Assembly (NCBI GenBank): GCA_003221035.1
Contig: QHUB01000035.1
Location: forward strand, 1-64,000
Length of the DNA stretch: 64,000 bases
Reading direction: 5' to 3'
DNA from: Gemmatimonadota bacterium
GTDB taxonomy: Bacteria; Gemmatimonadota; Gemmatimonadetes; Gemmatimonadales; GWC2-71-9
The translations under genes were made by a program, and so were the position numbers. Below the pieces are notes generated by a model. That model was not told where the DNA came from. It searched no databases and worked only from the letters and a program-made list of their open reading frames with translations. This document shows, piece after piece, positions 1 through 64,000 of the stretch (position 1 is the stretch's first letter; each line of letters begins with the position of its first letter).

Positions 1-57
1 CCAGGCTTCAAGAAGACTGATCGCATTCTCACGACGGGTGTGCAGATCGCGTTCTAG
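1..57 (+). CDS. C-terminal end of an upstream gene, probably an outer-membrane beta-barrel protein (partial)
   Basis: The first 18 codons form an open frame ending in TAG at 55-57. The last residues read GVQIAF, an alternating hydrophobic strand ending in Phe. This resembles the C-terminal beta-signal recognised by the BAM machinery in outer-membrane barrels. The gene begins outside the window, so its family cannot be named. The next gene starts 15 bases downstream on the same strand. Only frame, stop and terminal Phe are seen; the barrel assignment is inference. Confidence 0.45.
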   Translation, partial: PGFKKTDRILTTGVQIAF

Positions 58-72
58 CAGTAGAATCTTGCC

Positions 73-1107
73 ATGCTCAACGTGGGTCTGGTCGGCTTCG
101 GATTCGCCGGCAAGGTCTTCCATGCGCCCGTGATCCGTGCGGTCGATGGCTTGCGGCTCTCGACGATCGTCCAGCGCCATGGCCCGCCCGATTCCACGTA
201 TGCCGATGTCGAATTCGTGCGCAGTGTCGATGAGTTGTTGACGCGGAAGATCGACCTTGTTGTCGTCGCCACACCCAATACCTCGCATCATTCGATCGCC
301 AGGCAGGCGCTCCTCGCCGGACGACATGTGGTGGTGGACAAGCCGTTCACGACCGTCCTCCCGGAGGCCAAGGAGTTGGTGCAGGTCGCCAAACAGCAGG
401 GACGGATCGTGACTGTGTATCAGGACCGTCGCTACACCGGCGACTTCGAGACCGTGCAGCAGGTGGTCGCCGAGGGCGCGCTGGGGCGCGTGGTGTCGTA
501 CGAATCGCACTTCGATCGCTTCCGGCCGGAGCAAAAACAACCGCAGGCATGGCGGGAGGAGCCCCTGCCGGGGTCGGGGGTGTGGTTCGATATCGGACCG
601 CATCTTGTCGATCAGGCGCTGCTGCTGTTCGGAGTCCCCGACGCAATCAGCGCGGACATTCGGATCGAGCGCGACGGCGGCCGGATCGACGACGCGTTCG
701 ATGTCACGCTCCACTACCCGACGGTTCGTGCCGTGCTGCGCGCATCGATGTTGCGGCAGCCCGTCGGGCCGACGTGGATCGTGAACGGCACCAAAGGATC
801 GTTCGTGAAGTACGGCATGGACCCGCAGGAAGTCGCGCTCAAGGAAGGACGCACACCCGACGAGCCGGAGTGGGACACGGACCCGCCGGAGCTCTACGGC
901 AAGCTGATCACGGCCGACGCAACGCGCGCCGTGCCGACTTTACGGTCGAGCTTCGCCCGGTATTATGAGAACGTGCGCGATGCGATGCTCGGCAAGACTG
1001 CGCTGGCCGTCTCGCCCGAGTGGTCGCTCGACGTGATGCGTGGATTGGTGCTTGCCGCTGAGAGCAGTCAAACCCGTCGCGTGATGCCGTGGAGCAACCG
1101 TGTCTGA
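73..1107 (+). CDS. Gfo/Idh/MocA family NAD(P)-dependent oxidoreductase
   Basis: A 344-residue sugar/inositol-type dehydrogenase of usual family length. The N-terminus has a Rossmann nucleotide-binding motif (GLVGFGFAGKVFHAP, about residues 5-19), followed by VVVATPNTSHH and the conserved VDKPF (about 95), the Lys-Pro element of the active site. The C-terminal half is the alpha/beta substrate domain, with GSGVWFDIGPHLVDQ carrying the conserved Asp and His. It most resembles the YhhX/scyllo-inositol dehydrogenase branch, but the substrate cannot be read from sequence. Its end overlaps the start of the creatininase-family gene by 8 bases, so the two are probably co-translated. A TAGAAT hexamer lies six bases before the ATG and there is no obvious Shine-Dalgarno. 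Confidence 0.9.
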   Translation: MLNVGLVGFGFAGKVFHAPVIRAVDGLRLSTIVQRHGPPDSTYADVEFVRSVDELLTRKIDLVVVATPNTSHHSIARQALLAGRHVVVDKPFTTVLPEAKELVQVAKQQGRIVTVYQDRRYTGDFETVQQVVAEGALGRVVSYESHFDRFRPEQKQPQAWREEPLPGSGVWFDIGPHLVDQALLLFGVPDAISADIRIERDGGRIDDAFDVTLHYPTVRAVLRASMLRQPVGPTWIVNGTKGSFVKYGMDPQEVALKEGRTPDEPEWDTDPPELYGKLITADATRAVPTLRSSFARYYENVRDAMLGKTALAVSPEWSLDVMRGLVLAAESSQTRRVMPWSNRV

Positions 1108-1864
1108 CCGCCCCTACATCCTCGATGAGCTGACCTGGAAGACCGTCCGCGACACGCGCTACGAAGTCGCGATACTACCATGGGGCGCGACCGAGGCGCA
1201 CAACTATCACCTCCCCTACACGACCGACAACATCCAGGCCGAGGAAGTCGCCGCGCGGGCCGCCGAGCGCGCGTGGCAGCGCGGGGCAAAAGTCGTGGTT
1301 CTGCCGACCGTGCCGTTCGGCGTGAACACCGGCCAGCTCGACATACCCCTCTGCATCAACATGAATCCGAGCACGCAATGGCTGGTCCTGCGCGACGTCG
1401 CCATGTCGCTCGCCGCGCAGGGCGTTCCCAAGCTCGTCGTCTTCAACGGCCATGGCGCAAACGATTTTCGTCAGATGATTCGCGAGCTGCAGGGGCAAGT
1501 CGCGGTATTCGCGTGCGTGATAAACTGGTACAAAGTGATCGATCCCAAAGGATTCTTTTCAGACCTCGGCGACCACGCGGGCGAGCTCGAGACGAGCGTG
1601 ATGCAGCACCTCGACGCCGAGCGCGCGCGGCCCTTGTCCGAGGCTGGTCGCGGCGCGGCGCGGAAGTTCAAGATCGCCGCACTGCGGGAAGGCTGGGCGT
1701 GGGCGCCGCGGCAGTGGCGCCAGGTCACCGACGATACCGGCGTCGGGAATCCGGCGGCGTCGACGCCCGAGAAGGGACAACGCTATGTCGAAGCCGTTAC
1801 CGCGAAGATCGCGGACTTCTTCGTGGAGTTGGCGAAGGCGGATATCACCACACTGTACGAATAG
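1100..1864 (+). CDS. Creatininase family amidohydrolase
   Basis: A 254-residue protein of the creatininase/FAPy-hydrolase fold, a metal-dependent amidohydrolase family that opens cyclic amides and formamides. Visible metal-ligand motifs are GATEAHNYHLPYTTD (about residues 27-41), FNGHGAND (about 115) and GDHAGELETS (about 155), matching the conserved Glu, His, Asp, His and Glu positions. The GTG start at 1100 lies inside the end of the preceding oxidoreductase gene (8-base overlap), so the pair is translationally coupled. Pairing with a Gfo/Idh/MocA enzyme suggests catabolism of a modified sugar or cyclic amide, but the substrate is unknown. Its stop is only 3 bases from the stop of the convergent S9 peptidase gene. 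Confidence 0.88.
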   Translation: MSDRPYILDELTWKTVRDTRYEVAILPWGATEAHNYHLPYTTDNIQAEEVAARAAERAWQRGAKVVVLPTVPFGVNTGQLDIPLCINMNPSTQWLVLRDVAMSLAAQGVPKLVVFNGHGANDFRQMIRELQGQVAVFACVINWYKVIDPKGFFSDLGDHAGELETSVMQHLDAERARPLSEAGRGAARKFKIAALREGWAWAPRQWRQVTDDTGVGNPAASTPEKGQRYVEAVTAKIADFFVELAKADITTLYE

Positions 1865-1867
1865 CGT

Positions 1868-3982
1868 CTAGTTCCCCGTTGCCGCGGGCGCGCTGAGCCA
1901 GCGCGCGAACCACGCCGCCACTTCGTTATAGAAGAACCGGCTGTCCTCGCCTCGCAGAATCCAGTGGTTCTCGTCCGGCCAAATGATGAGCCGCGACGGA
2001 ATCTGCTGGCGCTGCAGCGCCGTCCAGAACTCGAGCGCGTTGTTCATCGGCACACGGAAATCCCGCTCGCCCACCGACACGAGCACCGGCGTGTGCAGGT
2101 TCGCCGCTCGGCGCATCGGGCTCTGCGTGCGCCAGATCGGATGATCTTCCCACGGCGGACCGCCGACATTGCGTTCGCGGTCGTAATTGAAGTCGCTCGT
2201 GGCCCATTGTGTCTCGAGGTCCCACTCGCCCGCGTGACTCACCAGCGCGCGATAGCGCGTCGTCGTCACGGCGAGCCAGTTGGTGAGATGGCCGCCGTAG
2301 CTCGCGCCGCCTGCAACCTGCCGTGATGCATCGATGAACGTGAACCGCTTGATCGCCGAATCCGCGGCTTCGTTGAGCTCGTTCGCGGGACCTTCGAGCG
2401 GGTCGAACTGGATGTCCTGCGAGAATTTCTCACCGTACCCGGTCGAGCCCGTGTAGTCGGTCATCAGCACCACGAAACCCGGCGCCGGCGCGCCGAGGAG
2501 GTGCGGATTCCAGCGGAGGCCGAAGTTGTCGGTCCACATGTTGGCCGCGCCGCCGTGGATCAGCACGAACAGCGGATAGCTCTTGGTCGAATCGAATCCG
2601 GCCGGCACCGCATAGAAGCTGTGGATACGCTTGCCCTTGCTCGACGTAAACCAGAATTCGCGCAGCGGGTGCCAATCGATCGTGGCGGCGCGATCGACGT
2701 TGAACTTCGACAGGATCGTCCAGCGCCCGGTCGCGGCATCGATCCGCGCGATCTCGGGCGGATTCGTCGCGCTCTCCCAGACCGCGGCGAGCTTCGGCGC
2801 CGTGCTCGCCGAGGCGACCTGCAGTCCGGTGAACGTGCCGCTCGTCATGGTGCCGACTTCCTGTTCTTTCCCGCCTGCGGCCGGAGCGCGGAACAGCCGC
2901 TGGTGTCCTGCGTCCTCGGACAGGAAGAAGACCGTTCGATTATCAGCGGAAATGCTGTAGGTGCCCACCGAATGATCCGCGCCGCCCGTCACGACCCGCG
3001 GGGCGGCGTCGCCGCTGCGCGGCCAGGTCCATGCGACCACACGCTGATTGTTGAACGTGTGCTCGTTCGTGGGCGTCATCTCGGCGTACAACGTCTTCCC
3101 ATCGGGGCTGAACTGCGGTGAGCCGTAATCATCCTTGCCGGTCGTGAGCCGCTGCGGCTCGCCGGCCGTCGTTTTCACGAGCCATAGCGCCTGGACCACG
3201 TCGCCGTGGGTCCAGTCGGTGCGGTTTGCGGTGGCCGCAAACACCACACCGCTGCCGTCGGGAGTCCATGCCGCCGCGATGTCCTCGCCGCCCGTGCCGA
3301 GCTGGCCGCCGAATCCGGCGCCCCGCACGAGCTGCGAGCCCACCAGGAGATCCCTTGCCTGAGAACCCGGCTCCAAGGGCTGGATGAACAGGTGCGCCCG
3401 CCGGTCGTCGAGCCAGTGATCCCAGAGCCGAATCGGCGATGCATCGAACACGCGCGCGTTGTACTTGCGCGCGCGCCGCTCGGCGGCCGCCGCACGGTTG
3501 GCGGAATCGGTGGTCGCGCCTGGATAAACCATGCTCGCAAAGAGGATGGCCTTGCCGTCGGGCCGCCACAGCGGAGTCGATGCGCCGGTCGAGAGATTGG
3601 TGATGCGCTGGGCCTCGCCGCCGCTGGTCAAGTCAAGTATGTAGACTTGCGCTGCGTCGTCGCCTTCACGCCGCGCGCTGAACGCGATCCGCCGGCTGTC
3701 GGGACTCCAGTCCACACCGCTCTCGCCGCCCTTGGTGTTCGTGAGCCGCCTCGGCTCCGCGCCGCCGTCGGTGGGGACGAGCCAGAGATCGCTGACCTGA
3801 TCGCCCTCGGTGTACGAGGGCTCGGTCACGCTGAACACGATCCAGCGGCCGTCCGGACTGATCGCGGGTCCGGAGATCCGCTTCATGAGAAAGACGTCTT
3901 CGTGGGTGATCGTGTGACGCTGCTGCGCCGCGAGCGGCGCGGCAGCGACGATGGCGAGGAGCAGCGCGCGAATCGGTTTCAT
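1868..3982 (-). CDS. S9 family peptidase (prolyl oligopeptidase/acylaminoacyl peptidase type), secreted
   Basis: A 704-residue serine peptidase. A cleavable signal peptide (MKPIRALLLAIVAAAPLAAQ) is followed by a TolB-like propeller with repeated SPDGRWIVF/WSPDSRRIAF motifs (about 40-380) and a C-terminal alpha/beta-hydrolase domain. The catalytic triad is visible as Ser in GGASYGGH (about 560), Asp in GERDFRVP (about 640) and His in DENHWIL (about 672). Such enzymes remove dipeptides or acylated residues from short peptides in the periplasm. The gene lies 61 bases downstream of the DUF5916 gene on the same strand and converges on the creatininase gene. Confidence 0.93.
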   Translation of the reverse strand: MKPIRALLLAIVAAAPLAAQQRHTITHEDVFLMKRISGPAISPDGRWIVFSVTEPSYTEGDQVSDLWLVPTDGGAEPRRLTNTKGGESGVDWSPDSRRIAFSARREGDDAAQVYILDLTSGGEAQRITNLSTGASTPLWRPDGKAILFASMVYPGATTDSANRAAAAERRARKYNARVFDASPIRLWDHWLDDRRAHLFIQPLEPGSQARDLLVGSQLVRGAGFGGQLGTGGEDIAAAWTPDGSGVVFAATANRTDWTHGDVVQALWLVKTTAGEPQRLTTGKDDYGSPQFSPDGKTLYAEMTPTNEHTFNNQRVVAWTWPRSGDAAPRVVTGGADHSVGTYSISADNRTVFFLSEDAGHQRLFRAPAAGGKEQEVGTMTSGTFTGLQVASASTAPKLAAVWESATNPPEIARIDAATGRWTILSKFNVDRAATIDWHPLREFWFTSSKGKRIHSFYAVPAGFDSTKSYPLFVLIHGGAANMWTDNFGLRWNPHLLGAPAPGFVVLMTDYTGSTGYGEKFSQDIQFDPLEGPANELNEAADSAIKRFTFIDASRQVAGGASYGGHLTNWLAVTTTRYRALVSHAGEWDLETQWATSDFNYDRERNVGGPPWEDHPIWRTQSPMRRAANLHTPVLVSVGERDFRVPMNNALEFWTALQRQQIPSRLIIWPDENHWILRGEDSRFFYNEVAAWFARWLSAPAATGN

Positions 3983-4043
3983 GGTGTCGGCACCGCATGT
4001 AGGGGCGTCGTTGATGGCAATCGTTCGGAACTGCCAAAGGTAG

Positions 4044-6386
4044 CTACAACCGGAACAGGTAGCTCAGCTTCACGAACACCGCATCGCCCGTTCGCGTCAG
4101 TCCCTGAAACCGGAACGCTTCCTCATCGAGCATGTCGCTGCCGTATCCCGCAAACACCACTGTCCCCGGTGTCGGCTGGTAACTGAGCAGCGCGTCCACG
4201 TGGAACAGATTCGTCGCGGTCGGTGTCGTGCGGGTCACGCTCCCGCCGGGTCCCGTGATCAAAATCGGCGCGTTGGTGCGCGAATCGTCGCGCAACGAAT
4301 CGGTCTGGTCCTGGATGTACTGGCCCACCAGTCGAATGAAGAGCGGCCGCAAGATCTGATACTCGACCTTGGCGCGCGCGATGCGGCCGACATTCACCAG
4401 CGTGCCGTCGGTACGCCGGTTCACTTGCTGCCAGAAATAGCTCAGTGTGTTGCGGAGGCGGTCGGTGGGACGGTAGGAGATCTCCGCGCTCAGCAGCAGC
4501 AGATCGGCCGACGCCCACTCGAAGAAATTCTCGTCGTGTCCCTGCAGGAAGAAGCCGCCGCCGCTGAAGTGCCGCCACTCCGGCGTGTTGATCTGGACGA
4601 TGTACTCGCCGTTTTTGATCGTCGGCTGTCCAACGAAGGGGACCGTATCGAGACCGCCCCCGGTTGGAAGCTCGAGCCGGTAGGCCGCGTACAGCGCTGA
4701 ATCGTAGCCGAACGATTCGGCGAAATAGCCAGCGCCGACGTTCCACCCGCCACGCAGTGTCGTGTTGACATTGAAGTGCAGCTTCTGGTCCTGGATGCCT
4801 CGGCCGTGGACGAAGTTCTGATACTGCCAGATGCCGTCCACCAGGATGTCGCCCGTGAGTCGTTGCAGGAACGCGCCCGGCTTCCCGTAGGTCGTGTAGC
4901 TGGGATCAGCGTAGGAATGGACGATGCCCGCGCGACCGATAAAACCACTGCCCGTCTGGAACTTGTCGGAAATCCCTGCGAAGAGGCTGCGCAGTCCCCA
5001 GACGCGATGCTGAATTGTGAACTGCGCGAGCCAGAGCGGCGCCGTGGTCGTGGTGCCGTTGAGCCGCGTGCGGCTGCCTGCGGCCTGCAGGTTCAGCCCG
5101 TAGATGTCCTTGAACACCAGCCGCGTGTCGAGCTCTCCGACGCGATTGTAGTCCTGGCCTTCGATTCTATCGGTGTAGGCCAGTCCCATGCGCGAGCCGT
5201 GACCGATATTCCGTGTCGCGCGCAGGATGTTGAAGACAGGATTTTCGTCGCCGGTGATCGACGCGAACTTCTGGTCGACGGCGGACAGGAACCCGATGTC
5301 GGTGCCGGCCACGTTGCCCGTGAGCTTCGCGGCGGCGACGGGCTGCACGATCCGTCGCGTGTAGATCAGATTGAGCGGCACTTGAAACAGCTCGCTGCCC
5401 TCGAGGAAGAAGGGCCGCTTCTCCGGGAAGAACAGCGCCTGGCGCGGATCGAACGCGAGCTGCCCCGCGTCCGATTCGACCTGCGAGAAATCGGGCTTGA
5501 CGGTGCCGTTGAGCGTGAGATTGTCGGTCACACCCCAGCGCACGTTCCCGCCGATCTGCGGACTCTCCATATCGTAGCTGTAGCCGGTGGCGTCCGGCGC
5601 GCCGGTGGCCTTCGCCGTCGCCTCGGGGTTGATGTCGACGACGAGGCCGCGATGCATCCCCGAAAGGCCGACGAGGTTGCCGGACTGTCCGATGAACGTC
5701 GCGCTGGCGCGCAAGGCGGGGAACCAGGTGTCCTCGAAGCCGGAGTGCTTGACTTGCCGAACGATGTTGATGCTCCAGTCCTGCGGCTGCCTGGGCTGAT
5801 AGCGCAGACTCTTGAACGGGATCCGCACTTCGACTTCGTAGCCCCAATCGGTCAGGCGCCCGTGCGACTGAAACACATAGTCTGGACTCAAGTCGGGCTG
5901 CTCTCGACCGATGACCGCTCCGCCGATGAAGCCCGAGGCGGAAATGTTCGCCCCTTCGACGAGCGCGCCGTCCCCCTGCACGCCGAGCGGATTGACGGCG
6001 AACATGAGCGCCTTCTTGCCATCGTGAAATGTGCCGAGCAGGATCTGCACATTGTCGTCGCCAAAGATCTGGTCGCGGTCGGCGAGCGTTGCGGTGGGCC
6101 GGCCATGCAGCTCGTAGGCGCGGATCCCGAAGTAGATCGCCGTAGACGAATACCAGACCAGGACCTGGGTCGAGTCGGCTGCGGAGACGCCGTCGTTCGG
6201 GGCATACTGGGAGAAACCCGTCAGGAGCGCGGCGCGTGCCCAGACCGAGTCGGAGAGATCGCCGTCGATCAGCGCATCGGTCTCGAACCGCGGGATTCGC
6301 ACATTCAACTGGCGCTCGCGCCCCGAGTAGATTCCCAGGGAGTCCGTACTGGCGCAGGATAACAGCAGGCAGATCGTCAGCAGCAT
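4044..6386 (-). CDS. DUF5916/CBM9-like domain outer-membrane protein
   Basis: A 780-residue protein. A short hydrophobic leader with Cys (MLLTICLLLSCAST) precedes a CBM9-like beta-sandwich (about 30-220; IDGDLSDSVWARAALLTGF, then YFGIRAYE and EVRIPFKSLRY). The DUF5916 region follows (KPDFSQVESDAGQL and FFPEKRPFFLEGSELF, about 300-340), then a long strand-rich C-terminal portion typical of a beta-barrel, ending YLFRL. Members are common in Gemmatimonadota, Acidobacteriota and Bacteroidota, and their ligand is unknown. A second member lies at 39105-41795. The start codon has a TATTAT hexamer five bases upstream and no Shine-Dalgarno. Confidence 0.88.
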   Translation of the reverse strand: MLLTICLLLSCASTDSLGIYSGRERQLNVRIPRFETDALIDGDLSDSVWARAALLTGFSQYAPNDGVSAADSTQVLVWYSSTAIYFGIRAYELHGRPTATLADRDQIFGDDNVQILLGTFHDGKKALMFAVNPLGVQGDGALVEGANISASGFIGGAVIGREQPDLSPDYVFQSHGRLTDWGYEVEVRIPFKSLRYQPRQPQDWSINIVRQVKHSGFEDTWFPALRASATFIGQSGNLVGLSGMHRGLVVDINPEATAKATGAPDATGYSYDMESPQIGGNVRWGVTDNLTLNGTVKPDFSQVESDAGQLAFDPRQALFFPEKRPFFLEGSELFQVPLNLIYTRRIVQPVAAAKLTGNVAGTDIGFLSAVDQKFASITGDENPVFNILRATRNIGHGSRMGLAYTDRIEGQDYNRVGELDTRLVFKDIYGLNLQAAGSRTRLNGTTTTAPLWLAQFTIQHRVWGLRSLFAGISDKFQTGSGFIGRAGIVHSYADPSYTTYGKPGAFLQRLTGDILVDGIWQYQNFVHGRGIQDQKLHFNVNTTLRGGWNVGAGYFAESFGYDSALYAAYRLELPTGGGLDTVPFVGQPTIKNGEYIVQINTPEWRHFSGGGFFLQGHDENFFEWASADLLLLSAEISYRPTDRLRNTLSYFWQQVNRRTDGTLVNVGRIARAKVEYQILRPLFIRLVGQYIQDQTDSLRDDSRTNAPILITGPGGSVTRTTPTATNLFHVDALLSYQPTPGTVVFAGYGSDMLDEEAFRFQGLTRTGDAVFVKLSYLFRL

Positions 6387-6391
6387 GACCG

Positions 6392-6397
6392 ATAATA
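6392..6397 (-). promoter_or_regulatory. Candidate -10 element (TATTAT) just upstream of the DUF5916 gene
   Basis: Read on the minus strand, TATTAT lies five bases before the ATG at 6386, and no Shine-Dalgarno occurs in between. Transcription started from it would give a nearly leaderless message. No convincing -35 hexamer is seen at 16-18 bases. The 56-base region is shared with the divergent phosphoesterase gene, which instead has an AGGAA sequence close to its GTG start. Confidence 0.3.
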
Positions 6398-6442
6398 ATG
6401 GTGCTTGATTGAAACGCTCACCTACGAGAGAGAGTTAGGAAC

Positions 6443-9139
6443 GTGTCACAACTCGCATTGACGCTCGCGATCCTTCTCCAGAATCCGCAGGCCGCTCCTC
6501 CTCAGCCCAAGCGGGAGATTCCCGACCCCGGTGTCATCGCCACCGAGCAGCGCGTCACGCCCGCAGGGGTGCAGAGCGTGTTTACCGATCGGGTCTTTGG
6601 TGTTCGCTTCGCCGCGAAGCCGGGCGAGCTCTGGGTCACGGTCCATGGCGCGGCCTATCGGCTGGCCTGGCAGGACAATGTCGTGCGGGCGAGCGCGGCA
6701 TTCGACGGGCGCTCCGGGGTGCAAGGGATCGCGATCGATCCGGTGACCGGCCGGGCGCTGTTCAGCACCGTGGGACGGCTGCCCCAGGCGATCGCGCAGA
6801 GCCGGACTCCCGGATCGGACGAGATGTCGCAGACGAAGACCGTGACGCAGTTGACGGCCTATGACGGCGATCGGGACAGCCTGACGGTGCAGTGGTCGAC
6901 GGCGGCACCGGGGGACTTCATCGCCGGCTCGCCCGCGATCGCGGCGCACGCGAACTCCACCGGCAAACGCCTGGCAGTGCTGCCGCTCCCCGCGAATGAT
7001 GCACTCGCGGTATTCGACGCCGACAGCGGCAAGCTGCTCAAGACAATTCCTCTGGGCGTGCTGCCGGTGGCTGCGGTCATCAGCCCCGATGGCGCAGTTG
7101 CATACGTCTCGGTGCTCGGCGGCAGGAAGCCGCGGGCCCAGGAGCGCGCGGCAAAACAGTGCTGTGATCCGGCCGCGGAGCTCGTGCGCATAGACGCGCG
7201 CGGCATCGCGCAGCCTGGCAATGTGACACGCGTGGATCTCGTGACCGGCACGACGACCGTGATTCCAGTCGGCCGCCATCCCACCGGACTCGCCTGGGAC
7301 CAGCGCGGCGCACGGCTCTACGTCGCCAACGGCAACTCCGATACCGTCAGCGTGATCGACACGCACCGCAACGCGGTGGTGCACTCGATCACCGTCGCGC
7401 CGTTCCGCGAACGCAAGATCGGGCTCGCGCCGACCGCCGTCGCGCTGGCGCCTGACGCGAAGACGCTGTTCGTCGCGCTGGGCGGGGCGAACGCCGTCGC
7501 CATGTACAACCTGCCGGCCGGCACGCTGCGCGGCCTGATTCCGACGAGCTGGTATCCGTCGAGCCTCGATGTGAGCGCGGACGGCCGCACGCTGGCCGTG
7601 GGGTCGCTGTTCGGAGTGGGCTCGGGGAATGGCCGGCGGTCGGGTCAGACCCGTCGCTACGTGCATTCCTATCGCGGCTCGGTGAATGTCATTCCCGTGC
7701 CGGGGGATGTGGAGCTCTCGGCCTACACGACGTCGGTCGCGCAGAACAATCGTCTGACGCTGGCGACGGACAGTGTGCTCGTGCTCGCGCCGCGGCGCAA
7801 CGTTGCCCCCCGCGCGGTGCCCGAGCGCCCGGGCGAGCCGTCACTCATCGATCATGTCATCTACATCGTGCGTGAGAACCGCACCTACGACCAGGTGCTC
7901 GGCGACATCGGCAAGGGGGCGAGCGACAGCTCGCTCGTGCAGTACGGGCGCGACGTCTCGCCGAACACGCATGCGCTCGCCGAGCAGTTCGTGCTGCTCG
8001 ACCATTTCTTCGCGTCGGGCGGCAATTCGGCCGACGGGCACAACTGGCTCACGCAGGGACGCGAGACCGAGTATCCGATGTGGCCGCTCTATTTGGGCCG
8101 CAGCTATCCGTCTGAGGGAATCGATCCGCTCGCGTACTCGTCGGGCGGGTTCCTGTGGGAAGCGGCGCAGGCGAAAGGCAAGACGGTCACGGTCTTCGGC
8201 GAGTACGCGCCGTCGCCGCCATGGGACAGCTCGAGCGTCCGGACGGCGCTGTTGACGCAATATCGAGACTCGCAGCCGCACAACCCGGCTGTCTTCCGCC
8301 GGCTCGTCGCGCAGCGGTACACCACGCGATCCGACATTCCATCGCTCGACCGAGCGCTGGTGCGCGAGTATCCGGGTTGGACCGAGACGGTACCCGACGT
8401 CGTGAAGGCAGACATCATCCTCGAGCATCTGCGCGAGTGGGAAGCGAAGCACGCCATGCCGAACCTCGTGCTGATCATCCTCCCGAACGATCACACCCAG
8501 GGCACGAGCCCCGGGTGGTGTACGCCCAAGGCATGCGTCGCGGACAACGATCTGGCGCTGGGCCAGATCGTCGAGGGGCTGTCGCACAGCTCGTTCTGGA
8601 AGTCGATGGCCATCGTCGCCGTCGAGGACGACGCGCAGGACGGCGTCGATCACATCGATGGGCACCGCACCGTGGCGCTGGTCGCGAGCCCATACGCGCG
8701 GCGCGGAATCATCGATCCGACATTCTACAGCCAACCCAGCCTGGTGAAGACGATCGAGCTGATGCTGGGGCTGCCGGCGCTCAGCCTGTTCGATCTTGTC
8801 GCGACCGACATGCGCGCGAGCTTTATCGGCCCCGACGAGACGCCGAACTTCGCGTCGTACGCCGCCCTGGTGCCTCGACAATCGCTTTTTGATGTGAATC
8901 AACAGGTAGGGTCAATCACCGGACCGCACGCCGCCGAGCGGCGGCGCGCCGCGGCCCAGTCAGCGCGGATGAATTTCCGTGAGCCGGATGCGGCGCCGTC
9001 GGAGCTGCTCAACCGGATTCTGTGGCACGACGCTCGCGGTTGGGGCTTGCCCTATCCGGAAGTCAAGCGCTCGCTGTTCTTCCCGATGGCGGTGGATGTC
9101 GAGGACGAGGATCGGGAGGAAGTCGGCCGAGATCGGTAG
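6443..9139 (+). CDS. Secreted YVTN/YncE-type beta-propeller fused to an alkaline-phosphatase-fold phosphoesterase
   Basis: An 898-residue protein starting at GTG 6443 with AGGAA just upstream. A hydrophobic N-terminus precedes a seven-blade-like propeller (about 40-430) with YVTN-type motifs such as RLYVANGNSDTVSVIDTHRN. The C-terminal half (about 465-850) is the acid phosphatase/phospholipase C-type phosphoesterase family: HVIYIVRENRTYDQVLGD carries the metal-binding and nucleophile region, HFFASGGNSADGHNW follows, and VEDDAQDGVDHIDGHR carries late metal ligands. It probably hydrolyses an extracytoplasmic phosphoester; the substrate is unknown. Divergent from the DUF5916 gene and convergent with the GlsB-type gene. 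Confidence 0.9.
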   Translation: MSQLALTLAILLQNPQAAPPQPKREIPDPGVIATEQRVTPAGVQSVFTDRVFGVRFAAKPGELWVTVHGAAYRLAWQDNVVRASAAFDGRSGVQGIAIDPVTGRALFSTVGRLPQAIAQSRTPGSDEMSQTKTVTQLTAYDGDRDSLTVQWSTAAPGDFIAGSPAIAAHANSTGKRLAVLPLPANDALAVFDADSGKLLKTIPLGVLPVAAVISPDGAVAYVSVLGGRKPRAQERAAKQCCDPAAELVRIDARGIAQPGNVTRVDLVTGTTTVIPVGRHPTGLAWDQRGARLYVANGNSDTVSVIDTHRNAVVHSITVAPFRERKIGLAPTAVALAPDAKTLFVALGGANAVAMYNLPAGTLRGLIPTSWYPSSLDVSADGRTLAVGSLFGVGSGNGRRSGQTRRYVHSYRGSVNVIPVPGDVELSAYTTSVAQNNRLTLATDSVLVLAPRRNVAPRAVPERPGEPSLIDHVIYIVRENRTYDQVLGDIGKGASDSSLVQYGRDVSPNTHALAEQFVLLDHFFASGGNSADGHNWLTQGRETEYPMWPLYLGRSYPSEGIDPLAYSSGGFLWEAAQAKGKTVTVFGEYAPSPPWDSSSVRTALLTQYRDSQPHNPAVFRRLVAQRYTTRSDIPSLDRALVREYPGWTETVPDVVKADIILEHLREWEAKHAMPNLVLIILPNDHTQGTSPGWCTPKACVADNDLALGQIVEGLSHSSFWKSMAIVAVEDDAQDGVDHIDGHRTVALVASPYARRGIIDPTFYSQPSLVKTIELMLGLPALSLFDLVATDMRASFIGPDETPNFASYAALVPRQSLFDVNQQVGSITGPHAAERRRAAAQSARMNFREPDAAPSELLNRILWHDARGWGLPYPEVKRSLFFPMAVDVEDEDREEVGRDR

Positions 9140-9151
9140 CCGCTCCAGCGT

Positions 9152-9394
9152 CTAGGTCTTTTTGAGCGCCCGCGCCAGCGCCACGAGCGCGATCGCTCCG
9201 ATCGTCGCGACGATGATCGCGCCCAGCGTCCCGTAGGCCGCAATACCGACCAGCCGGAACAGGAAGCCGCCGACGACGGCGCCGATCACGCCGAGCACGA
9301 TATCTCCGATGACTCCGTAGCCCGAGCCCTTCATGATCTTGCCGGCAAGCCAGCCGGCCACCAAGCCCACGAGGAGCAACCAGATCAGAACCAT
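9152..9394 (-). CDS. GlsB/YeaQ/YmgE family (transglycosylase-associated) membrane protein
   Basis: An 80-residue protein with three predicted membrane helices rich in Gly and Ala. It shows the family pattern GLVAGWLAGKIMKGSGYGVIGD near the N-terminus (short portions GWLAGKIM and GDIVLGVIGAVVGG). Family members are small inner-membrane proteins associated with general stress, with no biochemical role established. The start is supported by AAGGAAGGG ten bases upstream of the ATG. It follows the Spy/RidA gene by 53 bases on the same strand. Confidence 0.88.
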   Translation of the reverse strand: MVLIWLLLVGLVAGWLAGKIMKGSGYGVIGDIVLGVIGAVVGGFLFRLVGIAAYGTLGAIIVATIGAIALVALARALKKT

Positions 9395-9447
9395 GGTACC
9401 CTTCCTTTCATGTCATGGGAGTGACGGGGAGTCGCCGAATACGCCCG

Positions 9448-10422
9448 TTAGGGCCTTCCTCCCCAGGCCGTTCCACTCACGGAGATTAACGCCCCGTCGC
9501 GTGCGAGCGACTGCGTTCCCACAACCGTGACAACTGGCGGATTCGAGCCAAGAAATGCCGTTCCCGCCTCACGCAGCGTTGCGAGGTCGGCAGGCTTGTA
9601 ATTGACGACGTAAATGGTGAGCGCCGTGACGTCGCGCGGCGTGGCACCAGCCGCTTGCAGCATCGTCGCGAGGTTCGCGAACGCGCGCACCGCTTGCGCG
9701 TGCAGATCCGATCCGACGAGCGCGCCAAGACTGTCGACTCCGAGCTGGCCGGTGATGTAGAGCGCCCGTCCCACGCGCACTGCCGCCGCGCCGAGATCCG
9801 GCCCGGCAATGGCCGCCGGCGCTGCAAGTGCGGTCTTGAACTCCGGCGTGCTCGCGCGGGCGCCCAGGCTCCCGCCGTTTGCGCCGCGGAAACTCGCCTC
9901 CGCCCAGCGCACCTGATCAGCGCGATGGCGCTGCTCAGCGGCCTGGTCCTCTCCTGCGCGCCATTTCTTGTATTGCTGCAGTTGATCGCCGCTCAGAAAG
10001 CGATGCAGGTCGCTCTCGAACCGGTCCTGCCGCGCTTTCAATTCCTTCCCGAGGTCCTGCACGCGCTCGACGTAGAACAGCGCGGCGGAGCGATCGCCTT
10101 CGTCCAGTCGTTCGTTCATTTTGGCCAATTCGCCCGTCGCACTGTCGCGCATCGGCTGCGTCGTAACCATGAAGGAGTCGTATCTCTGCTTGTATTGCGC
10201 GGCTTGTGTATCGGAGAGCTCGAGCAGCGTGCGGGCCCGTGCCGTGTCGAGCGGTCCCGTCAGCTCGACACCGGGGAGCTTGGGGGCTTGTGGCGCATAG
10301 CGCCCACCCTCCATCCCCCCGCGGCCGCTCCCTCCTCCGTAGCCTCCGCCCATTTGGGCGGCAGCGACGGTGGGAAGCACACCTGTTGCGGCAAGAAACG
10401 CGAGTGCGACCGACCATCTCAT
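9448..10422 (-). CDS. Secreted fusion of a Spy/CpxP-like helical region with a RidA (YjgF) domain
   Basis: A 324-residue protein with a good Shine-Dalgarno (AGGAGA) and a signal peptide ending VAAAQ. Residues 24-45 are Gly-rich. Residues about 55-175 are long helices in the style of Spy/LTXXQ periplasmic chaperones (LELSDTQAAQYKQRYDSF; DRFESDLHRFLSGDQLQQYK). Residues about 195-324 are a RidA-fold domain (VGRALYITGQLGVDS, AVRAFANLATMLQAAGA, TALTIYVVNY). The catalytic Arg of bona fide RidA enamine/imine deaminases is not found at the expected P-A-R site, which here reads NPPVVTVVGTQSLARDG. Deaminase activity is therefore doubtful and the domain may bind ligand only. Periplasmic location is inferred from the signal peptide. 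Confidence 0.8.
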   Translation of the reverse strand: MRWSVALAFLAATGVLPTVAAAQMGGGYGGGSGRGGMEGGRYAPQAPKLPGVELTGPLDTARARTLLELSDTQAAQYKQRYDSFMVTTQPMRDSATGELAKMNERLDEGDRSAALFYVERVQDLGKELKARQDRFESDLHRFLSGDQLQQYKKWRAGEDQAAEQRHRADQVRWAEASFRGANGGSLGARASTPEFKTALAAPAAIAGPDLGAAAVRVGRALYITGQLGVDSLGALVGSDLHAQAVRAFANLATMLQAAGATPRDVTALTIYVVNYKPADLATLREAGTAFLGSNPPVVTVVGTQSLARDGALISVSGTAWGGRP

Positions 10423-10546
10423 GCTGGCTCTCCTGGTGCTGAAGCGATTGGCAGGACCGACGAACGTACGTACGACTGATGCACGTGCTCAATGTTACGT
10501 CGCGCTGGCAGTTTCTGTTGAGGAGTTTCCAGCGCCTGAAACCGAA

Positions 10547-12568
10547 TCATGCCTGCCGCGCGCATTTCAAGTCGTGGGTCCGTTTGCGCGCGAACTCCGC
10601 GCGCCCCCCGAATGGCGCGGGCGCTCCCGACCAGTTTCGCGCCACGGCGGCATAGGCCGCGCATACGTTACTGCGCTGCGCAGATCCTCCTCTCGAGCGG
10701 TCGAGCAGTCGTGCCAGGCGCCAACGCGCTACCGTGCCGAAGGCCCAATCGACTTCCGCCGCCTGCGGGCGATCGGTGGGCAGACCCACCAGGGCCAGAT
10801 GCTCGTGCCACATCAGCTCGGACTTGGCCCCTTCAACGTCGCCGAGTTGCGCACGCCACTTGGAGCGTTGCAGGTGAACGATGGCGCGAAAGAACGGGTC
10901 GGTACGGGTCGCATCGTCTACAGGAACTTGATCGAGCAAGTACACGGCGGCGGGCTGCCGGCCCGCGGCCGCGAGTGAATCAGCCGAGAGATAGAGTTGG
11001 AGTGCGCTGGGCGCGGCGTCGCGCAGTGGTGTGGGGCGGCCGAGCAGCGTGCTCATCCAGCTCGCGCGATCGCGGAGTATGGAATCGGTCCCCGGGCTGG
11101 CGATCAACCCGCCAAGCTCGTCGAGCACGCCGGCCGTATCGACGCTGCCGGGATCGACGAACGCGAGTGCCGCCGGCAATTCCGCGTTGAAGAGCTCGAT
11201 CTCCGTTTCGGGCGAGACCGCGGCCAGCCGGCCGGCCAGATCGTGGATCTGGTCCATCCGCCCGAGTGCCACGTCGCCGAGGATTTCGCCGATCAGACCG
11301 GCGCGTTGCAACTCGTGCGACGGCTGCTTCTCGATCAGCGCGCCCAGGTAAATCGCGCCCCGCGGCACGTCGAACGTCGGAAGCAGCCGCGGACCTGCGC
11401 CAAAGTCCGGATTCTTCTGTGTCGCGGCATCGCCGGCGACCTGGTTGGTGATTTGCTGCGCCGCCTTCTCGGGAAGAAAGCGCCACGCAAAGCCGACATA
11501 GAGTAACGCCCGGAGCCCGCGGGAAAACTCGTTCGGGGCGGTGCTGTGGGTTTCCAGCGAATGCAGTGCATTGTCCGCGCCGCTCGAGTCGCCTTCGGCG
11601 ATCGCGGCCCACGCGAGGTGCTCCCAGGCGGGTCCGTAATCAGGCCGCAGTCGCGCGGCCTGCGCGAAAGCCGGGAGAGCTTCGGCACGCCGATGCCCGA
11701 GCAGAGGTCCGCGATGGAACAGCTCGTCCCCGAGCTGAAACCATCCGAGGAAGTCGTCGCGAAACCCTTCGGTGACTGCGCGCAAGGTGTCCAGCCGGGC
11801 GCGCAACGGGAGTGCAGACGCGCGAATGATGTTCCGATACGGCGGCGGCAAGGAGTCGGCGTGAATCGAGTACCGCCGGACGCGCTTGGAATCGGGCTCG
11901 TGCCCCAGCCACCGTCCGACTTCCGTGATCCGCCACGCGCAAATCCAGCAGCTCGAATCGGCGCGCTCCGCCTGTCGAAACGCGCTGTCCGCCCGCTCCC
12001 ATTGGCTCTCGGCGACAAACTGCTCTCCTTCGGCAAAACCGATCAGTCCCAGGAACCTGCGGGGTAACGCGCTCGCGGGGAGTGCTCCTACAAGCGGACT
12101 GCGACTCGCCGAGATGGACAACGCGATCTGATAACTGATCGAGTCGTGCAACGTTGACGTTTTATCGAGGGCGGCATGGAATTCGGAGGGAGGAATTCCA
12201 CCCGCCAGTCGTACGATGACCTCGCTGCCCGTCACCGTCATTCGAGCTTGCACGGGAAGCGCAGGGGATGCCGAGTCGCTGAAATTGACATGCGCGCCAA
12301 GGTCCGAGCGCACACTGCATAGCAGAGAGTTTGCTCGAGCGGCGTATTTGCTCGGTCCTTCGTAATTGATATGGGCAAACGCGACGGCCGGCGCGCGGAG
12401 CCTGGGCTGCGGGACTCCGCAAGCTTCCTCGTCGTTATGACGGATTATCCACCACCCAATGCCGAGAAGCACCACCGCTCCGACAATTGCGGCAGTGAGC
12501 TTGGGCGGAATGGGAGGGACGCCACGTGGCTCCAATGCCTGCCGGAGGTCGGAAGGTGAGGTTGTCAT
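10547..12568 (-). CDS. Membrane-anchored TPR-repeat protein of unknown function
   Basis: A 673-residue protein using the ATG at 12568 (MTTSPSDLRQALEPRG). The frame stays open 35 codons upstream, but that Cys-rich stretch is the shadow of the neighbouring gene. One membrane helix (AAIVGAVVLLGIGWWII, about 25-42) precedes a large extracytoplasmic part. Residues about 55-170 form a small beta/alpha domain, and the remainder is helical with TPR-like units (ESQWERADSAFRQAERAD; ALPAFAQAARLRPDYGPAW). The layout resembles the C-terminal sensor half of Gemmatimonadota Ser/Thr kinases or CadC-like regulators without the kinase or DNA-binding part; that comparison is from memory. It starts 25 bases after the stop of the gene at 12594-13178. 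Confidence 0.75.
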   Translation of the reverse strand: MTTSPSDLRQALEPRGVPPIPPKLTAAIVGAVVLLGIGWWIIRHNDEEACGVPQPRLRAPAVAFAHINYEGPSKYAARANSLLCSVRSDLGAHVNFSDSASPALPVQARMTVTGSEVIVRLAGGIPPSEFHAALDKTSTLHDSISYQIALSISASRSPLVGALPASALPRRFLGLIGFAEGEQFVAESQWERADSAFRQAERADSSCWICAWRITEVGRWLGHEPDSKRVRRYSIHADSLPPPYRNIIRASALPLRARLDTLRAVTEGFRDDFLGWFQLGDELFHRGPLLGHRRAEALPAFAQAARLRPDYGPAWEHLAWAAIAEGDSSGADNALHSLETHSTAPNEFSRGLRALLYVGFAWRFLPEKAAQQITNQVAGDAATQKNPDFGAGPRLLPTFDVPRGAIYLGALIEKQPSHELQRAGLIGEILGDVALGRMDQIHDLAGRLAAVSPETEIELFNAELPAALAFVDPGSVDTAGVLDELGGLIASPGTDSILRDRASWMSTLLGRPTPLRDAAPSALQLYLSADSLAAAGRQPAAVYLLDQVPVDDATRTDPFFRAIVHLQRSKWRAQLGDVEGAKSELMWHEHLALVGLPTDRPQAAEVDWAFGTVARWRLARLLDRSRGGSAQRSNVCAAYAAVARNWSGAPAPFGGRAEFARKRTHDLKCARQA

Positions 12569-12593
12569 GCAGCGCCTGAACTTTTCTCGACGC

Positions 12594-13178
12594 TCAGCGC
12601 AGGCGGGGCAGCTTGGGTGGCTTGGGTCCGTGACGCACGGCGCCGCGCACGGGCACGCAGTCGAGCTGCACACCGCCGCGCGCGCAGCGCAGCAGCAGCC
12701 CGCCGCGGCTCATGTCGCCGCGACCCGCGAACGTGGCGGGGAAGAGCAGGCGGTCACCGAACACATGCAGGAGCGGACCGACGTACTTGTCCGTCGCGAC
12801 GGAACCGAGCAGGACGACGCGATCTTCCGCTGCGAGCCCCGCGTGCAGCCGGGTCGCATCGCGGACCAGCGGGTCGCGGAATGCGGCGACGCCTTCATCG
12901 ACCGACACGGACGCCATCTGTCGCAGATCTTCGACGCGGATCAGCAGATCCGACGGCAAGAGGCCGCGCCCGGGTGCGATGACGTACGCACTCCCGAACG
13001 TGGTCGCATACGCCAGCTTCCCGCGGAAATAGAGACTACTCATGAAGGTGAAGACTTCGCCGAGCGGCGCGCCACCATTTGTGAGACGAGCCGTCAGCGG
13101 GCTGGTCTGACTCTTGAGCAGCATCTGCGCCCGGGTCCCCGCGCAACTCGCCGGCGAGAGCAAAAACACCGTCACCAT
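12594..13178 (-). CDS. Conserved protein of unknown function, coupled to exonuclease III
   Basis: A 194-residue soluble protein beginning MVTVFLLSPASCAGTRAQML. The N-terminal SPASCAGTRA and the SSLYFRGKLAYATTFG segment look like strongly conserved family blocks. I remember similar unnamed proteins from several phyla but can assign no function. The start ATG shares one base with the stop of the exonuclease III gene (TAATG on the minus strand), so translation is coupled. That context makes a nucleic-acid-related role thinkable but unproven. No membrane segment or signal peptide is seen. Confidence 0.75.
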   Translation of the reverse strand: MVTVFLLSPASCAGTRAQMLLKSQTSPLTARLTNGGAPLGEVFTFMSSLYFRGKLAYATTFGSAYVIAPGRGLLPSDLLIRVEDLRQMASVSVDEGVAAFRDPLVRDATRLHAGLAAEDRVVLLGSVATDKYVGPLLHVFGDRLLFPATFAGRGDMSRGGLLLRCARGGVQLDCVPVRGAVRHGPKPPKLPRLR

Positions 13179-13924
13179 TATGGCGCCAAAGATAACATCA
13201 CCGGTGCATGATCACTCGTGCCGACGTCGGTGTGCACGACACACGCGGTCGCGCGCGCGGCGACAGCGGGGGAGGCCAGGACATAGTCGAGCCGCCACCC
13301 GATGTTGCGGGCGCGGAGATTGCGCCACGGCGCCCACCACGTGAACAGATTCGGATTGTCGGGCTCGAATTGGCGGCTCATGTCCACGAGGCGGGTGTCG
13401 AGCAGGGCCTGGAAAAGCGCGCGCTCCTCCGGCCGTTGCCCCACGGCGTTTGGCTTGCGCTCCTTCGGGTGCACGTCCATCTCCGCGCGGGCGATGTTCA
13501 GATCGCCGCAGAGAACCAGCTGCCGGCCTTCGGCCGTCAGTCTGTTGGACCAATCGATGAGACTCGTCACGAACGCCACCTTCGCCGCGTAGTCCTTCCC
13601 GCCGTTGGGGACGTAGATCGACGCGAGCACCAGATCGCCGTGCTCGACCTGTACGATCCGCGATTCCATGTCGAACGAGGGGTGGCTGAACACCGGATCG
13701 AACGCGAAGAGATCCTTGCGGATGTGTATCGACACGCCCGAATATCCCTTCAGGGTGTGCCAGTAGACGTGATAATCCGCGACCCGGCACTCGGCCGGGA
13801 TCTGGGCCGTGGTGGCCTTGAGCTCCTGCAGGCAGACGATGTCGGGCCGGTCGCGCTGGAGCCACTCGCACAGCTGTGCCGCCCGGGCCCGAATCCCGTT
13901 CACGTTCCAGGTGGCGATCTTCAC
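13178..13924 (-). CDS. xth: Exodeoxyribonuclease III / AP endonuclease
   Basis: A 248-residue protein of the EEP nuclease fold. The chosen GTG start at 13924 gives MKIATWNVNGIRARAAQL, the canonical XthA N-terminus; the reading frame continues 15 codons upstream but that part is not family-like. Active-site motifs are WNVNGIR (Asn), CLQELKA (metal-binding Glu, about 35), the Tyr/His/Asp region, LCGDLNIAR (Asp-x-Asn, about 135) and GTSDHAPV (terminal Asp-His). It repairs abasic sites and degrades 3' ends of duplex DNA in the cytoplasm. First gene of a minus-strand group; its stop overlaps the next gene's start by one base. Divergent from the VOC gene. Confidence 0.93.
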   Translation of the reverse strand: MKIATWNVNGIRARAAQLCEWLQRDRPDIVCLQELKATTAQIPAECRVADYHVYWHTLKGYSGVSIHIRKDLFAFDPVFSHPSFDMESRIVQVEHGDLVLASIYVPNGGKDYAAKVAFVTSLIDWSNRLTAEGRQLVLCGDLNIARAEMDVHPKERKPNAVGQRPEERALFQALLDTRLVDMSRQFEPDNPNLFTWWAPWRNLRARNIGWRLDYVLASPAVAARATACVVHTDVGTSDHAPVMLSLAP

Positions 13925-14031
13925 GCCGGAATGTAAGGCCTTGACGGCGCCGCCGGCCGCGTCGTACATGAAATCTTCGACGAGAACTGGACCGGCGGCG
14001 AGACGCTCGTCGTCACCGAGGAGAAACGATA

Positions 14032-14518
14032 ATGGCTACGCCGACGATTACGCCCTTTCTCTGGTTCGATACGCAGGCCGAGCAAGCGGCGGCGTTTTAC
14101 ACATCGATCTTCAAGAACTCGAAGATCCTCGACACCAGTCGCTACGGTGATGCGGGACCGGGACCCAAAGGGTCCGTGATGGTCATCAGGTTCCAGATCG
14201 CCGGCATGGAGGTCACCGCCCTGAACGGAGGGCCGCGCTTCACGTTCAGCGAAGCCTTCTCGTTTGTCGTGAGCTGTGATAATCAGCAGGAGATCGACGA
14301 GTACTGGAGCAAGCTCACGGCGGGCGGGGGCCAGGAAAGCATGTGCGGTTGGCTCAAGGACAAATTCGGCTTTTCGTGGCAGATCGTCCCCAAACAGATG
14401 GCAAAGCTGATGAGTCCCAAAAACCCGCAGCACGCGGGTCGCGTGATGCAGGCGCTGCTCCAGATGAAGAAGCTCGATATCGCAAAACTCGAGCAGGCGG
14501 GGGAAGACGAGGTGGCTG

Positions 14519-14529
<11 letters not shown>
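14032..14529 (+). CDS. VOC family protein (PhnB / 3-demethylubiquinone methyltransferase-like glyoxalase fold)
   Basis: A 165-residue protein with a strong Shine-Dalgarno (GAGGAG) seven bases before ATG. It begins with [20 protein letters not shown], the hallmark of the PhnB-like branch of the vicinal oxygen chelate superfamily. Other conserved blocks are [21 protein letters not shown] and the [14 protein letters not shown] motif. Proteins of this branch are usually single-domain homodimers of unknown substrate; the old annotation as 3-demethylubiquinone-9 methyltransferase is not supported by function. The C-terminus converges on and overlaps the aldo/keto reductase stop by 11 bases. Confidence 0.92.
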
Positions 14530-15496
<967 letters not shown>

Positions 15497-15505
15497 GTCT
15501 GTCGT

Positions 15506-18500
15506 CTAGAACCCTTCAGTCAAACTGAACCGCACCATCCAGTTCTTCTGCGGCCGGTCGAACGGGTGGACGACGTCCATCTGTCCGATCGCGTAACCGA
15601 ACAAGTTCATGCGGAACGAGATGCCCGTGCTTCTCACGACCTGGCGTGTGCCTTTTCCAAAGATTGCGGCCCCGCTGTCCGAGGTCCACGCGACGCCGGC
15701 GTCGTAGAAGACGCCGGCCTCGATCGGCAGGATTCCGTAGTAGCTGCCGCCACCCAACAGACCGAACGGTGGGAACCGGAGCTCGAGGTTGGCCACCGCG
15801 ATGCGGCTGCCCCAGAGCTGATCGAACACCGGGCACGAGGTGCCGGACGTGTTGCCGCACTCTCGGGCCGTGAAGCTGTTGTAGTCGTAACCGCGGACCA
15901 GGCTCGGGTATCCGATAAACATCGGATAGAGACGCGGATCTTCCGGGTTTTGTCCATACCGTCCGACGTGGAGGACACGCGCGCCGATCGTGAACGGCCG
16001 GACTGGCATCACATACTTTCGAAAATCGGCCAGGGCCGTGACGTACTGCAGATTCCCGAACGTCGGGGCCACCTCGAGCCGCCAGCGATCGCCGAGGATA
16101 GGGCTGGTGGCGCCGAAGTACGAGTTGTCCTGCACCAATGCCACGTGCCCCGTCTCGAGCGTGATCCCGGGCGGCACGCAACCGTTGGTGATCACGCCGC
16201 CGCACGTCGGATACTTGAACTTGTTGTCGTAGACAACCTGCCCCGTTGCCGGATTGAAGGCCGTCGTCCGGATTTCGTAATCGTAGGTGATCTGCTGAAT
16301 GCCCGCGGAGACTTCGATGCGCCGCGAGCGGTTGAACGGGTAGGCGAGGATACCGCTGAACTCGCGATTGGTCTGCTTGAAGCGCTGGAGCTGCTCGACG
16401 TAATTGCCGGCGCTATCGGTGCCCTGCAGGACCCCGCCGTAGATGTAGGGGATCTGCTGCGCCCCGAGCAGCCAGTTGACCCGCGACTTGCGATTGCCGT
16501 ATCCAATCAGGGCGGCAAAGTCCGCGAGCCGGCCCTGCACCTGGGCCATCGTGACCAGGTTGTGATCGCCCAGCATGTCGCTCCAGTACAGCGTCACTCC
16601 GCCGCCGACGTACGTCCCGAAACGGTCGGCTGCGATCGCGAGGCTCGGCTGCGAGACGAAGTCGAGCGAGAGTCGCGGATGGTATGCCTTGACGATGGCC
16701 GTCAGTGACTGCGGATCATCCAGCGGCGGCAGACCAGTGTCCGGGTCCTTGATGATGGTGGCGATCCCGGTCCCGACCTCCGCGCGGTCCAGCGGCGGGA
16801 GCTCGGCGGCGCCCTTGGGCAGCTCGACGATGGGTCCGCCATGGAGCGCCTGCAGGTCGTCGATCGCCTCGATGGAAAAGCCGCCGCCCGTGTACACGGT
16901 GAAGACTGCGCGGGGTGCCTTTTGTGCGACACTCAGTGCCGGGCTCAGAGTCGTGATGCCCGCGACGCCCGTGAACACGTTCGTGATCTGCGAGATGCTG
17001 CCGTCGGCGACCGACAGCCGGTAGACGTTGCTGACACCACCGGGGTCGCCGATGAAGTACAGACTCTGCCCGTCGGGACTCCATTGCGGGTTGATGTGTT
17101 TGGCGCCCGTCAGGTGCGCCAGCTGCCGGATCTCGCCGCCGCCGTGCGGATCGATGAGCGCGAGCTGGTAGTTGCCATACGCCAACGAATCCAGCGACGT
17201 CGTAAAGCGGTCGGTCACGAACGCGATCTGGGTGCCGTCGGGAGACCAGGCGGGCTCGAGATCGGCGTAGGCGTCGTCCGTCAGGCGGGTGAGCTTCTTG
17301 TTGGGCAGATCGTACACAAAGAGATCGGTGAGCCCTCCCACTTGCGCGCTGAACGCGATCTGTTGCCCATCAGGCGACCATGTCGGATTGAAGATCTCAC
17401 CGAGGTTCTTGAACTTGATTTCTTTCACCACCTCGCCGTTGCTGCCCTTCACGATGCGGAGCGCCGGACGTCCGGTGACGACGGCGCCGAATACAAACCG
17501 GCTCCCATCCGCGTCCCACGCGCCCGCGGAGTTGATGAACTGCATACTCTCGAGGTGTGGATCGCGGGTAGCGGACACGAGTTTACGGATGGTATGGCCA
17601 TCGTCCGCATCCGCGAGATACATGTCGATCGCGAACAGACCCGCATCGGAGAAGTACACCATCCGGGTGCCATCGGGGCTCAACGCCGGCGCGAGGTTGT
17701 AGTGTTGCTGCCTCCCGGGGCTCACGAGCGCGCGCGCCCCGGACGTCATGACCGGAGTCAGCCGCGCCTGGGCGCGTTCGGCGCGGTCCTGCGGCAGCGT
17801 GACGCCGGTCGCCACGGCGACGGGCTGCGCTGCCTCGACCAAGGCGCGGTGCCAGTCGGCGATCAGGCTGTCGGCGGGACGGTGCGTCATCTGCTCGAGT
17901 GAGGCGATCACGTTGCCGCTTCGGCCGGCCGCGCGCAGCAGCGCGCCGACGATGTCGTCACCATACGTCCCGCCGAGATACGACCAGAAGGACTGACCCC
18001 AACGATAGGGGAACCACCGCGGATCCTCGAGCTCGTGGAACCCGGGCATCCGGCCGGTGCGGACCGCGTCGCGCATCCACATCGTCGTATTCGGATCCAC
18101 GTTCCCGAGCGATACGTACTCCGCCATGCCCTCGATGAACCACAGCGGCACACGGTTCAGTCCCGTGGCCATCGAGCCGCGGCCGACGCCCGTGATGTCG
18201 TACTGGAATGCGTGTGTGAGCTCGTGCCCGATGACGTGGTCGGTCTCGTAGAGCGACGCGCCCATCGGCAGAATGATGCGGCGCTTCAGGCTTTCGGTGA
18301 CGCCGCCGGTACCCTCGCCGGGCGCCTCGCCGAGCACGTTGGTCTGCTCGAAGTCGGGGTGATCGGAGTAGAGGATGAGCGGCTGACGGCCGTTGAGCTG
18401 GTGGCGCAGCACCCCGGAGATTCTGGTGTACCAACGTTCGGCCATCCGCGCGGCCTGGGCCGCGGCGGTCGCTTCCTTGTCGTAATAATAAATGTCGAAA

Positions 18501-18634
18501 TGCTGGGTCTTCAGGATCTTGAAGTTGAAGGTCTCGTACTGGACGGCGTTCCGTCCGAAGTACTGACTCTCTGCGCGGGAGGTAAACAGCGTAAGCGCGC
18601 CCAGCAGCAGGGTGACGCGAGCGATGTTCTTCAT
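15506..18634 (-). CDS. Gluzincin-like metallopeptidase domain + TolB propeller + C-terminal beta-barrel
   Basis: A 1042-residue outer-membrane-type protein. A signal peptide ending SRAES precedes a peptidase-MA-like domain (about 30-280) with HELTHAFQYD (about 137) and IEGMAEYVS (about 168), a HExxH...E zinc site. Next is a TolB-like propeller (about 310-600) with repeated WSPDGQQIAFSA-type blades. The last 380 residues are strand-rich with a LRFPPFGLLGGGSYYG motif and end in Phe (FSLTEGF), as in Omp85/BamA-type barrels. It probably anchors a surface or periplasmic peptidase in the outer membrane; substrate unknown. A GGTAATCCTAG sequence sits just before the ATG, with no good Shine-Dalgarno. 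Confidence 0.85.
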   Translation of the reverse strand: MKNIARVTLLLGALTLFTSRAESQYFGRNAVQYETFNFKILKTQHFDIYYYDKEATAAAQAARMAERWYTRISGVLRHQLNGRQPLILYSDHPDFEQTNVLGEAPGEGTGGVTESLKRRIILPMGASLYETDHVIGHELTHAFQYDITGVGRGSMATGLNRVPLWFIEGMAEYVSLGNVDPNTTMWMRDAVRTGRMPGFHELEDPRWFPYRWGQSFWSYLGGTYGDDIVGALLRAAGRSGNVIASLEQMTHRPADSLIADWHRALVEAAQPVAVATGVTLPQDRAERAQARLTPVMTSGARALVSPGRQQHYNLAPALSPDGTRMVYFSDAGLFAIDMYLADADDGHTIRKLVSATRDPHLESMQFINSAGAWDADGSRFVFGAVVTGRPALRIVKGSNGEVVKEIKFKNLGEIFNPTWSPDGQQIAFSAQVGGLTDLFVYDLPNKKLTRLTDDAYADLEPAWSPDGTQIAFVTDRFTTSLDSLAYGNYQLALIDPHGGGEIRQLAHLTGAKHINPQWSPDGQSLYFIGDPGGVSNVYRLSVADGSISQITNVFTGVAGITTLSPALSVAQKAPRAVFTVYTGGGFSIEAIDDLQALHGGPIVELPKGAAELPPLDRAEVGTGIATIIKDPDTGLPPLDDPQSLTAIVKAYHPRLSLDFVSQPSLAIAADRFGTYVGGGVTLYWSDMLGDHNLVTMAQVQGRLADFAALIGYGNRKSRVNWLLGAQQIPYIYGGVLQGTDSAGNYVEQLQRFKQTNREFSGILAYPFNRSRRIEVSAGIQQITYDYEIRTTAFNPATGQVVYDNKFKYPTCGGVITNGCVPPGITLETGHVALVQDNSYFGATSPILGDRWRLEVAPTFGNLQYVTALADFRKYVMPVRPFTIGARVLHVGRYGQNPEDPRLYPMFIGYPSLVRGYDYNSFTARECGNTSGTSCPVFDQLWGSRIAVANLELRFPPFGLLGGGSYYGILPIEAGVFYDAGVAWTSDSGAAIFGKGTRQVVRSTGISFRMNLFGYAIGQMDVVHPFDRPQKNWMVRFSLTEGF

Positions 18635-18720
18635 GTCCTAGGATTACCCCCGTACGGCTGGTTCGGCACCTGATGTGATTCGAGTCCCGTAGGAACGTAC
18701 AACATGTTCGGAGAGTTCAC

Positions 18721-19605
18721 ATGACCGTCGCGATTCCATTGTTCATGGTCGCTCTGCTGGCACCGCAGATTAACGCTCAGACCCCGATTGAATGGGAAAA
18801 GGTTGACCGCGCCCTGGGCAGATCGGGCACGCTGCAGGGACAAACCTACCGCGTGGGCTTTCCCCGTAATGATCTTCACGTCACAGTTGGCGCGGTCACG
18901 GTACGGCCGGCGCTGGCATTGGGCTCCTGGGTAGCGTTTACAGAGACGGGCGACAGCACGGCGATGTTAATGGGCGACCTGGTCCTGCTCCCGGCCGAGG
19001 TTGGTCCCGTCATCGATGCCCTGCAAAGCGGCGGTGTGACGCAGACCGCATTGCACAACCATTTGGCGGGGGAAGCACCGCACATCGTCTATCTCCATAT
19101 CGGCGGACGGGGCAGGCCGGAAGCCCTGGCGACGGCGGTGCACACGGCCCTGACGCGCACGCGGACCCCGCTTGGCGCGCCGGCCCCGGCCGCCACTCCC
19201 GCGCCGGCGCTCGAGCTCGACACGCTTCAGATTGCACAGACATTGGGGGCGCACGGCAAGGTCAACGGCGGGGTCTATCAGGTCAGCGTCCCCCGGTCCG
19301 AGGCCGTGATGGTGGATAGTGTGACCTTGCCTCCGGCGATGGGCGTCGCGACCGCGATCAACTTCCAGGCAACAGGGGCCGGCCGCGCCGCCGCAACGGG
19401 CGACTTCGTGCTGATCGCGAGTGAGGTGAACCCGGTGATCCGGGCGCTCCGCGCCAGCGGGATCGCGGTGACGGCGCTGCACAGTCACCTCCTCGACGAG
19501 ACGCCGCGGCTCCTCTTCATGCACTTCTGGGGAGCGGGCGACGCCGTGCAGCTGGCCAAGGGACTCAGGGCCGCGCTCGATGTGATGAACATCAAGCGGC
19601 CATAG
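18721..19605 (+). CDS. DUF1259 domain protein (tandem), secreted
   Basis: A 294-residue protein with GGAGAG six bases before ATG and a signal-like N-terminus (MTVAIPLFMVALLAPQINAQ). It contains two copies of the DUF1259 (LppY/LpqO) domain, about 25-145 and 160-285, which can be aligned by eye. Paired motifs are VDRALGRSGTLQGQTYRVGFPR / IAQTLGAHGKVNGGVYQVSVPR, ALHNHLAGEAPHIVYLHI / ALHSHLLDETPRLLFMHF and LLPAEVGPVIDAL / LIASEVNPVIRAL. The conserved His pairs suggest metal or ligand binding; no activity is known for the family. Monocistronic-looking, divergent from the metallopeptidase gene. Confidence 0.88.
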   Translation: MTVAIPLFMVALLAPQINAQTPIEWEKVDRALGRSGTLQGQTYRVGFPRNDLHVTVGAVTVRPALALGSWVAFTETGDSTAMLMGDLVLLPAEVGPVIDALQSGGVTQTALHNHLAGEAPHIVYLHIGGRGRPEALATAVHTALTRTRTPLGAPAPAATPAPALELDTLQIAQTLGAHGKVNGGVYQVSVPRSEAVMVDSVTLPPAMGVATAINFQATGAGRAAATGDFVLIASEVNPVIRALRASGIAVTALHSHLLDETPRLLFMHFWGAGDAVQLAKGLRAALDVMNIKRP

Positions 19606-19640
19606 GCGGTATCACCGGGAAATCTTTCCTGGAACAGCGG

Positions 19641-20585
19641 ATGTCTGCCGTCCCAACCCGCCAGCTCGGTTCAACCGGTGAGCACGTCTCCTGCCTGGGC
19701 GTCGGCGGCGCCCACCTCGGCAAGAAAGAGGTCGATGAAAAACTGGCGATCCGCATCGTGCGGACCGCCATCGACTCGGGGATCACGTTCCTCGACAACT
19801 CCTGGGATTATCACAAGGGGGCGAGCGAAAAGCGGATGGGGAAGGCGCTGCGCGATGGATATCGTGAGCGCGCTTTTCTCATGACCAAGATCGACGGCCG
19901 CTCCGCCAAGGCCGCGACCGAGCAGCTCGAGGAATCGCTGAAACGGTTGCGCGTGGATTGCATCGACCTCGTGCAACATCACGAGATCATCCGGTTCGAA
20001 GACGCCGACCGCATCTTCCACAAGCAGGGCGCGCATGCCGCGCTGGAAAAAGCCCGGAAGGCAGGGAAGCTGCGCTTCATCGGCTTCACCGGTCACAAGG
20101 ACCCCAACATTCATCTGTACATGTTGAAGATCGCCGAGCAGCGCGAGGCGCGCATCGACACGGTGCAGATGCCGCTCAACGTGATGGATGCTCACTACCG
20201 CAGCTTCGAGAAGCTCGTGCTTCCCGAGCTGGTCCGCCGGCGTCTCGGCGTGCTCGGCATGAAGAGCATGGCACAGGGCGTCATTCTGAAATCGAAGACC
20301 ATCAAGGCGGAGGAGTGCTTGCGGTACGCCTTATCGTTGCCGACGTCGGTCGTCATCACCGGCATCGACAGCATGAAAATTCTCAAGCAAGCGGTCGAGG
20401 TCGCGCGGACCTTCACACCGCTCAGCGAGCCGGAGCTGGACGCGTTGCGCGCCAAGACGCGCGCCGCCGCCGCCAACGGCGAGTACGAGCTGTTCAAGAC
20501 GTCGTCGTTGTTCGATTCGACCGCCGAACATCCGGAATGGCTCGGCGAGGAGCCGAAGCAGCTGCAGGCGATGATATCGGAGTAA
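19641..20585 (+). CDS. Aldo/keto reductase
   Basis: A 314-residue aldo/keto reductase distinct from the one at 14519-15496. Active-site residues are seen in FLDNSWDYHKGASEKRMG (Asp, Tyr), FLMTKIDGRS (Lys) and LVQHHEIIRFED (His). The C-terminal ITGIDSMKILKQAVEVART replaces the usual RSxxH-type cofactor motif, as in the YdjG/oxidoreductase subgroup without strong NADPH specificity. Start ATG at 19641 has GGAA upstream. It lies 35 bases after the DUF1259 gene on the same strand and may be co-transcribed with it. Substrate unknown. Confidence 0.9.
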   Translation: MSAVPTRQLGSTGEHVSCLGVGGAHLGKKEVDEKLAIRIVRTAIDSGITFLDNSWDYHKGASEKRMGKALRDGYRERAFLMTKIDGRSAKAATEQLEESLKRLRVDCIDLVQHHEIIRFEDADRIFHKQGAHAALEKARKAGKLRFIGFTGHKDPNIHLYMLKIAEQREARIDTVQMPLNVMDAHYRSFEKLVLPELVRRRLGVLGMKSMAQGVILKSKTIKAEECLRYALSLPTSVVITGIDSMKILKQAVEVARTFTPLSEPELDALRAKTRAAAANGEYELFKTSSLFDSTAEHPEWLGEEPKQLQAMISE

Positions 20586-20626
20586 CCTAACCAGGACCTG
20601 ACTTGCGGGGCCGAAATCGGCGCGCC

Positions 20627-21814
20627 ATGTTCGCGCTCATGAGCGCGCCTGCTCCGCTCGCTGCCCGCCCCACTACACCTCCGCTTGCCGCGACGTCCCG
20701 CGTCGCGTCCATCGATCTGATTCGCGGCGCCGTCATGGTGCTGATGGCGATCGACCACGTCCGCGTCTATGCCGGCGTGCCCGCGGGCGGACCGATGCCG
20801 GGCGTGTTCTTCACGCGGTGGGTGACGCACTTCGTGGCGCCCGCCTTTCTTTTCCTCGCAGGAACCAGTGCGTTCTTCTACGGTCGCAAGCATACCGATC
20901 TCTCGCGTTTCCTCCTCGTCCGCGGCGTCTGGCTCGTGCTGCTCGAGCTCACGGTGCTGCGCGTGTGTTGGACGTTCAACTTCGACTTCAGTCACTACAT
21001 GCTGGCGGGCGTCATCTGGGTGATCGGCTGGTGCATGATCCTGATGGCGGCGCTCGTGCGGCTGCGGCCGAGAACGGTCGGTATCATCGGCGCCGCGATC
21101 ATCGCGCTGCACAACGCGGTGATGCCCTGGGTCATGAATCATGTGCCGCTCGGCCCGCTCGCGAACATCGTGTACGGCATCGGTCCGGTGGGGAGCTCAC
21201 CGCTCCTGGTGCTCTACTCGATCATCCCGTGGATCGGGGTGATGGCCGCGGGCTACTGGTTCGGCACCGTGCTCGTCATGGAGCCGGCACGACGCAACGG
21301 CATCTGCCTGCGACTCGGCCTCGGCGCCACCGCGCTGTTCCTGCTCCTGCGCGCGACCGGCATCTACGGCGATCCGCGGCCCTGGACGTCGATGCAGATG
21401 CCGCGGCTGCTCGCATTCCTCAACACGACCAAGTACCCGGCCTCGCTTTCTTTCTTATTGATGACGCTGGGGCCCACGATCGCGCTGATCCCGCTGCTCG
21501 ATCGCGCGCGCGGCCCTGTGGCCCAATGGCTGACCGTCTTCGGTCGCGTGCCGTTCTTCTACTATATGCTCCACATCCCGCTGATCCACGCGCTCGCGCT
21601 GGTCGTGTCGCTGATTCGCACGGGCAGCGTCAATCCCTGGCTGTTCACGAACCACCCGATGGCGCCCGGCAACTTGCCGGACGGCTACATGTGGAGTCTG
21701 GGACTGCTCTATCTCGTGTGGGCGATTGCGGTCGCGCTGCTCTACATCCCCAGCCGGTGGTACGCCGAGTTTAAGGCTCGGCGCACCGATTTGAGGTGGC
21801 CCAAGTACATGTAG
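20627..21814 (+). CDS. DUF1624 / heparan-alpha-glucosaminide acetyltransferase-like membrane protein
   Basis: A 395-residue polytopic membrane protein with about ten hydrophobic helices. After a short cytoplasmic leader it has VASIDLIRGAVMVLMAIDHVRVY, the signature of DUF1624/HGSNAT-like acyltransferase-fold proteins (RG and DH pair). TRWVTHFVAPAFLFLAGTSAFF and the later FGRVPFFYYMLHIPLIH also match the family. These proteins are thought to move acyl groups across the membrane to sugars, but the substrate here is unknown. ATG at 20627 was chosen over a TTG 24 bases upstream; ATG at 20639 is also possible. It lies close behind the aldo/keto reductase. Confidence 0.87.
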   Translation: MFALMSAPAPLAARPTTPPLAATSRVASIDLIRGAVMVLMAIDHVRVYAGVPAGGPMPGVFFTRWVTHFVAPAFLFLAGTSAFFYGRKHTDLSRFLLVRGVWLVLLELTVLRVCWTFNFDFSHYMLAGVIWVIGWCMILMAALVRLRPRTVGIIGAAIIALHNAVMPWVMNHVPLGPLANIVYGIGPVGSSPLLVLYSIIPWIGVMAAGYWFGTVLVMEPARRNGICLRLGLGATALFLLLRATGIYGDPRPWTSMQMPRLLAFLNTTKYPASLSFLLMTLGPTIALIPLLDRARGPVAQWLTVFGRVPFFYYMLHIPLIHALALVVSLIRTGSVNPWLFTNHPMAPGNLPDGYMWSLGLLYLVWAIAVALLYIPSRWYAEFKARRTDLRWPKYM

Positions 21815-21826
21815 TCCCTGCATCCA

Positions 21827-23530
21827 TCACTGCACGCATGGCGCGTGCGGATCGGTGGGCTTCGGAACGTCTCGTTTGGGACGCTCCGGCGCATTCGCTA
21901 CAGCGCGCGCGCCGTCGTGGACCATCTGCGCAACGCGAGCGAGGTCCCGATAGCTGATGTACTGTGCTTCGTCGGTCACCTGGTGATAATCGAGATGCTC
22001 GCCCCGCGAGAACGCCACTGACGGAACGCCGTAGCGCGCGTAGCTGTAGTGATCGGCGCGGCAATAGTACTGCAGCGGGTGGCCCGGAGCGTCGTAGGTG
22101 TAGTCGAACACGAACGGGATGGGTTGCTTCGCATTGGCGGCCTCGAGCGCCTCTCCAAATTCCCGCGAGATCCGTTTCGCGCCGATGACCTCGAGATAGG
22201 TGGGACTGCCGGCGCCCGTGCCGCCGCGCGGGAAGTCGGACGCCGTGCCGCGCCCGACCATGTCTTCATCGATCTCCCCGACAATGGAGTCGATGGGCAC
22301 CGTCGCGTGATCGGAGTACCAGCGCGACCCGAGCAGTCCGGCTTCTTCTCCGGTGTGACTCACGAACAGGATCGAGCGGCGCGGCCGGTCGGCGCCCTGC
22401 GCGCGCGCGAATGACTCTGCGATCTCCAAAATGGCGACCGTGCCGGACCCGTCGTCATCGGCGCCGTTGCGGATCGAATCGCGGCGGGGCGGCCGAACGG
22501 CCCGGAGGCTGTCGAGGATCGCGTGGATCCGGCTCCACTCGGCGTCGGTAGGCTCGCGGTTCGGAGAATCAGCGCCCATGGGCCGCACGACCCGGTTGAA
22601 CGCGCGCAGGGAGTCGTGATCCACCGGATGGTGATCGAAGCCCACGTGATCGTGGTGCGCGGTCAGCGAGACGTATTCGCCACGAAGCGTCGAATCACTG
22701 CCGCGGAGAATGCCGACCACATTGCGCGCGGGGTAGGCAACCGCCTTCCGCGTGAAGTCGTACCGTCCGCTGACCGTGGTGCCCGTCGCGGTGCCCGGCG
22801 CGAGGGCAGCGGGCTCCTGCCCCAGCACCGCCGTTCCCGCTCGACGCGTGAGCCACACGAGCGCGATCGCCCGCGGATTGCGGGACGTATCGGAGACCGG
22901 CCGACCTTCCACGATCCGCGCGATTTGCTCGCTGCCCAGCTGGTCGAGCGCGATGACGCCGACCGTCAGCGCATCGCGGTAGCGGCCGAGGTAGGCGCCG
23001 AGCGCGCGGCGATCGAACCCTTGCGGGACGTCGAGCACGACGAACTTCCCGGCGACGTCGCCGCCCCCCGGCGCGGGCGCCATGAGGTGCGCGCTGTCAC
23101 CAACGGAGCCGGCGTAGATCACCGGGGTCTGGTCGAGCACGCGCGGGGGGGCCGCGAAGCTGACTGGTAAGAAGTCGGTTCTGAGCTGGAGCGGCCCGCC
23201 AAATGTGACGAGGCGCGATGTGGAGTCGACCTTCACATCCCAGAAGGGCACGGTCTGGAAATACGTCCCGCTGTCTCCCGCCGGCTCGAGCCCGAGACGG
23301 CGAAACTCGCTCGCGATGTATGCCGACGCCTTGAACGCGCCCAGACTTCCGGTTTCGCGGCCCATCATGGAATCGTCGGCGATCGAATAGAGGCGCTGTC
23401 GCAGATCGGCCGCCGTGATTGCCGGCTCGCTCTCCCAGACCGGGGCGCTCGTGCCGGGTGACTGCGACTGCGTCGACTGGCACGCGGTCAACATCATGAC
23501 GGCGATCGGAATTGACAGCACTCGATGCAT
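21827..23530 (-). CDS. M28 family zinc aminopeptidase, lipoprotein
   Basis: A 567-residue peptidase using ATG 23530, backed by AGGAGA and a lipoprotein signal (MHRVLSIPIAVMMLTACQST). The frame is open further upstream only as a shadow of the preceding gene. Residues about 90-260 include a PA-like insert region. The M28 catalytic domain has LTAHHDHVGFDHHP (first His, about 291), GADDDGSGTVAILE (bridging Asp, about 358), VSHTGEEAGLLGS (catalytic and metal Glu pair, about 394) and EHLDYHQVTDE (last His). It would trim peptides from the N-terminus at the cell envelope. Last gene of the long minus-strand run, 17 bases after the LemA-DUF2207 gene. Confidence 0.92.
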   Translation of the reverse strand: MHRVLSIPIAVMMLTACQSTQSQSPGTSAPVWESEPAITAADLRQRLYSIADDSMMGRETGSLGAFKASAYIASEFRRLGLEPAGDSGTYFQTVPFWDVKVDSTSRLVTFGGPLQLRTDFLPVSFAAPPRVLDQTPVIYAGSVGDSAHLMAPAPGGGDVAGKFVVLDVPQGFDRRALGAYLGRYRDALTVGVIALDQLGSEQIARIVEGRPVSDTSRNPRAIALVWLTRRAGTAVLGQEPAALAPGTATGTTVSGRYDFTRKAVAYPARNVVGILRGSDSTLRGEYVSLTAHHDHVGFDHHPVDHDSLRAFNRVVRPMGADSPNREPTDAEWSRIHAILDSLRAVRPPRRDSIRNGADDDGSGTVAILEIAESFARAQGADRPRRSILFVSHTGEEAGLLGSRWYSDHATVPIDSIVGEIDEDMVGRGTASDFPRGGTGAGSPTYLEVIGAKRISREFGEALEAANAKQPIPFVFDYTYDAPGHPLQYYCRADHYSYARYGVPSVAFSRGEHLDYHQVTDEAQYISYRDLARVAQMVHDGARAVANAPERPKRDVPKPTDPHAPCVQ

Positions 23531-23547
23531 GAGGCTCTCCTGGTCGG

Positions 23548-25800
23548 TTAGAATGCGCCGCCTCCACCACCGCCACCGCCACCGCCCGACCCACCGCCGC
23601 CCCCGAACCCCGAGCCGTTCGAGCTGCGGGGTGAGGAGGACATAGTGCTGCTCGCGACGCTCGAGAGATGCGACATGCTGCTCGAGAAGTGGCCGACGTT
23701 GAAGCTCATGACGCTCGGTCCGACGTACCACCGCGGCGCCTCGGTATAGATCCCCTGGAACGCGCGCGCGAACTGTTGCTCGACACCGAATGCCATCGCG
23801 TAGGGGAGGTACTTATCGAACAGCTCCGGGTGGCCGATGATCACGCGCTTCAGGTTCTCGGATTCCACGCGGCGGAGGAATTCTTCGAACCCGAGAACCT
23901 GCTCCAGCGCCCGGGCGCCCGATTCCGTGCGCGCGGGCATGATCTGGGCGAAGCAGAGCAGAATCAGGCCCGACACGACGCCTGCGACGACGAACGGGAC
24001 GGGGGTGAGCAGCGTCAGCTTCGAGAGATAGATGCCGCCGATCCCGACGAGCATGCCGATCCCCACTGCCGCGCCCATCCAGTTGTTCCTGACATTGTCG
24101 GGCCGATTACGATAGAAACCCTTCGTCACTAAGCCGTCGAAGATCGCACCGCGAATGAGCGGCAACTCCTTATAGAACTCGTCCTTCAGCACTGAGAGCG
24201 GCACGACCTCGGCCCGTCTGTCAAAGATTCCCGTGAACACACGATTCTCATTGTCGGTCAATCCATCATTGCTCGTCGTTACCGGCTTCAGCCGATGCAA
24301 TGAGTACTCGGTCCCGCCGCCAAACAGACCCAACAGTTTGGGATTCTGCCGTTCCTCGATGCGGAGGTAGCCGTTCACCGCCAGATTCACGAGCGTCGCC
24401 GTGATGTCCCGCATGTCCGCCGAGTTGTCGATCAGCGTGCCGGCTTCCGCGGGCGTCATGCCCTTGGGCGGCTCGTATTGCACGGTGATCGGCCGGCGGC
24501 GCGGATCCCGGCCGCGCCGCCACCAGCTCAGAAGTGCGAACCCGAAGACGGCGATCGGGATGAACAGCGGCCAGTTGCTGCGGAGTGTCGAGAGCAGTTT
24601 TGCGGCCGCGCCGGGCGCGGCGACGACGCCTTTGTCCCACCCGACCACCGCGGTCAGTCCCTCGTGGTAGCCGAGTCCCTGCGGCATGGCGATGCGGACG
24701 ATGTCGCCGTCGATCATGACCTTGGCGTCGCGCGCCGTCGCGCCGTACACGCCGTTGAACGCGATCGCGCGTACGCCCGGCGTGTTGGCCGGCAAATCGA
24801 TCTCGGCGCTCGCGGCGTGAACCGGCACCTCCCACTCATCGCCGGTGATGTTCCAGTACAGCTCATCGTGCTCCCCGAAGAATCGCAGCCCATTCGTGGC
24901 GCGATAGCGGAGCACGATCGTGCGCGTCGCATTCGCGGCACCCGGAATCCAGATCTTGTACTTGATGTCCGCGCCCTGCCGGCTGGACTCGGCGCGGAGC
25001 TCGTTGCCCGCGTCGTCCTTCGCGCTCTGGAGCGCGATGCCCAGGGTCCAGTTCAGTCCCGTGCTCGTGCGGTAATCGAGAGGAATCGTGCGATAGAGCC
25101 CGTTGTACGAGCCGACAAAACTCGCCGTGATCGTCTCGGTGACGTCGACGCTGGCGTCGCGATTGACGCGGATCCGGGCGTCAAATCGATCGATCGTGTA
25201 CGAGCGCTGCGCGTGGAGCGACGTCGCGCCGAGGATCAAGAGCAGGATGACGAGCGGGACCTTGGGAACGGCGCGCTCGGACGGGTCGTCCAGTCCGAAG
25301 AACTCCCGCGGCTTGAGTCCCATCATCCCGGCGACCACGCCGGCAGGAAACTGCGCGATCGCGGTATTGAAATCGCGCACCACCGCGTTGTAGTAGCGGC
25401 GCGCGTTCTGCAGGTGGTCTTCGACGTCGGTCAATGTGGTTTGCAACGATGCGAAGCTCGCGGCGGCCTTGAGCTCCGGGTAGTTCTCCGCAACCACCAG
25501 TATTCGCTGGAGCGCATTGGCGAGCGGATCTTCTTCGCGCGCGCGCGCGGCGGGTCCCGCCTGGGACGCCTGCACGGCGCGCCCGCGCGCCGCCACGACG
25601 GCCTCCAGCGTGCCGCGCTCATATCCCGCATGGCCCTGCACGACCGCGACGACATTGGGGATGAGATCGTGCCGCCGCTTGAGCTGCACATCGATGTCGG
25701 ACCAGGCGTTGTCGCTGAGCCGCCGCAGGTAGATGAGGCGATTGAACGTGTAGACGACCCACACGATGACGAGGACCCCGATGATCAGCGCGAGCGTCAT
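23548..25800 (-). CDS. LemA domain fused to a DUF2207 membrane protein
   Basis: A single 750-residue frame. Residues 1-190 are a complete LemA protein: N-terminal helix (LALIIGVLVIVWVVYTF), the motif RRHDLIPNVVAVVQGHAGYE, and the typical ending LKPREFFGLDD. Directly after comes a hydrophobic segment (VPLVILLLILGATSLHAQ) that looks like the signal peptide of DUF2207 proteins. The DUF2207 domain follows (YTIDRFDARIRVNRDASVDVTE), then membrane helices (about 405-425 and 575-615) and a Gly-rich tail ending GGGGGAF. LemA and DUF2207 genes are usually separate neighbours; here they are joined. Function of both families is unknown. It starts 5 bases after the mtnC stop. Confidence 0.87.
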   Translation of the reverse strand: MTLALIIGVLVIVWVVYTFNRLIYLRRLSDNAWSDIDVQLKRRHDLIPNVVAVVQGHAGYERGTLEAVVAARGRAVQASQAGPAARAREEDPLANALQRILVVAENYPELKAAASFASLQTTLTDVEDHLQNARRYYNAVVRDFNTAIAQFPAGVVAGMMGLKPREFFGLDDPSERAVPKVPLVILLLILGATSLHAQRSYTIDRFDARIRVNRDASVDVTETITASFVGSYNGLYRTIPLDYRTSTGLNWTLGIALQSAKDDAGNELRAESSRQGADIKYKIWIPGAANATRTIVLRYRATNGLRFFGEHDELYWNITGDEWEVPVHAASAEIDLPANTPGVRAIAFNGVYGATARDAKVMIDGDIVRIAMPQGLGYHEGLTAVVGWDKGVVAAPGAAAKLLSTLRSNWPLFIPIAVFGFALLSWWRRGRDPRRRPITVQYEPPKGMTPAEAGTLIDNSADMRDITATLVNLAVNGYLRIEERQNPKLLGLFGGGTEYSLHRLKPVTTSNDGLTDNENRVFTGIFDRRAEVVPLSVLKDEFYKELPLIRGAIFDGLVTKGFYRNRPDNVRNNWMGAAVGIGMLVGIGGIYLSKLTLLTPVPFVVAGVVSGLILLCFAQIMPARTESGARALEQVLGFEEFLRRVESENLKRVIIGHPELFDKYLPYAMAFGVEQQFARAFQGIYTEAPRWYVGPSVMSFNVGHFSSSMSHLSSVASSTMSSSPRSSNGSGFGGGGGSGGGGGGGGGGAF

Positions 25801-25805
25801 GCGCC

Positions 25806-26489
25806 CTACGCTAGCTCGGCAAAGGAGCGAACGCGAGGATGGATCGACGTCGGGGAATCGTCAGAGCCGCGCACGCAGAGCGCCGTCCGCATTCCTGCGG
25901 TTCGTGCGGCATCGAGCTCCGCTGCCACGTCCGACACGAAGAGCACTTGTGCGGGCGCGACGTCCAGCGCCGCCGCGATCTTCTGATAGCTCGGAGCCTC
26001 GCGCTTCGGACCCGTGGTGGTGTCGAAATAGCCGGACAGGAGGTGCGAGAGATCGCCCGCCGTAGTGTTGGCGAACAGATTGCGCTGTGCCTGCACGCTG
26101 CCGGAGGAGAAGATCGCGATTCGAATCCCGGCCCCGTGCCAGCGCTCGAGCGCGGGACGGACGTCGGGATAGACCTCACCCTTTCCTGTGAGCGCTCCGG
26201 CGCGGTAACCGGCTTCCCAGATGCGCCCCTGCAGCGCCTTGAGGCCGGTCGACTTGCGATCGCGATCCATCAAGAAGTAGACGTAGGCTTCGGGATCCCA
26301 CGGCGGCAGATCCGGTGACGGCGGCTCCGCGGCGTACTCGGCGCGCAGCAGTGCGACATCGCCTCGGACTGCGGGATTGTCCCGGTGCTCGCGCAGGAAA
26401 TCGTGGGTGTGCGCGCGCGCGTACGGAAAAAGCACCTGCTGGACGAATGCGAGGGGCGTCGTCGTGCCCTCGATGTCCAGCAGGATCAC
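25806..26489 (-). CDS. mtnC: Acireductone synthase (enolase-phosphatase E1)
   Basis: A HAD-superfamily enzyme of the methionine salvage pathway. It enolises and dephosphorylates 2,3-diketo-5-methylthiopentyl-1-phosphate to acireductone. The start DIEGTTTPLAFVQQVLFPYAR contains the nucleophile Asp and the E1-specific GTTTP signature. FSSGSVQAQRNLF (motif II Ser), the Lys in GPKREAPSYQKIA (motif III) and FVSDVAAELDAARTAGM (motif IV) follow. I place the start at GTG 26489 (227 residues), where family alignment begins; an ATT codon 21 bases upstream cannot be excluded. It follows mtnD by 11 bases and precedes LemA-DUF2207 by 5. Confidence 0.92.
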   Translation of the reverse strand: MILLDIEGTTTPLAFVQQVLFPYARAHTHDFLREHRDNPAVRGDVALLRAEYAAEPPSPDLPPWDPEAYVYFLMDRDRKSTGLKALQGRIWEAGYRAGALTGKGEVYPDVRPALERWHGAGIRIAIFSSGSVQAQRNLFANTTAGDLSHLLSGYFDTTTGPKREAPSYQKIAAALDVAPAQVLFVSDVAAELDAARTAGMRTALCVRGSDDSPTSIHPRVRSFAELA

Positions 26490-26500
26490 CCGGATGTCGG

Positions 26501-27055
26501 TCAGCGCAATGGGATGTAGCTCGGGCCCCAGCAGACCGGCTGAAAGCCCTGGTCGGTTCCGCTGTTGGTGTAATGCGGCGTCCATCCCGCTTTGTCCTGG
26601 AACAGCCGGATCGCGCGAATGTCGCGATCGGCGCAGAGGTCGAACCAGTGCCAGGTGCCGCGCGGTACGCGGATGAGATCGCCCGCTTCGACTTCAATTG
26701 CGAGGACCGCGCCTTCGCGTGGATGGATGTGGAACAAGCCGCGCCCTCGAATGATGAACCGGACTTCGTCCTCGTCGTGCCAGTGCTCGGTGCTGAACTT
26801 CGCGAGCATGGTCTCGAGGTTGGGCGTCGCGGAGGTGACGTCGATGACATCGGCTGTGACATACCCGCCCCGCGCTTTGAGCTTTTCGATCTCCGGCGCG
26901 TACGCCGCGAGGACGGCCTCGGCCGGTGCATTGGCCGCGGCGCGCTGCGACAAGGGCCACCGCTCGTACTCGATGCCCAACCCGGCGAGGTATGCCGTCA
27001 CTTCGGCCTGATCGGTGAGCGTCCGCTGCTCGGCAGGAATCTTTACGGTTGCCAT
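26501..27055 (-). CDS. mtnD: Acireductone dioxygenase (ARD)
   Basis: A 184-residue cupin that oxidises acireductone to the 2-keto acid precursor of methionine plus formate (Fe form), or carries out the off-pathway Ni reaction. Metal ligands are visible in EHWHDEDEVRFII (His-x-His and Glu, about 96-102) and VPRGTWHWFDL (His, about 140). The start ATG 27055 gives MATVKIPAEQ; the reading frame continues upstream but that part is the mtnB shadow. The ATG lies 13 bases inside mtnB, implying coupled translation. The metal, and so the product, cannot be told from sequence. Confidence 0.94.
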   Translation of the reverse strand: MATVKIPAEQRTLTDQAEVTAYLAGLGIEYERWPLSQRAAANAPAEAVLAAYAPEIEKLKARGGYVTADVIDVTSATPNLETMLAKFSTEHWHDEDEVRFIIRGRGLFHIHPREGAVLAIEVEAGDLIRVPRGTWHWFDLCADRDIRAIRLFQDKAGWTPHYTNSGTDQGFQPVCWGPSYIPLR

Positions 27056-27666
27056 GCTGTTCCTCCTCCGCGCTTTCGTCCCATCGCTTCGAATAAGAAC
27101 TCGAGGATCTCGACGTGGCGCTTGGCGTCGGCGAGATCTCGGCCCCAGGTGTACAGACCGTGTCGCCGGATCAGGAATCCATGCGCCGCCGGCCGAGCCC
27201 TGAGCAAGGACTCCACCTGCGGAACTGCCGCGGTCCAATCCTGCGTGTTCTCGATGATCGGCAGCTCTTCCCGATGCTCGTGCGTGCGAACGCCGTCCAG
27301 TCCCTTGAGCATTTCGTACCCGTCGAGCGCCAGAGTGCTGCCGTTGTCTGAGAGAATCGTGCTCCAAATGGAGTGCGTATGCAACACCGCGCCCGCGCCG
27401 CGGGAACGAACGACGGCAAGGTGCAACGCCGCTTCGGCGGAGGGACGGCCGTTTCCCTGGACGACGCGGCCTGCGCCATCTATCGCGACGATGTCGCTTG
27501 GTTCGAGCAGCCCTTTGTCCACGCCGCTCGTGGTGATTGCCACTCTGAATGGCTCCGCCCCGACGACGGCGCTGAAGTTGCCGCTGGTGCCGAGGACCCA
27601 GCCGCGCGAGTAGAACTGGCGGCCCAGCTCGCTCAGCTGCCCGGCTGCATCCTCGAACGTGTGCAT
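27043..27666 (-). CDS. mtnB: Methylthioribulose-1-phosphate dehydratase
   Basis: A 207-residue class II aldolase-fold enzyme that dehydrates 5-methylthioribulose-1-phosphate in methionine salvage. Conserved blocks are GWVLGTSGNFSAVV (about 23-36), ITTSGVDKG, the zinc-binding AVLHTHSIWST (His-x-His, about 95) and RRHGLYTWGRDLADAKRHVE (third His, about 168). Overlaps mtnD by 13 bases and starts 12 bases after the treY stop, so it appears to be in the same transcript as the glycogen genes. mtnA, mtnK and the final aminotransferase of the pathway are not in the window. Confidence 0.94.
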   Translation of the reverse strand: MHTFEDAAGQLSELGRQFYSRGWVLGTSGNFSAVVGAEPFRVAITTSGVDKGLLEPSDIVAIDGAGRVVQGNGRPSAEAALHLAVVRSRGAGAVLHTHSIWSTILSDNGSTLALDGYEMLKGLDGVRTHEHREELPIIENTQDWTAAVPQVESLLRARPAAHGFLIRRHGLYTWGRDLADAKRHVEILEFLFEAMGRKRGGGTAWQP

Positions 27667-27678
27667 CCATAAACAATA

Positions 27679-30294
27679 TCAGGTTACACGCGTCAGGAGA
27701 GCGACGGGGAAACGGGCGAAGAGGTGCGCAAGGCGGTCACGGCCGCTGTGCAGCTCCTCGGTGAAGACATTGCGCCACTGACCTTCCGGAAGCGGGAGCA
27801 CCGTTTCGCTCCAACCACCGTGCAGCGATTGGGCAAGTCGTGGGACCACCGTGATCAATGCGCCGCCGCGGCCGAATGCCAGCACGTTGTCCGTGTAGGG
27901 GCCTTCAGCGCGGAGGGGCTCGTAGCATCCTGCGGGACGCGTGCGCAGCGCGCGCTGAATGAGCCAGAGTTTGGGAGCGCCTTGGTCGGCGCGGGCTTGA
28001 ACCTGCTCGGGAGTCGCTGACTGAATTTCTTCCAGAAGGCGGCGCCGCAAGCCGTAATCGACGGGGCGGCGATTGTCCGGATCTACCAGCGTATGCGACC
28101 AGAGCTCGCTCCCCTGATACAGATCGGGGATCCCCGGTGCCGTCAGCTTCACGAGCGTTTGCGCCAACGAGACCACGCGGCCGGGCGTGAGAATCGTATC
28201 GACAAAATCGCGGACCATGCCCGTGAACTCCTGGTCGTCGAGCGTGCGTTCCACGAAGCGCCGGAGGGCCGCCTCATACTCCTGATTGGGCGAGGTCCAG
28301 GATGTGTGTGTTTTGGCTTCGCGCGCGGCCTTCTCCACATACTGGAGCGCGCGGTCGGTGACGAGCGGCCAGGTGCCGACGAGTGTCTGATAGAAGTGAT
28401 ACTCCATGTTGCGATCGGGAAGTCCGCCGCTGCGGTACTTCTCATTGTGCTCCGACCAGCGTTGCACCGCGGACACCCAGCTCGAGGGGCACTCCGTGAT
28501 GATCGCCAGGCGGGCGCGCACATCCTCGCCGCGCTTGGTGTCGTGGGTCGCGGTGGCGCACATCGTCTCGGGATGCGTGGCCTGCACCGCGCGCATCGCC
28601 GAATGGAATTCGTCGGGTGACACGCCGAAGCGCGATGGGTTTCCGCCGACCTCGTTGAGGGCGATGAAGCGGTTGTAGCAGTAGAAGGCGGTGTCTTCGA
28701 CGCCTTTCGCCATCACGGCGGTGCTGAGCTGCTGGAACCGGGTGACGAATGTCCCCACCATCTCGCCGCGGACTTCGAGCCGCAGCATCGCACCCAGAAA
28801 ACCGAACAACTCGGCATCGATATCGGGACGCCGCCGCTGCGCTTCGGTCACGGCGGCGTCGATGGTCTGGCGGTCCTCCGGGCGCAGCTCGTCCCGATCG
28901 GGATAGACATACGTGCGATACACCGGGAAACAGGCGAGCAGCTCGCGCAGTCCTTCGGTGAGCAGGTGCCGGGTATAATCGCGGTGGCGGCGATGCCGCT
29001 CGCAAATCCGCAGCAGCAGCTGGGCGAGCCGGTTGACGTCGCTGCCCAGGCCTTCGCGCAACACCAGAAGCTTCTTGTCGCGGGCGACGTCCTGGTACGA
29101 GTCCGAGACGCCGGCGAACGTCGCGTAGAACTGCGTCAGCGGCGCTTCGGCCGCGGGATTGATGAAAAGGCCACCGACCAGATTCAGGAATTCGTAGCCC
29201 GTCGTTCCCGCCACGGGCCATTGGTCGGGCAGCCGCTCGGTGGCGGCGAGAATCTTTTCAACGACGACGTAGGTTGGACATTCGTCGTGCAGCCGGCGCA
29301 GATAACCCTCGGGATCCTGCATCCCGTCCACATGATCGATGCGCAGGCCATCCGCAATACCGGACCGTACCAGCTCGATCACGAGCTGATGCGTTTCCTT
29401 GAACACCTCTGGATTCTCGACCCTGAGCCCGACGAGCGTGTTCACGTCAAAGAAACGGCGATAGCCGAGATCGCGGTCTGCGGCTTGCCACCAGGAGAGA
29501 CGATAGTTCTGCTGGTCGAGCAGGCGATCGAGCGAGTCGGGATCGGCGTTGCACGCGTCCACCGCGCGATCGAGCGCCTTCGCAATCGCCGGCTCGGCGC
29601 GCAAAAGCTCGTCGAGCATCTCGGTGGCCATCCTGTCGTCCCGGCGGCGGCGTTCGACCGCTTGCTCGTTCGTCTCCGTCGAGGGCGGCAAGAGCTCGTA
29701 CGTGTCGGCGATGAACGCAAGGCGATCGGATCCAGCGGCGGCCGCGGACATGCGCAGCAGTCCCGCGAGCGAGCGCGGGTCCACCGGGAACTCGTGGTCT
29801 TTGTAATGCACCGTGAACACCGAGCCCTCGCGGCGCAGCGTGATATCCCCGCGCTCGAGCGCGCGGCCGTACTGATCGGCCAGGACGGGCAACAACACCG
29901 TATTGCGCAGGCGGGCTTCGGGGGGATCCCAGTCCACGTCGAAAAAGCGGGCGTAGCGGCTCGCGAGCCCGTTGCGCAGCAGGTCCCACCACCAGCGATT
30001 GCCCTTGCCCGCGATCGACATGTGGTTCGGCACGGTGTCGATGAGATGGCCAAGGCCATTCGCCCGCAGCGCGGCGACCAGGCGCTCGTGCGCCGCCGCG
30101 CCGCCGAGCTCGTCGCCGACGCGGGAATGGTCGATGACGTCGTACCCGTGCGTGCTGCCGGGCGCGGCCTGCAGGCACGGAGACGTGTACAAATGACTGA
30201 CGCCGAGTGCGGTCAGATAATCCGCGATCTCGGCGGCACGATCGAACCCGAAATCCGCGTTGAGCTGCACGCGGTACGTACACCGGCGCGGCAC
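27679..30294 (-). CDS. treY: Maltooligosyltrehalose synthase
   Basis: An 871-residue GH13 enzyme that isomerises the reducing end of maltooligosaccharides to a trehalosyl unit. The start is GTG 30294 (MPRRCTYRVQLNADFGF), two bases after the previous stop; the open frame upstream is a shadow. GH13 regions are visible: DTVPNHMSIAG (I, about 86), GLRIDHVDGMQDP (nucleophile Asp, about 318), YVVVEKI (acid Glu, about 346) and ATHDTKRGED (IV, about 585). TreY normally works with TreZ, which releases trehalose; no treZ is in the window. Its place behind the GH57 genes implies glycogen-derived maltodextrin as substrate. Confidence 0.95.
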   Translation of the reverse strand: MPRRCTYRVQLNADFGFDRAAEIADYLTALGVSHLYTSPCLQAAPGSTHGYDVIDHSRVGDELGGAAAHERLVAALRANGLGHLIDTVPNHMSIAGKGNRWWWDLLRNGLASRYARFFDVDWDPPEARLRNTVLLPVLADQYGRALERGDITLRREGSVFTVHYKDHEFPVDPRSLAGLLRMSAAAAGSDRLAFIADTYELLPPSTETNEQAVERRRRDDRMATEMLDELLRAEPAIAKALDRAVDACNADPDSLDRLLDQQNYRLSWWQAADRDLGYRRFFDVNTLVGLRVENPEVFKETHQLVIELVRSGIADGLRIDHVDGMQDPEGYLRRLHDECPTYVVVEKILAATERLPDQWPVAGTTGYEFLNLVGGLFINPAAEAPLTQFYATFAGVSDSYQDVARDKKLLVLREGLGSDVNRLAQLLLRICERHRRHRDYTRHLLTEGLRELLACFPVYRTYVYPDRDELRPEDRQTIDAAVTEAQRRRPDIDAELFGFLGAMLRLEVRGEMVGTFVTRFQQLSTAVMAKGVEDTAFYCYNRFIALNEVGGNPSRFGVSPDEFHSAMRAVQATHPETMCATATHDTKRGEDVRARLAIITECPSSWVSAVQRWSEHNEKYRSGGLPDRNMEYHFYQTLVGTWPLVTDRALQYVEKAAREAKTHTSWTSPNQEYEAALRRFVERTLDDQEFTGMVRDFVDTILTPGRVVSLAQTLVKLTAPGIPDLYQGSELWSHTLVDPDNRRPVDYGLRRRLLEEIQSATPEQVQARADQGAPKLWLIQRALRTRPAGCYEPLRAEGPYTDNVLAFGRGGALITVVPRLAQSLHGGWSETVLPLPEGQWRNVFTEELHSGRDRLAHLFARFPVALLTRVT

Positions 30295-30296
30295 AC

Positions 30297-32219
30297 TCAA
30301 GACGAGATCTCCAGCGCCCCGCTGCCCAGCCGTGCCGGCCAGCGGGGGGTGATCGAGGTCCCTTGTACGGTCTCCTCGAAGCCGCGCTCGCTCCGCGCGA
30401 CCGTGGTGATGTCCGACCGCCAGATTTCCGCGTCGGGCTTCAGACGCAGCGGGACGGCACGCGCGAGCGACAATTCCGGCGCGAAGATCGCATTGGGATG
30501 GCCCGCGACATTCCAGTTGTACGAGACCGCGAGACAGCCCGTGGCGTCGAACGTGAGCCGCTTCTCGAGCTCGTAGCCGCGCAGAACCACGGCGAGCGAG
30601 TCGGGCGTCACCGATACCTGCGCCGTCATCGGCACCGCGGCCCACGAACGGATCGGCTTGTACTTCGCGTTGGCGTAGTCGTGAGCGGACAAGCCTTCGG
30701 GCAGCAGACGCTCGACGAGAATGGCGCGCGGCTCGTGATCGACGGGCGGCAACGCGGTGAGCCGTGCCGCTCTCTCGATGTCGTGAATGCTCGCGGTGCC
30801 GCTTCCCTTGGAATCGGGGTGCCCCTGCGCCTGCTGCTTCGGAGTCTCGTGATACGATTCGCGACGCCGCGTGAGCACGTCGGCAAGATTGCTGAGATCG
30901 CTGAACCGCGTCAACATCTCGACCGCACCGCCGCGGTGCGGGCTGACCAGCGCCGAAAACTTTGCGGAGTGAATCCAGAGCTCGGGGTAGCCGTCGTAGT
31001 CGAGGTCCAGCTCTTCCCACGCGAGCGCCTCCCCCTCGCGCAGCGCCTGCTCCGCGATAGCGAGCTGATTCCAAATCGCGTTGCGCAAATGCGGCAGGTA
31101 GAGACCGCCGAACACGCCATGCCAGTAGGCGTCATTGCACTGGGCGCGCCCAATCGCCCGCCGTGCCACCGGCGGATCCCCCCGACTACGCGAGAGGTTC
31201 GAGAGCGCGACCATCATTTTCTGCATCCGGTTCGACTCGCTGTACTTGACCAGGAAGTGGTGCCAATGTCCTCCCCGCACGAACGATGCCGAGGCCGCCA
31301 AGTGCTTCGGTCCCAAATCCTCCTCGAGCGTGGTCAGCTCTTTCTGGGCCGGGGCGGGAAGCGACCATTTCTCCATCTCCCGGTAGGAAGCCGTGCCCAG
31401 GTAGGCCAACCCCCCCGTCGGAACCTGCCGGACCGCCTCCTGCCCGGTGGCAAGTTTTACCTCGCCGCTCGTCGTCAGCGTTTCCATGGTCTGCAGAAAA
31501 CTGTCGAGCCAGCCGGAGCCGTAGACCCAATCCTTGGTCCCCGGCCAGCCGCCGAACTTTTCGCCGTCGTCGGCGAGGATGGCGAGTCCGTGTCCCTCGG
31601 AGCGCAACTGGCGGAGGTAGGCGGCCGTCTCTTCGGGTGGGCGGAAGGGAATCAGGTAGCGCAGTCGTTCATCGATGGCGAGGAGCCCGACGCGCTTGCC
31701 GTCCGACTCGGTGTGGTGCGGGCGATGCAGCTCGTCGGCGCGAAATCCGCTCACGAGGAAATGTCGATCGTCGACGAGCGCGTATTCCACACCGGCGTCG
31801 GCAAGATCGGCGGCGATCTCGGGCTGCCACACGCGCTCGGTGAGCCACAGTCCCGTCGCGGTCGCGCCGAAGCGCCGCTGGAGATACTCGCGCATGCGGC
31901 CGATCTGCTCGAGGCGGTCGGGGCGGGGCAGGGACGCGAGGATCGGCTCGTCGAAACCCGCGAGCAAAAGTTCGAGCTCGCCATCGGCCGCGAGCCGTCC
32001 AATGAGGTCCAGCCACGAGGTGTCGTGAGTCTCCAGCCACTCGAGCAGCGGTCCGGACACATGTAACGTGAGCGGATACAGCCCGGCCTCGCTCGTGCGC
32101 TCGATGATCGGCCGGTACACGTCGCGCACGTGGTCGGCCATGACGTGGTCGAAATTCCCCACCGGCTGATGCAGGTGCAGGCCAAAGACAAAGCGTAACG
32201 GCTCCTGGCTCTGCGTCAT
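30297..32219 (-). CDS. GH57 alpha-amylase / 4-alpha-glucanotransferase (DUF1925/DUF1926 type)
   Basis: A 640-residue member of GH57 resembling the Thermococcus 4-alpha-glucanotransferase group. It begins FVFGLHLHQPVGNFDHVM, the GH57 first motif. The nucleophile Glu is in GLWLTERVWQPE (about 126) and the acid Asp in ILADDGEKFGGWPG (about 214). A central three-helix block and a C-terminal beta-sandwich (about 390-640) correspond to DUF1925 and DUF1926. It would cleave or disproportionate alpha-1,4 glucan. The start ATG 32219 overlaps the preceding stop as ATGA. Hydrolase versus transferase activity cannot be decided from sequence. Confidence 0.9.
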   Translation of the reverse strand: MTQSQEPLRFVFGLHLHQPVGNFDHVMADHVRDVYRPIIERTSEAGLYPLTLHVSGPLLEWLETHDTSWLDLIGRLAADGELELLLAGFDEPILASLPRPDRLEQIGRMREYLQRRFGATATGLWLTERVWQPEIAADLADAGVEYALVDDRHFLVSGFRADELHRPHHTESDGKRVGLLAIDERLRYLIPFRPPEETAAYLRQLRSEGHGLAILADDGEKFGGWPGTKDWVYGSGWLDSFLQTMETLTTSGEVKLATGQEAVRQVPTGGLAYLGTASYREMEKWSLPAPAQKELTTLEEDLGPKHLAASASFVRGGHWHHFLVKYSESNRMQKMMVALSNLSRSRGDPPVARRAIGRAQCNDAYWHGVFGGLYLPHLRNAIWNQLAIAEQALREGEALAWEELDLDYDGYPELWIHSAKFSALVSPHRGGAVEMLTRFSDLSNLADVLTRRRESYHETPKQQAQGHPDSKGSGTASIHDIERAARLTALPPVDHEPRAILVERLLPEGLSAHDYANAKYKPIRSWAAVPMTAQVSVTPDSLAVVLRGYELEKRLTFDATGCLAVSYNWNVAGHPNAIFAPELSLARAVPLRLKPDAEIWRSDITTVARSERGFEETVQGTSITPRWPARLGSGALEISS

Positions 32220-33529
32220 GACGGGGTCGGTTGAAACGAGCTGCGAAACACGTCCGCGGCGCTCCCCGCCGCGGGATCGTTGCTGCGTGCAGCGCCGAGC
32301 TGCGCAATGAAACCCGCCTCGAGCCTGGGGCTGTCGGCGCCCGCGAGCGAGATCGCGTGCGCGGCGTAGCGGAGCACCTGCCGGCCCTCGAGGCCCGCGA
32401 TGTCGTCGAAGAACCAGCCGCACGACGTCATGGCCCGCAGCGCGCCGCGCTCCATTTCGACGAGCCGCGCGATGTTCTCGTCGCCAGGCACCGATCCGGC
32501 TCCCCCGACGGACTCGAGGAATGCCCGTGGGCCTCCAGGTACGTCGCGCCCCTCACGGTCGTAGATCTGATGCACTTCATGCGCGAGCCACTCCACCGCG
32601 AAGCGCAGCGGTGTGCGCCAGTCTTGCTGCGAGGGGCGGTCGTGATGGATCTTGCACCCGCACGCCGCGCGCCAGCGCTCGATGCCGTGCGCGCAGCTCC
32701 AGGAGGTTCGCTCGACGAGCTCGACCGTACTTGCCGGCGGATGCGCGGCGAGCGCGGCGGCGAAATGTGTGACCGCCACTTTGTGTGAGTGACGCAGCCG
32801 CTCGAACACCGACGCCAGCGCCTTGTCGGCGCCCTTGTGGTGGTGACCGAAGGTCTCACCATCGACGGCGATGCTCGCGATGGCGCCCGGTGGCGTACGC
32901 TCGAGCGCTTCGGTCAAGCGGTTGTCGTCGGTCGTGAGCGGCCCGAACGCGACGTCGTGCGACAGAGCGCCGTCATAGACAAAGACCGCGATCGTGCGAC
33001 CGTTCCCGAGGTCGATGCGCGCCGGCAAGCCGCGCTCGGGGGGCTTGGATACCTGATGCGGCGCCAGGACGGTGAACTGAATCCCATTCTCCACCACGAC
33101 CTCGAGCGTTTCACGGTCCACCGCCGTCTCGGGCAGCCAGAAGCCTTTGGGATCGCGTCCGAATCGCCGCTGGAAATCGGCGATGCCCCAGCGGACTTCG
33201 GTCTCCTTGTCGCGCCGTGTCGCGAGCGGCAGGATGATGTGGTGATACGGTGAGGCGAGCGCATTGCCGTGGTCAGCGCGCAGCACTGCCCGATAGACGT
33301 CCGGCGCCTCGCGCTCCATCCAGTCGAGCAGTGTAGGCCCGAAGTCGAAACTCAACGATGGATAGACCGGGATCAGCGGTTTGTAGGTCTCTTTGGTGAT
33401 TCGGGCATTCCAGTCGTGGTCGGGCGCCGCCGAGGGCTCGGCATCCACCTGTCCGGTCCACGGGTTCTCACGGGGCGGTTGGTAGAAATGCCCGTGAATG
33501 ACGGCGAGGCCTTGCTGCGGGGAGTTCAT
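32216..33529 (-). CDS. GH57 / DUF3536 family glycoside hydrolase, short form
   Basis: A 437-residue protein with the DUF3536-type GH57 N-terminus IHGHFYQPPRENPWTG. Catalytic candidates are Glu in GFWLPETAVDRE (about 132) and Asp in SIAVDGETFGHHHKG (about 221). The C-terminal part carries SCAHGIERWRAACGC and FFDDIAGLEGRQVLRYA, seen in DUF3536. Members I recall are around 800 residues, so this one lacks much of the usual C-terminal region. Exact reaction unknown; context indicates alpha-glucan processing. It overlaps both neighbours by four bases (ATGA), so it is expected to be made with the two other GH57 proteins. Confidence 0.85.
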   Translation of the reverse strand: MNSPQQGLAVIHGHFYQPPRENPWTGQVDAEPSAAPDHDWNARITKETYKPLIPVYPSLSFDFGPTLLDWMEREAPDVYRAVLRADHGNALASPYHHIILPLATRRDKETEVRWGIADFQRRFGRDPKGFWLPETAVDRETLEVVVENGIQFTVLAPHQVSKPPERGLPARIDLGNGRTIAVFVYDGALSHDVAFGPLTTDDNRLTEALERTPPGAIASIAVDGETFGHHHKGADKALASVFERLRHSHKVAVTHFAAALAAHPPASTVELVERTSWSCAHGIERWRAACGCKIHHDRPSQQDWRTPLRFAVEWLAHEVHQIYDREGRDVPGGPRAFLESVGGAGSVPGDENIARLVEMERGALRAMTSCGWFFDDIAGLEGRQVLRYAAHAISLAGADSPRLEAGFIAQLGAARSNDPAAGSAADVFRSSFQPTPS

Positions 33530-35163
33530 CCAACGACGTCAGCAACACTGCGCAGGACGTTGGGAAAGACGCTGTCCTGGACGCCCAGCGCTTCCACGCG
33601 ACGCATCGTCGCATCGTCGATCGATCCATTCGTCAACGCACGCACCAGATCTTCGGCCTGTCCGCAGTGCTCGTCGAAGCGCTGCGTGGCGTAATCCGCG
33701 GCTTGACCGGCGGAGATGATGAACTGCCAGTCCGAACCCTGCGCGAGCAGCATGGACCGCGTGGCCTGTGCGAGCACAGCTTGTTGCTTGGGACCGCTCT
33801 GCAAGGCCTTCTTGGCGACGGACCAGTAGGCCGCTTCGAGGGCCCACAGGCGCTTCCAGGTCCATGCGGTCTGATCGTTCAGCCAATACGAGAAGTCGCC
33901 GTCCTTGCCCCATGATCCTGCCGTGAGCTGAATCGTCGGCGCCCGACGGCCGTGCCTGGCGACGTGTTCGCGCGCCGTCACCGGTCGCACGCCGTCGCCC
34001 GCGAGGCGGCGATAGACGTTCGCGAGGAAGTCGACACCCTCGAACCACCAATGCCCGAACAGCTCGGCGTCGAACGGCGCGGTGACGACGGCGTCTTTCA
34101 CTTTGCCTTGCGCGCGCTGCGCTGCGGTTTCCTTCAGCACGCTCGCGAAGTGATCGGCATGATGGCGCGCCGAGGTCTGCGCGGCCCGCGGGTCGTACTG
34201 ACGCTTCTCGCCGAGGTCCACGCGCGGACCCGTGACGCGCCACAGCCTGAGTCCATCGGGCCAGCGAATCTTGTGGAACTCGAGATACCACTCGTCGCCG
34301 GGATAGCCTTGCGAGCGACTCCACACCTGCGCGGATGAGCGTGGATCGCGCACGAGCGCGAAGAGATCGCGCGCTGTGCCGTCGTTGGATGCGACGCGGT
34401 AGGCGGTGTACGGCGTCCGCTTGCCGGCAGCGGGCGCGTCCGCGGCGTCGGGATAGCCCAGCGCCGGCCCCGCGTGGACGAGATGCGAGTCGACAAAGAA
34501 GTATTTGAAGCCGGCCGCGGTGAGATACTGTTCGATCCCGACGCGATACGACTGCGCCTTCGCACCAAAGCCCGGATTCCACGGCCCGGCGGGGCGGTAG
34601 GCGCATTCGGGCAGCCAGCAGCCCGTCGGCGCCTTGCCGAAGAGACGTCGATGCTCCGACACGCCCACGCTGAGCTGCAGCCGAATGCTTTCGTCGCGCG
34701 AGAGCAGCGGCAGAAAGCCGTGCGTCGCGGCCGATGAGATGATCTCGATGACGCCGCGGTCTTCAAAGCCGCGCAGCGTGCCGATCAGGTCTTCGTCGAT
34801 CGACCGGAACAACTTGTAGAGTCGCTCGAGCCGATGCTGCCAGAAATCGGCGATCGGCTTGAGCGCGACGTCGCCCGACTTGGCGAGCGAGGCACGCGCC
34901 GCCGCGGCAGTCTCGAGCCGCCGTTCCATGTACGCTTCGAACTCGCTGACGAATGACGGATGCGCGAGCTGATTCGCGAGAATCGGCGTGACGCCGAGGG
35001 TGATCGGAGCCCGGATGCCCTCGTGCTCGAGCTGCTGCAACGCCTCGATCAGCGGCAGGTAACTGTCGAGCGCGCCTTCGGACAGCCAGACGCTGCCGTG
35101 CGGCCAGCGGCCGTGATGCAGCACGTACGGCAGATGCCCGTGCAGTGTGAGGACGAAATCCAT
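33526..35163 (-). CDS. GH57 1,4-alpha-glucan branching enzyme (DUF1957 type)
   Basis: A 545-residue protein of the GH57 branching-enzyme group (Thermococcus TK1436-like, DUF1957). It begins MDFVLTLHGHLPYVLHHGRW. The nucleophile Glu is in GCWLPECAYRPAG (about 185) and the acid Asp in PFDAELFGHWWFEG (about 363), both canonical. ATG 35163 was chosen because the frame upstream is not family-like. It would introduce alpha-1,6 branches into glycogen in place of GH13 GlgB. It sits directly behind glycogen synthase (40 bases) and overlaps the next GH57 gene as ATGA. Confidence 0.92.
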   Translation of the reverse strand: MDFVLTLHGHLPYVLHHGRWPHGSVWLSEGALDSYLPLIEALQQLEHEGIRAPITLGVTPILANQLAHPSFVSEFEAYMERRLETAAAARASLAKSGDVALKPIADFWQHRLERLYKLFRSIDEDLIGTLRGFEDRGVIEIISSAATHGFLPLLSRDESIRLQLSVGVSEHRRLFGKAPTGCWLPECAYRPAGPWNPGFGAKAQSYRVGIEQYLTAAGFKYFFVDSHLVHAGPALGYPDAADAPAAGKRTPYTAYRVASNDGTARDLFALVRDPRSSAQVWSRSQGYPGDEWYLEFHKIRWPDGLRLWRVTGPRVDLGEKRQYDPRAAQTSARHHADHFASVLKETAAQRAQGKVKDAVVTAPFDAELFGHWWFEGVDFLANVYRRLAGDGVRPVTAREHVARHGRRAPTIQLTAGSWGKDGDFSYWLNDQTAWTWKRLWALEAAYWSVAKKALQSGPKQQAVLAQATRSMLLAQGSDWQFIISAGQAADYATQRFDEHCGQAEDLVRALTNGSIDDATMRRVEALGVQDSVFPNVLRSVADVVG

Positions 35164-35203
35164 TACCGGAGGGGCAGCCGAGCGAGGGGTCGGAGGAGCA
35201 GTG

Positions 35204-36736
35204 CTAGCGACGGGCGTTGACGCCTCGTCCACTCTTGCCGGCGGTGGACCGTTTGCGTGGTTTACGGCCACTCGGCTCCGGCACGGTCGTATCGGGAATC
35301 GCGCGCGCGGCCGCCGCGCGCCGATACACGGCCTCGTAGGCCTCGGCCGGCTGCCGCCAGGAGAAATCCTTGCGCATGGCGCCGCGCGCGAGCTCTGTGA
35401 ACCAGGCGCGATCCTGATACAGCGTGACCCCGCGCTGGACCGCGCGATCAAAGGCCTCGGGGCTGTACGCGTCGTACAGGATGCCGGTCACCCCGTCTTC
35501 GATCGTGTCGGCGAGCCCGCCGACGCGACGCGCCACCGGCAGCGCGCCATAGAGTTGCGCACGCATCTGCGTCAGCCCGCATGGCTCGTACAATGACGGC
35601 ATCATGAGGAAGTCGGCGCCCGCGAGCAGCTGATGCTCGAGCGTGTCGGTAAATGCGGTGTTGATGCCGATGCGCGTCGGATACCGCGCCGACAGCTCGC
35701 GCAGCGCCTTCTCGAATTGGGCCTCGCCCGCGCCCAGGAACAGGAACTGCGCATCGAGCTCGCGCAACGAGTGCGAGGCGACGATTTGATCGAGCCCCTT
35801 TTGCGCGACTAGCCGGGCGCTCATGCCGAAGACGGGAATATTCTGACGCCGCGGCAGATCCCACGACGCCTGCAGCTCGGCTTTGCACAGGACCTTGCTC
35901 GACATGTCGTCCGCCGTGAAGCGCGCCGGAATGTCGGGATCGTTGGCCGGATCCCACTTCTTGACGTCGATCCCGTTGCGGATGCCGACCAGCCGGTCGC
36001 CGAGCTGCCGGAAGCTGTGCTGCAGCCCGAAGCCACCGACGTCGGTCAACAGCTCGAACGCGTGCGTCGGACTGACCGTCGTGACCATGTCCGCGTACAG
36101 CAGGCCGCCCTTCAAAAAGTTCAGCCGGCCGTACCACTCCATGAAATCGGGCGACCACATGTCATCCGGGAGCCCGATCTCCTCCATCACGTTACGCGGA
36201 TAGACCCCCTGAAAGCCGCCATTATGGACCGTGAGCACCACGGGAAGCCGCTGCAGCTCGGGCTCATCCCGATACACGCGGCGCAGAAACACCGGCACCA
36301 GCGCGGCGTGCCAGTCGTGCGCGTGGAGAATCAGGTTGCCGTCGCGGAGGCGGCGCGCGACCTGGATTGCCGCGGCGGCAAACAGCGCAAAGCGATGCGG
36401 GTTGTCGGGATAATCGCCGGCGCTATCGCCGTAGATGCCCGGCCGATCGAACGAGGGCTCGTGCTCGAGGAAGAGGATCTGCGGAAATCCCTCGCGGACC
36501 TCGCGCCAGCAGCGCACGGCTTCGCGGCGATCGCCGATGTCGAGCATAAACGGGTCGCACAAGGGCTCGAGCTTGCCGACATGCGCGCGGGCTTCGCGAT
36601 AGAGCGGGAGCACGACGTGGCTCTCCGTGCCGCTCGCCGCCTGATAGTCGGCGAGGTCGGCGACCGCCTGCCCCAAGCCGCCCGTGCGGGCATAGGGCCA
36701 GAGCTCAGCGGTCAGATGGAGCACACGCCTCTTCAA
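35204..36736 (-). CDS. glgA: Glycogen synthase (GT5)
   Basis: A 510-residue GT5 glycosyltransferase that elongates alpha-1,4 glucan from a nucleotide-glucose donor. The N-terminal donor loop reads ARTGGLGQAVADL; the usual Lys of KTGGL is Arg here. Other conserved blocks are HAHDWHAAL (about 145), VLTVHNGGFQGVYP (about 170), GMSARLVAQKGLD (about 300) and MMPSLYEPCGLTQM (about 395) with the acceptor/donor Glu. The last 25 residues are basic and low-complexity. It follows glucan phosphorylase by 13 bases. No glgC is in the window, so the donor must be made elsewhere. Confidence 0.94.
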   Translation of the reverse strand: MKRRVLHLTAELWPYARTGGLGQAVADLADYQAASGTESHVVLPLYREARAHVGKLEPLCDPFMLDIGDRREAVRCWREVREGFPQILFLEHEPSFDRPGIYGDSAGDYPDNPHRFALFAAAAIQVARRLRDGNLILHAHDWHAALVPVFLRRVYRDEPELQRLPVVLTVHNGGFQGVYPRNVMEEIGLPDDMWSPDFMEWYGRLNFLKGGLLYADMVTTVSPTHAFELLTDVGGFGLQHSFRQLGDRLVGIRNGIDVKKWDPANDPDIPARFTADDMSSKVLCKAELQASWDLPRRQNIPVFGMSARLVAQKGLDQIVASHSLRELDAQFLFLGAGEAQFEKALRELSARYPTRIGINTAFTDTLEHQLLAGADFLMMPSLYEPCGLTQMRAQLYGALPVARRVGGLADTIEDGVTGILYDAYSPEAFDRAVQRGVTLYQDRAWFTELARGAMRKDFSWRQPAEAYEAVYRRAAAARAIPDTTVPEPSGRKPRKRSTAGKSGRGVNARR

Positions 36737-36749
36737 CGGGCCTCCCGCG

Positions 36750-39017
36750 TCACTTGGGCTGGGATGGCAGATCGCCCGGAATTGCCTCGCCGACCGCCGC
36801 GGGCACGTAGTAGCGCGTGACGTATCCCTGCAGCATCTGTCGCGTGGTGAAGCGTTCGACGGCGACGGCGAGTACGGCTTTCATCATATGTACCCAGTCG
36901 GGCGAATGACGGCCAGGGAGCCGATCGTAGAAAGTCGGTACGACGTGCTGCTCGAGCAACTGAAACAGCTGCTCCGTGTCCTGCTGGTCGGGGTCGCCCT
37001 CTCCCGAGGCGAGAGGAATTGCCCAGCCGTTCTTCCCGGTGAACCCTTCGGCCCACCAGCCATCCAGGGTGCCCAGTTGCGGCACGCCGTTCAGGGCGGC
37101 CTTCATGCCGCTCGTCCCGCAGGCCTCCAGCGGCACGCGGGGCACATTCACCCAGACGTCCACTCCTGCCACCATCCGCTGCGCGAGGTGCATCTCGTAA
37201 TCCTCGAGGAAGGCAATGCGACCCTCGAAGCTCGGATTCTGCGCAGCCGCAAATACTTTCTGCAGCACGCGCTTGCCCGGTTCGTCCGCCGGATGAGCCT
37301 TGCCGGAGAAAATGATTTGGACGGGACGGCGGGGATCGGTCAGCAGCCGTCTCAGCCGCTCGGGATCGTGGAAGAGAAGATCCGCGCGCTTGTAGGTCGC
37401 AAATCGGCGCGCAAACCCCAGCGTGAGGACGTTGGGGGACAGAAGCGCTCCGGCTCCTGCGAGTTTGGCCGGGTCTTTCCACTGATCGCGCCAACGGTGA
37501 CGGGCCTCCTCACGGACATAGTGAAACAACAAATGGCGGAGGCCTTCATGGACAGCCCACAGCCGGTCATCGTCGAGGTTTCGAACCGCTGCAGCCACCG
37601 CTTCCGGTTCGGCGTCCGACTCCCAATCCGGGCCGAGCGTCTCGCCCAGCATGTCGCGAATCGGCCGTGCCATCCACGTGCCGAGATGGACGCCGTTCGT
37701 GACGTAACCGATAGGGATATCTGCGACCGGCTTGTCGTTCCAGAGCCAGCGCCAAATCCGTCGTGACTCCTCGCGGTGGCGGGCCGAGACGCCATTTACG
37801 CGCCCGGCGAGTCGCAGCGACAGCACGGTCATCTCAAAATGCTGATCCTTGAGGCCGGGCTGCCCGAACGCCATGAACTGTTCGCGCGTGATACCCATGG
37901 TGTTCCAGAACGGTCCTGTCACTTGCTCGAGCTGGGGAAACGAAAACACATCGTGCCCCGCGGGCACCGGCGTGTGGGTAGTAAACACGCTCGTAGTCCG
38001 GATCTGCTCCTGCGCTTGCGACAGAGTGAGACCCCGTTCGATGAGCTCACGCAGCCGCTCGACGTAACTGAATGCCGCGTGTCCTTCGTTGGCGTGCCAG
38101 ATCTCCGGCGCGAGGCCCAGCGCGCGCAACATGCGCACGCCACCAACGCCGAGTACCCATTCCTGGCGCAGCCGCCACTCGGCGCCGCTGGTGTAGAGCC
38201 GGGCGGTGAGATCGCGATCGGCCTTGTCGTTGCATTCGAGGTCGGTGTCGAGCAGATAAACCGGCACGCGCCCCACCATGACGCGCCACGCGCCGACCTG
38301 TACCTCGCGTCCGGAAATGCTCATGGGCACGAGACAGGGATCGCCATCCGGTCCGTTCATGCGGACCACCGGATTCACCGTCGGATCGACGGGGTCGTCG
38401 GAATCGCGCTGCCACCCGTCCAGCCCGATGGTCTGATCGAAGTAGCCGTCGTGGTAGTACAGCCCAATGCCGATGAGCGGCACGCCCAGGTCAGAAGCCT
38501 CTTTGCAATGGTCGCCCGCGAGCACGCCCAGCCCGCCCGAGTAGATCGGGAGCGAGCGGTGCAGCGCGAATTCAGCGGAGAAGTAGGCGATCGAACGATT
38601 CCGCAGCTCGGGATAGCGGCTGGCGAACCAGGTCCCGTTCCCGTTCTGCTGCGTCAGCCGCTCGTACCGCTTGATGACCTGGTCGTAGCGCTCGAGAAAC
38701 AGCGGGTCCCGCGATCGCTCCGCCAGGCGATCGGGCGCCACCTGACGCAGGAACTCGACCGCGTTATGGCGCGTCGATTCCCACAGGAGGTGGTCGATGC
38801 GGTGAAACAACTCGCGCGCATCGAGCTGCCAGCTCCACCACAGATTCTGCGTGATATCGCCGAGCATCCGGATGCGATCCGGAAGGCTCTGCCCCGGGAG
38901 GGCGGGGGCCGGGCCGGGGCCGGGGCCGGGGGCGGGGGCTGGGGCGGAGAGGGGGGCGGGACGTTCTGATGTCCCCGGTTTGGGAGCAGACTCTATTGGT
39001 GTCATCGGTTGGGACAT
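36750..39017 (-). CDS. glgP: Alpha-glucan phosphorylase (GT35, DUF3417 type)
   Basis: A 755-residue PLP-dependent phosphorylase releasing glucose-1-phosphate from glycogen. After an unusual Ala/Pro/Gly-rich leader (about 10-43) comes the DUF3417 domain (LGDITQNLWWSWQLDARELF). The core follows: YFSAEFALHRSLPIYSGGLG, THTPVPAGHD, and the PLP-lysine block ACGTSGMKAALNGVPQL (Lys about 637). It is shorter than mammalian and GlgP-type enzymes, as expected for the bacterial/archaeal short form. First gene of the minus-strand glycogen run; the divergent DUF5916 gene lies 87 bases away. Confidence 0.94.
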   Translation of the reverse strand: MSQPMTPIESAPKPGTSERPAPLSAPAPAPGPGPGPAPALPGQSLPDRIRMLGDITQNLWWSWQLDARELFHRIDHLLWESTRHNAVEFLRQVAPDRLAERSRDPLFLERYDQVIKRYERLTQQNGNGTWFASRYPELRNRSIAYFSAEFALHRSLPIYSGGLGVLAGDHCKEASDLGVPLIGIGLYYHDGYFDQTIGLDGWQRDSDDPVDPTVNPVVRMNGPDGDPCLVPMSISGREVQVGAWRVMVGRVPVYLLDTDLECNDKADRDLTARLYTSGAEWRLRQEWVLGVGGVRMLRALGLAPEIWHANEGHAAFSYVERLRELIERGLTLSQAQEQIRTTSVFTTHTPVPAGHDVFSFPQLEQVTGPFWNTMGITREQFMAFGQPGLKDQHFEMTVLSLRLAGRVNGVSARHREESRRIWRWLWNDKPVADIPIGYVTNGVHLGTWMARPIRDMLGETLGPDWESDAEPEAVAAAVRNLDDDRLWAVHEGLRHLLFHYVREEARHRWRDQWKDPAKLAGAGALLSPNVLTLGFARRFATYKRADLLFHDPERLRRLLTDPRRPVQIIFSGKAHPADEPGKRVLQKVFAAAQNPSFEGRIAFLEDYEMHLAQRMVAGVDVWVNVPRVPLEACGTSGMKAALNGVPQLGTLDGWWAEGFTGKNGWAIPLASGEGDPDQQDTEQLFQLLEQHVVPTFYDRLPGRHSPDWVHMMKAVLAVAVERFTTRQMLQGYVTRYYVPAAVGEAIPGDLPSQPK
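38894..38967 (+). repeat. G-run tract within the start of glgP (G-quadruplex-capable)
   Basis: The plus strand holds about ten runs of three to six G separated by one to three bases, including several GGGGCC units. They encode the Ala/Pro/Gly leader of glucan phosphorylase on the minus strand. The G-rich strand is the template strand for the glycogen operon. The tract meets the usual G3+N1-7 pattern for quadruplex formation. A structural or regulatory role is inference. Confidence 0.6.
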
Positions 39018-39031
39018 ATCTAATCGGGGAG

Positions 39032-39058
39032 ATTGTAAGGCTCCAGTCAGGCCCGCAA
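39032..39058 (-). promoter_or_regulatory. Candidate promoter of the glycogen/methionine-salvage gene run
   Basis: On the minus strand, upstream of glgP (ATG at 39017), TTGCGG (39058-39053) and TACAAT (39037-39032) are separated by 15 bases. The -10 is close to consensus; spacing is shorter than the optimum of 17 and the -35 is weak. It lies in the 87-base gap shared with the divergent DUF5916 gene. Proposed from sequence only. Confidence 0.35.
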
Positions 39059-39104
39059 CCTTTTGTCATTGCGCCGCGTCCAAGCTGGTATCCTAGCCCC
39101 CGTG

Positions 39105-41795
39105 ATGACCATGCCGAGACTAACCGTCGCTCTCGCCGTGCTGTGCGTCCCTTCCTTCCTATGTGCGCAGAACATCCATCCCACGCCCCCGCCTGAAGTC
39201 CGGGCGGTGCCGCTCCAGGGCGAGATCCACCTCGACGGCCGGCTGGACGAGCCCGTCTGGAAGACCGCGCCGGTGGCGACCGACTTCCTTCAAAACCAGC
39301 CGCATCAGGGCGAGCCCGCGACGCAACGCACCGAGGTGCGCTTCGTCTTTGACGCGGCCGCGATCTACGTGGGCGCGCGGATGTACGACGACTCGGGCTC
39401 TCGCGGTGTACGGACGCGTCTTGCCCGCCGCGACGCGGATATCAGCACCGATTACATCCAGGTCATCTTCGATACCTATCACGATCATATCGGCCGCCTG
39501 TTCTTCTGGGTGAATCCCTCAGGCGTCAAGCAGGACGCCAACGGGCTGGGCGGCGGTGGCGATCCTTCGTGGGACCCGGTATGGGAGGTGCAGACCAGCA
39601 TCGACTCGCTCGGCTGGACGGCCGAAATGCGTATCCCGTTTTCGCAGCTGCGCTATCCGTCGACTGCGCAGGAACAAACGTGGGGTCTGCAAATCTGGCG
39701 TCAGGAGAACCGGCTGAACGAGCTGTCGCAGTGGGCGTACTGGAAGCCCGAGGACGTGGGCGGGCCGCCGCGGTTCGGCCACCTGCACGGACTCGTAATT
39801 CATCAGGCGCCGGGCCGCGCCGAGCTGCTGCCGTACGTGGTGGGCCGCTCAGCCAACGTGCCGGGAGATCCGGCCGATCCCTTCTACGATCCGCACGCGA
39901 TGGATGGTCGCGTCGGCGCGGACGCGATGCTGCGCGTGACGTCGAACCTCACCTTGAATGCCACCGTCAATCCCGATTTCGGCCAGGTGGAGGTGGACCC
40001 GGCAGTCGTGAATCTCAGCACGTTCGAAACGTTCTTCCAGGAGAAGCGGCCGTTTTTCGTCGAGGGCGCGGGATATTTCGGGCTCGGGGGCTTCAGCTGC
40101 TACTTCTGTTCGAACGCCTTCTCGCTGTCCATGCTCAACACCAGGCGCATCGGACGCGAGCCCCAATTGCCGGCGGTACGCGACAGTGTCGCGTACGCGG
40201 ACGCGCCCGACAATACGCGGATCATCGGCGCGGCAAAGCTGACGGGCCGAACGGCCGGCGGATGGTCCATCGGAGCGCTCAATGCGTTGACGAGCCACGA
40301 AGAGGCGCCCGTGGCGCTCGGCGACAGCGCGGGCACGCGAGCGCTGCGGACGGTCGAGCCGCTCACGAACTATTTCGTGGGTCGGGTCGCCAAAGATCTG
40401 CGCGGCGGCGCGACCGTCCTCAAGATCATGGGGACGTCGGTCCGTCGCGACTTGGGCGATGATCCCTACGTCATCGGGCGCTTATCCCGGCACTCCGAGG
40501 CGCTCGGCGTCGGGACCGAGATGTGGTGGGGCAAGCGGACCTACCGTCTGATGGCGCAGCTCGCCGGCACACAGGTCATCGGCGACACAGCGGCGATCCG
40601 CCGGGTCAAGGAGTCGCAGCGTCACTTCTTCCAACGTCCCGACCGCTCCGACACGCTGGACGTGCGGAAACCGTGGACGTCCATGCACGGTCTCGGCGGG
40701 TTCGCTCGACTCTCGCGCGAACAAGGCCACCTCCTCTGGGAAGTCAGCACCAACTTCCGCAGCCCCAGCTTCGACAACAACGACATTACGATTCTGCCGC
40801 AAGGCGACTTCGTGTGGATGAGCGGGAACGTGTTCCCGCTTTGGACGAAGCCGACGAAGTGGTACCGGCAGCTGGCGCTCATCGGCGGCGCGCAGCAGCA
40901 GTACAACCTCGACGGCGATTTGACGAACCGCGATTACCATCTCTTCGGCCAGATGCAGTCGCTCGGATACTGGTCGTTCTCGACGTTCTGGATTGGCTCA
41001 CCGACCGTCCTGGATGACCGGTTGACCCGCGGCGGACCCGTGGTCGGCCGCCCGGGCCGCGATTACTTCTCGGTCGACATGCGGACCGACAACCGCAAGG
41101 CAATCGTCGCGGAGCTCACACTGGATCAAGGATGCAACAGAGACGGCGATTGCCAGCGTGATGCGGCGTTGACACTCGAGCTGAAGCCCAAGTCCAACGT
41201 GAGTATCTCGTTCGGACCCAGCATCAACAACGCGCATACAGGCGTACAGGCGGTCGGACGGGATTCGAGTACCATCGGCGCGGGACTCTATGGCGTGCAT
41301 TACGTCTTCGGACAGCTCGAGCGGAATGAAGTCGCGATGGATACGCGCCTCAACGTGACCTTCTCGCCGACGCTGACGCTGGAGCTGTACATGCAGCCCT
41401 TTATCTCGGCGGGCGATTACACGAGCTACAACGAGTTTGCGGCGACACGCACCACGAAGCGCCTGACCTACGGTCGCGACATGGGCACGATCGTCGTCAC
41501 GCCGCCCTCGTCGCCGGGCGGTCCGAACACGATTACACTCGACCCGGATGGTCCCGGTCCCGACACGACATTCACGTTCCCGGATCCGAGCTTTACGGTT
41601 CGGTCGCTGCGCGGAAACGCCGTGCTGCGGTGGGAGTATCGGCCGGGCTCCACGCTGTTCCTGGTTTGGACGCGCAGCGGCGCGACCGACGAGTCGCGCG
41701 GCCAGATCAACTGGAACGAAGACACGAGCGCCCTATTCCAGGGTCCTTCGGAGAACATCTTCCTGGTGAAGGTGAATTACTGGCTGGGGTTCTAA
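39105..41795 (+). CDS. DUF5916/CBM9-like domain outer-membrane protein (second copy)
   Basis: An 896-residue protein, start ATG 39105, with a signal peptide ending FLCAQ. The CBM9-like domain (IHLDGRLDEPVWKTAPVATDF, EMRIPFSQLRYP) spans about 40-230. The DUF5916 core (NPDFGQVEVDPAVVNL and FFQEKRPFFVEGAGYF, about 300-330) and a long strand-rich barrel ending VNYWLGF follow. It is homologous to 4044-6386 but clearly diverged, with an extra FSCYFCSNAFS loop at about 345. Role unknown. There is no Shine-Dalgarno; TATCCT lies 10 bases before the ATG. Divergent from glgP. Confidence 0.88.
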   Translation: MTMPRLTVALAVLCVPSFLCAQNIHPTPPPEVRAVPLQGEIHLDGRLDEPVWKTAPVATDFLQNQPHQGEPATQRTEVRFVFDAAAIYVGARMYDDSGSRGVRTRLARRDADISTDYIQVIFDTYHDHIGRLFFWVNPSGVKQDANGLGGGGDPSWDPVWEVQTSIDSLGWTAEMRIPFSQLRYPSTAQEQTWGLQIWRQENRLNELSQWAYWKPEDVGGPPRFGHLHGLVIHQAPGRAELLPYVVGRSANVPGDPADPFYDPHAMDGRVGADAMLRVTSNLTLNATVNPDFGQVEVDPAVVNLSTFETFFQEKRPFFVEGAGYFGLGGFSCYFCSNAFSLSMLNTRRIGREPQLPAVRDSVAYADAPDNTRIIGAAKLTGRTAGGWSIGALNALTSHEEAPVALGDSAGTRALRTVEPLTNYFVGRVAKDLRGGATVLKIMGTSVRRDLGDDPYVIGRLSRHSEALGVGTEMWWGKRTYRLMAQLAGTQVIGDTAAIRRVKESQRHFFQRPDRSDTLDVRKPWTSMHGLGGFARLSREQGHLLWEVSTNFRSPSFDNNDITILPQGDFVWMSGNVFPLWTKPTKWYRQLALIGGAQQQYNLDGDLTNRDYHLFGQMQSLGYWSFSTFWIGSPTVLDDRLTRGGPVVGRPGRDYFSVDMRTDNRKAIVAELTLDQGCNRDGDCQRDAALTLELKPKSNVSISFGPSINNAHTGVQAVGRDSSTIGAGLYGVHYVFGQLERNEVAMDTRLNVTFSPTLTLELYMQPFISAGDYTSYNEFAATRTTKRLTYGRDMGTIVVTPPSSPGGPNTITLDPDGPGPDTTFTFPDPSFTVRSLRGNAVLRWEYRPGSTLFLVWTRSGATDESRGQINWNEDTSALFQGPSENIFLVKVNYWLGF

Positions 41796-41805
41796 CCCGG
41801 AGCAG

Positions 41806-41911
41806 GAAGTCAGGAATCGGGAGTCAGCGAGGCGTTTTGGGAACCGGATAACGTTCTGATTATGAGGATGTTTCTGACTTCCGATTCCTGATTCCTGAAT
41901 CCTGACTCCTG
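41806..41911. repeat. Intergenic inverted repeat built from GTCAGGAATC-like units
   Basis: The gap between the DUF5916 and pirin genes starts with units of the form GAAGTCAGGAATCGGGAGTCAG (41806-41827). It ends with several reverse-complement units (CTGACTTCC GATTCCTG ATTCCTG AATCCTGACTCCTGAG, about 41873-41911). The right arm holds at least three tandem copies of the GATTCCTG core. The arms can pair into a long imperfect hairpin with a loop of about 45 bases. It could be a REP/MITE-like element or a transcription-attenuating structure. No terminator T-run follows. Confidence 0.6.
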
Positions 41912-41918
41912 AGGCTCC

Positions 41919-42833
41919 ATGTCCATCCGCGCCGTAAAAACGATTTCCCAGTCGCTGCCCACCCTCGAGGGCGCCGGCGTCAAGCTGCGCCGGGCCTTTG
42001 GCTTTGGCCACACCAGCGACTTTGATCCATTTCTTCTGCTCGATGATTTCCGCAACGAGCACCCCGAGGACTATCTCCCGGGATTTCCATGGCATCCGCA
42101 CCGCGGTATCGAGACGATCACCTACGTGCTGAGCGGCAGCGTGCAGCACGGGGACAGCCTGGGCAACAGCGGGACCATGGGAGCGGGCGACGTGCAGTGG
42201 ATGACCGCGGGGAGCGGCATCCTGCATCAGGAAATGCCCAAAGGCGATGAGCGCGGCCGCATGCACGGCTTCCAGCTCTGGGCCAACCTGCCGCGCAGCC
42301 TGAAAATGACCGAGCCCCGCTATCAGGATATTCATTCGAAGGAAATTCCCGAAATCGTCGATGACGATGGCACGCGCGTCCGCGTGGTCGCCGGCGATTT
42401 CTGGGGCAAGCGGGGGCCGGTCGAGGGTGTCGCGGCGGATCCGCGGTATCTCGACATCTCGATTCCGCCGCGCGTGAGCAAAAGGATTCCAGTGGAATCG
42501 TCACGCCACGCGTTCGCCTACGTGTTCGAGGGGAGCGGCTCGTTCCGCGACGCCTCTGCGCCTCAGGGGGTGCGCACCGATCGCGTCTCGGCCGGTGGCC
42601 GCGATGCGGGCAGCGAGGCTCCGCAAGAAACCTCCAACCGCTCACTCGTGCTGTTCGATTCGGGTGACGAGATCACGGTCCAGGCGGGAGCGCAGGGCAT
42701 GCGGTTCCTGCTGGTATCAGGGCAGCCGCTGCAAGAGCCCGTTGCGTGGCAGGGTCCGATCGTGATGAATACGCAGCAAGAGCTGCAACAGGCCTACGAC
42801 GAGCTGCGGCGAGGAACGTTCATCAAGCGCTGA
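41919..42833 (+). CDS. Pirin family bicupin protein
   Basis: A 304-residue bicupin. The N-terminal cupin has the metal site of pirins and quercetinases: GFPWHPHRGIETITYVLSG (His-x-His) and GSGILHQEMP (His and Glu). FGFGHTSDFDPFLLLDDFRNE is the family signature near residue 30. The C-terminal cupin spans about 170-290 with a variable insert around residues 205-235. Bacterial pirins act as quercetin dioxygenases or as redox-linked regulators; which applies is unknown. GAGG five bases before the ATG is the likely ribosome site. The last 11 bases overlap the convergent small gene. Confidence 0.92.
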   Translation: MSIRAVKTISQSLPTLEGAGVKLRRAFGFGHTSDFDPFLLLDDFRNEHPEDYLPGFPWHPHRGIETITYVLSGSVQHGDSLGNSGTMGAGDVQWMTAGSGILHQEMPKGDERGRMHGFQLWANLPRSLKMTEPRYQDIHSKEIPEIVDDDGTRVRVVAGDFWGKRGPVEGVAADPRYLDISIPPRVSKRIPVESSRHAFAYVFEGSGSFRDASAPQGVRTDRVSAGGRDAGSEAPQETSNRSLVLFDSGDEITVQAGAQGMRFLLVSGQPLQEPVAWQGPIVMNTQQELQQAYDELRRGTFIKR

Positions 42834-43128
42834 TGTCGGGGTGTTGCCGCACGGCGAGCGTGGCGGCGTCGATGCGCACGGCGTAATCGCGGAGCGATTC
42901 GTCGGGCAGCCGAGACGGCAGGACGAAGTGCGGGTCTTCGGGCTCCGAGCTCTTCAAATCGTTCACCATCAAATCGCCGCCGCGCGCTTCGACTGCGCTT
43001 TCGAAGCGCTCCACGGCGGCGAGTAGATCGGCCAAATCTTCCGGCCGCTCATCGCCGCTGAGCGGAATACCTCGGCGACGGAGCCGGTCCGCCACTTCCG
43101 CAGCCACATCACGAATGTTTGCGCCCAT
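42823..43128 (-). CDS. Small protein of unknown function
   Basis: A 101-residue acidic helical protein beginning MGANIRDVAAEVADRLRRRG. It has a central DLADLLAAVERFESAVEARGGDLMVNDL and ends in a helix rich in Leu, Arg and Asp. The residue mix and codon pattern look like real coding sequence rather than a shadow. I recognise no family. The C-terminal end overlaps the pirin stop by 11 bases. No signal peptide, membrane helix or motif is seen. Confidence 0.6.
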   Translation of the reverse strand: MGANIRDVAAEVADRLRRRGIPLSGDERPEDLADLLAAVERFESAVEARGGDLMVNDLKSSEPEDPHFVLPSRLPDESLRDYAVRIDAATLAVRQHPDISA

Positions 43129-43226
43129 GCGTGCAGCCTAATTCTGCCGCGGTCGGCACGGTAGACGATCCAGCGATCTAGGCCTTCCGGCCCAACGAGC
43201 TGGGAGCGCGCGGGGTAGCAGCACGC

Positions 43227-43571
43227 ATGTCACTCGAACTCACCCCCGGTCGCAAGGACCGCTCGATCAAGCGCCTCGTGTCGAACGTGCAGGAGGACGC
43301 TTCGCTCCTCGTGCGGCAGGAGATTGCGCTCGCGAAGGCCGAACTGAAGGAGAAGGCTCAGCGAGTCGCGAAACAGGCCGGCTTCTTCGGGGCTGCCGGT
43401 GTGCTCGGCTATACGGGACTGCTGATTCTCTTCGCGGCGCTGATCCTCGGCATCATTGCGTTGGGCGTCGCCGCATGGCTCGCCACACTCGGCGTCGGCA
43501 TCGTGGTCATGGTTGGCACGTTCGTATTGGTTCAGCGCGCGCGCAACGCCGGGAAGTCGTCACCCCAATGA
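43227..43571 (+). CDS. Phage holin superfamily / DUF1469 (YqjE-like) membrane protein
   Basis: A 114-residue protein. An amphipathic N-terminal helix (LVRQEIALAKAELKEKAQRV) precedes two membrane helices (about 55-82 and 85-105), the standard layout of DUF1469. These are envelope proteins of unknown role, usually encoded beside YqjD- or DUF3618-type proteins. That is also true here: the stop overlaps the DUF3618 start as ATGA. Despite the family name there is no sign of phage origin. Confidence 0.88.
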   Translation: MSLELTPGRKDRSIKRLVSNVQEDASLLVRQEIALAKAELKEKAQRVAKQAGFFGAAGVLGYTGLLILFAALILGIIALGVAAWLATLGVGIVVMVGTFVLVQRARNAGKSSPQ

Positions 43572-43783
43572 CCGTCGTCGTCCGCGGCACTTACGGGTGG
43601 AGTGGCGACGGCAAGAGCGCGGCCGAAATCGCCGCAGACATCGAGCAGACCAGAAATCGCCTGGCGTCGGACGTTCGCGCGTTGACCGCGAGCCTCGTGA
43701 CGCCGCGATTGCTCGTGCCGCTCGTCTCTGTGGCCTTGGGCATCGTGTCGTTCTTCGTTCGCAAGAAGATTCGCCACCGCTAG
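43568..43783 (+). CDS. DUF3618 domain small membrane protein
   Basis: A 71-residue protein starting at ATG 43568, which overlaps the stop of the DUF1469 gene by four bases. It has the DUF3618 core AAEIAADIEQTRNRLASDV (about 17-36) and a single C-terminal membrane helix (LLVPLVSVALGIVSFFV) followed by basic residues. The partner DUF1469 gene supports the call. Function unknown; probably an inner-membrane coiled-coil protein. Confidence 0.85.
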   Translation: MTVVVRGTYGWSGDGKSAAEIAADIEQTRNRLASDVRALTASLVTPRLLVPLVSVALGIVSFFVRKKIRHR

Positions 43784-43822
43784 CGGGTTTTGCTTTTGGG
43801 CGGCTATCGTTCACGCCGCCCT

Positions 43823-45097
43823 ATGTGGACCTTCCTCCGCGCTCGCACCCTCACACAGTGGATCGTCGTCGCCATGGTCGTGGGCGTGGCGCTCGGCATT
43901 GTCTCCCCCGGTTTCGCCGTTTCGATTCGCCCGATCTCCACCGTTTTTCTCCGCATGATCCGCTCGATCATCGTGCCGCTGATCTTCGGTACGCTCGTCG
44001 TCGGTATCGCCGGGCATGGCGACGACATGAAGCGGGTCGGCCGCCTCGCGCTCAAGTCCATCATCTATTTCGAAATCGTGACGACGCTCGCACTGTTCAT
44101 CGGTCTCCTCGCGGTGAACGTCCTCAAGCCGGGCGTTGGGGTGTCACTCGGCGGCGAGACCGCGGCCGCGCCAGGCGCCACCAACCAGATCACGTTCACC
44201 GGCGTGCTCGAGCACATCGTGCCGCAAAGCTTCTTCGAAGCCGCGGCGGGCAACGAAATGCTGCAGATCGTGTTTTGGTCGGTGTTGTTCGCGATCGGGT
44301 TGTCGCAGGTGCGCGGCCGCGCCAAGGAGACCATGCTCGGGTTCTGCGAGGCGCTCGCCGAGGTGATGTTCAAGTTTACGGGGGTGGTCATGAAGTTCGC
44401 GCCGTTCGGCGTGGCGGCCGCGCTGGCGTTCACGGTGGGGCAGGCGGTCGTGAAATACGGCGGTCCCGAGGGCGCCTGGCATATTCTGCGGAGCCTGGGC
44501 CTCGTCGTGCTTACGCTGTACATCGCCCTCGTGATTTTCGGGCTGCTGGTCCTGTATCCTGTCGCGCGGCTCGCGCGCGTGCCGGTGGGGACATTTGCCG
44601 CTGCCGTCAAGGAACCGGCGCTCATCGCATTTTCGACCGCGTCGTCCGAAGCCGCGCTGCCCAAAGCGATGGAGCAGATGGAAGCGATCGGGGTGCCGCG
44701 GCGCATCGTCGCGTTCGTGATGCCGACCGGCTACTCGTTCAACCTCGACGGCAGCACCTTGTATCTGTCGGTTGCGTCGGTCTTCGCCGCCCAAGCTGGC
44801 GGTGTCTCGCTCACGTGGGGACAGCAGTTGCTGATGATGGTGACGCTCATGCTGACGAGCAAAGGCGTGGCCGGTGTGCCGCGAGCTGCGCTCGTGATTC
44901 TCACCGGCACGCTGGCGTCGTTCAATCTTCCCGCAGAGGCTGCGGTCGTGCTGCTCGGCGTGGACGTGCTCATGGACATGGCGCGTACGACGGTGAATCT
45001 CATCGGCAACTGTCTCGCGACGGTCGTCATGGCGCGCTGGGAAGGCGAGTACGACGAGTCGCGCGCGCTCGTAACCAACGGGGCCGAAGCCGCGTAA
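43823..45097 (+). CDS. Dicarboxylate/amino acid:cation symporter (DAACS, GltP/DctA family)
   Basis: A 424-residue transporter starting at ATG 43823. Helical hairpin HP1 has STASSEAALPKAMEQMEAIG, corresponding to the serine-rich motif. TM7 has MPTGYSFNLDGSTLY, HP2 has MLTSKGVAGVPRAA, and TM8 has DVLMDMARTTVNLIGNC, with the Asp, Arg and Asn that bind substrate and sodium or protons. The Arg in MDMAR-T indicates acidic substrates such as glutamate, aspartate or C4-dicarboxylates. Located 39 bases after the DUF3618 gene and 9 before the kinase. Confidence 0.93.
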   Translation: MWTFLRARTLTQWIVVAMVVGVALGIVSPGFAVSIRPISTVFLRMIRSIIVPLIFGTLVVGIAGHGDDMKRVGRLALKSIIYFEIVTTLALFIGLLAVNVLKPGVGVSLGGETAAAPGATNQITFTGVLEHIVPQSFFEAAAGNEMLQIVFWSVLFAIGLSQVRGRAKETMLGFCEALAEVMFKFTGVVMKFAPFGVAAALAFTVGQAVVKYGGPEGAWHILRSLGLVVLTLYIALVIFGLLVLYPVARLARVPVGTFAAAVKEPALIAFSTASSEAALPKAMEQMEAIGVPRRIVAFVMPTGYSFNLDGSTLYLSVASVFAAQAGGVSLTWGQQLLMMVTLMLTSKGVAGVPRAALVILTGTLASFNLPAEAAVVLLGVDVLMDMARTTVNLIGNCLATVVMARWEGEYDESRALVTNGAEAA

Positions 45098-45106
45098 CTT
45101 CCCCGC

Positions 45107-46696
45107 GTGACCACCCCCGCGGAGATCCCCGCCGACCTGGCGGCGGCGCTCGCTGATCGCTACACGCTGCGCAGCGTGCTCGGCCGCGGCGGCATGGCGA
45201 CCGTATATCTCGCGGACGACAGGAAGCATTACCGCGCCGTCGCCCTGAAAGTGCTTCTGCCCGGCCTGGCTGCCTACCTCGGTGCCGAGCGCTTTCTCAA
45301 AGAAATTCAGATCGCCGCGCGGCTGACCCACCCACACATTCTCGCGTTGCACGACTCGGGTGAAGCGGGCGGCTTCCTGTATTACGTGATGCCATACATC
45401 GAAGGCGGCTCGCTGCGCCAGCAGCTGGAGGGCCCGCCGCGGCGCGCGTTGTCCGAGGCACAGGCGCTCGCGATCGCCGAGCCGGTGGCGGACGCGCTGA
45501 CGTACGCCCATCGCATGGGCGTGCTGCACCGCGACATCAAGCCGGAAAACATCCTCTTCCTGCAGGGGCATCCGATCGTCGCCGATTTCGGCATCGCCAA
45601 GGCGGTGAGCACCGCCGGCGGCGCGAATCTCACGCGGACCGGCTTTCCGATCGGGACGCCGGGCTACATGAGTCCGGAGCAGGCGGCAGGTCTCACCGAC
45701 CTCGATGAGCGCACGGACGTGTACGGCCTGGCCGTCGTGATTTATGAGATGCTCGTCGGCGACGTGCCCGGCCGTTGGCCCACCGAGGACGCGGTGCGGG
45801 CGGGCCGATTCCTCGAAGCGCCCGCCTCGCACCGGACGCGGCTCACGAGTCTGGGACCGGTGATCGAAAGCGCGCTGGTGCGCGGGCTCGCGATTCGGCA
45901 CGACCAGCGCACGGCCACGACGGCCGAACTGATGGACGAGTTGTCGCGCAGTGCCGCGCCGCGGCGGCGCTACGACCAGGACGAGGTTCAGGAAATCGTT
46001 AAACGCGCCACCGAGCTCGAGGCCTCAAAAAAAACGGCGTCGGGCGCGTTGACCATTGGTGGCGTGGAGTCCCTCGCGGGCCAGATCGGTGTGCCGGCCG
46101 AGCTGGTGCGGCAGGCGGCGGATTCGATGCAGCCGGCGTACACGGCGCCTGGCGCATTGCCGCCCAATCTCGTCAACCACTGGGTGGCGGGACCGACCGA
46201 ATTTCTCTTCGAGCGCGTGGTGGCTGGGGAGCTCCCCGAAGCCGAGTACACCACGATCGTGGAAGAGATTCGGCGTGTGATGCACAATGCCGGACTAGTG
46301 AGTCAATTCGGCCGGTCATTCTCCTGGACAACGGTGCGCGGGCCGGGCATTCGGCGTGAGCTGGAAGTCGCCGTCACCGTGCGTCGCGGGCAGACACGCA
46401 TCACCGTCGCCGAGAGCATGGGCCAAACCATCGGTGCGGTGTTTGGCGGGATTGGAGGTGGGATGGGAGGCGGCGGGATGGGTCCGATCATCGGTGTCGG
46501 GGTAGGCGCGCTGCATCTCGCGGGTCTCGCCGTGGCGGTGATGGTGCCGGCGTGGATTGGTGTCACCTATCTCACGGCGCGGACCGTGTACCGCCGCATC
46601 AGCGGCAAGCGCAGGCGCGAGCTCGAGCATCTCGCCAATCGCCTGGCTGTGCTCACGCAGGATCTGGTAGACTATCCGCAGAGGCTTAAGTCCTAG
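45107..46696 (+). CDS. Membrane-anchored Ser/Thr protein kinase (PknB-like)
   Basis: A 529-residue Hanks-type kinase with GTG start. The kinase domain (about 20-285) has LGRGGMATVYLADD, the VALKVL Lys, LHRDIKPENILF (about 140), VADFGIAK (about 160) and GTPGYMSPEQ (about 185); it is complete and probably active. A helical region follows with an IGGVESLAGQIGVPAELVRQ segment, then a Gly-rich stretch leading to a membrane helix (ALHLAGLAVAVMVPAWIGVTYL, about 465-487). There are no PASTA repeats. The signal sensed and its substrates are unknown. Confidence 0.93.
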   Translation: MTTPAEIPADLAAALADRYTLRSVLGRGGMATVYLADDRKHYRAVALKVLLPGLAAYLGAERFLKEIQIAARLTHPHILALHDSGEAGGFLYYVMPYIEGGSLRQQLEGPPRRALSEAQALAIAEPVADALTYAHRMGVLHRDIKPENILFLQGHPIVADFGIAKAVSTAGGANLTRTGFPIGTPGYMSPEQAAGLTDLDERTDVYGLAVVIYEMLVGDVPGRWPTEDAVRAGRFLEAPASHRTRLTSLGPVIESALVRGLAIRHDQRTATTAELMDELSRSAAPRRRYDQDEVQEIVKRATELEASKKTASGALTIGGVESLAGQIGVPAELVRQAADSMQPAYTAPGALPPNLVNHWVAGPTEFLFERVVAGELPEAEYTTIVEEIRRVMHNAGLVSQFGRSFSWTTVRGPGIRRELEVAVTVRRGQTRITVAESMGQTIGAVFGGIGGGMGGGGMGPIIGVGVGALHLAGLAVAVMVPAWIGVTYLTARTVYRRISGKRRRELEHLANRLAVLTQDLVDYPQRLKS

Positions 46697-46726
46697 CCGT
46701 CGCCAGCCCCGCGGGGTAGGCAGGGC

Positions 46727-46951
46727 ATGGCCACCACACAGCAGCGGCAGCGAACGACTTTTCACGTCGTCACGCACGACGGCAAATGGGTCGTGAGGCG
46801 CGAGCACCGCCCGGCTGGTGAGTACGACGCGTTCGAAACGAAAGATGAAGCGATCGCGCGCGCCCAGGCCGAAGCCCAACGTGAAATGCCCAGCCACGTG
46901 AAGGTGCACCACACGGACGGCTCGATCGAAAAGGAATTCAGCTACAGCTAG
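46727..46951 (+). CDS. DUF2188 domain protein
   Basis: A 74-residue soluble protein. FHVVTHDGKWVVRREHRPAG and the following helix with AFETKDEAIARAQAEAQ match DUF2188, a small family found widely near stress genes and without known function. The C-terminal VKVHHTDGSIEKEFSY also fits. Convergent with the PAP2 gene, overlapping by four bases. Confidence 0.88.
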   Translation: MATTQQRQRTTFHVVTHDGKWVVRREHRPAGEYDAFETKDEAIARAQAEAQREMPSHVKVHHTDGSIEKEFSYS

Positions 46952-47679
46952 AAGGTCGCTCGCCACTCCAGGCCCATGCCTGAGGGCTCGACGAGAAAAC
47001 GTGGAGGACCGAGGCCAAATACCCGCCACCGGCCCTCCATGACTTTTCCGGACGTGACGCCGATCATCGCTCCCGCCAGAGCATCCGACAGCCAGTGCTT
47101 GTGGTCGTTCAGGCGCGACCACGCGGTGCCCGTGGCGCCGGCGTAGAGGAGCGCGGTCGCCCACGGTCGATGGATCTCCTCCGACAGCGATGTCGCCAGA
47201 CCGAACGCGAGGGTCGCGTGTCCCGACGGGAACGCGTCGTGGTTGGAAAACGGCCTGAAGATGTACTGACTCGAGGCCTCGTCCGGGCGGTATCGGCCGA
47301 CCACGAATTTGAGCGCGCCGGTCGTCACACCCGCGAGGACGACCGAGCCGAGAACGCGTCCGCCGGCGCGCTGCAATTTTGGACTCTTGGTCACCAGGCC
47401 CGTTGCGAAGATCGCCGCGGGCACGCCGAACGCGACTTCCGGCGAGCCGCCCCATTTGAACACGCGCGAGAGGTCGTCGCTATGTGAGCTGCGCTGCTCC
47501 TGGACCCAGTGGTCCACGCGCAGATCGGCGACACTGACGAGCCCGACCGCAGCGGCGGCAACCGCGGCTTCCCACCAGCGCACCGCATGGACCGACTCAG
47601 GTGGAGCTGCGGTGCGCTGCGCGGGCAGCGCCGTGGCGACCAGGAGTTGTGCACTCAGGACGCAGAGCTTGGCTCTCAC
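46948..47679 (-). CDS. PAP2 superfamily phosphatase
   Basis: A 243-residue protein with GTG start and a signal-like N-terminus. The three PAP2 phosphatase motifs are complete: KFVVGRYRP (KX6RP, about 120), FPSGHAT (PSGH, about 151) and SRLNDHKHWLSDALAG (SRX5HX3D, about 195). It is predicted to dephosphorylate lipid phosphates such as undecaprenyl-PP or phosphatidate at the membrane. Hydrophobic helices flank the motifs. A TAACGT hexamer precedes the GTG by six bases and no typical ribosome site is seen. Confidence 0.92.
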   Translation of the reverse strand: MRAKLCVLSAQLLVATALPAQRTAAPPESVHAVRWWEAAVAAAAVGLVSVADLRVDHWVQEQRSSHSDDLSRVFKWGGSPEVAFGVPAAIFATGLVTKSPKLQRAGGRVLGSVVLAGVTTGALKFVVGRYRPDEASSQYIFRPFSNHDAFPSGHATLAFGLATSLSEEIHRPWATALLYAGATGTAWSRLNDHKHWLSDALAGAMIGVTSGKVMEGRWRVFGLGPPRFLVEPSGMGLEWRATF

Positions 47680-47800
47680 GCGCTCACGTTACCTCGAATC
47701 GTTCGAAGGGGCTAATACTTCGCAACTTTGCGGGCGATCCAATCCTTCGGGAAACGCGAATACACTTCGCGGGCAAACCCGAACCCCCGAGGAGTGAACC

Positions 47801-48772
47801 ATGCTGTCACTACTGCTCATTACGGCGCTGGCGGTGCAATACCCCCAGTCGTCCAAGCCGGCGACGACCGACACGACCGCGTCGCGCAGCGCGCAGGCCG
47901 CGCCGCGTGGGTCGAGCCAGTCGGCCACGAGCCGGCAGGCATTTCATGATCGAATGCGGGAGTTGTGGTCGGACCACATCGTCTATACGCGGAGCTTCAT
48001 CGTGAGCGCGTCGGCCGCCCTCCCAGATACAGCGGAGGCGCTCCAGCGTCTTCTGCGGAATCAGGACGAGATCGGCGAAGCCGTGAAGCCGTACTACGGT
48101 GATGCCGCCGGTACGCAGCTCGCGTCGTTGTTGCGGAATCACATTCAGCTCGCAGGGAAAACGTTAATGGCGGCCAAGGGCACGTCGACGGCGATGAACA
48201 TGCAAAATCAGTCGTCGAGCCAGTACTCCAACACCATGCGTGCTGACACGGTCTCGTCGAAGACCGATACATCGTCCCGCATGAACAACTCGCAATATCC
48301 CAGCAACCCCAGCTCGTCGAGTAAGATGAACGATACCACGAAGGCTCGGCGCAGCGGCATCAATAACGACAGCACGCAGGCGAAGACCACGGCGACGCAG
48401 AGCACCGCGTACGCGCAGGGACAGCAGTACAACCAACAGAATCAGGCTGGTGAAAACCAGGTTGACTCGGTTTCGCTGAACCAGGCCATTGCGGCGCTCA
48501 AAGCGAATGGCGACAGCATCGCCGATTTCCTCGCCAAGGCGAATCCGCGTGGCTTCAACCAGGGTACGCTCCGCAGCGCCCTGCAGATGCATCTCACGTT
48601 GCTGCTGAAGGAAGCGACCGCGCAGATCAAGAAGGACTGGTCGGGCAGCATCGCGGCGTTCGATGAGAGCCAGCGTCAGGCCCAGCAGATGGCCGACATG
48701 CTCAGCGACGGGATCATGAAGCAGTTCCCGAGCCGCTTCAACACCAAGGCTACCGCCGTCTCTTCACGATAG
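47801..48772 (+). CDS. Secreted helical-bundle protein split by a Ser/Asn/Gln/Thr-rich insert
   Basis: A 323-residue protein with GAGGAG before the ATG and a signal-like N-terminus. Residues about 45-128 (RMRELWSDHIVYTRSFIVSA, LLRNQDEIGEAVKPYYGDAAG) and about 225-315 (NGDSIADFLAKANPRGF, LSDGIMKQFPSRF) look like the two halves of one helical bundle. I recall this bundle as a single domain of about 160 residues in Firmicutes. Between them lie about 95 residues of low-complexity sequence rich in Ser, Asn, Gln and Thr. Function unknown. Followed by an intrinsic terminator. Confidence 0.8.
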   Translation: MLSLLLITALAVQYPQSSKPATTDTTASRSAQAAPRGSSQSATSRQAFHDRMRELWSDHIVYTRSFIVSASAALPDTAEALQRLLRNQDEIGEAVKPYYGDAAGTQLASLLRNHIQLAGKTLMAAKGTSTAMNMQNQSSSQYSNTMRADTVSSKTDTSSRMNNSQYPSNPSSSSKMNDTTKARRSGINNDSTQAKTTATQSTAYAQGQQYNQQNQAGENQVDSVSLNQAIAALKANGDSIADFLAKANPRGFNQGTLRSALQMHLTLLLKEATAQIKKDWSGSIAAFDESQRQAQQMADMLSDGIMKQFPSRFNTKATAVSSR

Positions 48773-48790
48773 TAGCCTCGAGACCGGCAG

Positions 48791-48832
48791 CGACCTCCTG
48801 AGCTTTTGGGCTCAGGGGGTCGTTGTTTTTTC
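48791..48832 (+). terminator. Intrinsic (Rho-independent) terminator
   Basis: CGACCTCCTGAGC (48791-48803) pairs with GCTCAGGGGGTCG (48810-48822) in a 13-base stem with one G-T wobble and a six-base loop. TTGTTTTTTC follows directly. It ends transcription of the helical-bundle gene 19 bases upstream. The stop codon of the convergent YceI gene (48812-48814) lies inside the right arm. Confidence 0.92.
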
Positions 48833-49441
48833 GCCGGCTTCGACGTCGATCGTAATGCGGACGTCGTCGCCCACCATCTGCGTGCCTTCCAGGAACGGAT
48901 TGCGGACGATACCAAAATCCTGGCGCTTGACCGTCGTGGTCGCGGAGAACGCCGTGCGCCGGCCCATGGGGGTCGACGCGATTCCGCCGACATCGGTCTC
49001 GAGCACGACGGGATGCGTGACGCCGCGGATCGTCAGGTTCCCCGTGATCTTCAAATGATCGGGCGCGGTGCGCTCGACTTTCGTGCTGGCGAAGGTGATC
49101 TCGGGAAAGCTGTCGACGGCCAGATAATTCTGTTTCAGATCGGCATCGCGACGGTCGTTCCCGGTGGTGACGCTGGCGCTCTGGATCTTGGCCGTGACGC
49201 TCGCGGCTTCGGGCTTGGCGGGATCGAACCTGAAGTCGGCGGTCCACTGCCCGAACGACCCGTTGACCCAGCTGATGCCGAGGTGACGGACGCGGAAAGT
49301 GACGGCGCTGTGCACCGGATCAGCGCGCCAATCGAAGGTGGGCGTGGCCGGCTTGGCGGTGGCCGATGGAGACTGGGCAGTCTGCGCGGCGACCGGCGCC
49401 GCGATGCAAAGCAGGTGCGCGACGACGCGGAGTGATTTCAT
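48812..49441 (-). CDS. YceI family periplasmic protein
   Basis: A 209-residue protein starting at ATG 49441 with a signal peptide ending APVAAQ. The YceI lipocalin-like barrel starts at about 37 (WRADPVHSAVTFRVRHLGIS) and continues with the GSFGQWTADFRFDPAKP block and the ITGNLTIRGVTHPVVL motif. Family members bind isoprenoid or amphiphilic compounds in the periplasm. The start overlaps the DUF456 stop as ATGA, so the two are coupled. The end lies inside the terminator of the convergent gene. Confidence 0.92.
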   Translation of the reverse strand: MKSLRVVAHLLCIAAPVAAQTAQSPSATAKPATPTFDWRADPVHSAVTFRVRHLGISWVNGSFGQWTADFRFDPAKPEAASVTAKIQSASVTTGNDRRDADLKQNYLAVDSFPEITFASTKVERTAPDHLKITGNLTIRGVTHPVVLETDVGGIASTPMGRRTAFSATTTVKRQDFGIVRNPFLEGTQMVGDDVRITIDVEAGEKTTTP

Positions 49442-49947
49442 GGTCGGGAAGATAGCACCGCATACAGCCCAATCACGGCAATCACGACCCCGAGTGCGAT
49501 TTTGACGGCGGCACCGGCCGCGCGGCCCAGCACCGCTCCCCATCCGGCACGCGTCGCGACCCCGGGATGCCGCGAGTAGCTGTACTCAAACAGCGCCGCC
49601 CCGATGAACGCCCCGATGAACGCGCCGAGGACGCTCCCGATCACGGCCACCGGTACGCCAATCGTGGCGCCGATCAATCCGCCGATCAGCGCTCCCCACC
49701 CCGAGCGCGTGGACCCTCCGTATCGCTTTGCGTAGCGAAACCCGATCCAGTTCTCAATGATTTCGCCGAGGAACGCGAGGCCCAGCACGATGGCGATGAT
49801 GGCGATGCCGACCGAGCGGAACCCGGTCAACCAGCCGTAGGCGAGGACACCCGTCACCATGACCCACAGTCCCGGCAGGCCAAGCGGAATCATGGCCAGT
49901 CCGACGAGGCTGAGAGCGAGCAACAGCACGAGGGCGAGTACGGTCAC
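49438..49947 (-). CDS. DUF456 domain membrane protein
   Basis: A 169-residue polytopic membrane protein. PLGLPGLWVMVTGVLAYGWL and the Gly-rich repeats GALIGGLIGATIGVPVAVIG and LGAFIGAFIGAALFEY are typical of DUF456. I place the start at GTG 49947, preceded by GGAGG at 11 bases; GTG 49965 is the alternative. The stop overlaps the YceI ATG by four bases. No function is known for the family. Confidence 0.88.
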   Translation of the reverse strand: MTVLALVLLLALSLVGLAMIPLGLPGLWVMVTGVLAYGWLTGFRSVGIAIIAIVLGLAFLGEIIENWIGFRYAKRYGGSTRSGWGALIGGLIGATIGVPVAVIGSVLGAFIGAFIGAALFEYSYSRHPGVATRAGWGAVLGRAAGAAVKIALGVVIAVIGLYAVLSSRP

Positions 49948-49994
49948 GACTTGACGAACCTCCACTTTGGCTGCAACTAGTCTTAAGTGTACTA

Positions 49995-50291
49995 ATGCTA
50001 GTGAACGGAGCAGTGATCGACGCGAACGAGATCCGCACCCCGCAATGCGGTGAGACACTCATGCTGGCTGACGGACGGCGCTTCGTGATTACCGCGACCG
50101 AGGCGGGGCTGCGCGGCTGGTGGTTTACCGCCCAGGCGCAGGACGGGAGCCGCACGCTGCAAGGCAACCTCCTCCTGACGTGGGATGCGCATGGCGGCGT
50201 GTGGCGCCCCGCCGGCATGCGCGCCGCGAGTGTTCCCCGCAGTATGGGACAGGCGCCGCAGCGGCAGCCCAGAGCCAGCCAGCGGGAGTAG
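49995..50291 (+). CDS. Small protein of unknown function upstream of the sensor hybrid
   Basis: A 98-residue protein. The first 75 residues look like a small beta-rich fold (CGETLMLADGRRFVITATEA, GWWFTAQAQDGS). The last 20 are basic and Gln/Pro-rich. Codon use and the alternation of hydrophobic and polar residues suggest a real gene, but I recognise no family. Divergent from DUF456 and 10 bases before the CheB-CheR hybrid, which may make it part of that transcript. No ribosome site is obvious. Confidence 0.55.
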   Translation: MLVNGAVIDANEIRTPQCGETLMLADGRRFVITATEAGLRGWWFTAQAQDGSRTLQGNLLLTWDAHGGVWRPAGMRAASVPRSMGQAPQRQPRASQRE

Positions 50292-50301
50292 TTTTCTCCC
50301 C

Positions 50302-53300
50302 ATGGCACCATCGCGCAAGAAAGACGGTAGGCGGCTCCGGTCGCCTTCTCGCGAATCGGTCGCCGAGGCGTCCGACGGCACTGCAGCATCCGACGCCCCC
50401 ACGGTGGACGTTGCGCCAGACGCAACGCCGCAGCCCGCGTTGCCATTCCCGGTCGTGTGCGTCGGCGCGTCCGCCGGCGGGCTCGAAGCCTTCAATCAGC
50501 TGCTCGACGCGCTGGCGCCCGACACCGGGATGGCGTTCGTGCTCGTCTCGCACCTCTCGCCGTCACACCCGAGTCATCTCGCCGAAATCCTGGGCCGCGC
50601 CACGCACATGCCCGTCGCGGAAGTGAAGGACGAGCCCACCGTCCAGCCGAACCGCGTGTACGTCATTCCGCCCGACCGGAGCATGGTGATCGCGGGCGGC
50701 AGGCTGAAACTCCTGCCCCGTCATCAGGTGCGCGGCCAGCATCATCCGATCGATCTGTTTCTGGAATCGCTCGCCCGCGACCAGCTGCATAAATCGATCG
50801 CGGTCGTTCTCTCCGGCACGGGCAGCGACGGCACGCTCGGCCTCGACGAGATCAAGGCCGCGGGCGGCATCACGTTCGCGCAGGATCAGACGGCGGCGTA
50901 TGAAGGCATGCCGCGCAGCGCGATGCAGAGCGGGTCGGTGGACTTTGTCCTGCCGCCCGCCGGGATCGGACGCCAGCTCGTTGAGATCGCGCGCCACGCC
51001 TACGTCGCACCAGGCACCGCCGTGCCGGAGCCGGCGTCCCCCGAAGACGAGAACTTCGCGAAGATCATCGAAATGCTGCGGCGCTCGAGCGGGGTCGACT
51101 TCACGAACTACAAGACGAGCACGCTCACCCGCCGCATCGCCCGCCGCATGGCGCTGCAGAAGGCGGATCGCCTCGCCGAGTATGCGCACGTGTTGGCGGA
51201 GAAGCCCGCGGAGATCGACGCGCTGTTTCAAGACATCCTGATCAACGTGACGTCGTTCTTTCGCGATCCGGAATCGTTCGAGCTGCTCAAGACGCGGGTG
51301 TTTCCGCGGTTGATCGAGGAGCGCGGAGCGAACGAGCCCCTCAGGGTGTGGGTCGTCGGCTGTTCGACCGGGGAAGAAGCCTATTCGCTCGCGATCGCCT
51401 TCACGGAGTGCATGGAGCGGGAGGGCCGCGTCTGGCCCATGCAGATTTTCGCGACCGATCTGAACGGCGCGGTGATCGAGCGGGCCCGTGCCGGCCTCTA
51501 TCCCAAGAGTATTTCCGAGCGGGTATCGGCCCAGCGGTTGCTGCGCTTCTTCTACGAGGTGGACGGGCAGTACCGCGTCGCCAAGAGCATTCGGGATCTC
51601 TGCGTGTTCGCCAAACATGACATCGCCGCGGACCCGCCGTTTTCGCGCATGGACCTGGTCAGCTGCCGCAACCTGCTCATCTACCTCGAGCCCGTGCTGC
51701 AGCGGCAGGTGATGCCGATCCTGCACTACGCCGTAAAGCCGACCGGCCTCCTCTGGCTCGGTGCGTCCGAGAGTACCGGCGCGTTTCGCGAGCTGTTCGA
51801 CGTGGTCGACGCGAAGCATCGCTTCTACGTCAAGAAATCCAAGGCTGTCCACACGCACATCGCGCTGCGGCCGTACCTGCCGGGGCCGAAGGCGCGCCGG
51901 CCGCCGGTCGCGCTGGGTCCGGCGGAGGGGCGCCGCGGCGAGGAGGTCCAGCGGGACGCCGATCGCATCCTCCTCGCCCGGTATGTCCCACCCGGCGTTC
52001 TGATCACCGGGGACATGGAGATTCTCCAGTTCCGCGGCGACACCGGTTCGTTCCTGGCGCCGGCGGCGGGGCGGGCGTCACTCAACCTGCTGAAGATGCT
52101 CCGCGAAGGGCTGCTGGTTGCGGTGCGCGGCGGCATCGCGCGCGCGCGCCGCGAGAGCAGGCCGGTGCGGAAGACCGGCGTGCGCATGAAGACGAGCGCT
52201 GGCGCGCGTCTCGTGGATGTCGAGGTGGTGCCCGTGGGCGCGTCCGCTCCCGGCCGCGACTGCTTTCTCGTGCTGTTTCACGACGGCAAACGCGAGCCGG
52301 CGCCCGCTCCCGCGCGCAGCGATTCGGACACCGAGCGGGAAGCGCAGCGGCTCAAAGACGAGCTCGAGTCGACCAAGGAATATCTGCAGACGGTCATCGA
52401 GCAGCAGGAAGCCGCGAACGAGGAGCTGCTCTCGGCCAACGAAGAGATTCAGTCCGCCAACGAAGAGCTGCAAAGCATCAACGAGGAGATCGAGACTTCC
52501 AAGGAGGAGATGCAGTCCAGCAACGAAGAGTTGGCGACGGTCAACGAAGAGCTGCAGAATCGCAACGCGGAGCTGGCGCAGAGCAACAACGACCTGCAGA
52601 ACCTGCTCGTCAGCGTTCAGATGGCCATCGTCATGCTTGGCCCCGACCTGCGCATCCGCCGCATCACGCCGACCGCGGAAAAGATGCTGAACCTGATTCC
52701 CACCGACGTGGGCCGGCCGCTCACCGACATCAGGCTCAACATCGACCTGCCCGATCTCGAGCAGATCCTGCGCGAGGTGCTCGCGACCATCCAGCCGTTC
52801 CAGCAGGAGGTGCAGGACCGTCACGGCCGCTGGTACTCGCTGCGCGTCCGTCCGTACCGCACCGTCGACAATCACATCGAGGGCGCGGTGATCGTGCTGG
52901 TCGACGTCGACTCGATCAAGCAGACGATCGAAGCGACGCGCCTCAGCGCGGAGCGCCTGCGCATCGTGTACGATCGCGCGCCGGTCGGCATCTTTGAAAC
53001 GGACCTCGAGGGTCGCTTCGAGCGCGTCAACGACGCGTTCTGCACGCTGACGGGGCGCTCCCGCGAGGCGCTGTTGCAGCTGGGCTCGCACGACATCACG
53101 CATCCCGACGACGTCGCTCCGGACCTCGAGGCCTTCCAGCGGATTCGCAATAACGAATTGCCCGCCGTGCGGCGGGAGAAGCGGTATATCCGCGAAGACG
53201 GGACGGCGATATGGGTCGAGCTGCACCGCTTCAGCGTGCCCGATGCGGCGGGCATGCCCGCGTTCACGGTAGGCATCGTCGAAGACATCACCGACCGGAA

Positions 53301-54813
53301 AGAGACCGAAACCGCGCTGCGACGGCGCGAGGCGCGCTTTCGCGCGCTCATGAACAACGCGCCCGTGCTAATCTGGGTGACCGGGCTCGAAGGGATGGAG
53401 TACGTCAACCAGGCCTACCTCGAGTTCCTGGGCGTCGAATCGCACGAAGTGCTGGGCAACGCGTGGACGTACTTCCTCCATCCCGAGGATCGGGACCGCT
53501 TTGCCGCGGCCTACGATGAAGCCGTCCGCAGCATGCAGCCGTTCGAGCGGCAATTCCGATTCCGCCGCGCGGACGGCGAGTATCGCTGGATGATGTCCGT
53601 GGCGCTGCCGCAGTTCGGCGCCGCCGGCAAGTTCGCCGGCTATACCGGCGCCACCTTCGACATCTCGGCGCTGAAAGAAGCGGAATTGAGCCTGCGCACG
53701 GCCGATCAGCGCAAGGACGAATTCATCGCGATGATGGCGCACGAGCTGCGCAATCCGTTGGCGCCGATCAGCAACATCGTGCAGATGATGAGATCCCAGG
53801 AGCTCGATGCGAAGACCCTCGCCTGGGCGCATGACGTGCTGGACCGCCAGCTGCGCAACGTGGGGCGCATGGTCAATGACCTGCTCGACGTCTCGCGGAT
53901 CAGACACGACAAGATTCAGCTGCATCGCGAGCGCGTCGCGCTGCACGATGTCGTAAACCGCGCGGTCGACGCATTGCGCTCCACGATCGACGCGGGGCAG
54001 AAGCAGGTGGCGATCGAGACGCCGGCGTCACCCATCTTCCTGTTCGCCGATCCCGTCCGGCTCGAGCAGATTCTCGGGAACCTGATCAACAATGCGGTGA
54101 AGTTCACGCCCCAGGGCGGCCACATCTGGGTCACCGCGACCGAGGGCGGCGACGGCGGCGACGGGGGCGACGGCAACGGCGTGAGCGTCAGTATCCGGGA
54201 TGACGGGGACGGTATCGCCGCCGACGCGATCGGCCGGGTCTTTGACCTGTTCATGCAGGGGAACACGTCGCTCGATCGCGCCCAGGGTGGCCTGGGCATC
54301 GGGCTGACGCTGGTGCGTGGGCTCGTGGAGCTGCATGGCGGCACGATCGACGCCAAGAGCGACGGGGCCGGACGGGGCAGCGAATTCATCGTGCGGCTGC
54401 CGGTCCAGGACGGGCCGGCGCACGCAGAGCCGCGGCGCCCCGTCGCGCGGAGTGGTCCGCAGCGGATCCTGGTCGTCGACGACAACGTCGATGCCGCCAA
54501 CGCGCTGGCCGCGCTGCTGCGCCAGAACAAGCACACCGTGACCGTCGCGCATACCGGCCCCGGCGCGATCGGGTTGACCCGGAGCTTCAACCCGCAGGTG
54601 GCGCTCGTTGACCTCGGCATGCCCGGGATGAACGGCTTCGAGGTCGCCGAGCGGCTCCGCGCCGCCGACAAGGATCTCGTGTTGATCGCCGTGAGCGGCT
54701 ACAGCGGGGAGGAGAGCCGTCGCCGCGCCAAGGCCGCGCACTTCGACGCGTACGTCATCAAACCCTTCGATCCGCAGAAACTGGACGAGCTGCTCTCGCA
54801 CCGCACGCGTTGA
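50302..54813 (+). CDS. CheB-CheR-PAS-histidine kinase-receiver hybrid sensor
   Basis: A 1503-residue multidomain protein, start ATG 50302 with GGGAG upstream. In order: CheB methylesterase (about 50-235; catalytic Ser in VGASAGG, His in SHLSPSHPSH, Asp in GTGSDGT); CheR methyltransferase (about 250-515; GCSTGEEAYSLAI binds SAM); a coiled coil of repeated NEEL/NEEI units (about 680-770); three PAS domains (about 766-872, 883-1002, 1010-1122); HisKA (phospho-acceptor His in MMAHELRNPL, about 1147); HATPase (about 1246-1369); and a receiver (Asp in LVDLGMPGMNG, about 1436). It probably couples protein methylation and phosphorelay in signalling. No chemoreceptor or flagellar gene is nearby. Confidence 0.95.
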   Translation: MAPSRKKDGRRLRSPSRESVAEASDGTAASDAPTVDVAPDATPQPALPFPVVCVGASAGGLEAFNQLLDALAPDTGMAFVLVSHLSPSHPSHLAEILGRATHMPVAEVKDEPTVQPNRVYVIPPDRSMVIAGGRLKLLPRHQVRGQHHPIDLFLESLARDQLHKSIAVVLSGTGSDGTLGLDEIKAAGGITFAQDQTAAYEGMPRSAMQSGSVDFVLPPAGIGRQLVEIARHAYVAPGTAVPEPASPEDENFAKIIEMLRRSSGVDFTNYKTSTLTRRIARRMALQKADRLAEYAHVLAEKPAEIDALFQDILINVTSFFRDPESFELLKTRVFPRLIEERGANEPLRVWVVGCSTGEEAYSLAIAFTECMEREGRVWPMQIFATDLNGAVIERARAGLYPKSISERVSAQRLLRFFYEVDGQYRVAKSIRDLCVFAKHDIAADPPFSRMDLVSCRNLLIYLEPVLQRQVMPILHYAVKPTGLLWLGASESTGAFRELFDVVDAKHRFYVKKSKAVHTHIALRPYLPGPKARRPPVALGPAEGRRGEEVQRDADRILLARYVPPGVLITGDMEILQFRGDTGSFLAPAAGRASLNLLKMLREGLLVAVRGGIARARRESRPVRKTGVRMKTSAGARLVDVEVVPVGASAPGRDCFLVLFHDGKREPAPAPARSDSDTEREAQRLKDELESTKEYLQTVIEQQEAANEELLSANEEIQSANEELQSINEEIETSKEEMQSSNEELATVNEELQNRNAELAQSNNDLQNLLVSVQMAIVMLGPDLRIRRITPTAEKMLNLIPTDVGRPLTDIRLNIDLPDLEQILREVLATIQPFQQEVQDRHGRWYSLRVRPYRTVDNHIEGAVIVLVDVDSIKQTIEATRLSAERLRIVYDRAPVGIFETDLEGRFERVNDAFCTLTGRSREALLQLGSHDITHPDDVAPDLEAFQRIRNNELPAVRREKRYIREDGTAIWVELHRFSVPDAAGMPAFTVGIVEDITDRKETETALRRREARFRALMNNAPVLIWVTGLEGMEYVNQAYLEFLGVESHEVLGNAWTYFLHPEDRDRFAAAYDEAVRSMQPFERQFRFRRADGEYRWMMSVALPQFGAAGKFAGYTGATFDISALKEAELSLRTADQRKDEFIAMMAHELRNPLAPISNIVQMMRSQELDAKTLAWAHDVLDRQLRNVGRMVNDLLDVSRIRHDKIQLHRERVALHDVVNRAVDALRSTIDAGQKQVAIETPASPIFLFADPVRLEQILGNLINNAVKFTPQGGHIWVTATEGGDGGDGGDGNGVSVSIRDDGDGIAADAIGRVFDLFMQGNTSLDRAQGGLGIGLTLVRGLVELHGGTIDAKSDGAGRGSEFIVRLPVQDGPAHAEPRRPVARSGPQRILVVDDNVDAANALAALLRQNKHTVTVAHTGPGAIGLTRSFNPQVALVDLGMPGMNGFEVAERLRAADKDLVLIAVSGYSGEESRRRAKAAHFDAYVIKPFDPQKLDELLSHRTR

Positions 54814-55568
54814 TCGCTTTCGCGCTGCTGCTCCAAATCACCGTCCCGCCGCCCGTGGGCTACGTCAACGACTTTGCGGGCGTGCTGGACTCCGCGTCGA
54901 TCCGGCACATGGACGCAGTGATCGGTGAGCTGCGCGACAAGACCCGCGGCGAGATCGCGGTCGTGACACTCGCGGATCTCGGCGGCCGGCCGGCGAGCGA
55001 CGTGGCCGTGCAGATCGGACGGCAATGGGGAGTCGGCGCCAAGGGCGAGGCGGGGGATCGGGCGAAGAACCTTGGCGTCGTCGTGCTGCTCGTGCCGCGG
55101 CAGAACCATCGGCCCGGCACGGGCGACATCTTCATCGCGAGCGGCCGGGGCGCCGAAGGATTCCTGACCGACGCACGCAGCGGCCGAATCCGCGACGCGA
55201 TGGTCCCGCTGCTCGCGCAGGAGGAGTACGGGCAAGGTCTGGCGCTCGGTGTCGACCTGATCGCGCAAGGCATCGCCGCCGAGTTCGGAGTGTCGCTCAC
55301 CAATCCCGAATACGCGATGCCGCCACCGGCGGTCCCGCAGCCGCAAGGATCGATCCCGATCGGCTGGATCATCGCCGTCTTGATCCTGCTGGTGCTCGTG
55401 ACGCGAGGCCGCATCTTCTTGCTTCCGCTCTGGTTCAGCGGAATGCGCGGCAGCGGTTGGAGTCGCGGCGGATGGGGGGGAGGACGTGGCGGCTTTGGCG
55501 GTGGAGGGTTTGGAGGCTTCGGCGGCGGTGGCGGCTTCTCCGGCGGCGGCGCGGGAGGGAGATTCTGA
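54810..55568 (+). CDS. TPM domain membrane protein (YgcG-like)
   Basis: A 252-residue protein whose TTG start overlaps the stop of the hybrid kinase by four bases. The short hydrophobic start is followed by the TPM domain (about 15-165; YVNDFAGVLDSASIRHMDAV, GEIAVVTLADLGG). A membrane helix (GWIIAVLILLVLVTRGRIF, about 188-206) and a Gly-rich tail ending GGAGGRF complete it. TPM proteins are envelope proteins often encoded beside lemA, which lies two genes downstream. Function unknown, though a TPM protein is linked to photosystem repair in plants. Confidence 0.88.
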   Translation: MIAFALLLQITVPPPVGYVNDFAGVLDSASIRHMDAVIGELRDKTRGEIAVVTLADLGGRPASDVAVQIGRQWGVGAKGEAGDRAKNLGVVVLLVPRQNHRPGTGDIFIASGRGAEGFLTDARSGRIRDAMVPLLAQEEYGQGLALGVDLIAQGIAAEFGVSLTNPEYAMPPPAVPQPQGSIPIGWIIAVLILLVLVTRGRIFLLPLWFSGMRGSGWSRGGWGGGRGGFGGGGFGGFGGGGGFSGGGAGGRF

Positions 55569-55569
55569 C

Positions 55570-56247
55570 ATGGTGCGAATCACGCTGGACGCCTTTGCAG
55601 CGCGAGTCTCCGCGGCTCTGGGCCCACGTCTCGGCACGCTGCTCCTCTACGGATCCGCGGCTCGGGAGCCGGGAGCGGGAAGCCGGGATCCGGACGGCGT
55701 AAACACGCTCCTGATCGTGGATGCGGTGGACGCCGAGCTCTTCACTCGGCTCGGCCCGCCGCTGCACGAGTGGATGAAGGCCCATCATCCGGCGCCGTTG
55801 GTGATGACGGACCAGGAATGGCGCGACTCCGCCGACGCCTTTCCGATCGAGTACGAGGACATTCGCGCCCATCATCGCGTGCTCGCGGGACGCGAGCCGT
55901 GGCAGGGGATCAGCGTGCGGCGCGAGGATGTCCGCCGCCAGCTCGAGCAGGAACTGATGGGCAAGCTGATCCACCTGCGGCAGGTCTTTGCCGCCGAGTG
56001 GGGCAATCCAAAGCGACTGCAGGAGGTCGTGCGCGGCAGTCGGGCCGGCTTCCTCACCATGCTTCGCGCCGCACTGCGCCTCGCCGGCCGCACGCCGCCC
56101 GGTGATCCCGCGGCTCTGGTGCGGGAGGCGGGCGCGCTGATAGGATTTCCCCCCGATGCCCTGGAAGGGGCCGACCCTGCCGGGTATCTCGACGCCATGA
56201 CGCGCACGGCCACATACGTCAACCGCATGGAAAGGAACGCTCCGTGA
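55570..56247 (+). CDS. Nucleotidyltransferase-like protein of unknown function
   Basis: A 225-residue protein beginning one base after the TPM stop. LLYGSAAREP (about 22-31) followed by DPDGVN gives a GSx10DxD arrangement like minimal nucleotidyltransferases. The rest is helical (QLEQELMGKLIHLRQVF) and ends in RTATYVNRMER. The DNA between GS and DxD is a run of GGGAGCCGGGAGCGGGAAGCC units, so the apparent DxD could be an accident of a repeat. The third catalytic Asp is not evident. Sandwiched between TPM and LemA genes and overlapping the latter by four bases. Confidence 0.7.
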   Translation: MVRITLDAFAARVSAALGPRLGTLLLYGSAAREPGAGSRDPDGVNTLLIVDAVDAELFTRLGPPLHEWMKAHHPAPLVMTDQEWRDSADAFPIEYEDIRAHHRVLAGREPWQGISVRREDVRRQLEQELMGKLIHLRQVFAAEWGNPKRLQEVVRGSRAGFLTMLRAALRLAGRTPPGDPAALVREAGALIGFPPDALEGADPAGYLDAMTRTATYVNRMERNAP

Positions 56248-56825
56248 ATACTCGTACGTCGTTCGTCGTACGTCGTGCGTGGGCTCCTCTCGCCTTCGCA
56301 CTCCTCTCTGGCTGCGGTTACAACACCATCCAGACGATGGACGAAAAGGTGAACCAGTCCGAGTCGCAGATCAAAGTCCAGCTGCAGCGCCGCGCGGATC
56401 TGATTCCCAATCTCGTCGAGACCGTGAAGGGCTACGCCAAACAGGAGCAGACGATCTTCATCCAGGTCGCGGAGGCGCGCGCCAAGCTGGCCGGTGCCGT
56501 GCAGAGCGGCGATCTGCAACAGATGGCGCAGGCCAATGCGGCGCTCACCGCGCCGCTGGGGCGGTTGATCGCGATTGCGGAGAACTATCCTCAGCTCAAG
56601 TCGAATGAGAACTTCAGAGCATTGCAGGATCAGCTCGAGGGGACCGAGAACCGGATCGCCGTAGCCCGTCAGGACTACAACGAAAGCGTGAACACGTACA
56701 ACGCGTATATTCGCCGCTTCCCGCAAGTCATCACTGCAAAAATCCTCGGCAAGAAATCGCGGCCCTATCTCGAACTGCAAACCCCCGGCGCAGCCGAGCC
56801 ACCGAAGGTCGACTTCTCGCACTGA
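56244..56825 (+). CDS. lemA: LemA family lipoprotein
   Basis: A 193-residue protein starting at GTG 56244, which overlaps the preceding stop (GTGA). The leader ends LLSGCGYN, a lipobox with Cys about 25. The LemA core has LQRRADLIPNLVETVKGYAKQE (about 50-71), GRLIAIAENYPQLKSNENF and the C-terminal YNAYIRRFPQVITAKILG block. The first ten codons after the start come from a repetitive CGTCGT/ACGTCG tract. The family is of unknown function. A second LemA domain occurs in the fusion protein at 23548-25800. Confidence 0.92.
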   Translation: MNTRTSFVVRRAWAPLAFALLSGCGYNTIQTMDEKVNQSESQIKVQLQRRADLIPNLVETVKGYAKQEQTIFIQVAEARAKLAGAVQSGDLQQMAQANAALTAPLGRLIAIAENYPQLKSNENFRALQDQLEGTENRIAVARQDYNESVNTYNAYIRRFPQVITAKILGKKSRPYLELQTPGAAEPPKVDFSH

Positions 56826-56844
56826 GCAGGGTAGATTTTAACAT

Positions 56845-57255
56845 ATGCCTTCGATTCGAGAGCGGACCCGTCCATCCATGGAGGAGCAGGAGGCGGCAAA
56901 GCAGTGCCTCGTCGCGATCATCGAAGACGACAGCGAATTCCGCAACATGCTGCGCGAGCTGCTCGAGGAAGAGCGGTACCGCGTCGTCGCCGTGTCGAAT
57001 GGGGCGGAAGCGCTCGAAACGCTGCGCGGCGACACGCTGCCCAACGTGATTCTGCTCGACGTTTCGATGCCCGTCATGGATGGGTTCGATTTCCTGCGGT
57101 TTCGCAACGACGACCCGCAGCTCGCCCAGGTGCCGGTCGTGCTCGTCACCAACGCGAAGCCGCACGAGCGGCCCACGATCGGAGTGAACGACGTGGTGCG
57201 CAAACCGATCGATATCGACGAGATTCTGTTCGCGATTAAGCGCTACTGCGCCTGA
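56845..57255 (+). CDS. Single-domain response regulator (receiver)
   Basis: A 136-residue CheY-like receiver with an N-terminal extension of about 18 residues. The acidic pocket is LVAIIEDDSEF, the phospho-acceptor Asp is in ILLDVSMPVMDGF (about 72), the Thr in VLVTNAK (about 102) and the Lys in VVRKPIDIDEI (about 118). There is no output domain, so it probably relays phosphate or binds a partner. It converges on and overlaps the GAF histidine kinase gene by 13 bases, a likely partner. Confidence 0.93.
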   Translation: MPSIRERTRPSMEEQEAAKQCLVAIIEDDSEFRNMLRELLEEERYRVVAVSNGAEALETLRGDTLPNVILLDVSMPVMDGFDFLRFRNDDPQLAQVPVVLVTNAKPHERPTIGVNDVVRKPIDIDEILFAIKRYCA

Positions 57256-58478
57256 GGTGTTGCCAGAGGAAGGGTAAAGAAGAACGTTGTGCCGCCGCTG
57301 CCTCCCTCGCTGGGACGGCTCTCGACCCAAATTCGACCGCCCATCGCTTCAACAATTCCTTTTGCGATCGTCAAACCGAGCCCTGAGCCCAGCCGTGCCT
57401 TCGGAGTCGCCTGCCAGAAGCGGTCGAACACGTGGGGGAGCTGCCTGGGTGATACGCCGATGCCGGTATCGCGCACCGTAAACAGCACTTCATCATCGAA
57501 GCGCTCGGCGGTGACCTGCACGAGGCCGCCATCCGGCGTGAACTTGATCGCGTTGCTGAGGAGGGCGCCGAGTACCTGAAGCACGCGATCGCGATCGCAC
57601 ACGGCCTCGAGCTGCGCCTCGGGGACGTGTTGCTCGATGCGCAGCGTTTTGTCCCGCGCCGGATCGCGGCAGATGGTCACGGCTTCCGCGACGATCATAT
57701 GCACCGGCTCGCGCCGCGGCTCGACGAACAGGCGGCCCGACTCGATACTCGCCACGTCGAGCAGATCGGCAATCACGCGATTCATGCGCTCCGCGGAGCG
57801 TTTGATCGCTTCGATGTGCCGGCGGTCGCGGCGGGTCTCGTCGTCGGGCGGCAGGCTGCGCAATAACAGACCCACCGCGGTAAGCACGGTGTTCAGTCCG
57901 TTCCGCAGGTCATGCGAGATCGCGGCCAGCGTGTCGTCGCGCGCGCGGCTCGCCTGCCGCGCCTGCTGGTACAGGCGCGCGTTGTCGGCGCCGAGCGCGG
58001 TGCGCTGCGCCACGTCCTCGAGGAACGGCAAGTCCGCCTTCGAGAACTGGCGGTCGGGCCGCGTCAGGCCGAGGGTCAGCACTCCCAGCAAGCGGCCGCG
58101 GCCGATCAGCGGCAGGAGCACGAGCGAGCGAATTCCCGCGGCGCGGATGGCGCTATGGCCGTGGGGATCAGGGGTGATGGCGGTAAGCGCCGACTGCGTG
58201 AGGTCGGTGAGCATCACGGTCTCACCGGACCGGAGCGCCGGCGTGGGCGCTAATCGCCAGGCATCGAGTGTGTTGTCGACGCGCCGGACGGAGCCGTCGT
58301 CTTCGACGATGTCCACAACACAGATGTCTCCCAGCCGCGGCACGAAGAGCCGTGCCGCGGCTGAGAGCATCGCGTGCTCATCCAGCGCCGAAGCGAGGAC
58401 TTCCGCGAGGTTCGAGAGGAAGCGCTGGTCGTCTTCGGTGTGTCGAGCGACCGGCGTTGTGGCGCTTCGTACCTTCAC
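57243..58478 (-). CDS. GAF domain sensor histidine kinase
   Basis: A 411-residue soluble kinase. A GAF domain spans about 20-165 (LVLLPLIGRGRLLGVLTLG). HisKA has LAAISHDLRNGLNTVL (phospho-acceptor His about 190), and HATPase_c carries DRVLQVLGALLSNAIKFTP (N box), VRDTGIGVS (G1) and GLGLTIAKGIVEAMGG (G2). No membrane helix, so it senses a cytoplasmic signal. The convergent receiver gene overlaps its end by 13 bases. Confidence 0.93.
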   Translation of the reverse strand: MKVRSATTPVARHTEDDQRFLSNLAEVLASALDEHAMLSAAARLFVPRLGDICVVDIVEDDGSVRRVDNTLDAWRLAPTPALRSGETVMLTDLTQSALTAITPDPHGHSAIRAAGIRSLVLLPLIGRGRLLGVLTLGLTRPDRQFSKADLPFLEDVAQRTALGADNARLYQQARQASRARDDTLAAISHDLRNGLNTVLTAVGLLLRSLPPDDETRRDRRHIEAIKRSAERMNRVIADLLDVASIESGRLFVEPRREPVHMIVAEAVTICRDPARDKTLRIEQHVPEAQLEAVCDRDRVLQVLGALLSNAIKFTPDGGLVQVTAERFDDEVLFTVRDTGIGVSPRQLPHVFDRFWQATPKARLGSGLGLTIAKGIVEAMGGRIWVESRPSEGGSGGTTFFFTLPLATPQAQ

Positions 58479-58502
58479 CTCGATAAGTCTCCTCTGCGTG
58501 AA

Positions 58503-58793
58503 TCAGGTCAGCAAGAGGATCAGCAGCACCGCCAGTAATACTAGTCCCAACGTCGAAATGGTAATTGTGGTCGTGCTGGCGGACGCCGCGCTGGCCGCGG
58601 TCGCCGCCTCTTCCTGCTCCAGCTTGGGCCGGAAGCTCTTGAAGTCCGCTCCGAGGCGGGGTCCGACGGTCTGCTGCGCCTGCGCCGCCGGAGCCGCGGC
58701 GTGTCGCGCTGGTTTCTGCGGCTGTTGCGCCGCCAGTGGCGCCGTGGCGAGACACGCCACGGCGGCCACCAGACCAAGGCTGATGCGCATCAT
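58503..58793 (-). CDS. Small membrane protein with signal sequence and C-terminal anchor
   Basis: A 96-residue protein beginning MMRISLGLVAAVACLATAPL, a signal peptide ending LAAQQ. A Pro/Ala/Gln-rich stretch follows, then an acidic helix (SFRPKLEQEEAATAAS), a Ser/Thr patch and a C-terminal membrane helix (ISTLGLVLLAVLLILLL). The start overlaps the stop of the lmo0937-type gene (ATGA), implying coupling. No family recognised. The frame is open far upstream as a shadow of the M48 gene and is not used. Confidence 0.75.
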   Translation of the reverse strand: MMRISLGLVAAVACLATAPLAAQQPQKPARHAAAPAAQAQQTVGPRLGADFKSFRPKLEQEEAATAASAASASTTTITISTLGLVLLAVLLILLLT

Positions 58794-58939
58794 ACCACGG
58801 TTCTGCGTCCCTGGATCAAGCGGACGACGATCACCACGAGGGCGACCACGAGCAACAGATGAATGAGACCGCCGAAGGTATATGAGGAAATGAACCCCAG
58901 CAGCCATAAGATGATCAGGATGATTGCGAGCGTCATCAT
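58790..58939 (-). CDS. lmo0937 family membrane miniprotein (DUF5670-like)
   Basis: A 49-residue protein with two hydrophobic helices (IILIILWLLGFISSYTFGG and IHLLLVVALVVIVVRLIQG). The LWLLGFISSYTFGGLIH pattern and the LIQGRR end match the lmo0937 family, short membrane proteins often found with stress genes. AGGAGGAG lies 10 bases before the ATG, the strongest ribosome site in this part. Start may be either of two adjacent ATG codons (58939 or 58936). It is 15 bases after the M48 stop and overlaps the next gene as ATGA. Confidence 0.85.
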   Translation of the reverse strand: MMTLAIILIILWLLGFISSYTFGGLIHLLLVVALVVIVVRLIQGRRTVV

Positions 58940-58954
58940 AAGTCGTTTCTCCTC

Positions 58955-60394
58955 CTAGGGAGTCGCGGGCAACGGTTGGCCGACCACCCATTTGACGATG
59001 CGGCCCGGCTCGAGTGCCGTTTTTGGATCGACCTGATTGATCAATGCCAACGTCGCCGCCGACACGGGCGCCGGACGTTGCTGCAAGAGCTCGGCGATGG
59101 TGGTCCGGCGATCGAGCGTGATCAAGCTGACGTGCTGCGGCTGCACGTTCAGCATCGCGGGATCGTTGAGCTGTCCAAAGCTCGAGATCGATCGCTGGGC
59201 GACACTCTGGTTCGCCGACCATCCGGCCTGCGGACCGTACGCGAGCACCTGAAAGACGTTGTTGCCGTACTGAATGAATGCGGCCTGTCCCTGCAGCGTC
59301 CCCTGCTGCGTCTGCGCTGCGAAGGGCGCCACGGCGGCGCTGAGGCCGTTGATGTTGCCGCGCGTCAGCGTGCCGGCTTGCACGCCTTGCTGCGACAGGA
59401 AGGCGCGCGCCGCCTGGTCGGCATTCGACCCCCGCGCGATCGTCAGCTCGATCATCGCATCCTGCTGCGGACTCATCGCGGCGACCGCGGACTTGGTGTT
59501 CTGGGTCTGCCACCCGTTCGGGAACGCGATCTGGAACCGCATGTCCGGATGGTAGAACACGCCGTTCTTGAAGAACCCTTCGCGCGGATTCATGCCGAAG
59601 ATCATGCCGTCGAGCCTGCGCTCGAACCCGCTCGTGTTGACGATCGCGTTCGTGAAATCAACCTTCGTGTCGGCAAGCACGGAGTTGATGTGCTGGATCC
59701 GGTTGCCCGGGTTCGGGTGCGTCTCGAGCCACTCGGGCAACTTGGAGCTGCTCTGCTTCTCGAGCTGGTCCAGCATCGCCATGACGCTGTCCTCCTGACG
59801 CGAGTCGTAACCCGCCCGGCTCGAGTAGCGTACCCCCAGCGCATCTGCCGTGTTTTCGTTTTCCCGCGAGAACTTCAGGAACATCAGCCCCATCGCCTGG
59901 CTGGCGAGGCCCGCGTACTTGGCAATCGCCGAGCTGGCGATGCTTCCGACCACGAGCCCGACATTGGCGAGCTCCTCGCGGGACATCTCGTGCGCCGTGT
60001 GGCGCGCCGTGACGTGCCCGATCTCGTGCCCCATGACGGTCGCCAGCTGTGCCTCGTTCGTGACATGCGTGAGAAGGCCGCGGGTGACGTAGACAAAGCC
60101 GCCCGGGATCGCGAACGCATTGACCGCCGGATCGTCCACGACGCGGAACGACCAGGGCAGATTGGGACGCTCGGAGGTCGCCGCGAGTTTTTTGCCGATG
60201 TCCAGAACGTACGACTGCAACGCCGGGTCGGGGTACAGGCCGATCGACGCGATGACCTGGCTGTCGGCCTGCTGGCCCATCGCGATTTCCTGACTCTCGC
60301 TGACGAGCATGAGCTCGTTTTTGCCGGTGGCGGGATTGCGCGCACACCCTGCGAGCAGCGCGCCCGCGAGCAGCAATGCCGCGACGCGTTTCAT
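58955..60394 (-). CDS. M48 family metallopeptidase, lipoprotein
   Basis: A 479-residue protein with lipoprotein signal (ALLAGALLAGCARN). The M48 domain spans about 30-230: VMGHEIGHVTARH gives the HExxH zinc site (about 121), SRENENTADALGVRY gives the third ligand Glu (about 180) and WLETHPNPGNRI is the usual late motif. An additional C-terminal domain (about 280-479) ends in PKTALEPGRIVKWVVG, a motif of BepA/YfgC-like and Loi-P-like proteins. It probably takes part in outer-membrane protein quality control. The start overlaps the CsbD-like stop as ATGA. Confidence 0.93.
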   Translation of the reverse strand: MKRVAALLLAGALLAGCARNPATGKNELMLVSESQEIAMGQQADSQVIASIGLYPDPALQSYVLDIGKKLAATSERPNLPWSFRVVDDPAVNAFAIPGGFVYVTRGLLTHVTNEAQLATVMGHEIGHVTARHTAHEMSREELANVGLVVGSIASSAIAKYAGLASQAMGLMFLKFSRENENTADALGVRYSSRAGYDSRQEDSVMAMLDQLEKQSSSKLPEWLETHPNPGNRIQHINSVLADTKVDFTNAIVNTSGFERRLDGMIFGMNPREGFFKNGVFYHPDMRFQIAFPNGWQTQNTKSAVAAMSPQQDAMIELTIARGSNADQAARAFLSQQGVQAGTLTRGNINGLSAAVAPFAAQTQQGTLQGQAAFIQYGNNVFQVLAYGPQAGWSANQSVAQRSISSFGQLNDPAMLNVQPQHVSLITLDRRTTIAELLQQRPAPVSAATLALINQVDPKTALEPGRIVKWVVGQPLPATP

Positions 60395-60531
60395 TCTCGC
60401 GCCTCGCGATCCCGTTCCGCGTCCTGCTGAATCTTGCCGGTCTCTTCTTGAATCTTGCCGGCGACTTCCTGGGTCTTTCCCTTTATCTGGCGGATTTTCC
60501 CGCGCAAGCGGTTCCTCATGCTGCGTTTCAT
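60391..60531 (-). CDS. CsbD-like small basic/acidic helical protein
   Basis: A 46-residue protein, ATG 60531, beginning MKRSMRNRLRGKIRQIKGK. It continues with EVAGKIQEETGKIQQDAERD, the repeated KGK/GKIQ pattern of CsbD-type stress proteins, although it is shorter than usual. No hydrophobic helix. The stop overlaps the M48 ATG by four bases, which argues that it is translated. An open frame exists 22 codons upstream but lacks family character. Confidence 0.7.
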   Translation of the reverse strand: MKRSMRNRLRGKIRQIKGKTQEVAGKIQEETGKIQQDAERDREARE

Positions 60532-60643
60532 GGAGCGCTCTCTGTTGTCGGTTTGGAATCCGCTGAAATTTCCACTCCCCTCGGCACTTAACTGCATCCC
60601 TCAGCGGGATGAAAAAGGGGCATGGCGAGGAGGGGGAGAGGAG

Positions 60644-60979
60644 CTAATCCGTCCGGGTGGGGCGGCGTTCGGTGTCGGGCGCCCGGATGGCAATCGGGTC
60701 CGTCACGCGGTAGTGGGCCTCGAGCCGCCGCAGCTCGGATTCGAGGCGGTGATTGACCTCGCGGTTGCGCGCGGGACTGTCGGAGACGACGAGAATTTGG
60801 GTGCTGCGGTGCTCGAGAATGAGCTGTGCCGCCCACGCCCGCGCCTGCTCAAATGCATGCGCATTCTCGGAATCGAGAAGCTCGCGAATCTGACCCAACC
60901 CGTCTCGCGGTGGGGGCGGCACGACGCGATATGCGTACGCCCAAAGTTGTCGCACCCCGCATCGTCGCGCGCGGTACAC
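60644..60979 (-). CDS. Small protein of unknown function
   Basis: A 111-residue frame with GTG start (a second GTG at 60955 is equally likely). The middle part looks genuine: LDSENAHAFEQARAWAAQLI, then STQILVVSDSPARNREVNHR and LRRLEAHYRVTDP, an alpha/beta pattern. The first and last 15 residues are less convincing. No family recognised. It follows the LuxR regulator by 29 bases on the same strand and could be co-transcribed with it. Confidence 0.5.
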   Translation of the reverse strand: MYRARRCGVRQLWAYAYRVVPPPPRDGLGQIRELLDSENAHAFEQARAWAAQLILEHRSTQILVVSDSPARNREVNHRLESELRRLEAHYRVTDPIAIRAPDTERRPTRTD

Positions 60980-61008
60980 GCGCCGACAATCGGGCTCCGG
61001 GGTTAGCT

Positions 61009-61692
61009 CTAGCGGACGAATTTTCTACGGTCGCCCTTCGGGGGGGTCTTCTTGTGCGCGTGGGCCGCGATCTGGAGCCGGCTGTGCAGCGCGAGCTTCT
61101 CGAGAATGTTGTGGACGTGACTCTTGACCGTGTAGGTCGCGATGTTGAGGCGCTGTGCGATTTCCTTGTTGCTCAATCCCTCGGCGATGAGATCGGTAAT
61201 CTGCTGCTCCCGCTTGGTCATGCGCACCGAGGCCATCATCGGCGTATTACGCAGGACCGATGCCTGCTTGGCGATGTGCGACAGGAGCGTGCCGGTCAGC
61301 GCCGACGGCACGACGTCGCCACCATTGGCGACCTGGCGGATCGTGTTGACGAGGTCTTCCAGCGCCGCGTCCTTCGAGATGAAGCCGTTCGCGCCGCGCT
61401 TGATGAAATCGATGACGTCTTCTTCTTCTGGCTGCACGTCCATCATGATGATGCGCGAATGCGGCGCCGCTTCCTTGAGACTCTCGACGAGACGCTGGCT
61501 GCGATTGCGTCCCAGTGCGGCGTCGACCAGCACCACGTTGGGCTTGTGTTCCTGCACTCGCTGCAGCGCGGCGGAAGCCCCCTCGGCGGAGGCCACGACT
61601 TTGAATTCCGTTTGAGAGTCGAGCAACGCGGCGAGACCGTCCCGCAACAGGCGATTGTCTTCAATTACCAGGATCTGGATTTTCTTGCTCAT
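61009..61692 (-). CDS. NarL/FixJ-type response regulator (receiver + LuxR HTH)
   Basis: A 227-residue DNA-binding regulator, ATG 61692. The receiver (about 3-120) has ILVIEDNRLLRDGL, the phospho-acceptor Asp in VVLVDAALG (about 55) and the Lys in GFISKDA (about 105). The LuxR-type helix-turn-helix (about 155-215) has TKREQQITDLIAEGLSNKEI and TVKSHVHNILEKL. The tail is Lys/Arg-rich. No histidine kinase is next to it; the kinase at 57243-58478 is the nearest. The 240 bases upstream contain no other gene. Confidence 0.93.
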   Translation of the reverse strand: MSKKIQILVIEDNRLLRDGLAALLDSQTEFKVVASAEGASAALQRVQEHKPNVVLVDAALGRNRSQRLVESLKEAAPHSRIIMMDVQPEEEDVIDFIKRGANGFISKDAALEDLVNTIRQVANGGDVVPSALTGTLLSHIAKQASVLRNTPMMASVRMTKREQQITDLIAEGLSNKEIAQRLNIATYTVKSHVHNILEKLALHSRLQIAAHAHKKTPPKGDRRKFVR

Positions 61693-61932
61693 AGTAGCGA
61701 CGGCCCTCGCGCTAAGGACGAGCTGCGATGAGGGTAGGGTGGCCAATTTCTCAGGTATTAGTCAAGAGGGACGAGAAGGTTCCGGCCCCATCCTTTGGGA
61801 TGAGACGCTAAAATTGGCGTCTAACCCTCCTCCGGGCCGTCGGAGCCCGCCTCCGGAGCACGGAAGACCCGTTGTGCTTGCCTATTGGGAGGGGCGAGTG
61901 AATGGTAGAGAGCGCTCAGGGGGGATACTCGG

Positions 61933-62133
61933 ATGACTCACCTGCATTGCCACGCCTGTGGGGGCCTCATTCAGGACGCCGCGGACATCGACTACCGGGC
62001 GCCCCGCGCCAGCGCCCAGTTCGCGATGCCACATGGCGAGCCGTGTTCCTGTACTCGTCCCGTCGTGTACGAGCATCCACCGATGCTGGGCGGCCCCGAG
62101 GAGGATCAGACGCCCGACGGGCAGGCCGCCTAA
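61933..62133 (+). CDS. Small Cys/His-containing protein, possible zinc-binding
   Basis: A 66-residue protein with CHACGG at residues 6-11 and CSCTRP at about 38-43. Together with several His residues this could form a zinc site, though the spacing fits no family I know. GGGGGGA lies about 10 bases before the ATG. The stop is at the base of the convergent cspA terminator hairpin. Two other frames are also open here, so this call rests on the Cys pattern and the ribosome site. Confidence 0.5.
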   Translation: MTHLHCHACGGLIQDAADIDYRAPRASAQFAMPHGEPCSCTRPVVYEHPPMLGGPEEDQTPDGQAA

Positions 62134-62169
62134 AAAGAGCACGGCGCCCCTTTGCAGGTAGCGCCGTGC
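62131..62169 (-). terminator. Intrinsic terminator of the cold-shock gene
   Basis: A perfect nine-base stem GCACGGCGC/GCGCCGTGC (62139-62147 with 62161-62169) with a 13-base loop is followed on the minus strand by TCTTTTTAG. It lies about 20 bases after the cold-shock stop codon. On the plus strand no T-run follows, so it should act only for the minus strand. Confidence 0.9.
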
Positions 62170-62190
62170 CGCATCAGGTGCCGTGGTGGC

Positions 62191-62400
62191 TTAGAGTTTG
62201 ACGACGTTCTGCGCCGCGGGGCCCTTCTGGCCCTGCACGATTTCGAACTCGACGCGCTGGCCTTCGGTCAGCGACTTGAACCCCTCACCCTGAATCGCGG
62301 TGTGATGCACGAAGCAGTCCTTGCCGCCGTTTTCGGGCGTGATGAAACCGAAACCCTTGGCGTCGTTGAACCACTTCACGGTACCGGTAATACGTGCCAT
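62191..62400 (-). CDS. Cold-shock domain protein
   Basis: A 69-residue single cold-shock domain starting at ATG 62400 with AGGAGT eight bases upstream. RNP1 KGFGFITPE and RNP2 CFVHHTAI are complete, as are [14 protein letters not shown] at the start and the [11 protein letters not shown] end. It binds single-stranded RNA/DNA as a chaperone. In RNP2 the usual Phe-Val-His-Phe/Tyr is FVHHT. Upstream (62401-62632) is a 232-base gap without a visible gene that probably holds its 5' leader and the promoter of the divergent SH3 gene. Confidence 0.96.
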
Positions 62401-62632
62401 CTGTCCGTTACTCCTAGCTAGGTGCGTTGAGCGGTCGGAACGGCTGTCCCAGAAACGCGACGAGGACCTCACGGCGAACAGCCCCAGGTCCTCGATCAAG
62501 TCCACTGGTCTTCAGCGCACGGCACCGTGCCGTGGCCCCCTCGCTCGCCCGAACGATTGTCAACGTGCACAATGAAGTCAAGCCGGGGACTCGGTTGAAT
62601 GAATACGCGACCCGATGCAACTTAGTCGCCCT

Positions 62633-63373
62633 ATGCGATCCGCCTTTCCCGTCTTGCTGCTCGCGGTACTCGGAACCGGGTGCAAGCTGTTTCGCGCCCA
62701 GGATACGGCCCCTGCGCGCACACCGCCTGATAGCGGGCGCAGCGCGCGGCGACAGCCCGCCGTGGTGCACGACACGGCGCTCGAGTCGCGCGCCGCGCGA
62801 CTCGACCTGAAGGTGCTGGAGCAGGATGCGCAGGTGACCGAGCTACAAACCCGGCTCGACGACGCACGGCGCGAAGTCGTGCGCACGATGGCCAAATTGC
62901 AGTCGCTCGCCACGCGTGCCGAAGCGGCGTCAGGCATGGCGGAGGCGGAGATCGCGTTGCAGGCGCTCCGCAGTGCAAACGGCAACAAGTCGAGCGCGTC
63001 TCCCGAGTACGCGCAGGGCACGGCGCTGCTCCAGCTGGCGACGACGGAGTTCGACCAGCAGAACTACGCGGGCGCGTTGTATCTCGCGACCGAAGCCAAG
63101 GGTGCGGCCGCGGCCGGCCAGGGGCGCGCAGCGGGCGACGATCGCACCGCGACGCGGAAGGGCGAAGTGCCGTTCGCGTTACCGCTGACACTGCAGACCA
63201 CGGGTCGGGCGAACGTGCGCGAAGGGCCGGGGCCGAATTTCAAAATCCTCTTCACGCTCGAGACGGGTGTCCCGATCGTGGCGTATTCCTACGTGGATCA
63301 GTGGGTACGGATCAAGGACGGATCAGACCGGCCGGGCTGGATTCACCAGACGCTGATCGACCGGCGGCAGTAG
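62633..63373 (+). CDS. SH3-domain lipoprotein with coiled coil
   Basis: A 246-residue protein; ATG 62633 chosen so that the lipoprotein leader (MRSAFPVLLLAVLGTGCKLF) starts normally, with ATG 62615 as an alternative. A predicted coiled coil spans about 55-110 (LKVLEQDAQVTELQTRLDDARREV cut here to its start LKVLEQDAQVTELQ). A helical hairpin follows (FDQQNYAGALYLATEAKG), then a C-terminal bacterial SH3 domain (about 185-243; TTGRANVREGPGPNFKILF, VRIKDGSDRPGWIH). Likely an envelope protein binding peptidoglycan. Convergent with the GGDEF gene, 4 bases apart. Confidence 0.87.
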   Translation: MRSAFPVLLLAVLGTGCKLFRAQDTAPARTPPDSGRSARRQPAVVHDTALESRAARLDLKVLEQDAQVTELQTRLDDARREVVRTMAKLQSLATRAEAASGMAEAEIALQALRSANGNKSSASPEYAQGTALLQLATTEFDQQNYAGALYLATEAKGAAAAGQGRAAGDDRTATRKGEVPFALPLTLQTTGRANVREGPGPNFKILFTLETGVPIVAYSYVDQWVRIKDGSDRPGWIHQTLIDRRQ

Positions 63374-63377
63374 CCGG

Positions 63378-64000
63378 CTACTTCGCCGGTACCTTCGGAC
63401 GCGCCGCCGCCATCACCTGATCGCCGCCGGCCCGTTTGGCGAGATACAGCGCGGCATCGGCCTCGGCGATGAGCTGATCGGCGCCGTCGCCGTGCATCGG
63501 GAATGCCGCCACGCCCAGACTCAAGGTAATCTTTCCGGCGGGCAGCTTCTCGCTCCCCAACTTTTTCCGGATCCGCTCCGCGAATTGCGTCGCGCCGGCG
63601 AGCTCGGTCTCGGGCATCATGATCAGGAATTCTTCGCCGCCGTAGCGGGCGACGAAATCCACGTCCCGGCTCGCCTCCCGCATGATCGCCGCGACTCGCT
63701 TCAACACCACGTCGCCGGCCGGGTGGCCGAATTCGTCGTTGTACTTCTTGAAGAGATCGACGTCCGCCATGACGACGCTGAACTGGTGGTGCAGCCGTCG
63801 CGAGCGCCGCACTTCGTTCTCGAGCGCTTCCATCATCCGCAGGCGGTTCGAGAGTCCGGTCAGGGGATCCGTGACTGAGAGGCGCTCGAGCTCGGCGCGG
63901 CTTTCGCGCAGGCGCGCCACCATGTTGTTGAACACTTCGGTCAGGTAGCCGACTTCGCCGCCGGTGGTGACGGGGATCCCGACGTCGAGATCGCCCCTGG
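63378..64000 (-). CDS. HAMP-GGDEF diguanylate cyclase (partial, cut by the right edge)
   Basis: The visible 206 codons are the C-terminal part. Residues nearest the edge read LDVGIPVTTGGEVGYLTEVF, the second half of a HAMP domain, and run straight into LSVTDPLTGLSNRL, the start of GGDEF. The active site is RYGGEEF and is intact, so c-di-GMP synthesis is likely. The inhibitory site is not clear. HAMP implies membrane helices and a sensor domain beyond the window. The frame is open to base 64000, so an internal GTG at 63935 is not the true start. Confidence 0.93.
   Translation of the reverse strand, partial: RGDLDVGIPVTTGGEVGYLTEVFNNMVARLRESRAELERLSVTDPLTGLSNRLRMMEALENEVRRSRRLHHQFSVVMADVDLFKKYNDEFGHPAGDVVLKRVAAIMREASRDVDFVARYGGEEFLIMMPETELAGATQFAERIRKKLGSEKLPAGKITLSLGVAAFPMHGDGADQLIAEADAALYLAKRAGGDQVMAAARPKVPAK

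Follow-up and report, generated by a model that had tools for sequence, protein, structure and literature searches.

On the minus strand of the window, by which we mean the whole stretch of 64,000 nucleotides analysed, positions 10422..9448 hold an exact ATG-to-stop reading frame whose product, 324 aa long, is an apparently exported LTXXQ-Rid fusion; all features of the gene given below are on that strand. A ribosome-binding-like site, AGGAG, can be read from the sequence 7 nt 5' of the ATG (10430..10434). The N-terminus of the protein, MRWSVALAFLAATGVLPTVAAAQ, was judged by eye to be the signal peptide that the preliminary description had proposed; it would cover residues 1-22 (10357..10422), with cleavage at AAA/Q. 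A leader of this kind opens all 12 full-length fusion rows of alignment A1, the window protein included (the 13th row, L043, is broken by a contig end), and Q23 reaches a conservation of 90% or more in that alignment. There follows a Gly-rich stretch at residues 23-49 (10276..10356), with Gly at 11 of its 27 residues; similar stretches are also found in unfused N-domain proteins.

Residues 50-182 (9877..10275) were assigned by profile and fold comparisons to a four-helix domain of the LTXXQ/CnrX/ZraP/Spy-like kind, with two LTXXQ-like motifs placed by profile alignment and model: LSDTQ at residues 69-73 (10204..10218), in the turn between helices 1 and 2, and LSGDQ at residues 143-147 (9982..9996), in the turn between helices 3 and 4. 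After a short linker comes a Rid (PF01042) domain, assigned by Pfam and fold, at residues about 199-320 (9463..9828). The architecture is not a product of chance, since it is kept in 12 further copies that are 41-74% identical.

Three neighbouring genes were observed. Directly downstream, at 9152-9394 on the minus strand, is a gene for a small Transgly_assoc membrane protein; an operon with this gene was considered and dropped, as a tblastn search of 20 loci at E 1e-4 turned up no relative of that gene. On the plus strand, 6443-9139 encodes a protein of 898 aa with a YncE/PQQ-type beta-propeller region joined to a phosphoesterase domain, relatives of which lie near the fusion in five of the six other loci of the genus that were searched. 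Upstream of the fusion, 10547-12673 (minus strand) encodes a protein of 708 aa that probably contains a membrane segment and shows a weak resemblance to TPR sequences, and relatives of this protein are present in L046 and L047.

A helical N-terminal domain joined to a Rid domain

Pfam and NCBIfam scans of the N-terminal half returned nothing over cut-off. Below the cut-offs, the window's N-domain matched DUF6687 (E=0.014), DUF6712 (E=0.093) and, at E=0.14 and 12.7 bits (cut-off 29.2), Metal_resist. Among 19 N-domain relatives, tallied irrespective of cut-off, there were weak Pfam matches to DUF4890 (four, best E=9.2e-5), Metal_resist (four), TetR_C_1 (three), LTXXQ (two, best E=0.0034) and, in fewer members, to others. 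A match to ribosomal protein L10 (E=5e-4 in two of the 19) was judged to be noise. When the 19-sequence N-domain profile was compared using hhalign with ltxxq1, a set of six LTXXQ/Metal_resist proteins from related genomes (of which L100 falls short of the Metal_resist cut-off and L066 exceeds none but that of LTXXQ), the two aligned at a probability of 95% with E=3e-8, as calculated for one pair compared, and with both LTXXQ motifs in register. With ten sequences the probability was again 95% (E=5e-8), the fusion rows by themselves gave 86% against ltxxq1, and the sets ltxxq2 and ltxxq3 gave 23% and 76%; reversed controls gave 0.1-0.6%.

The AF2 model of residues 56-186, predicted with no alignment, has a pLDDT of 83 and consists of four helices, with both LTXXQ-like motifs at helix breaks. 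In the VIA comparison of this N-domain model, CnrX holds ranks 1-8 (Z 9.5-10.1) and ZraP rank 9 (Z 9.1, rmsd 1.3 over 77), at Z values of 8-10 that are moderate for helices; a Z below 13 may reflect a common helical arrangement. NccX, Spy and CpxP follow at ranks 30, 31 and 35, with Spy at Z 8.0 over 88 residues and CpxP at Z 7.8 over 106, and ranks 10-29, above Spy and CpxP, are mostly unrelated helical proteins (Z 8.1-8.9). Foldseek returned no match to the N-domain model at E=0.001 or better; its first three matches were Shroom2 or its complex, and CnrX was fourth (E=0.37, prob 0.97). Searched against PDB sequences with hmmsearch, the N-domain profile gave four matches at E 0.53-2.4, none of them an LTXXQ structure. 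The Spy/LTXXQ-like helical region of the preliminary description is supported by the hhalign match to ltxxq1 together with the CnrX and ZraP ranks.

The metal ligands of CnrX-type metal sensors are conserved His/Cys residues. None are conserved among the 19 N-domains, in which no column has His or Cys in six or more sequences, and a metal-sensor reading of this domain was set aside for that reason. The window's N-domain shares with CnrX/NccX (Metal_resist) and ZraP a helical fold and two LTXXQ-like turns, but differs from them in having no conserved His/Cys and in being fused to Rid. With Spy and CpxP it shares the four helices and the LTXXQ-like motifs; in contrast to Spy, with its basic cradle, it has no basic excess (21 K+R residues and 23 D+E residues), and in contrast to both it is followed by a C-terminal Rid domain.

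For the C-terminal half, residues 213-317 match PF01042 with E=2.5e-14 (53.7 bits, cut-off 27.3), and the TIGR00004 Rid hydrolase model scores the protein at 42 bits, below its cut-off of 106.25. The full-length model, built from a four-sequence alignment, has a mean pLDDT of 60 and modest means of about 37-71 for the Rid blocks; its first Foldseek match is 5v4f (YyfB of Yersinia pestis; E=3.3e-6, prob 1.00), and VIA places YabJ in its top row at Z 13.1, where rows within 1 of each other count as tied. Structure prediction of the two halves, as the preliminary description had called for, thus gave a CnrX/ZraP-like helical N-domain and a Rid fold in the RidA-type half. The Rid half also remains conserved in sequence, with 29 of the 41 invariant A1 columns lying within residues 217-319.

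The genome encodes four PF01042 proteins, one of which, L003, keeps the PAR-S motif (PARSTV). Aligned with this protein, the window's residue at the catalytic Arg105 site is Val298 (9529..9531), in NPPVVTV. Across 33 aligned Rid domains, a set that leaves out the unfused L021, L022 and L024-L028 and adds L013, L116 and L117, Arg occupies this site once, in L003. It is lost from all 13 fusion rows (four V, four A, two I and one each of T, M and L), while the 14 unfused rows of the same family have G (11) or L (three) and three named relatives, two from Bacteroidota and one listed as a proteobacterium, have Ser. The Tyr17 site holds Gly, Val or Ser in the 13 fusion rows (Gly211 in the window) and Phe in all 14 unfused rows, and the Glu120 site holds Ser or Ala in all 27 same-family rows (Ser314 in the window), so that Arg105, Tyr17 and Glu120 of the RidA deaminase subfamily are all replaced in the window protein. 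According to the available text of PMC4433059, Ala at the Tyr17 or Glu120 site of Salmonella enterica RidA has little effect, which leaves the Arg as the residue that counts; position 105 is reported as the determinant of deaminase activity in the corresponding portions of PMC4433059 and PMC5619798. The preliminary description was right that the Arg is not conserved, but its view of this loss as unusual does not hold, for subfamilies Rid4-Rid7 are described as having no such Arg while keeping Glu120, and about 10% of RidA proteins as carrying Ser there (PMC4433059, as far as its available text goes). With the Rid family and its Arg-less subfamilies Rid4-Rid7, the nearest solved chain being 5v4f, the window protein shares the Rid fold and the replaced catalytic Arg; it differs from them in being apparently exported and fused, and in having Glu120 replaced.

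A basic residue recurs at the position of Asn88. Arg284 of the window protein (9571..9573) occupies this position, at which Arg, Lys or His is found in 29 of 30 clade rows: 12 of the 13 fusion rows have Arg and the remaining one (L013) has His, every one of the 14 unfused rows of the family has Arg or Lys, and two of the three named relatives have Arg, the third (L035) having Val. Outside the clade, the position is Asn in L003 and Gly in L002 and L004. Arg284 lies four residues past the site aligned with Phe147 of AtRidA, an active-site residue according to the available text of PMC4960622, and its side chain may point into the Rid pocket.

The trimer interface appears to have changed as well. 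In AtRidA, K136 and E182 form a salt bridge of the trimer, and assembly is severely impaired by K136A (PMC4960622, in its available text). The equivalents in the window protein are Ala267 and Ser316. Of the 14 unfused same-family rows, 12 have K or R opposite D and the other two have H/D and Q/D, and the three g36 fusion rows pair R with E or D; both sides of the pair are gone (A/T/S with S/A/G) in all ten g1, g4 and g5 fusion rows, the window's among them. That both sides change together supports the mapping of the two positions and indicates an altered interface in the g1/g4/g5 fusion lineage. A trimer in the window's lineage is doubtful because the salt-bridge pair is absent and because of the reported effect of K136A on AtRidA.

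Distribution of the fusion and gene neighbourhoods

When the same architecture was sought in other genomes, as had also been proposed, a fusion spanning both halves was found at 13 places in 11 of the 102 genomes of the family (its own included), representing 4 of 41 genera. The carriers are seven of the ten g1 genomes plus G016, G017, G086 and G087; G007 has two copies, one of them broken by a contig end, and a 61-residue piece in G006 that is 70% identical to residues 263-323 was excluded from the count. In a phylum sample of 395 genomes, 40 gave a match at E<=1e-12, and the fusion was confined to the same 11. A 16S search of the window's own genome gave no match; the phylum would be Gemmatimonadota. 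No confirmed relative was found on viral contigs, and an exact-peptide scan of genome contigs yielded three unfused Rid relatives and no fusions. In a Rid tree of 32 rows (without the unfused L021, L022 and L024-L028, which were also left out of alignment A4, and with L013 and L116 added to the tree), the 13 fusion rows fall on one side of a branch supported at 91/88 and present in 89% of 200 bootstrap trees. The fusions form one group on this tree, most simply explained by a single fusion event.

Each half also occurs as a separate protein. Six unfused N-domain proteins of 165-209 aa (L033, L037, L038, L040, L041 and L042) have a leader by eye, and in all 18 unfused Rid genes of sister genera (L015-L032) the leader, again by eye, ends in a lipobox-like x-A/G-C (LAC in L031). 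The nearest unfused Rid relatives of the fusion, which have likewise no Arg, thus look like lipoproteins. Two of the three named Rid relatives, L034 and L036, have a leader; these are the Bacteroidota Rid proteins at L034:4869-5324 and L036:3304-3756, and in L034 the Rid gene comes after a GH30 glycosidase gene.

Neighbourhoods of the fusion, with genes called by a simple codon-position script rather than a gene finder, were compared at 11 loci in ten of the 11 genomes, with G005 left out. L050 (G017) is the one locus where an LTXXQ-like gene stands apart from the fusion, in the same orientation and about 50 nt upstream of it, with a Pfam match (E=0.0095) below cut-off. G087 (L044:7722-9769) has two different fusion genes in tandem, with TetR, OEP, HlyD and AcrB genes downstream of them; downstream of the fusion in G086 are a TetR gene and a C-terminal AcrB-type piece of 219 aa. 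For the window's genus, sister-genus queries for sigma, LTXXQ and pump genes gave no tblastn match adjoining the fusion, the sole weak match, at L047, falling on the fusion itself. Elsewhere in the window's own genome, on another contig (L101:4984-9278), tblastn shows a row of genes (ECF sigma, Metal_resist, TolC-like, HlyD-like) that recalls a sensor of the CnrX type together with an efflux system; no Rid match adjoins this sigma/Metal_resist/TolC-like module.

Around the unfused Rid genes, an LTXXQ/Metal_resist-type gene lies within 1.5 kb at 10 of 18 loci (L015-L032), a count in which four of the ten positive loci are themselves query sources (L105, L106 and L110, equal to L023, L026 and L029, and L055, equal to L017), and in which, as in the tblastn comparison for the window's genus, absence of a neighbour weighs less where a flank stops at a contig end. 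Among the LTXXQ queries, L105 is over the Pfam cut-off and L106 just under it, and L110, with no Pfam match at E 0.05, is counted as kin because it resembles the other queries. An ECF sigma gene of one type, checked with Pfam on one, is present at seven of the ten loci. Metal_resist matches number 0 to 4 in each of 41 related genomes of about 3 Mb, from which a chance neighbour within 1.5 kb is expected at less than about one percent per locus; the genera share history, and the neighbourhoods perhaps amount to one or two independent associations. As a control, none of the three other Rid loci of the window's own genome has an LTXXQ/Metal_resist-type neighbour.

The order in G012 (L113), from the same simple script, is an LTXXQ-type gene, two further genes, Rid on the minus strand, and then sigma, a small gene and Metal_resist on the plus strand. 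The cluster of LTXXQ-type, Arg-less Rid lipoprotein, ECF sigma, small and Metal_resist genes was observed at L113:4578-8917 and at L055, L111 and L112; its Metal_resist protein has a hydrophobic N-terminus, and the cluster is a possible envelope-stress module of the sister genera in its own right. In G053, an unfused N-domain gene has as neighbours a Metal_resist homologue and an ECF sigma gene of that one type, and the Rid gene is on a different contig.

A possible role in envelope stress

The reading we prefer, to which we would give about an even chance, is that the fusion is a non-enzymatic periplasmic envelope-stress protein whose LTXXQ domain binds clients or a partner and whose Rid domain is a scaffold with a remodelled pocket. 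The protein would be exported through Sec and released into the periplasm by signal peptidase I. Its LTXXQ domain would act as in Spy, CpxP, ZraP or CnrX, binding unfolded clients or a membrane partner, and its Rid domain, having lost imine hydrolysis, would serve as an oligomerising scaffold, so that a Rid trimer would carry three arms, at least ancestrally. A ligand, anionic or a metabolite, might be bound in the remodelled pocket, which Arg284 would make basic. The neighbourhoods of the unfused relatives in sister genera point to membership of both domains in an envelope-stress regulon of the ECF-sigma/Metal_resist or efflux type. A chaperone role is plausible by analogy, because Spy is a stress-induced periplasmic four-helix chaperone (available text of PMC8144458) and N-chlorination turns E. 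coli RidA into a holdase, described as protecting cytosolic proteins (available text of PMC4284807); the Rid fold is common to the two cases, with cytosolic clients there and only a possible holdase role here. On a broader scale, we tentatively propose, while judging it somewhat unlikely as a whole, that lipoproteins and LTXXQ fusions together make up an exported Arg-less Rid clade within an ECF-sigma/LTXXQ/efflux stress system, former imine hydrolases that would now serve as periplasmic ligand-binding or chaperone modules and whose pocket Arg would stand at position 88 instead of 105.

Part of the same evidence could be read differently. The protein could be a sensor or adaptor, its Rid pocket binding, on the periplasmic side, a small toxic metabolite or an efflux substrate and its CnrX/CpxP-like helical domain relaying the signal to a pump, a kinase or an anti-sigma factor. 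The N-domain has its best structural match in CnrX, which its PDB title calls a metal sensor, unfused Rid genes adjoin ECF-sigma/Metal_resist genes, the fusions of both g36 genomes adjoin TetR and AcrB-type genes, and the basic residue at position 284 is conserved; however, the 19 N-domains have no conserved His/Cys and so no metal site of that kind, and tblastn found no such regulator adjoining the fusion in the window's genus, and we consider this reading rather unlikely. It is also improbable, to a further degree, that the Rid half is a degenerating passenger retained as a fold alone, with the LTXXQ domain doing everything. The losses would be progressive, taking the Arg105 and Glu120 sites in all 27 same-family rows, the aromatic residue at the Tyr17 site in the 13 fusion rows, and the salt bridge in the ten g1/g4/g5 rows, and unfused N-domains exist, but the invariant columns concentrated in the Rid half and the persistence of unfused Rid relatives as likely lipoproteins argue against it.

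Very unlikely, in our view, is an exported imine/enamine deaminase whose carboxylate-binding Arg would sit at position 88 (Arg284) rather than at 105. A basic residue at 88 in all 27 same-family rows, with Arg in two of the three named relatives, would fit such a move, as would a position four residues past the Phe147 site, which places it on the same helix face (AtRidA, available text of PMC4960622), and the replacement of Tyr17 and Glu120 counts little against it given the small effect of their Ala variants (available text of PMC4433059). Against this stand the role of position 105 itself as the activity determinant, as reported in what is available of PMC4433059 and PMC5619798, and the replacement of all three residues in the window protein.

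A literature search for exported or LTXXQ-fused Rid proteins returned no such paper among the matches listed; OngD, the 127-aa RidA protein of PMC9537276, was considered and is not an exported case as far as the available text of that paper goes. Both kinds of domain are known, and what is new is the exported fusion architecture and the link to LTXXQ genes by neighbourhood, both absent among the literature matches listed. New as well are the lipoprotein-like, Arg-less character of the nearest unfused Rid relatives, the separate occurrence of the helical half, the basic residue at the Asn88 position and the two-sided loss of the interface pair in the window's lineage. The Arg-less Rid4-Rid7 subfamilies are called mysterious in the available text of PMC4433059, their roles being unknown when it was written. 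An apparently exported Rid clade that is linked to LTXXQ proteins by both fusion and neighbourhood offers a concrete candidate role outside metabolite repair, and suggests that the holdase behaviour of RidA (PMC4284807, available text) could have a natural counterpart in the periplasm.
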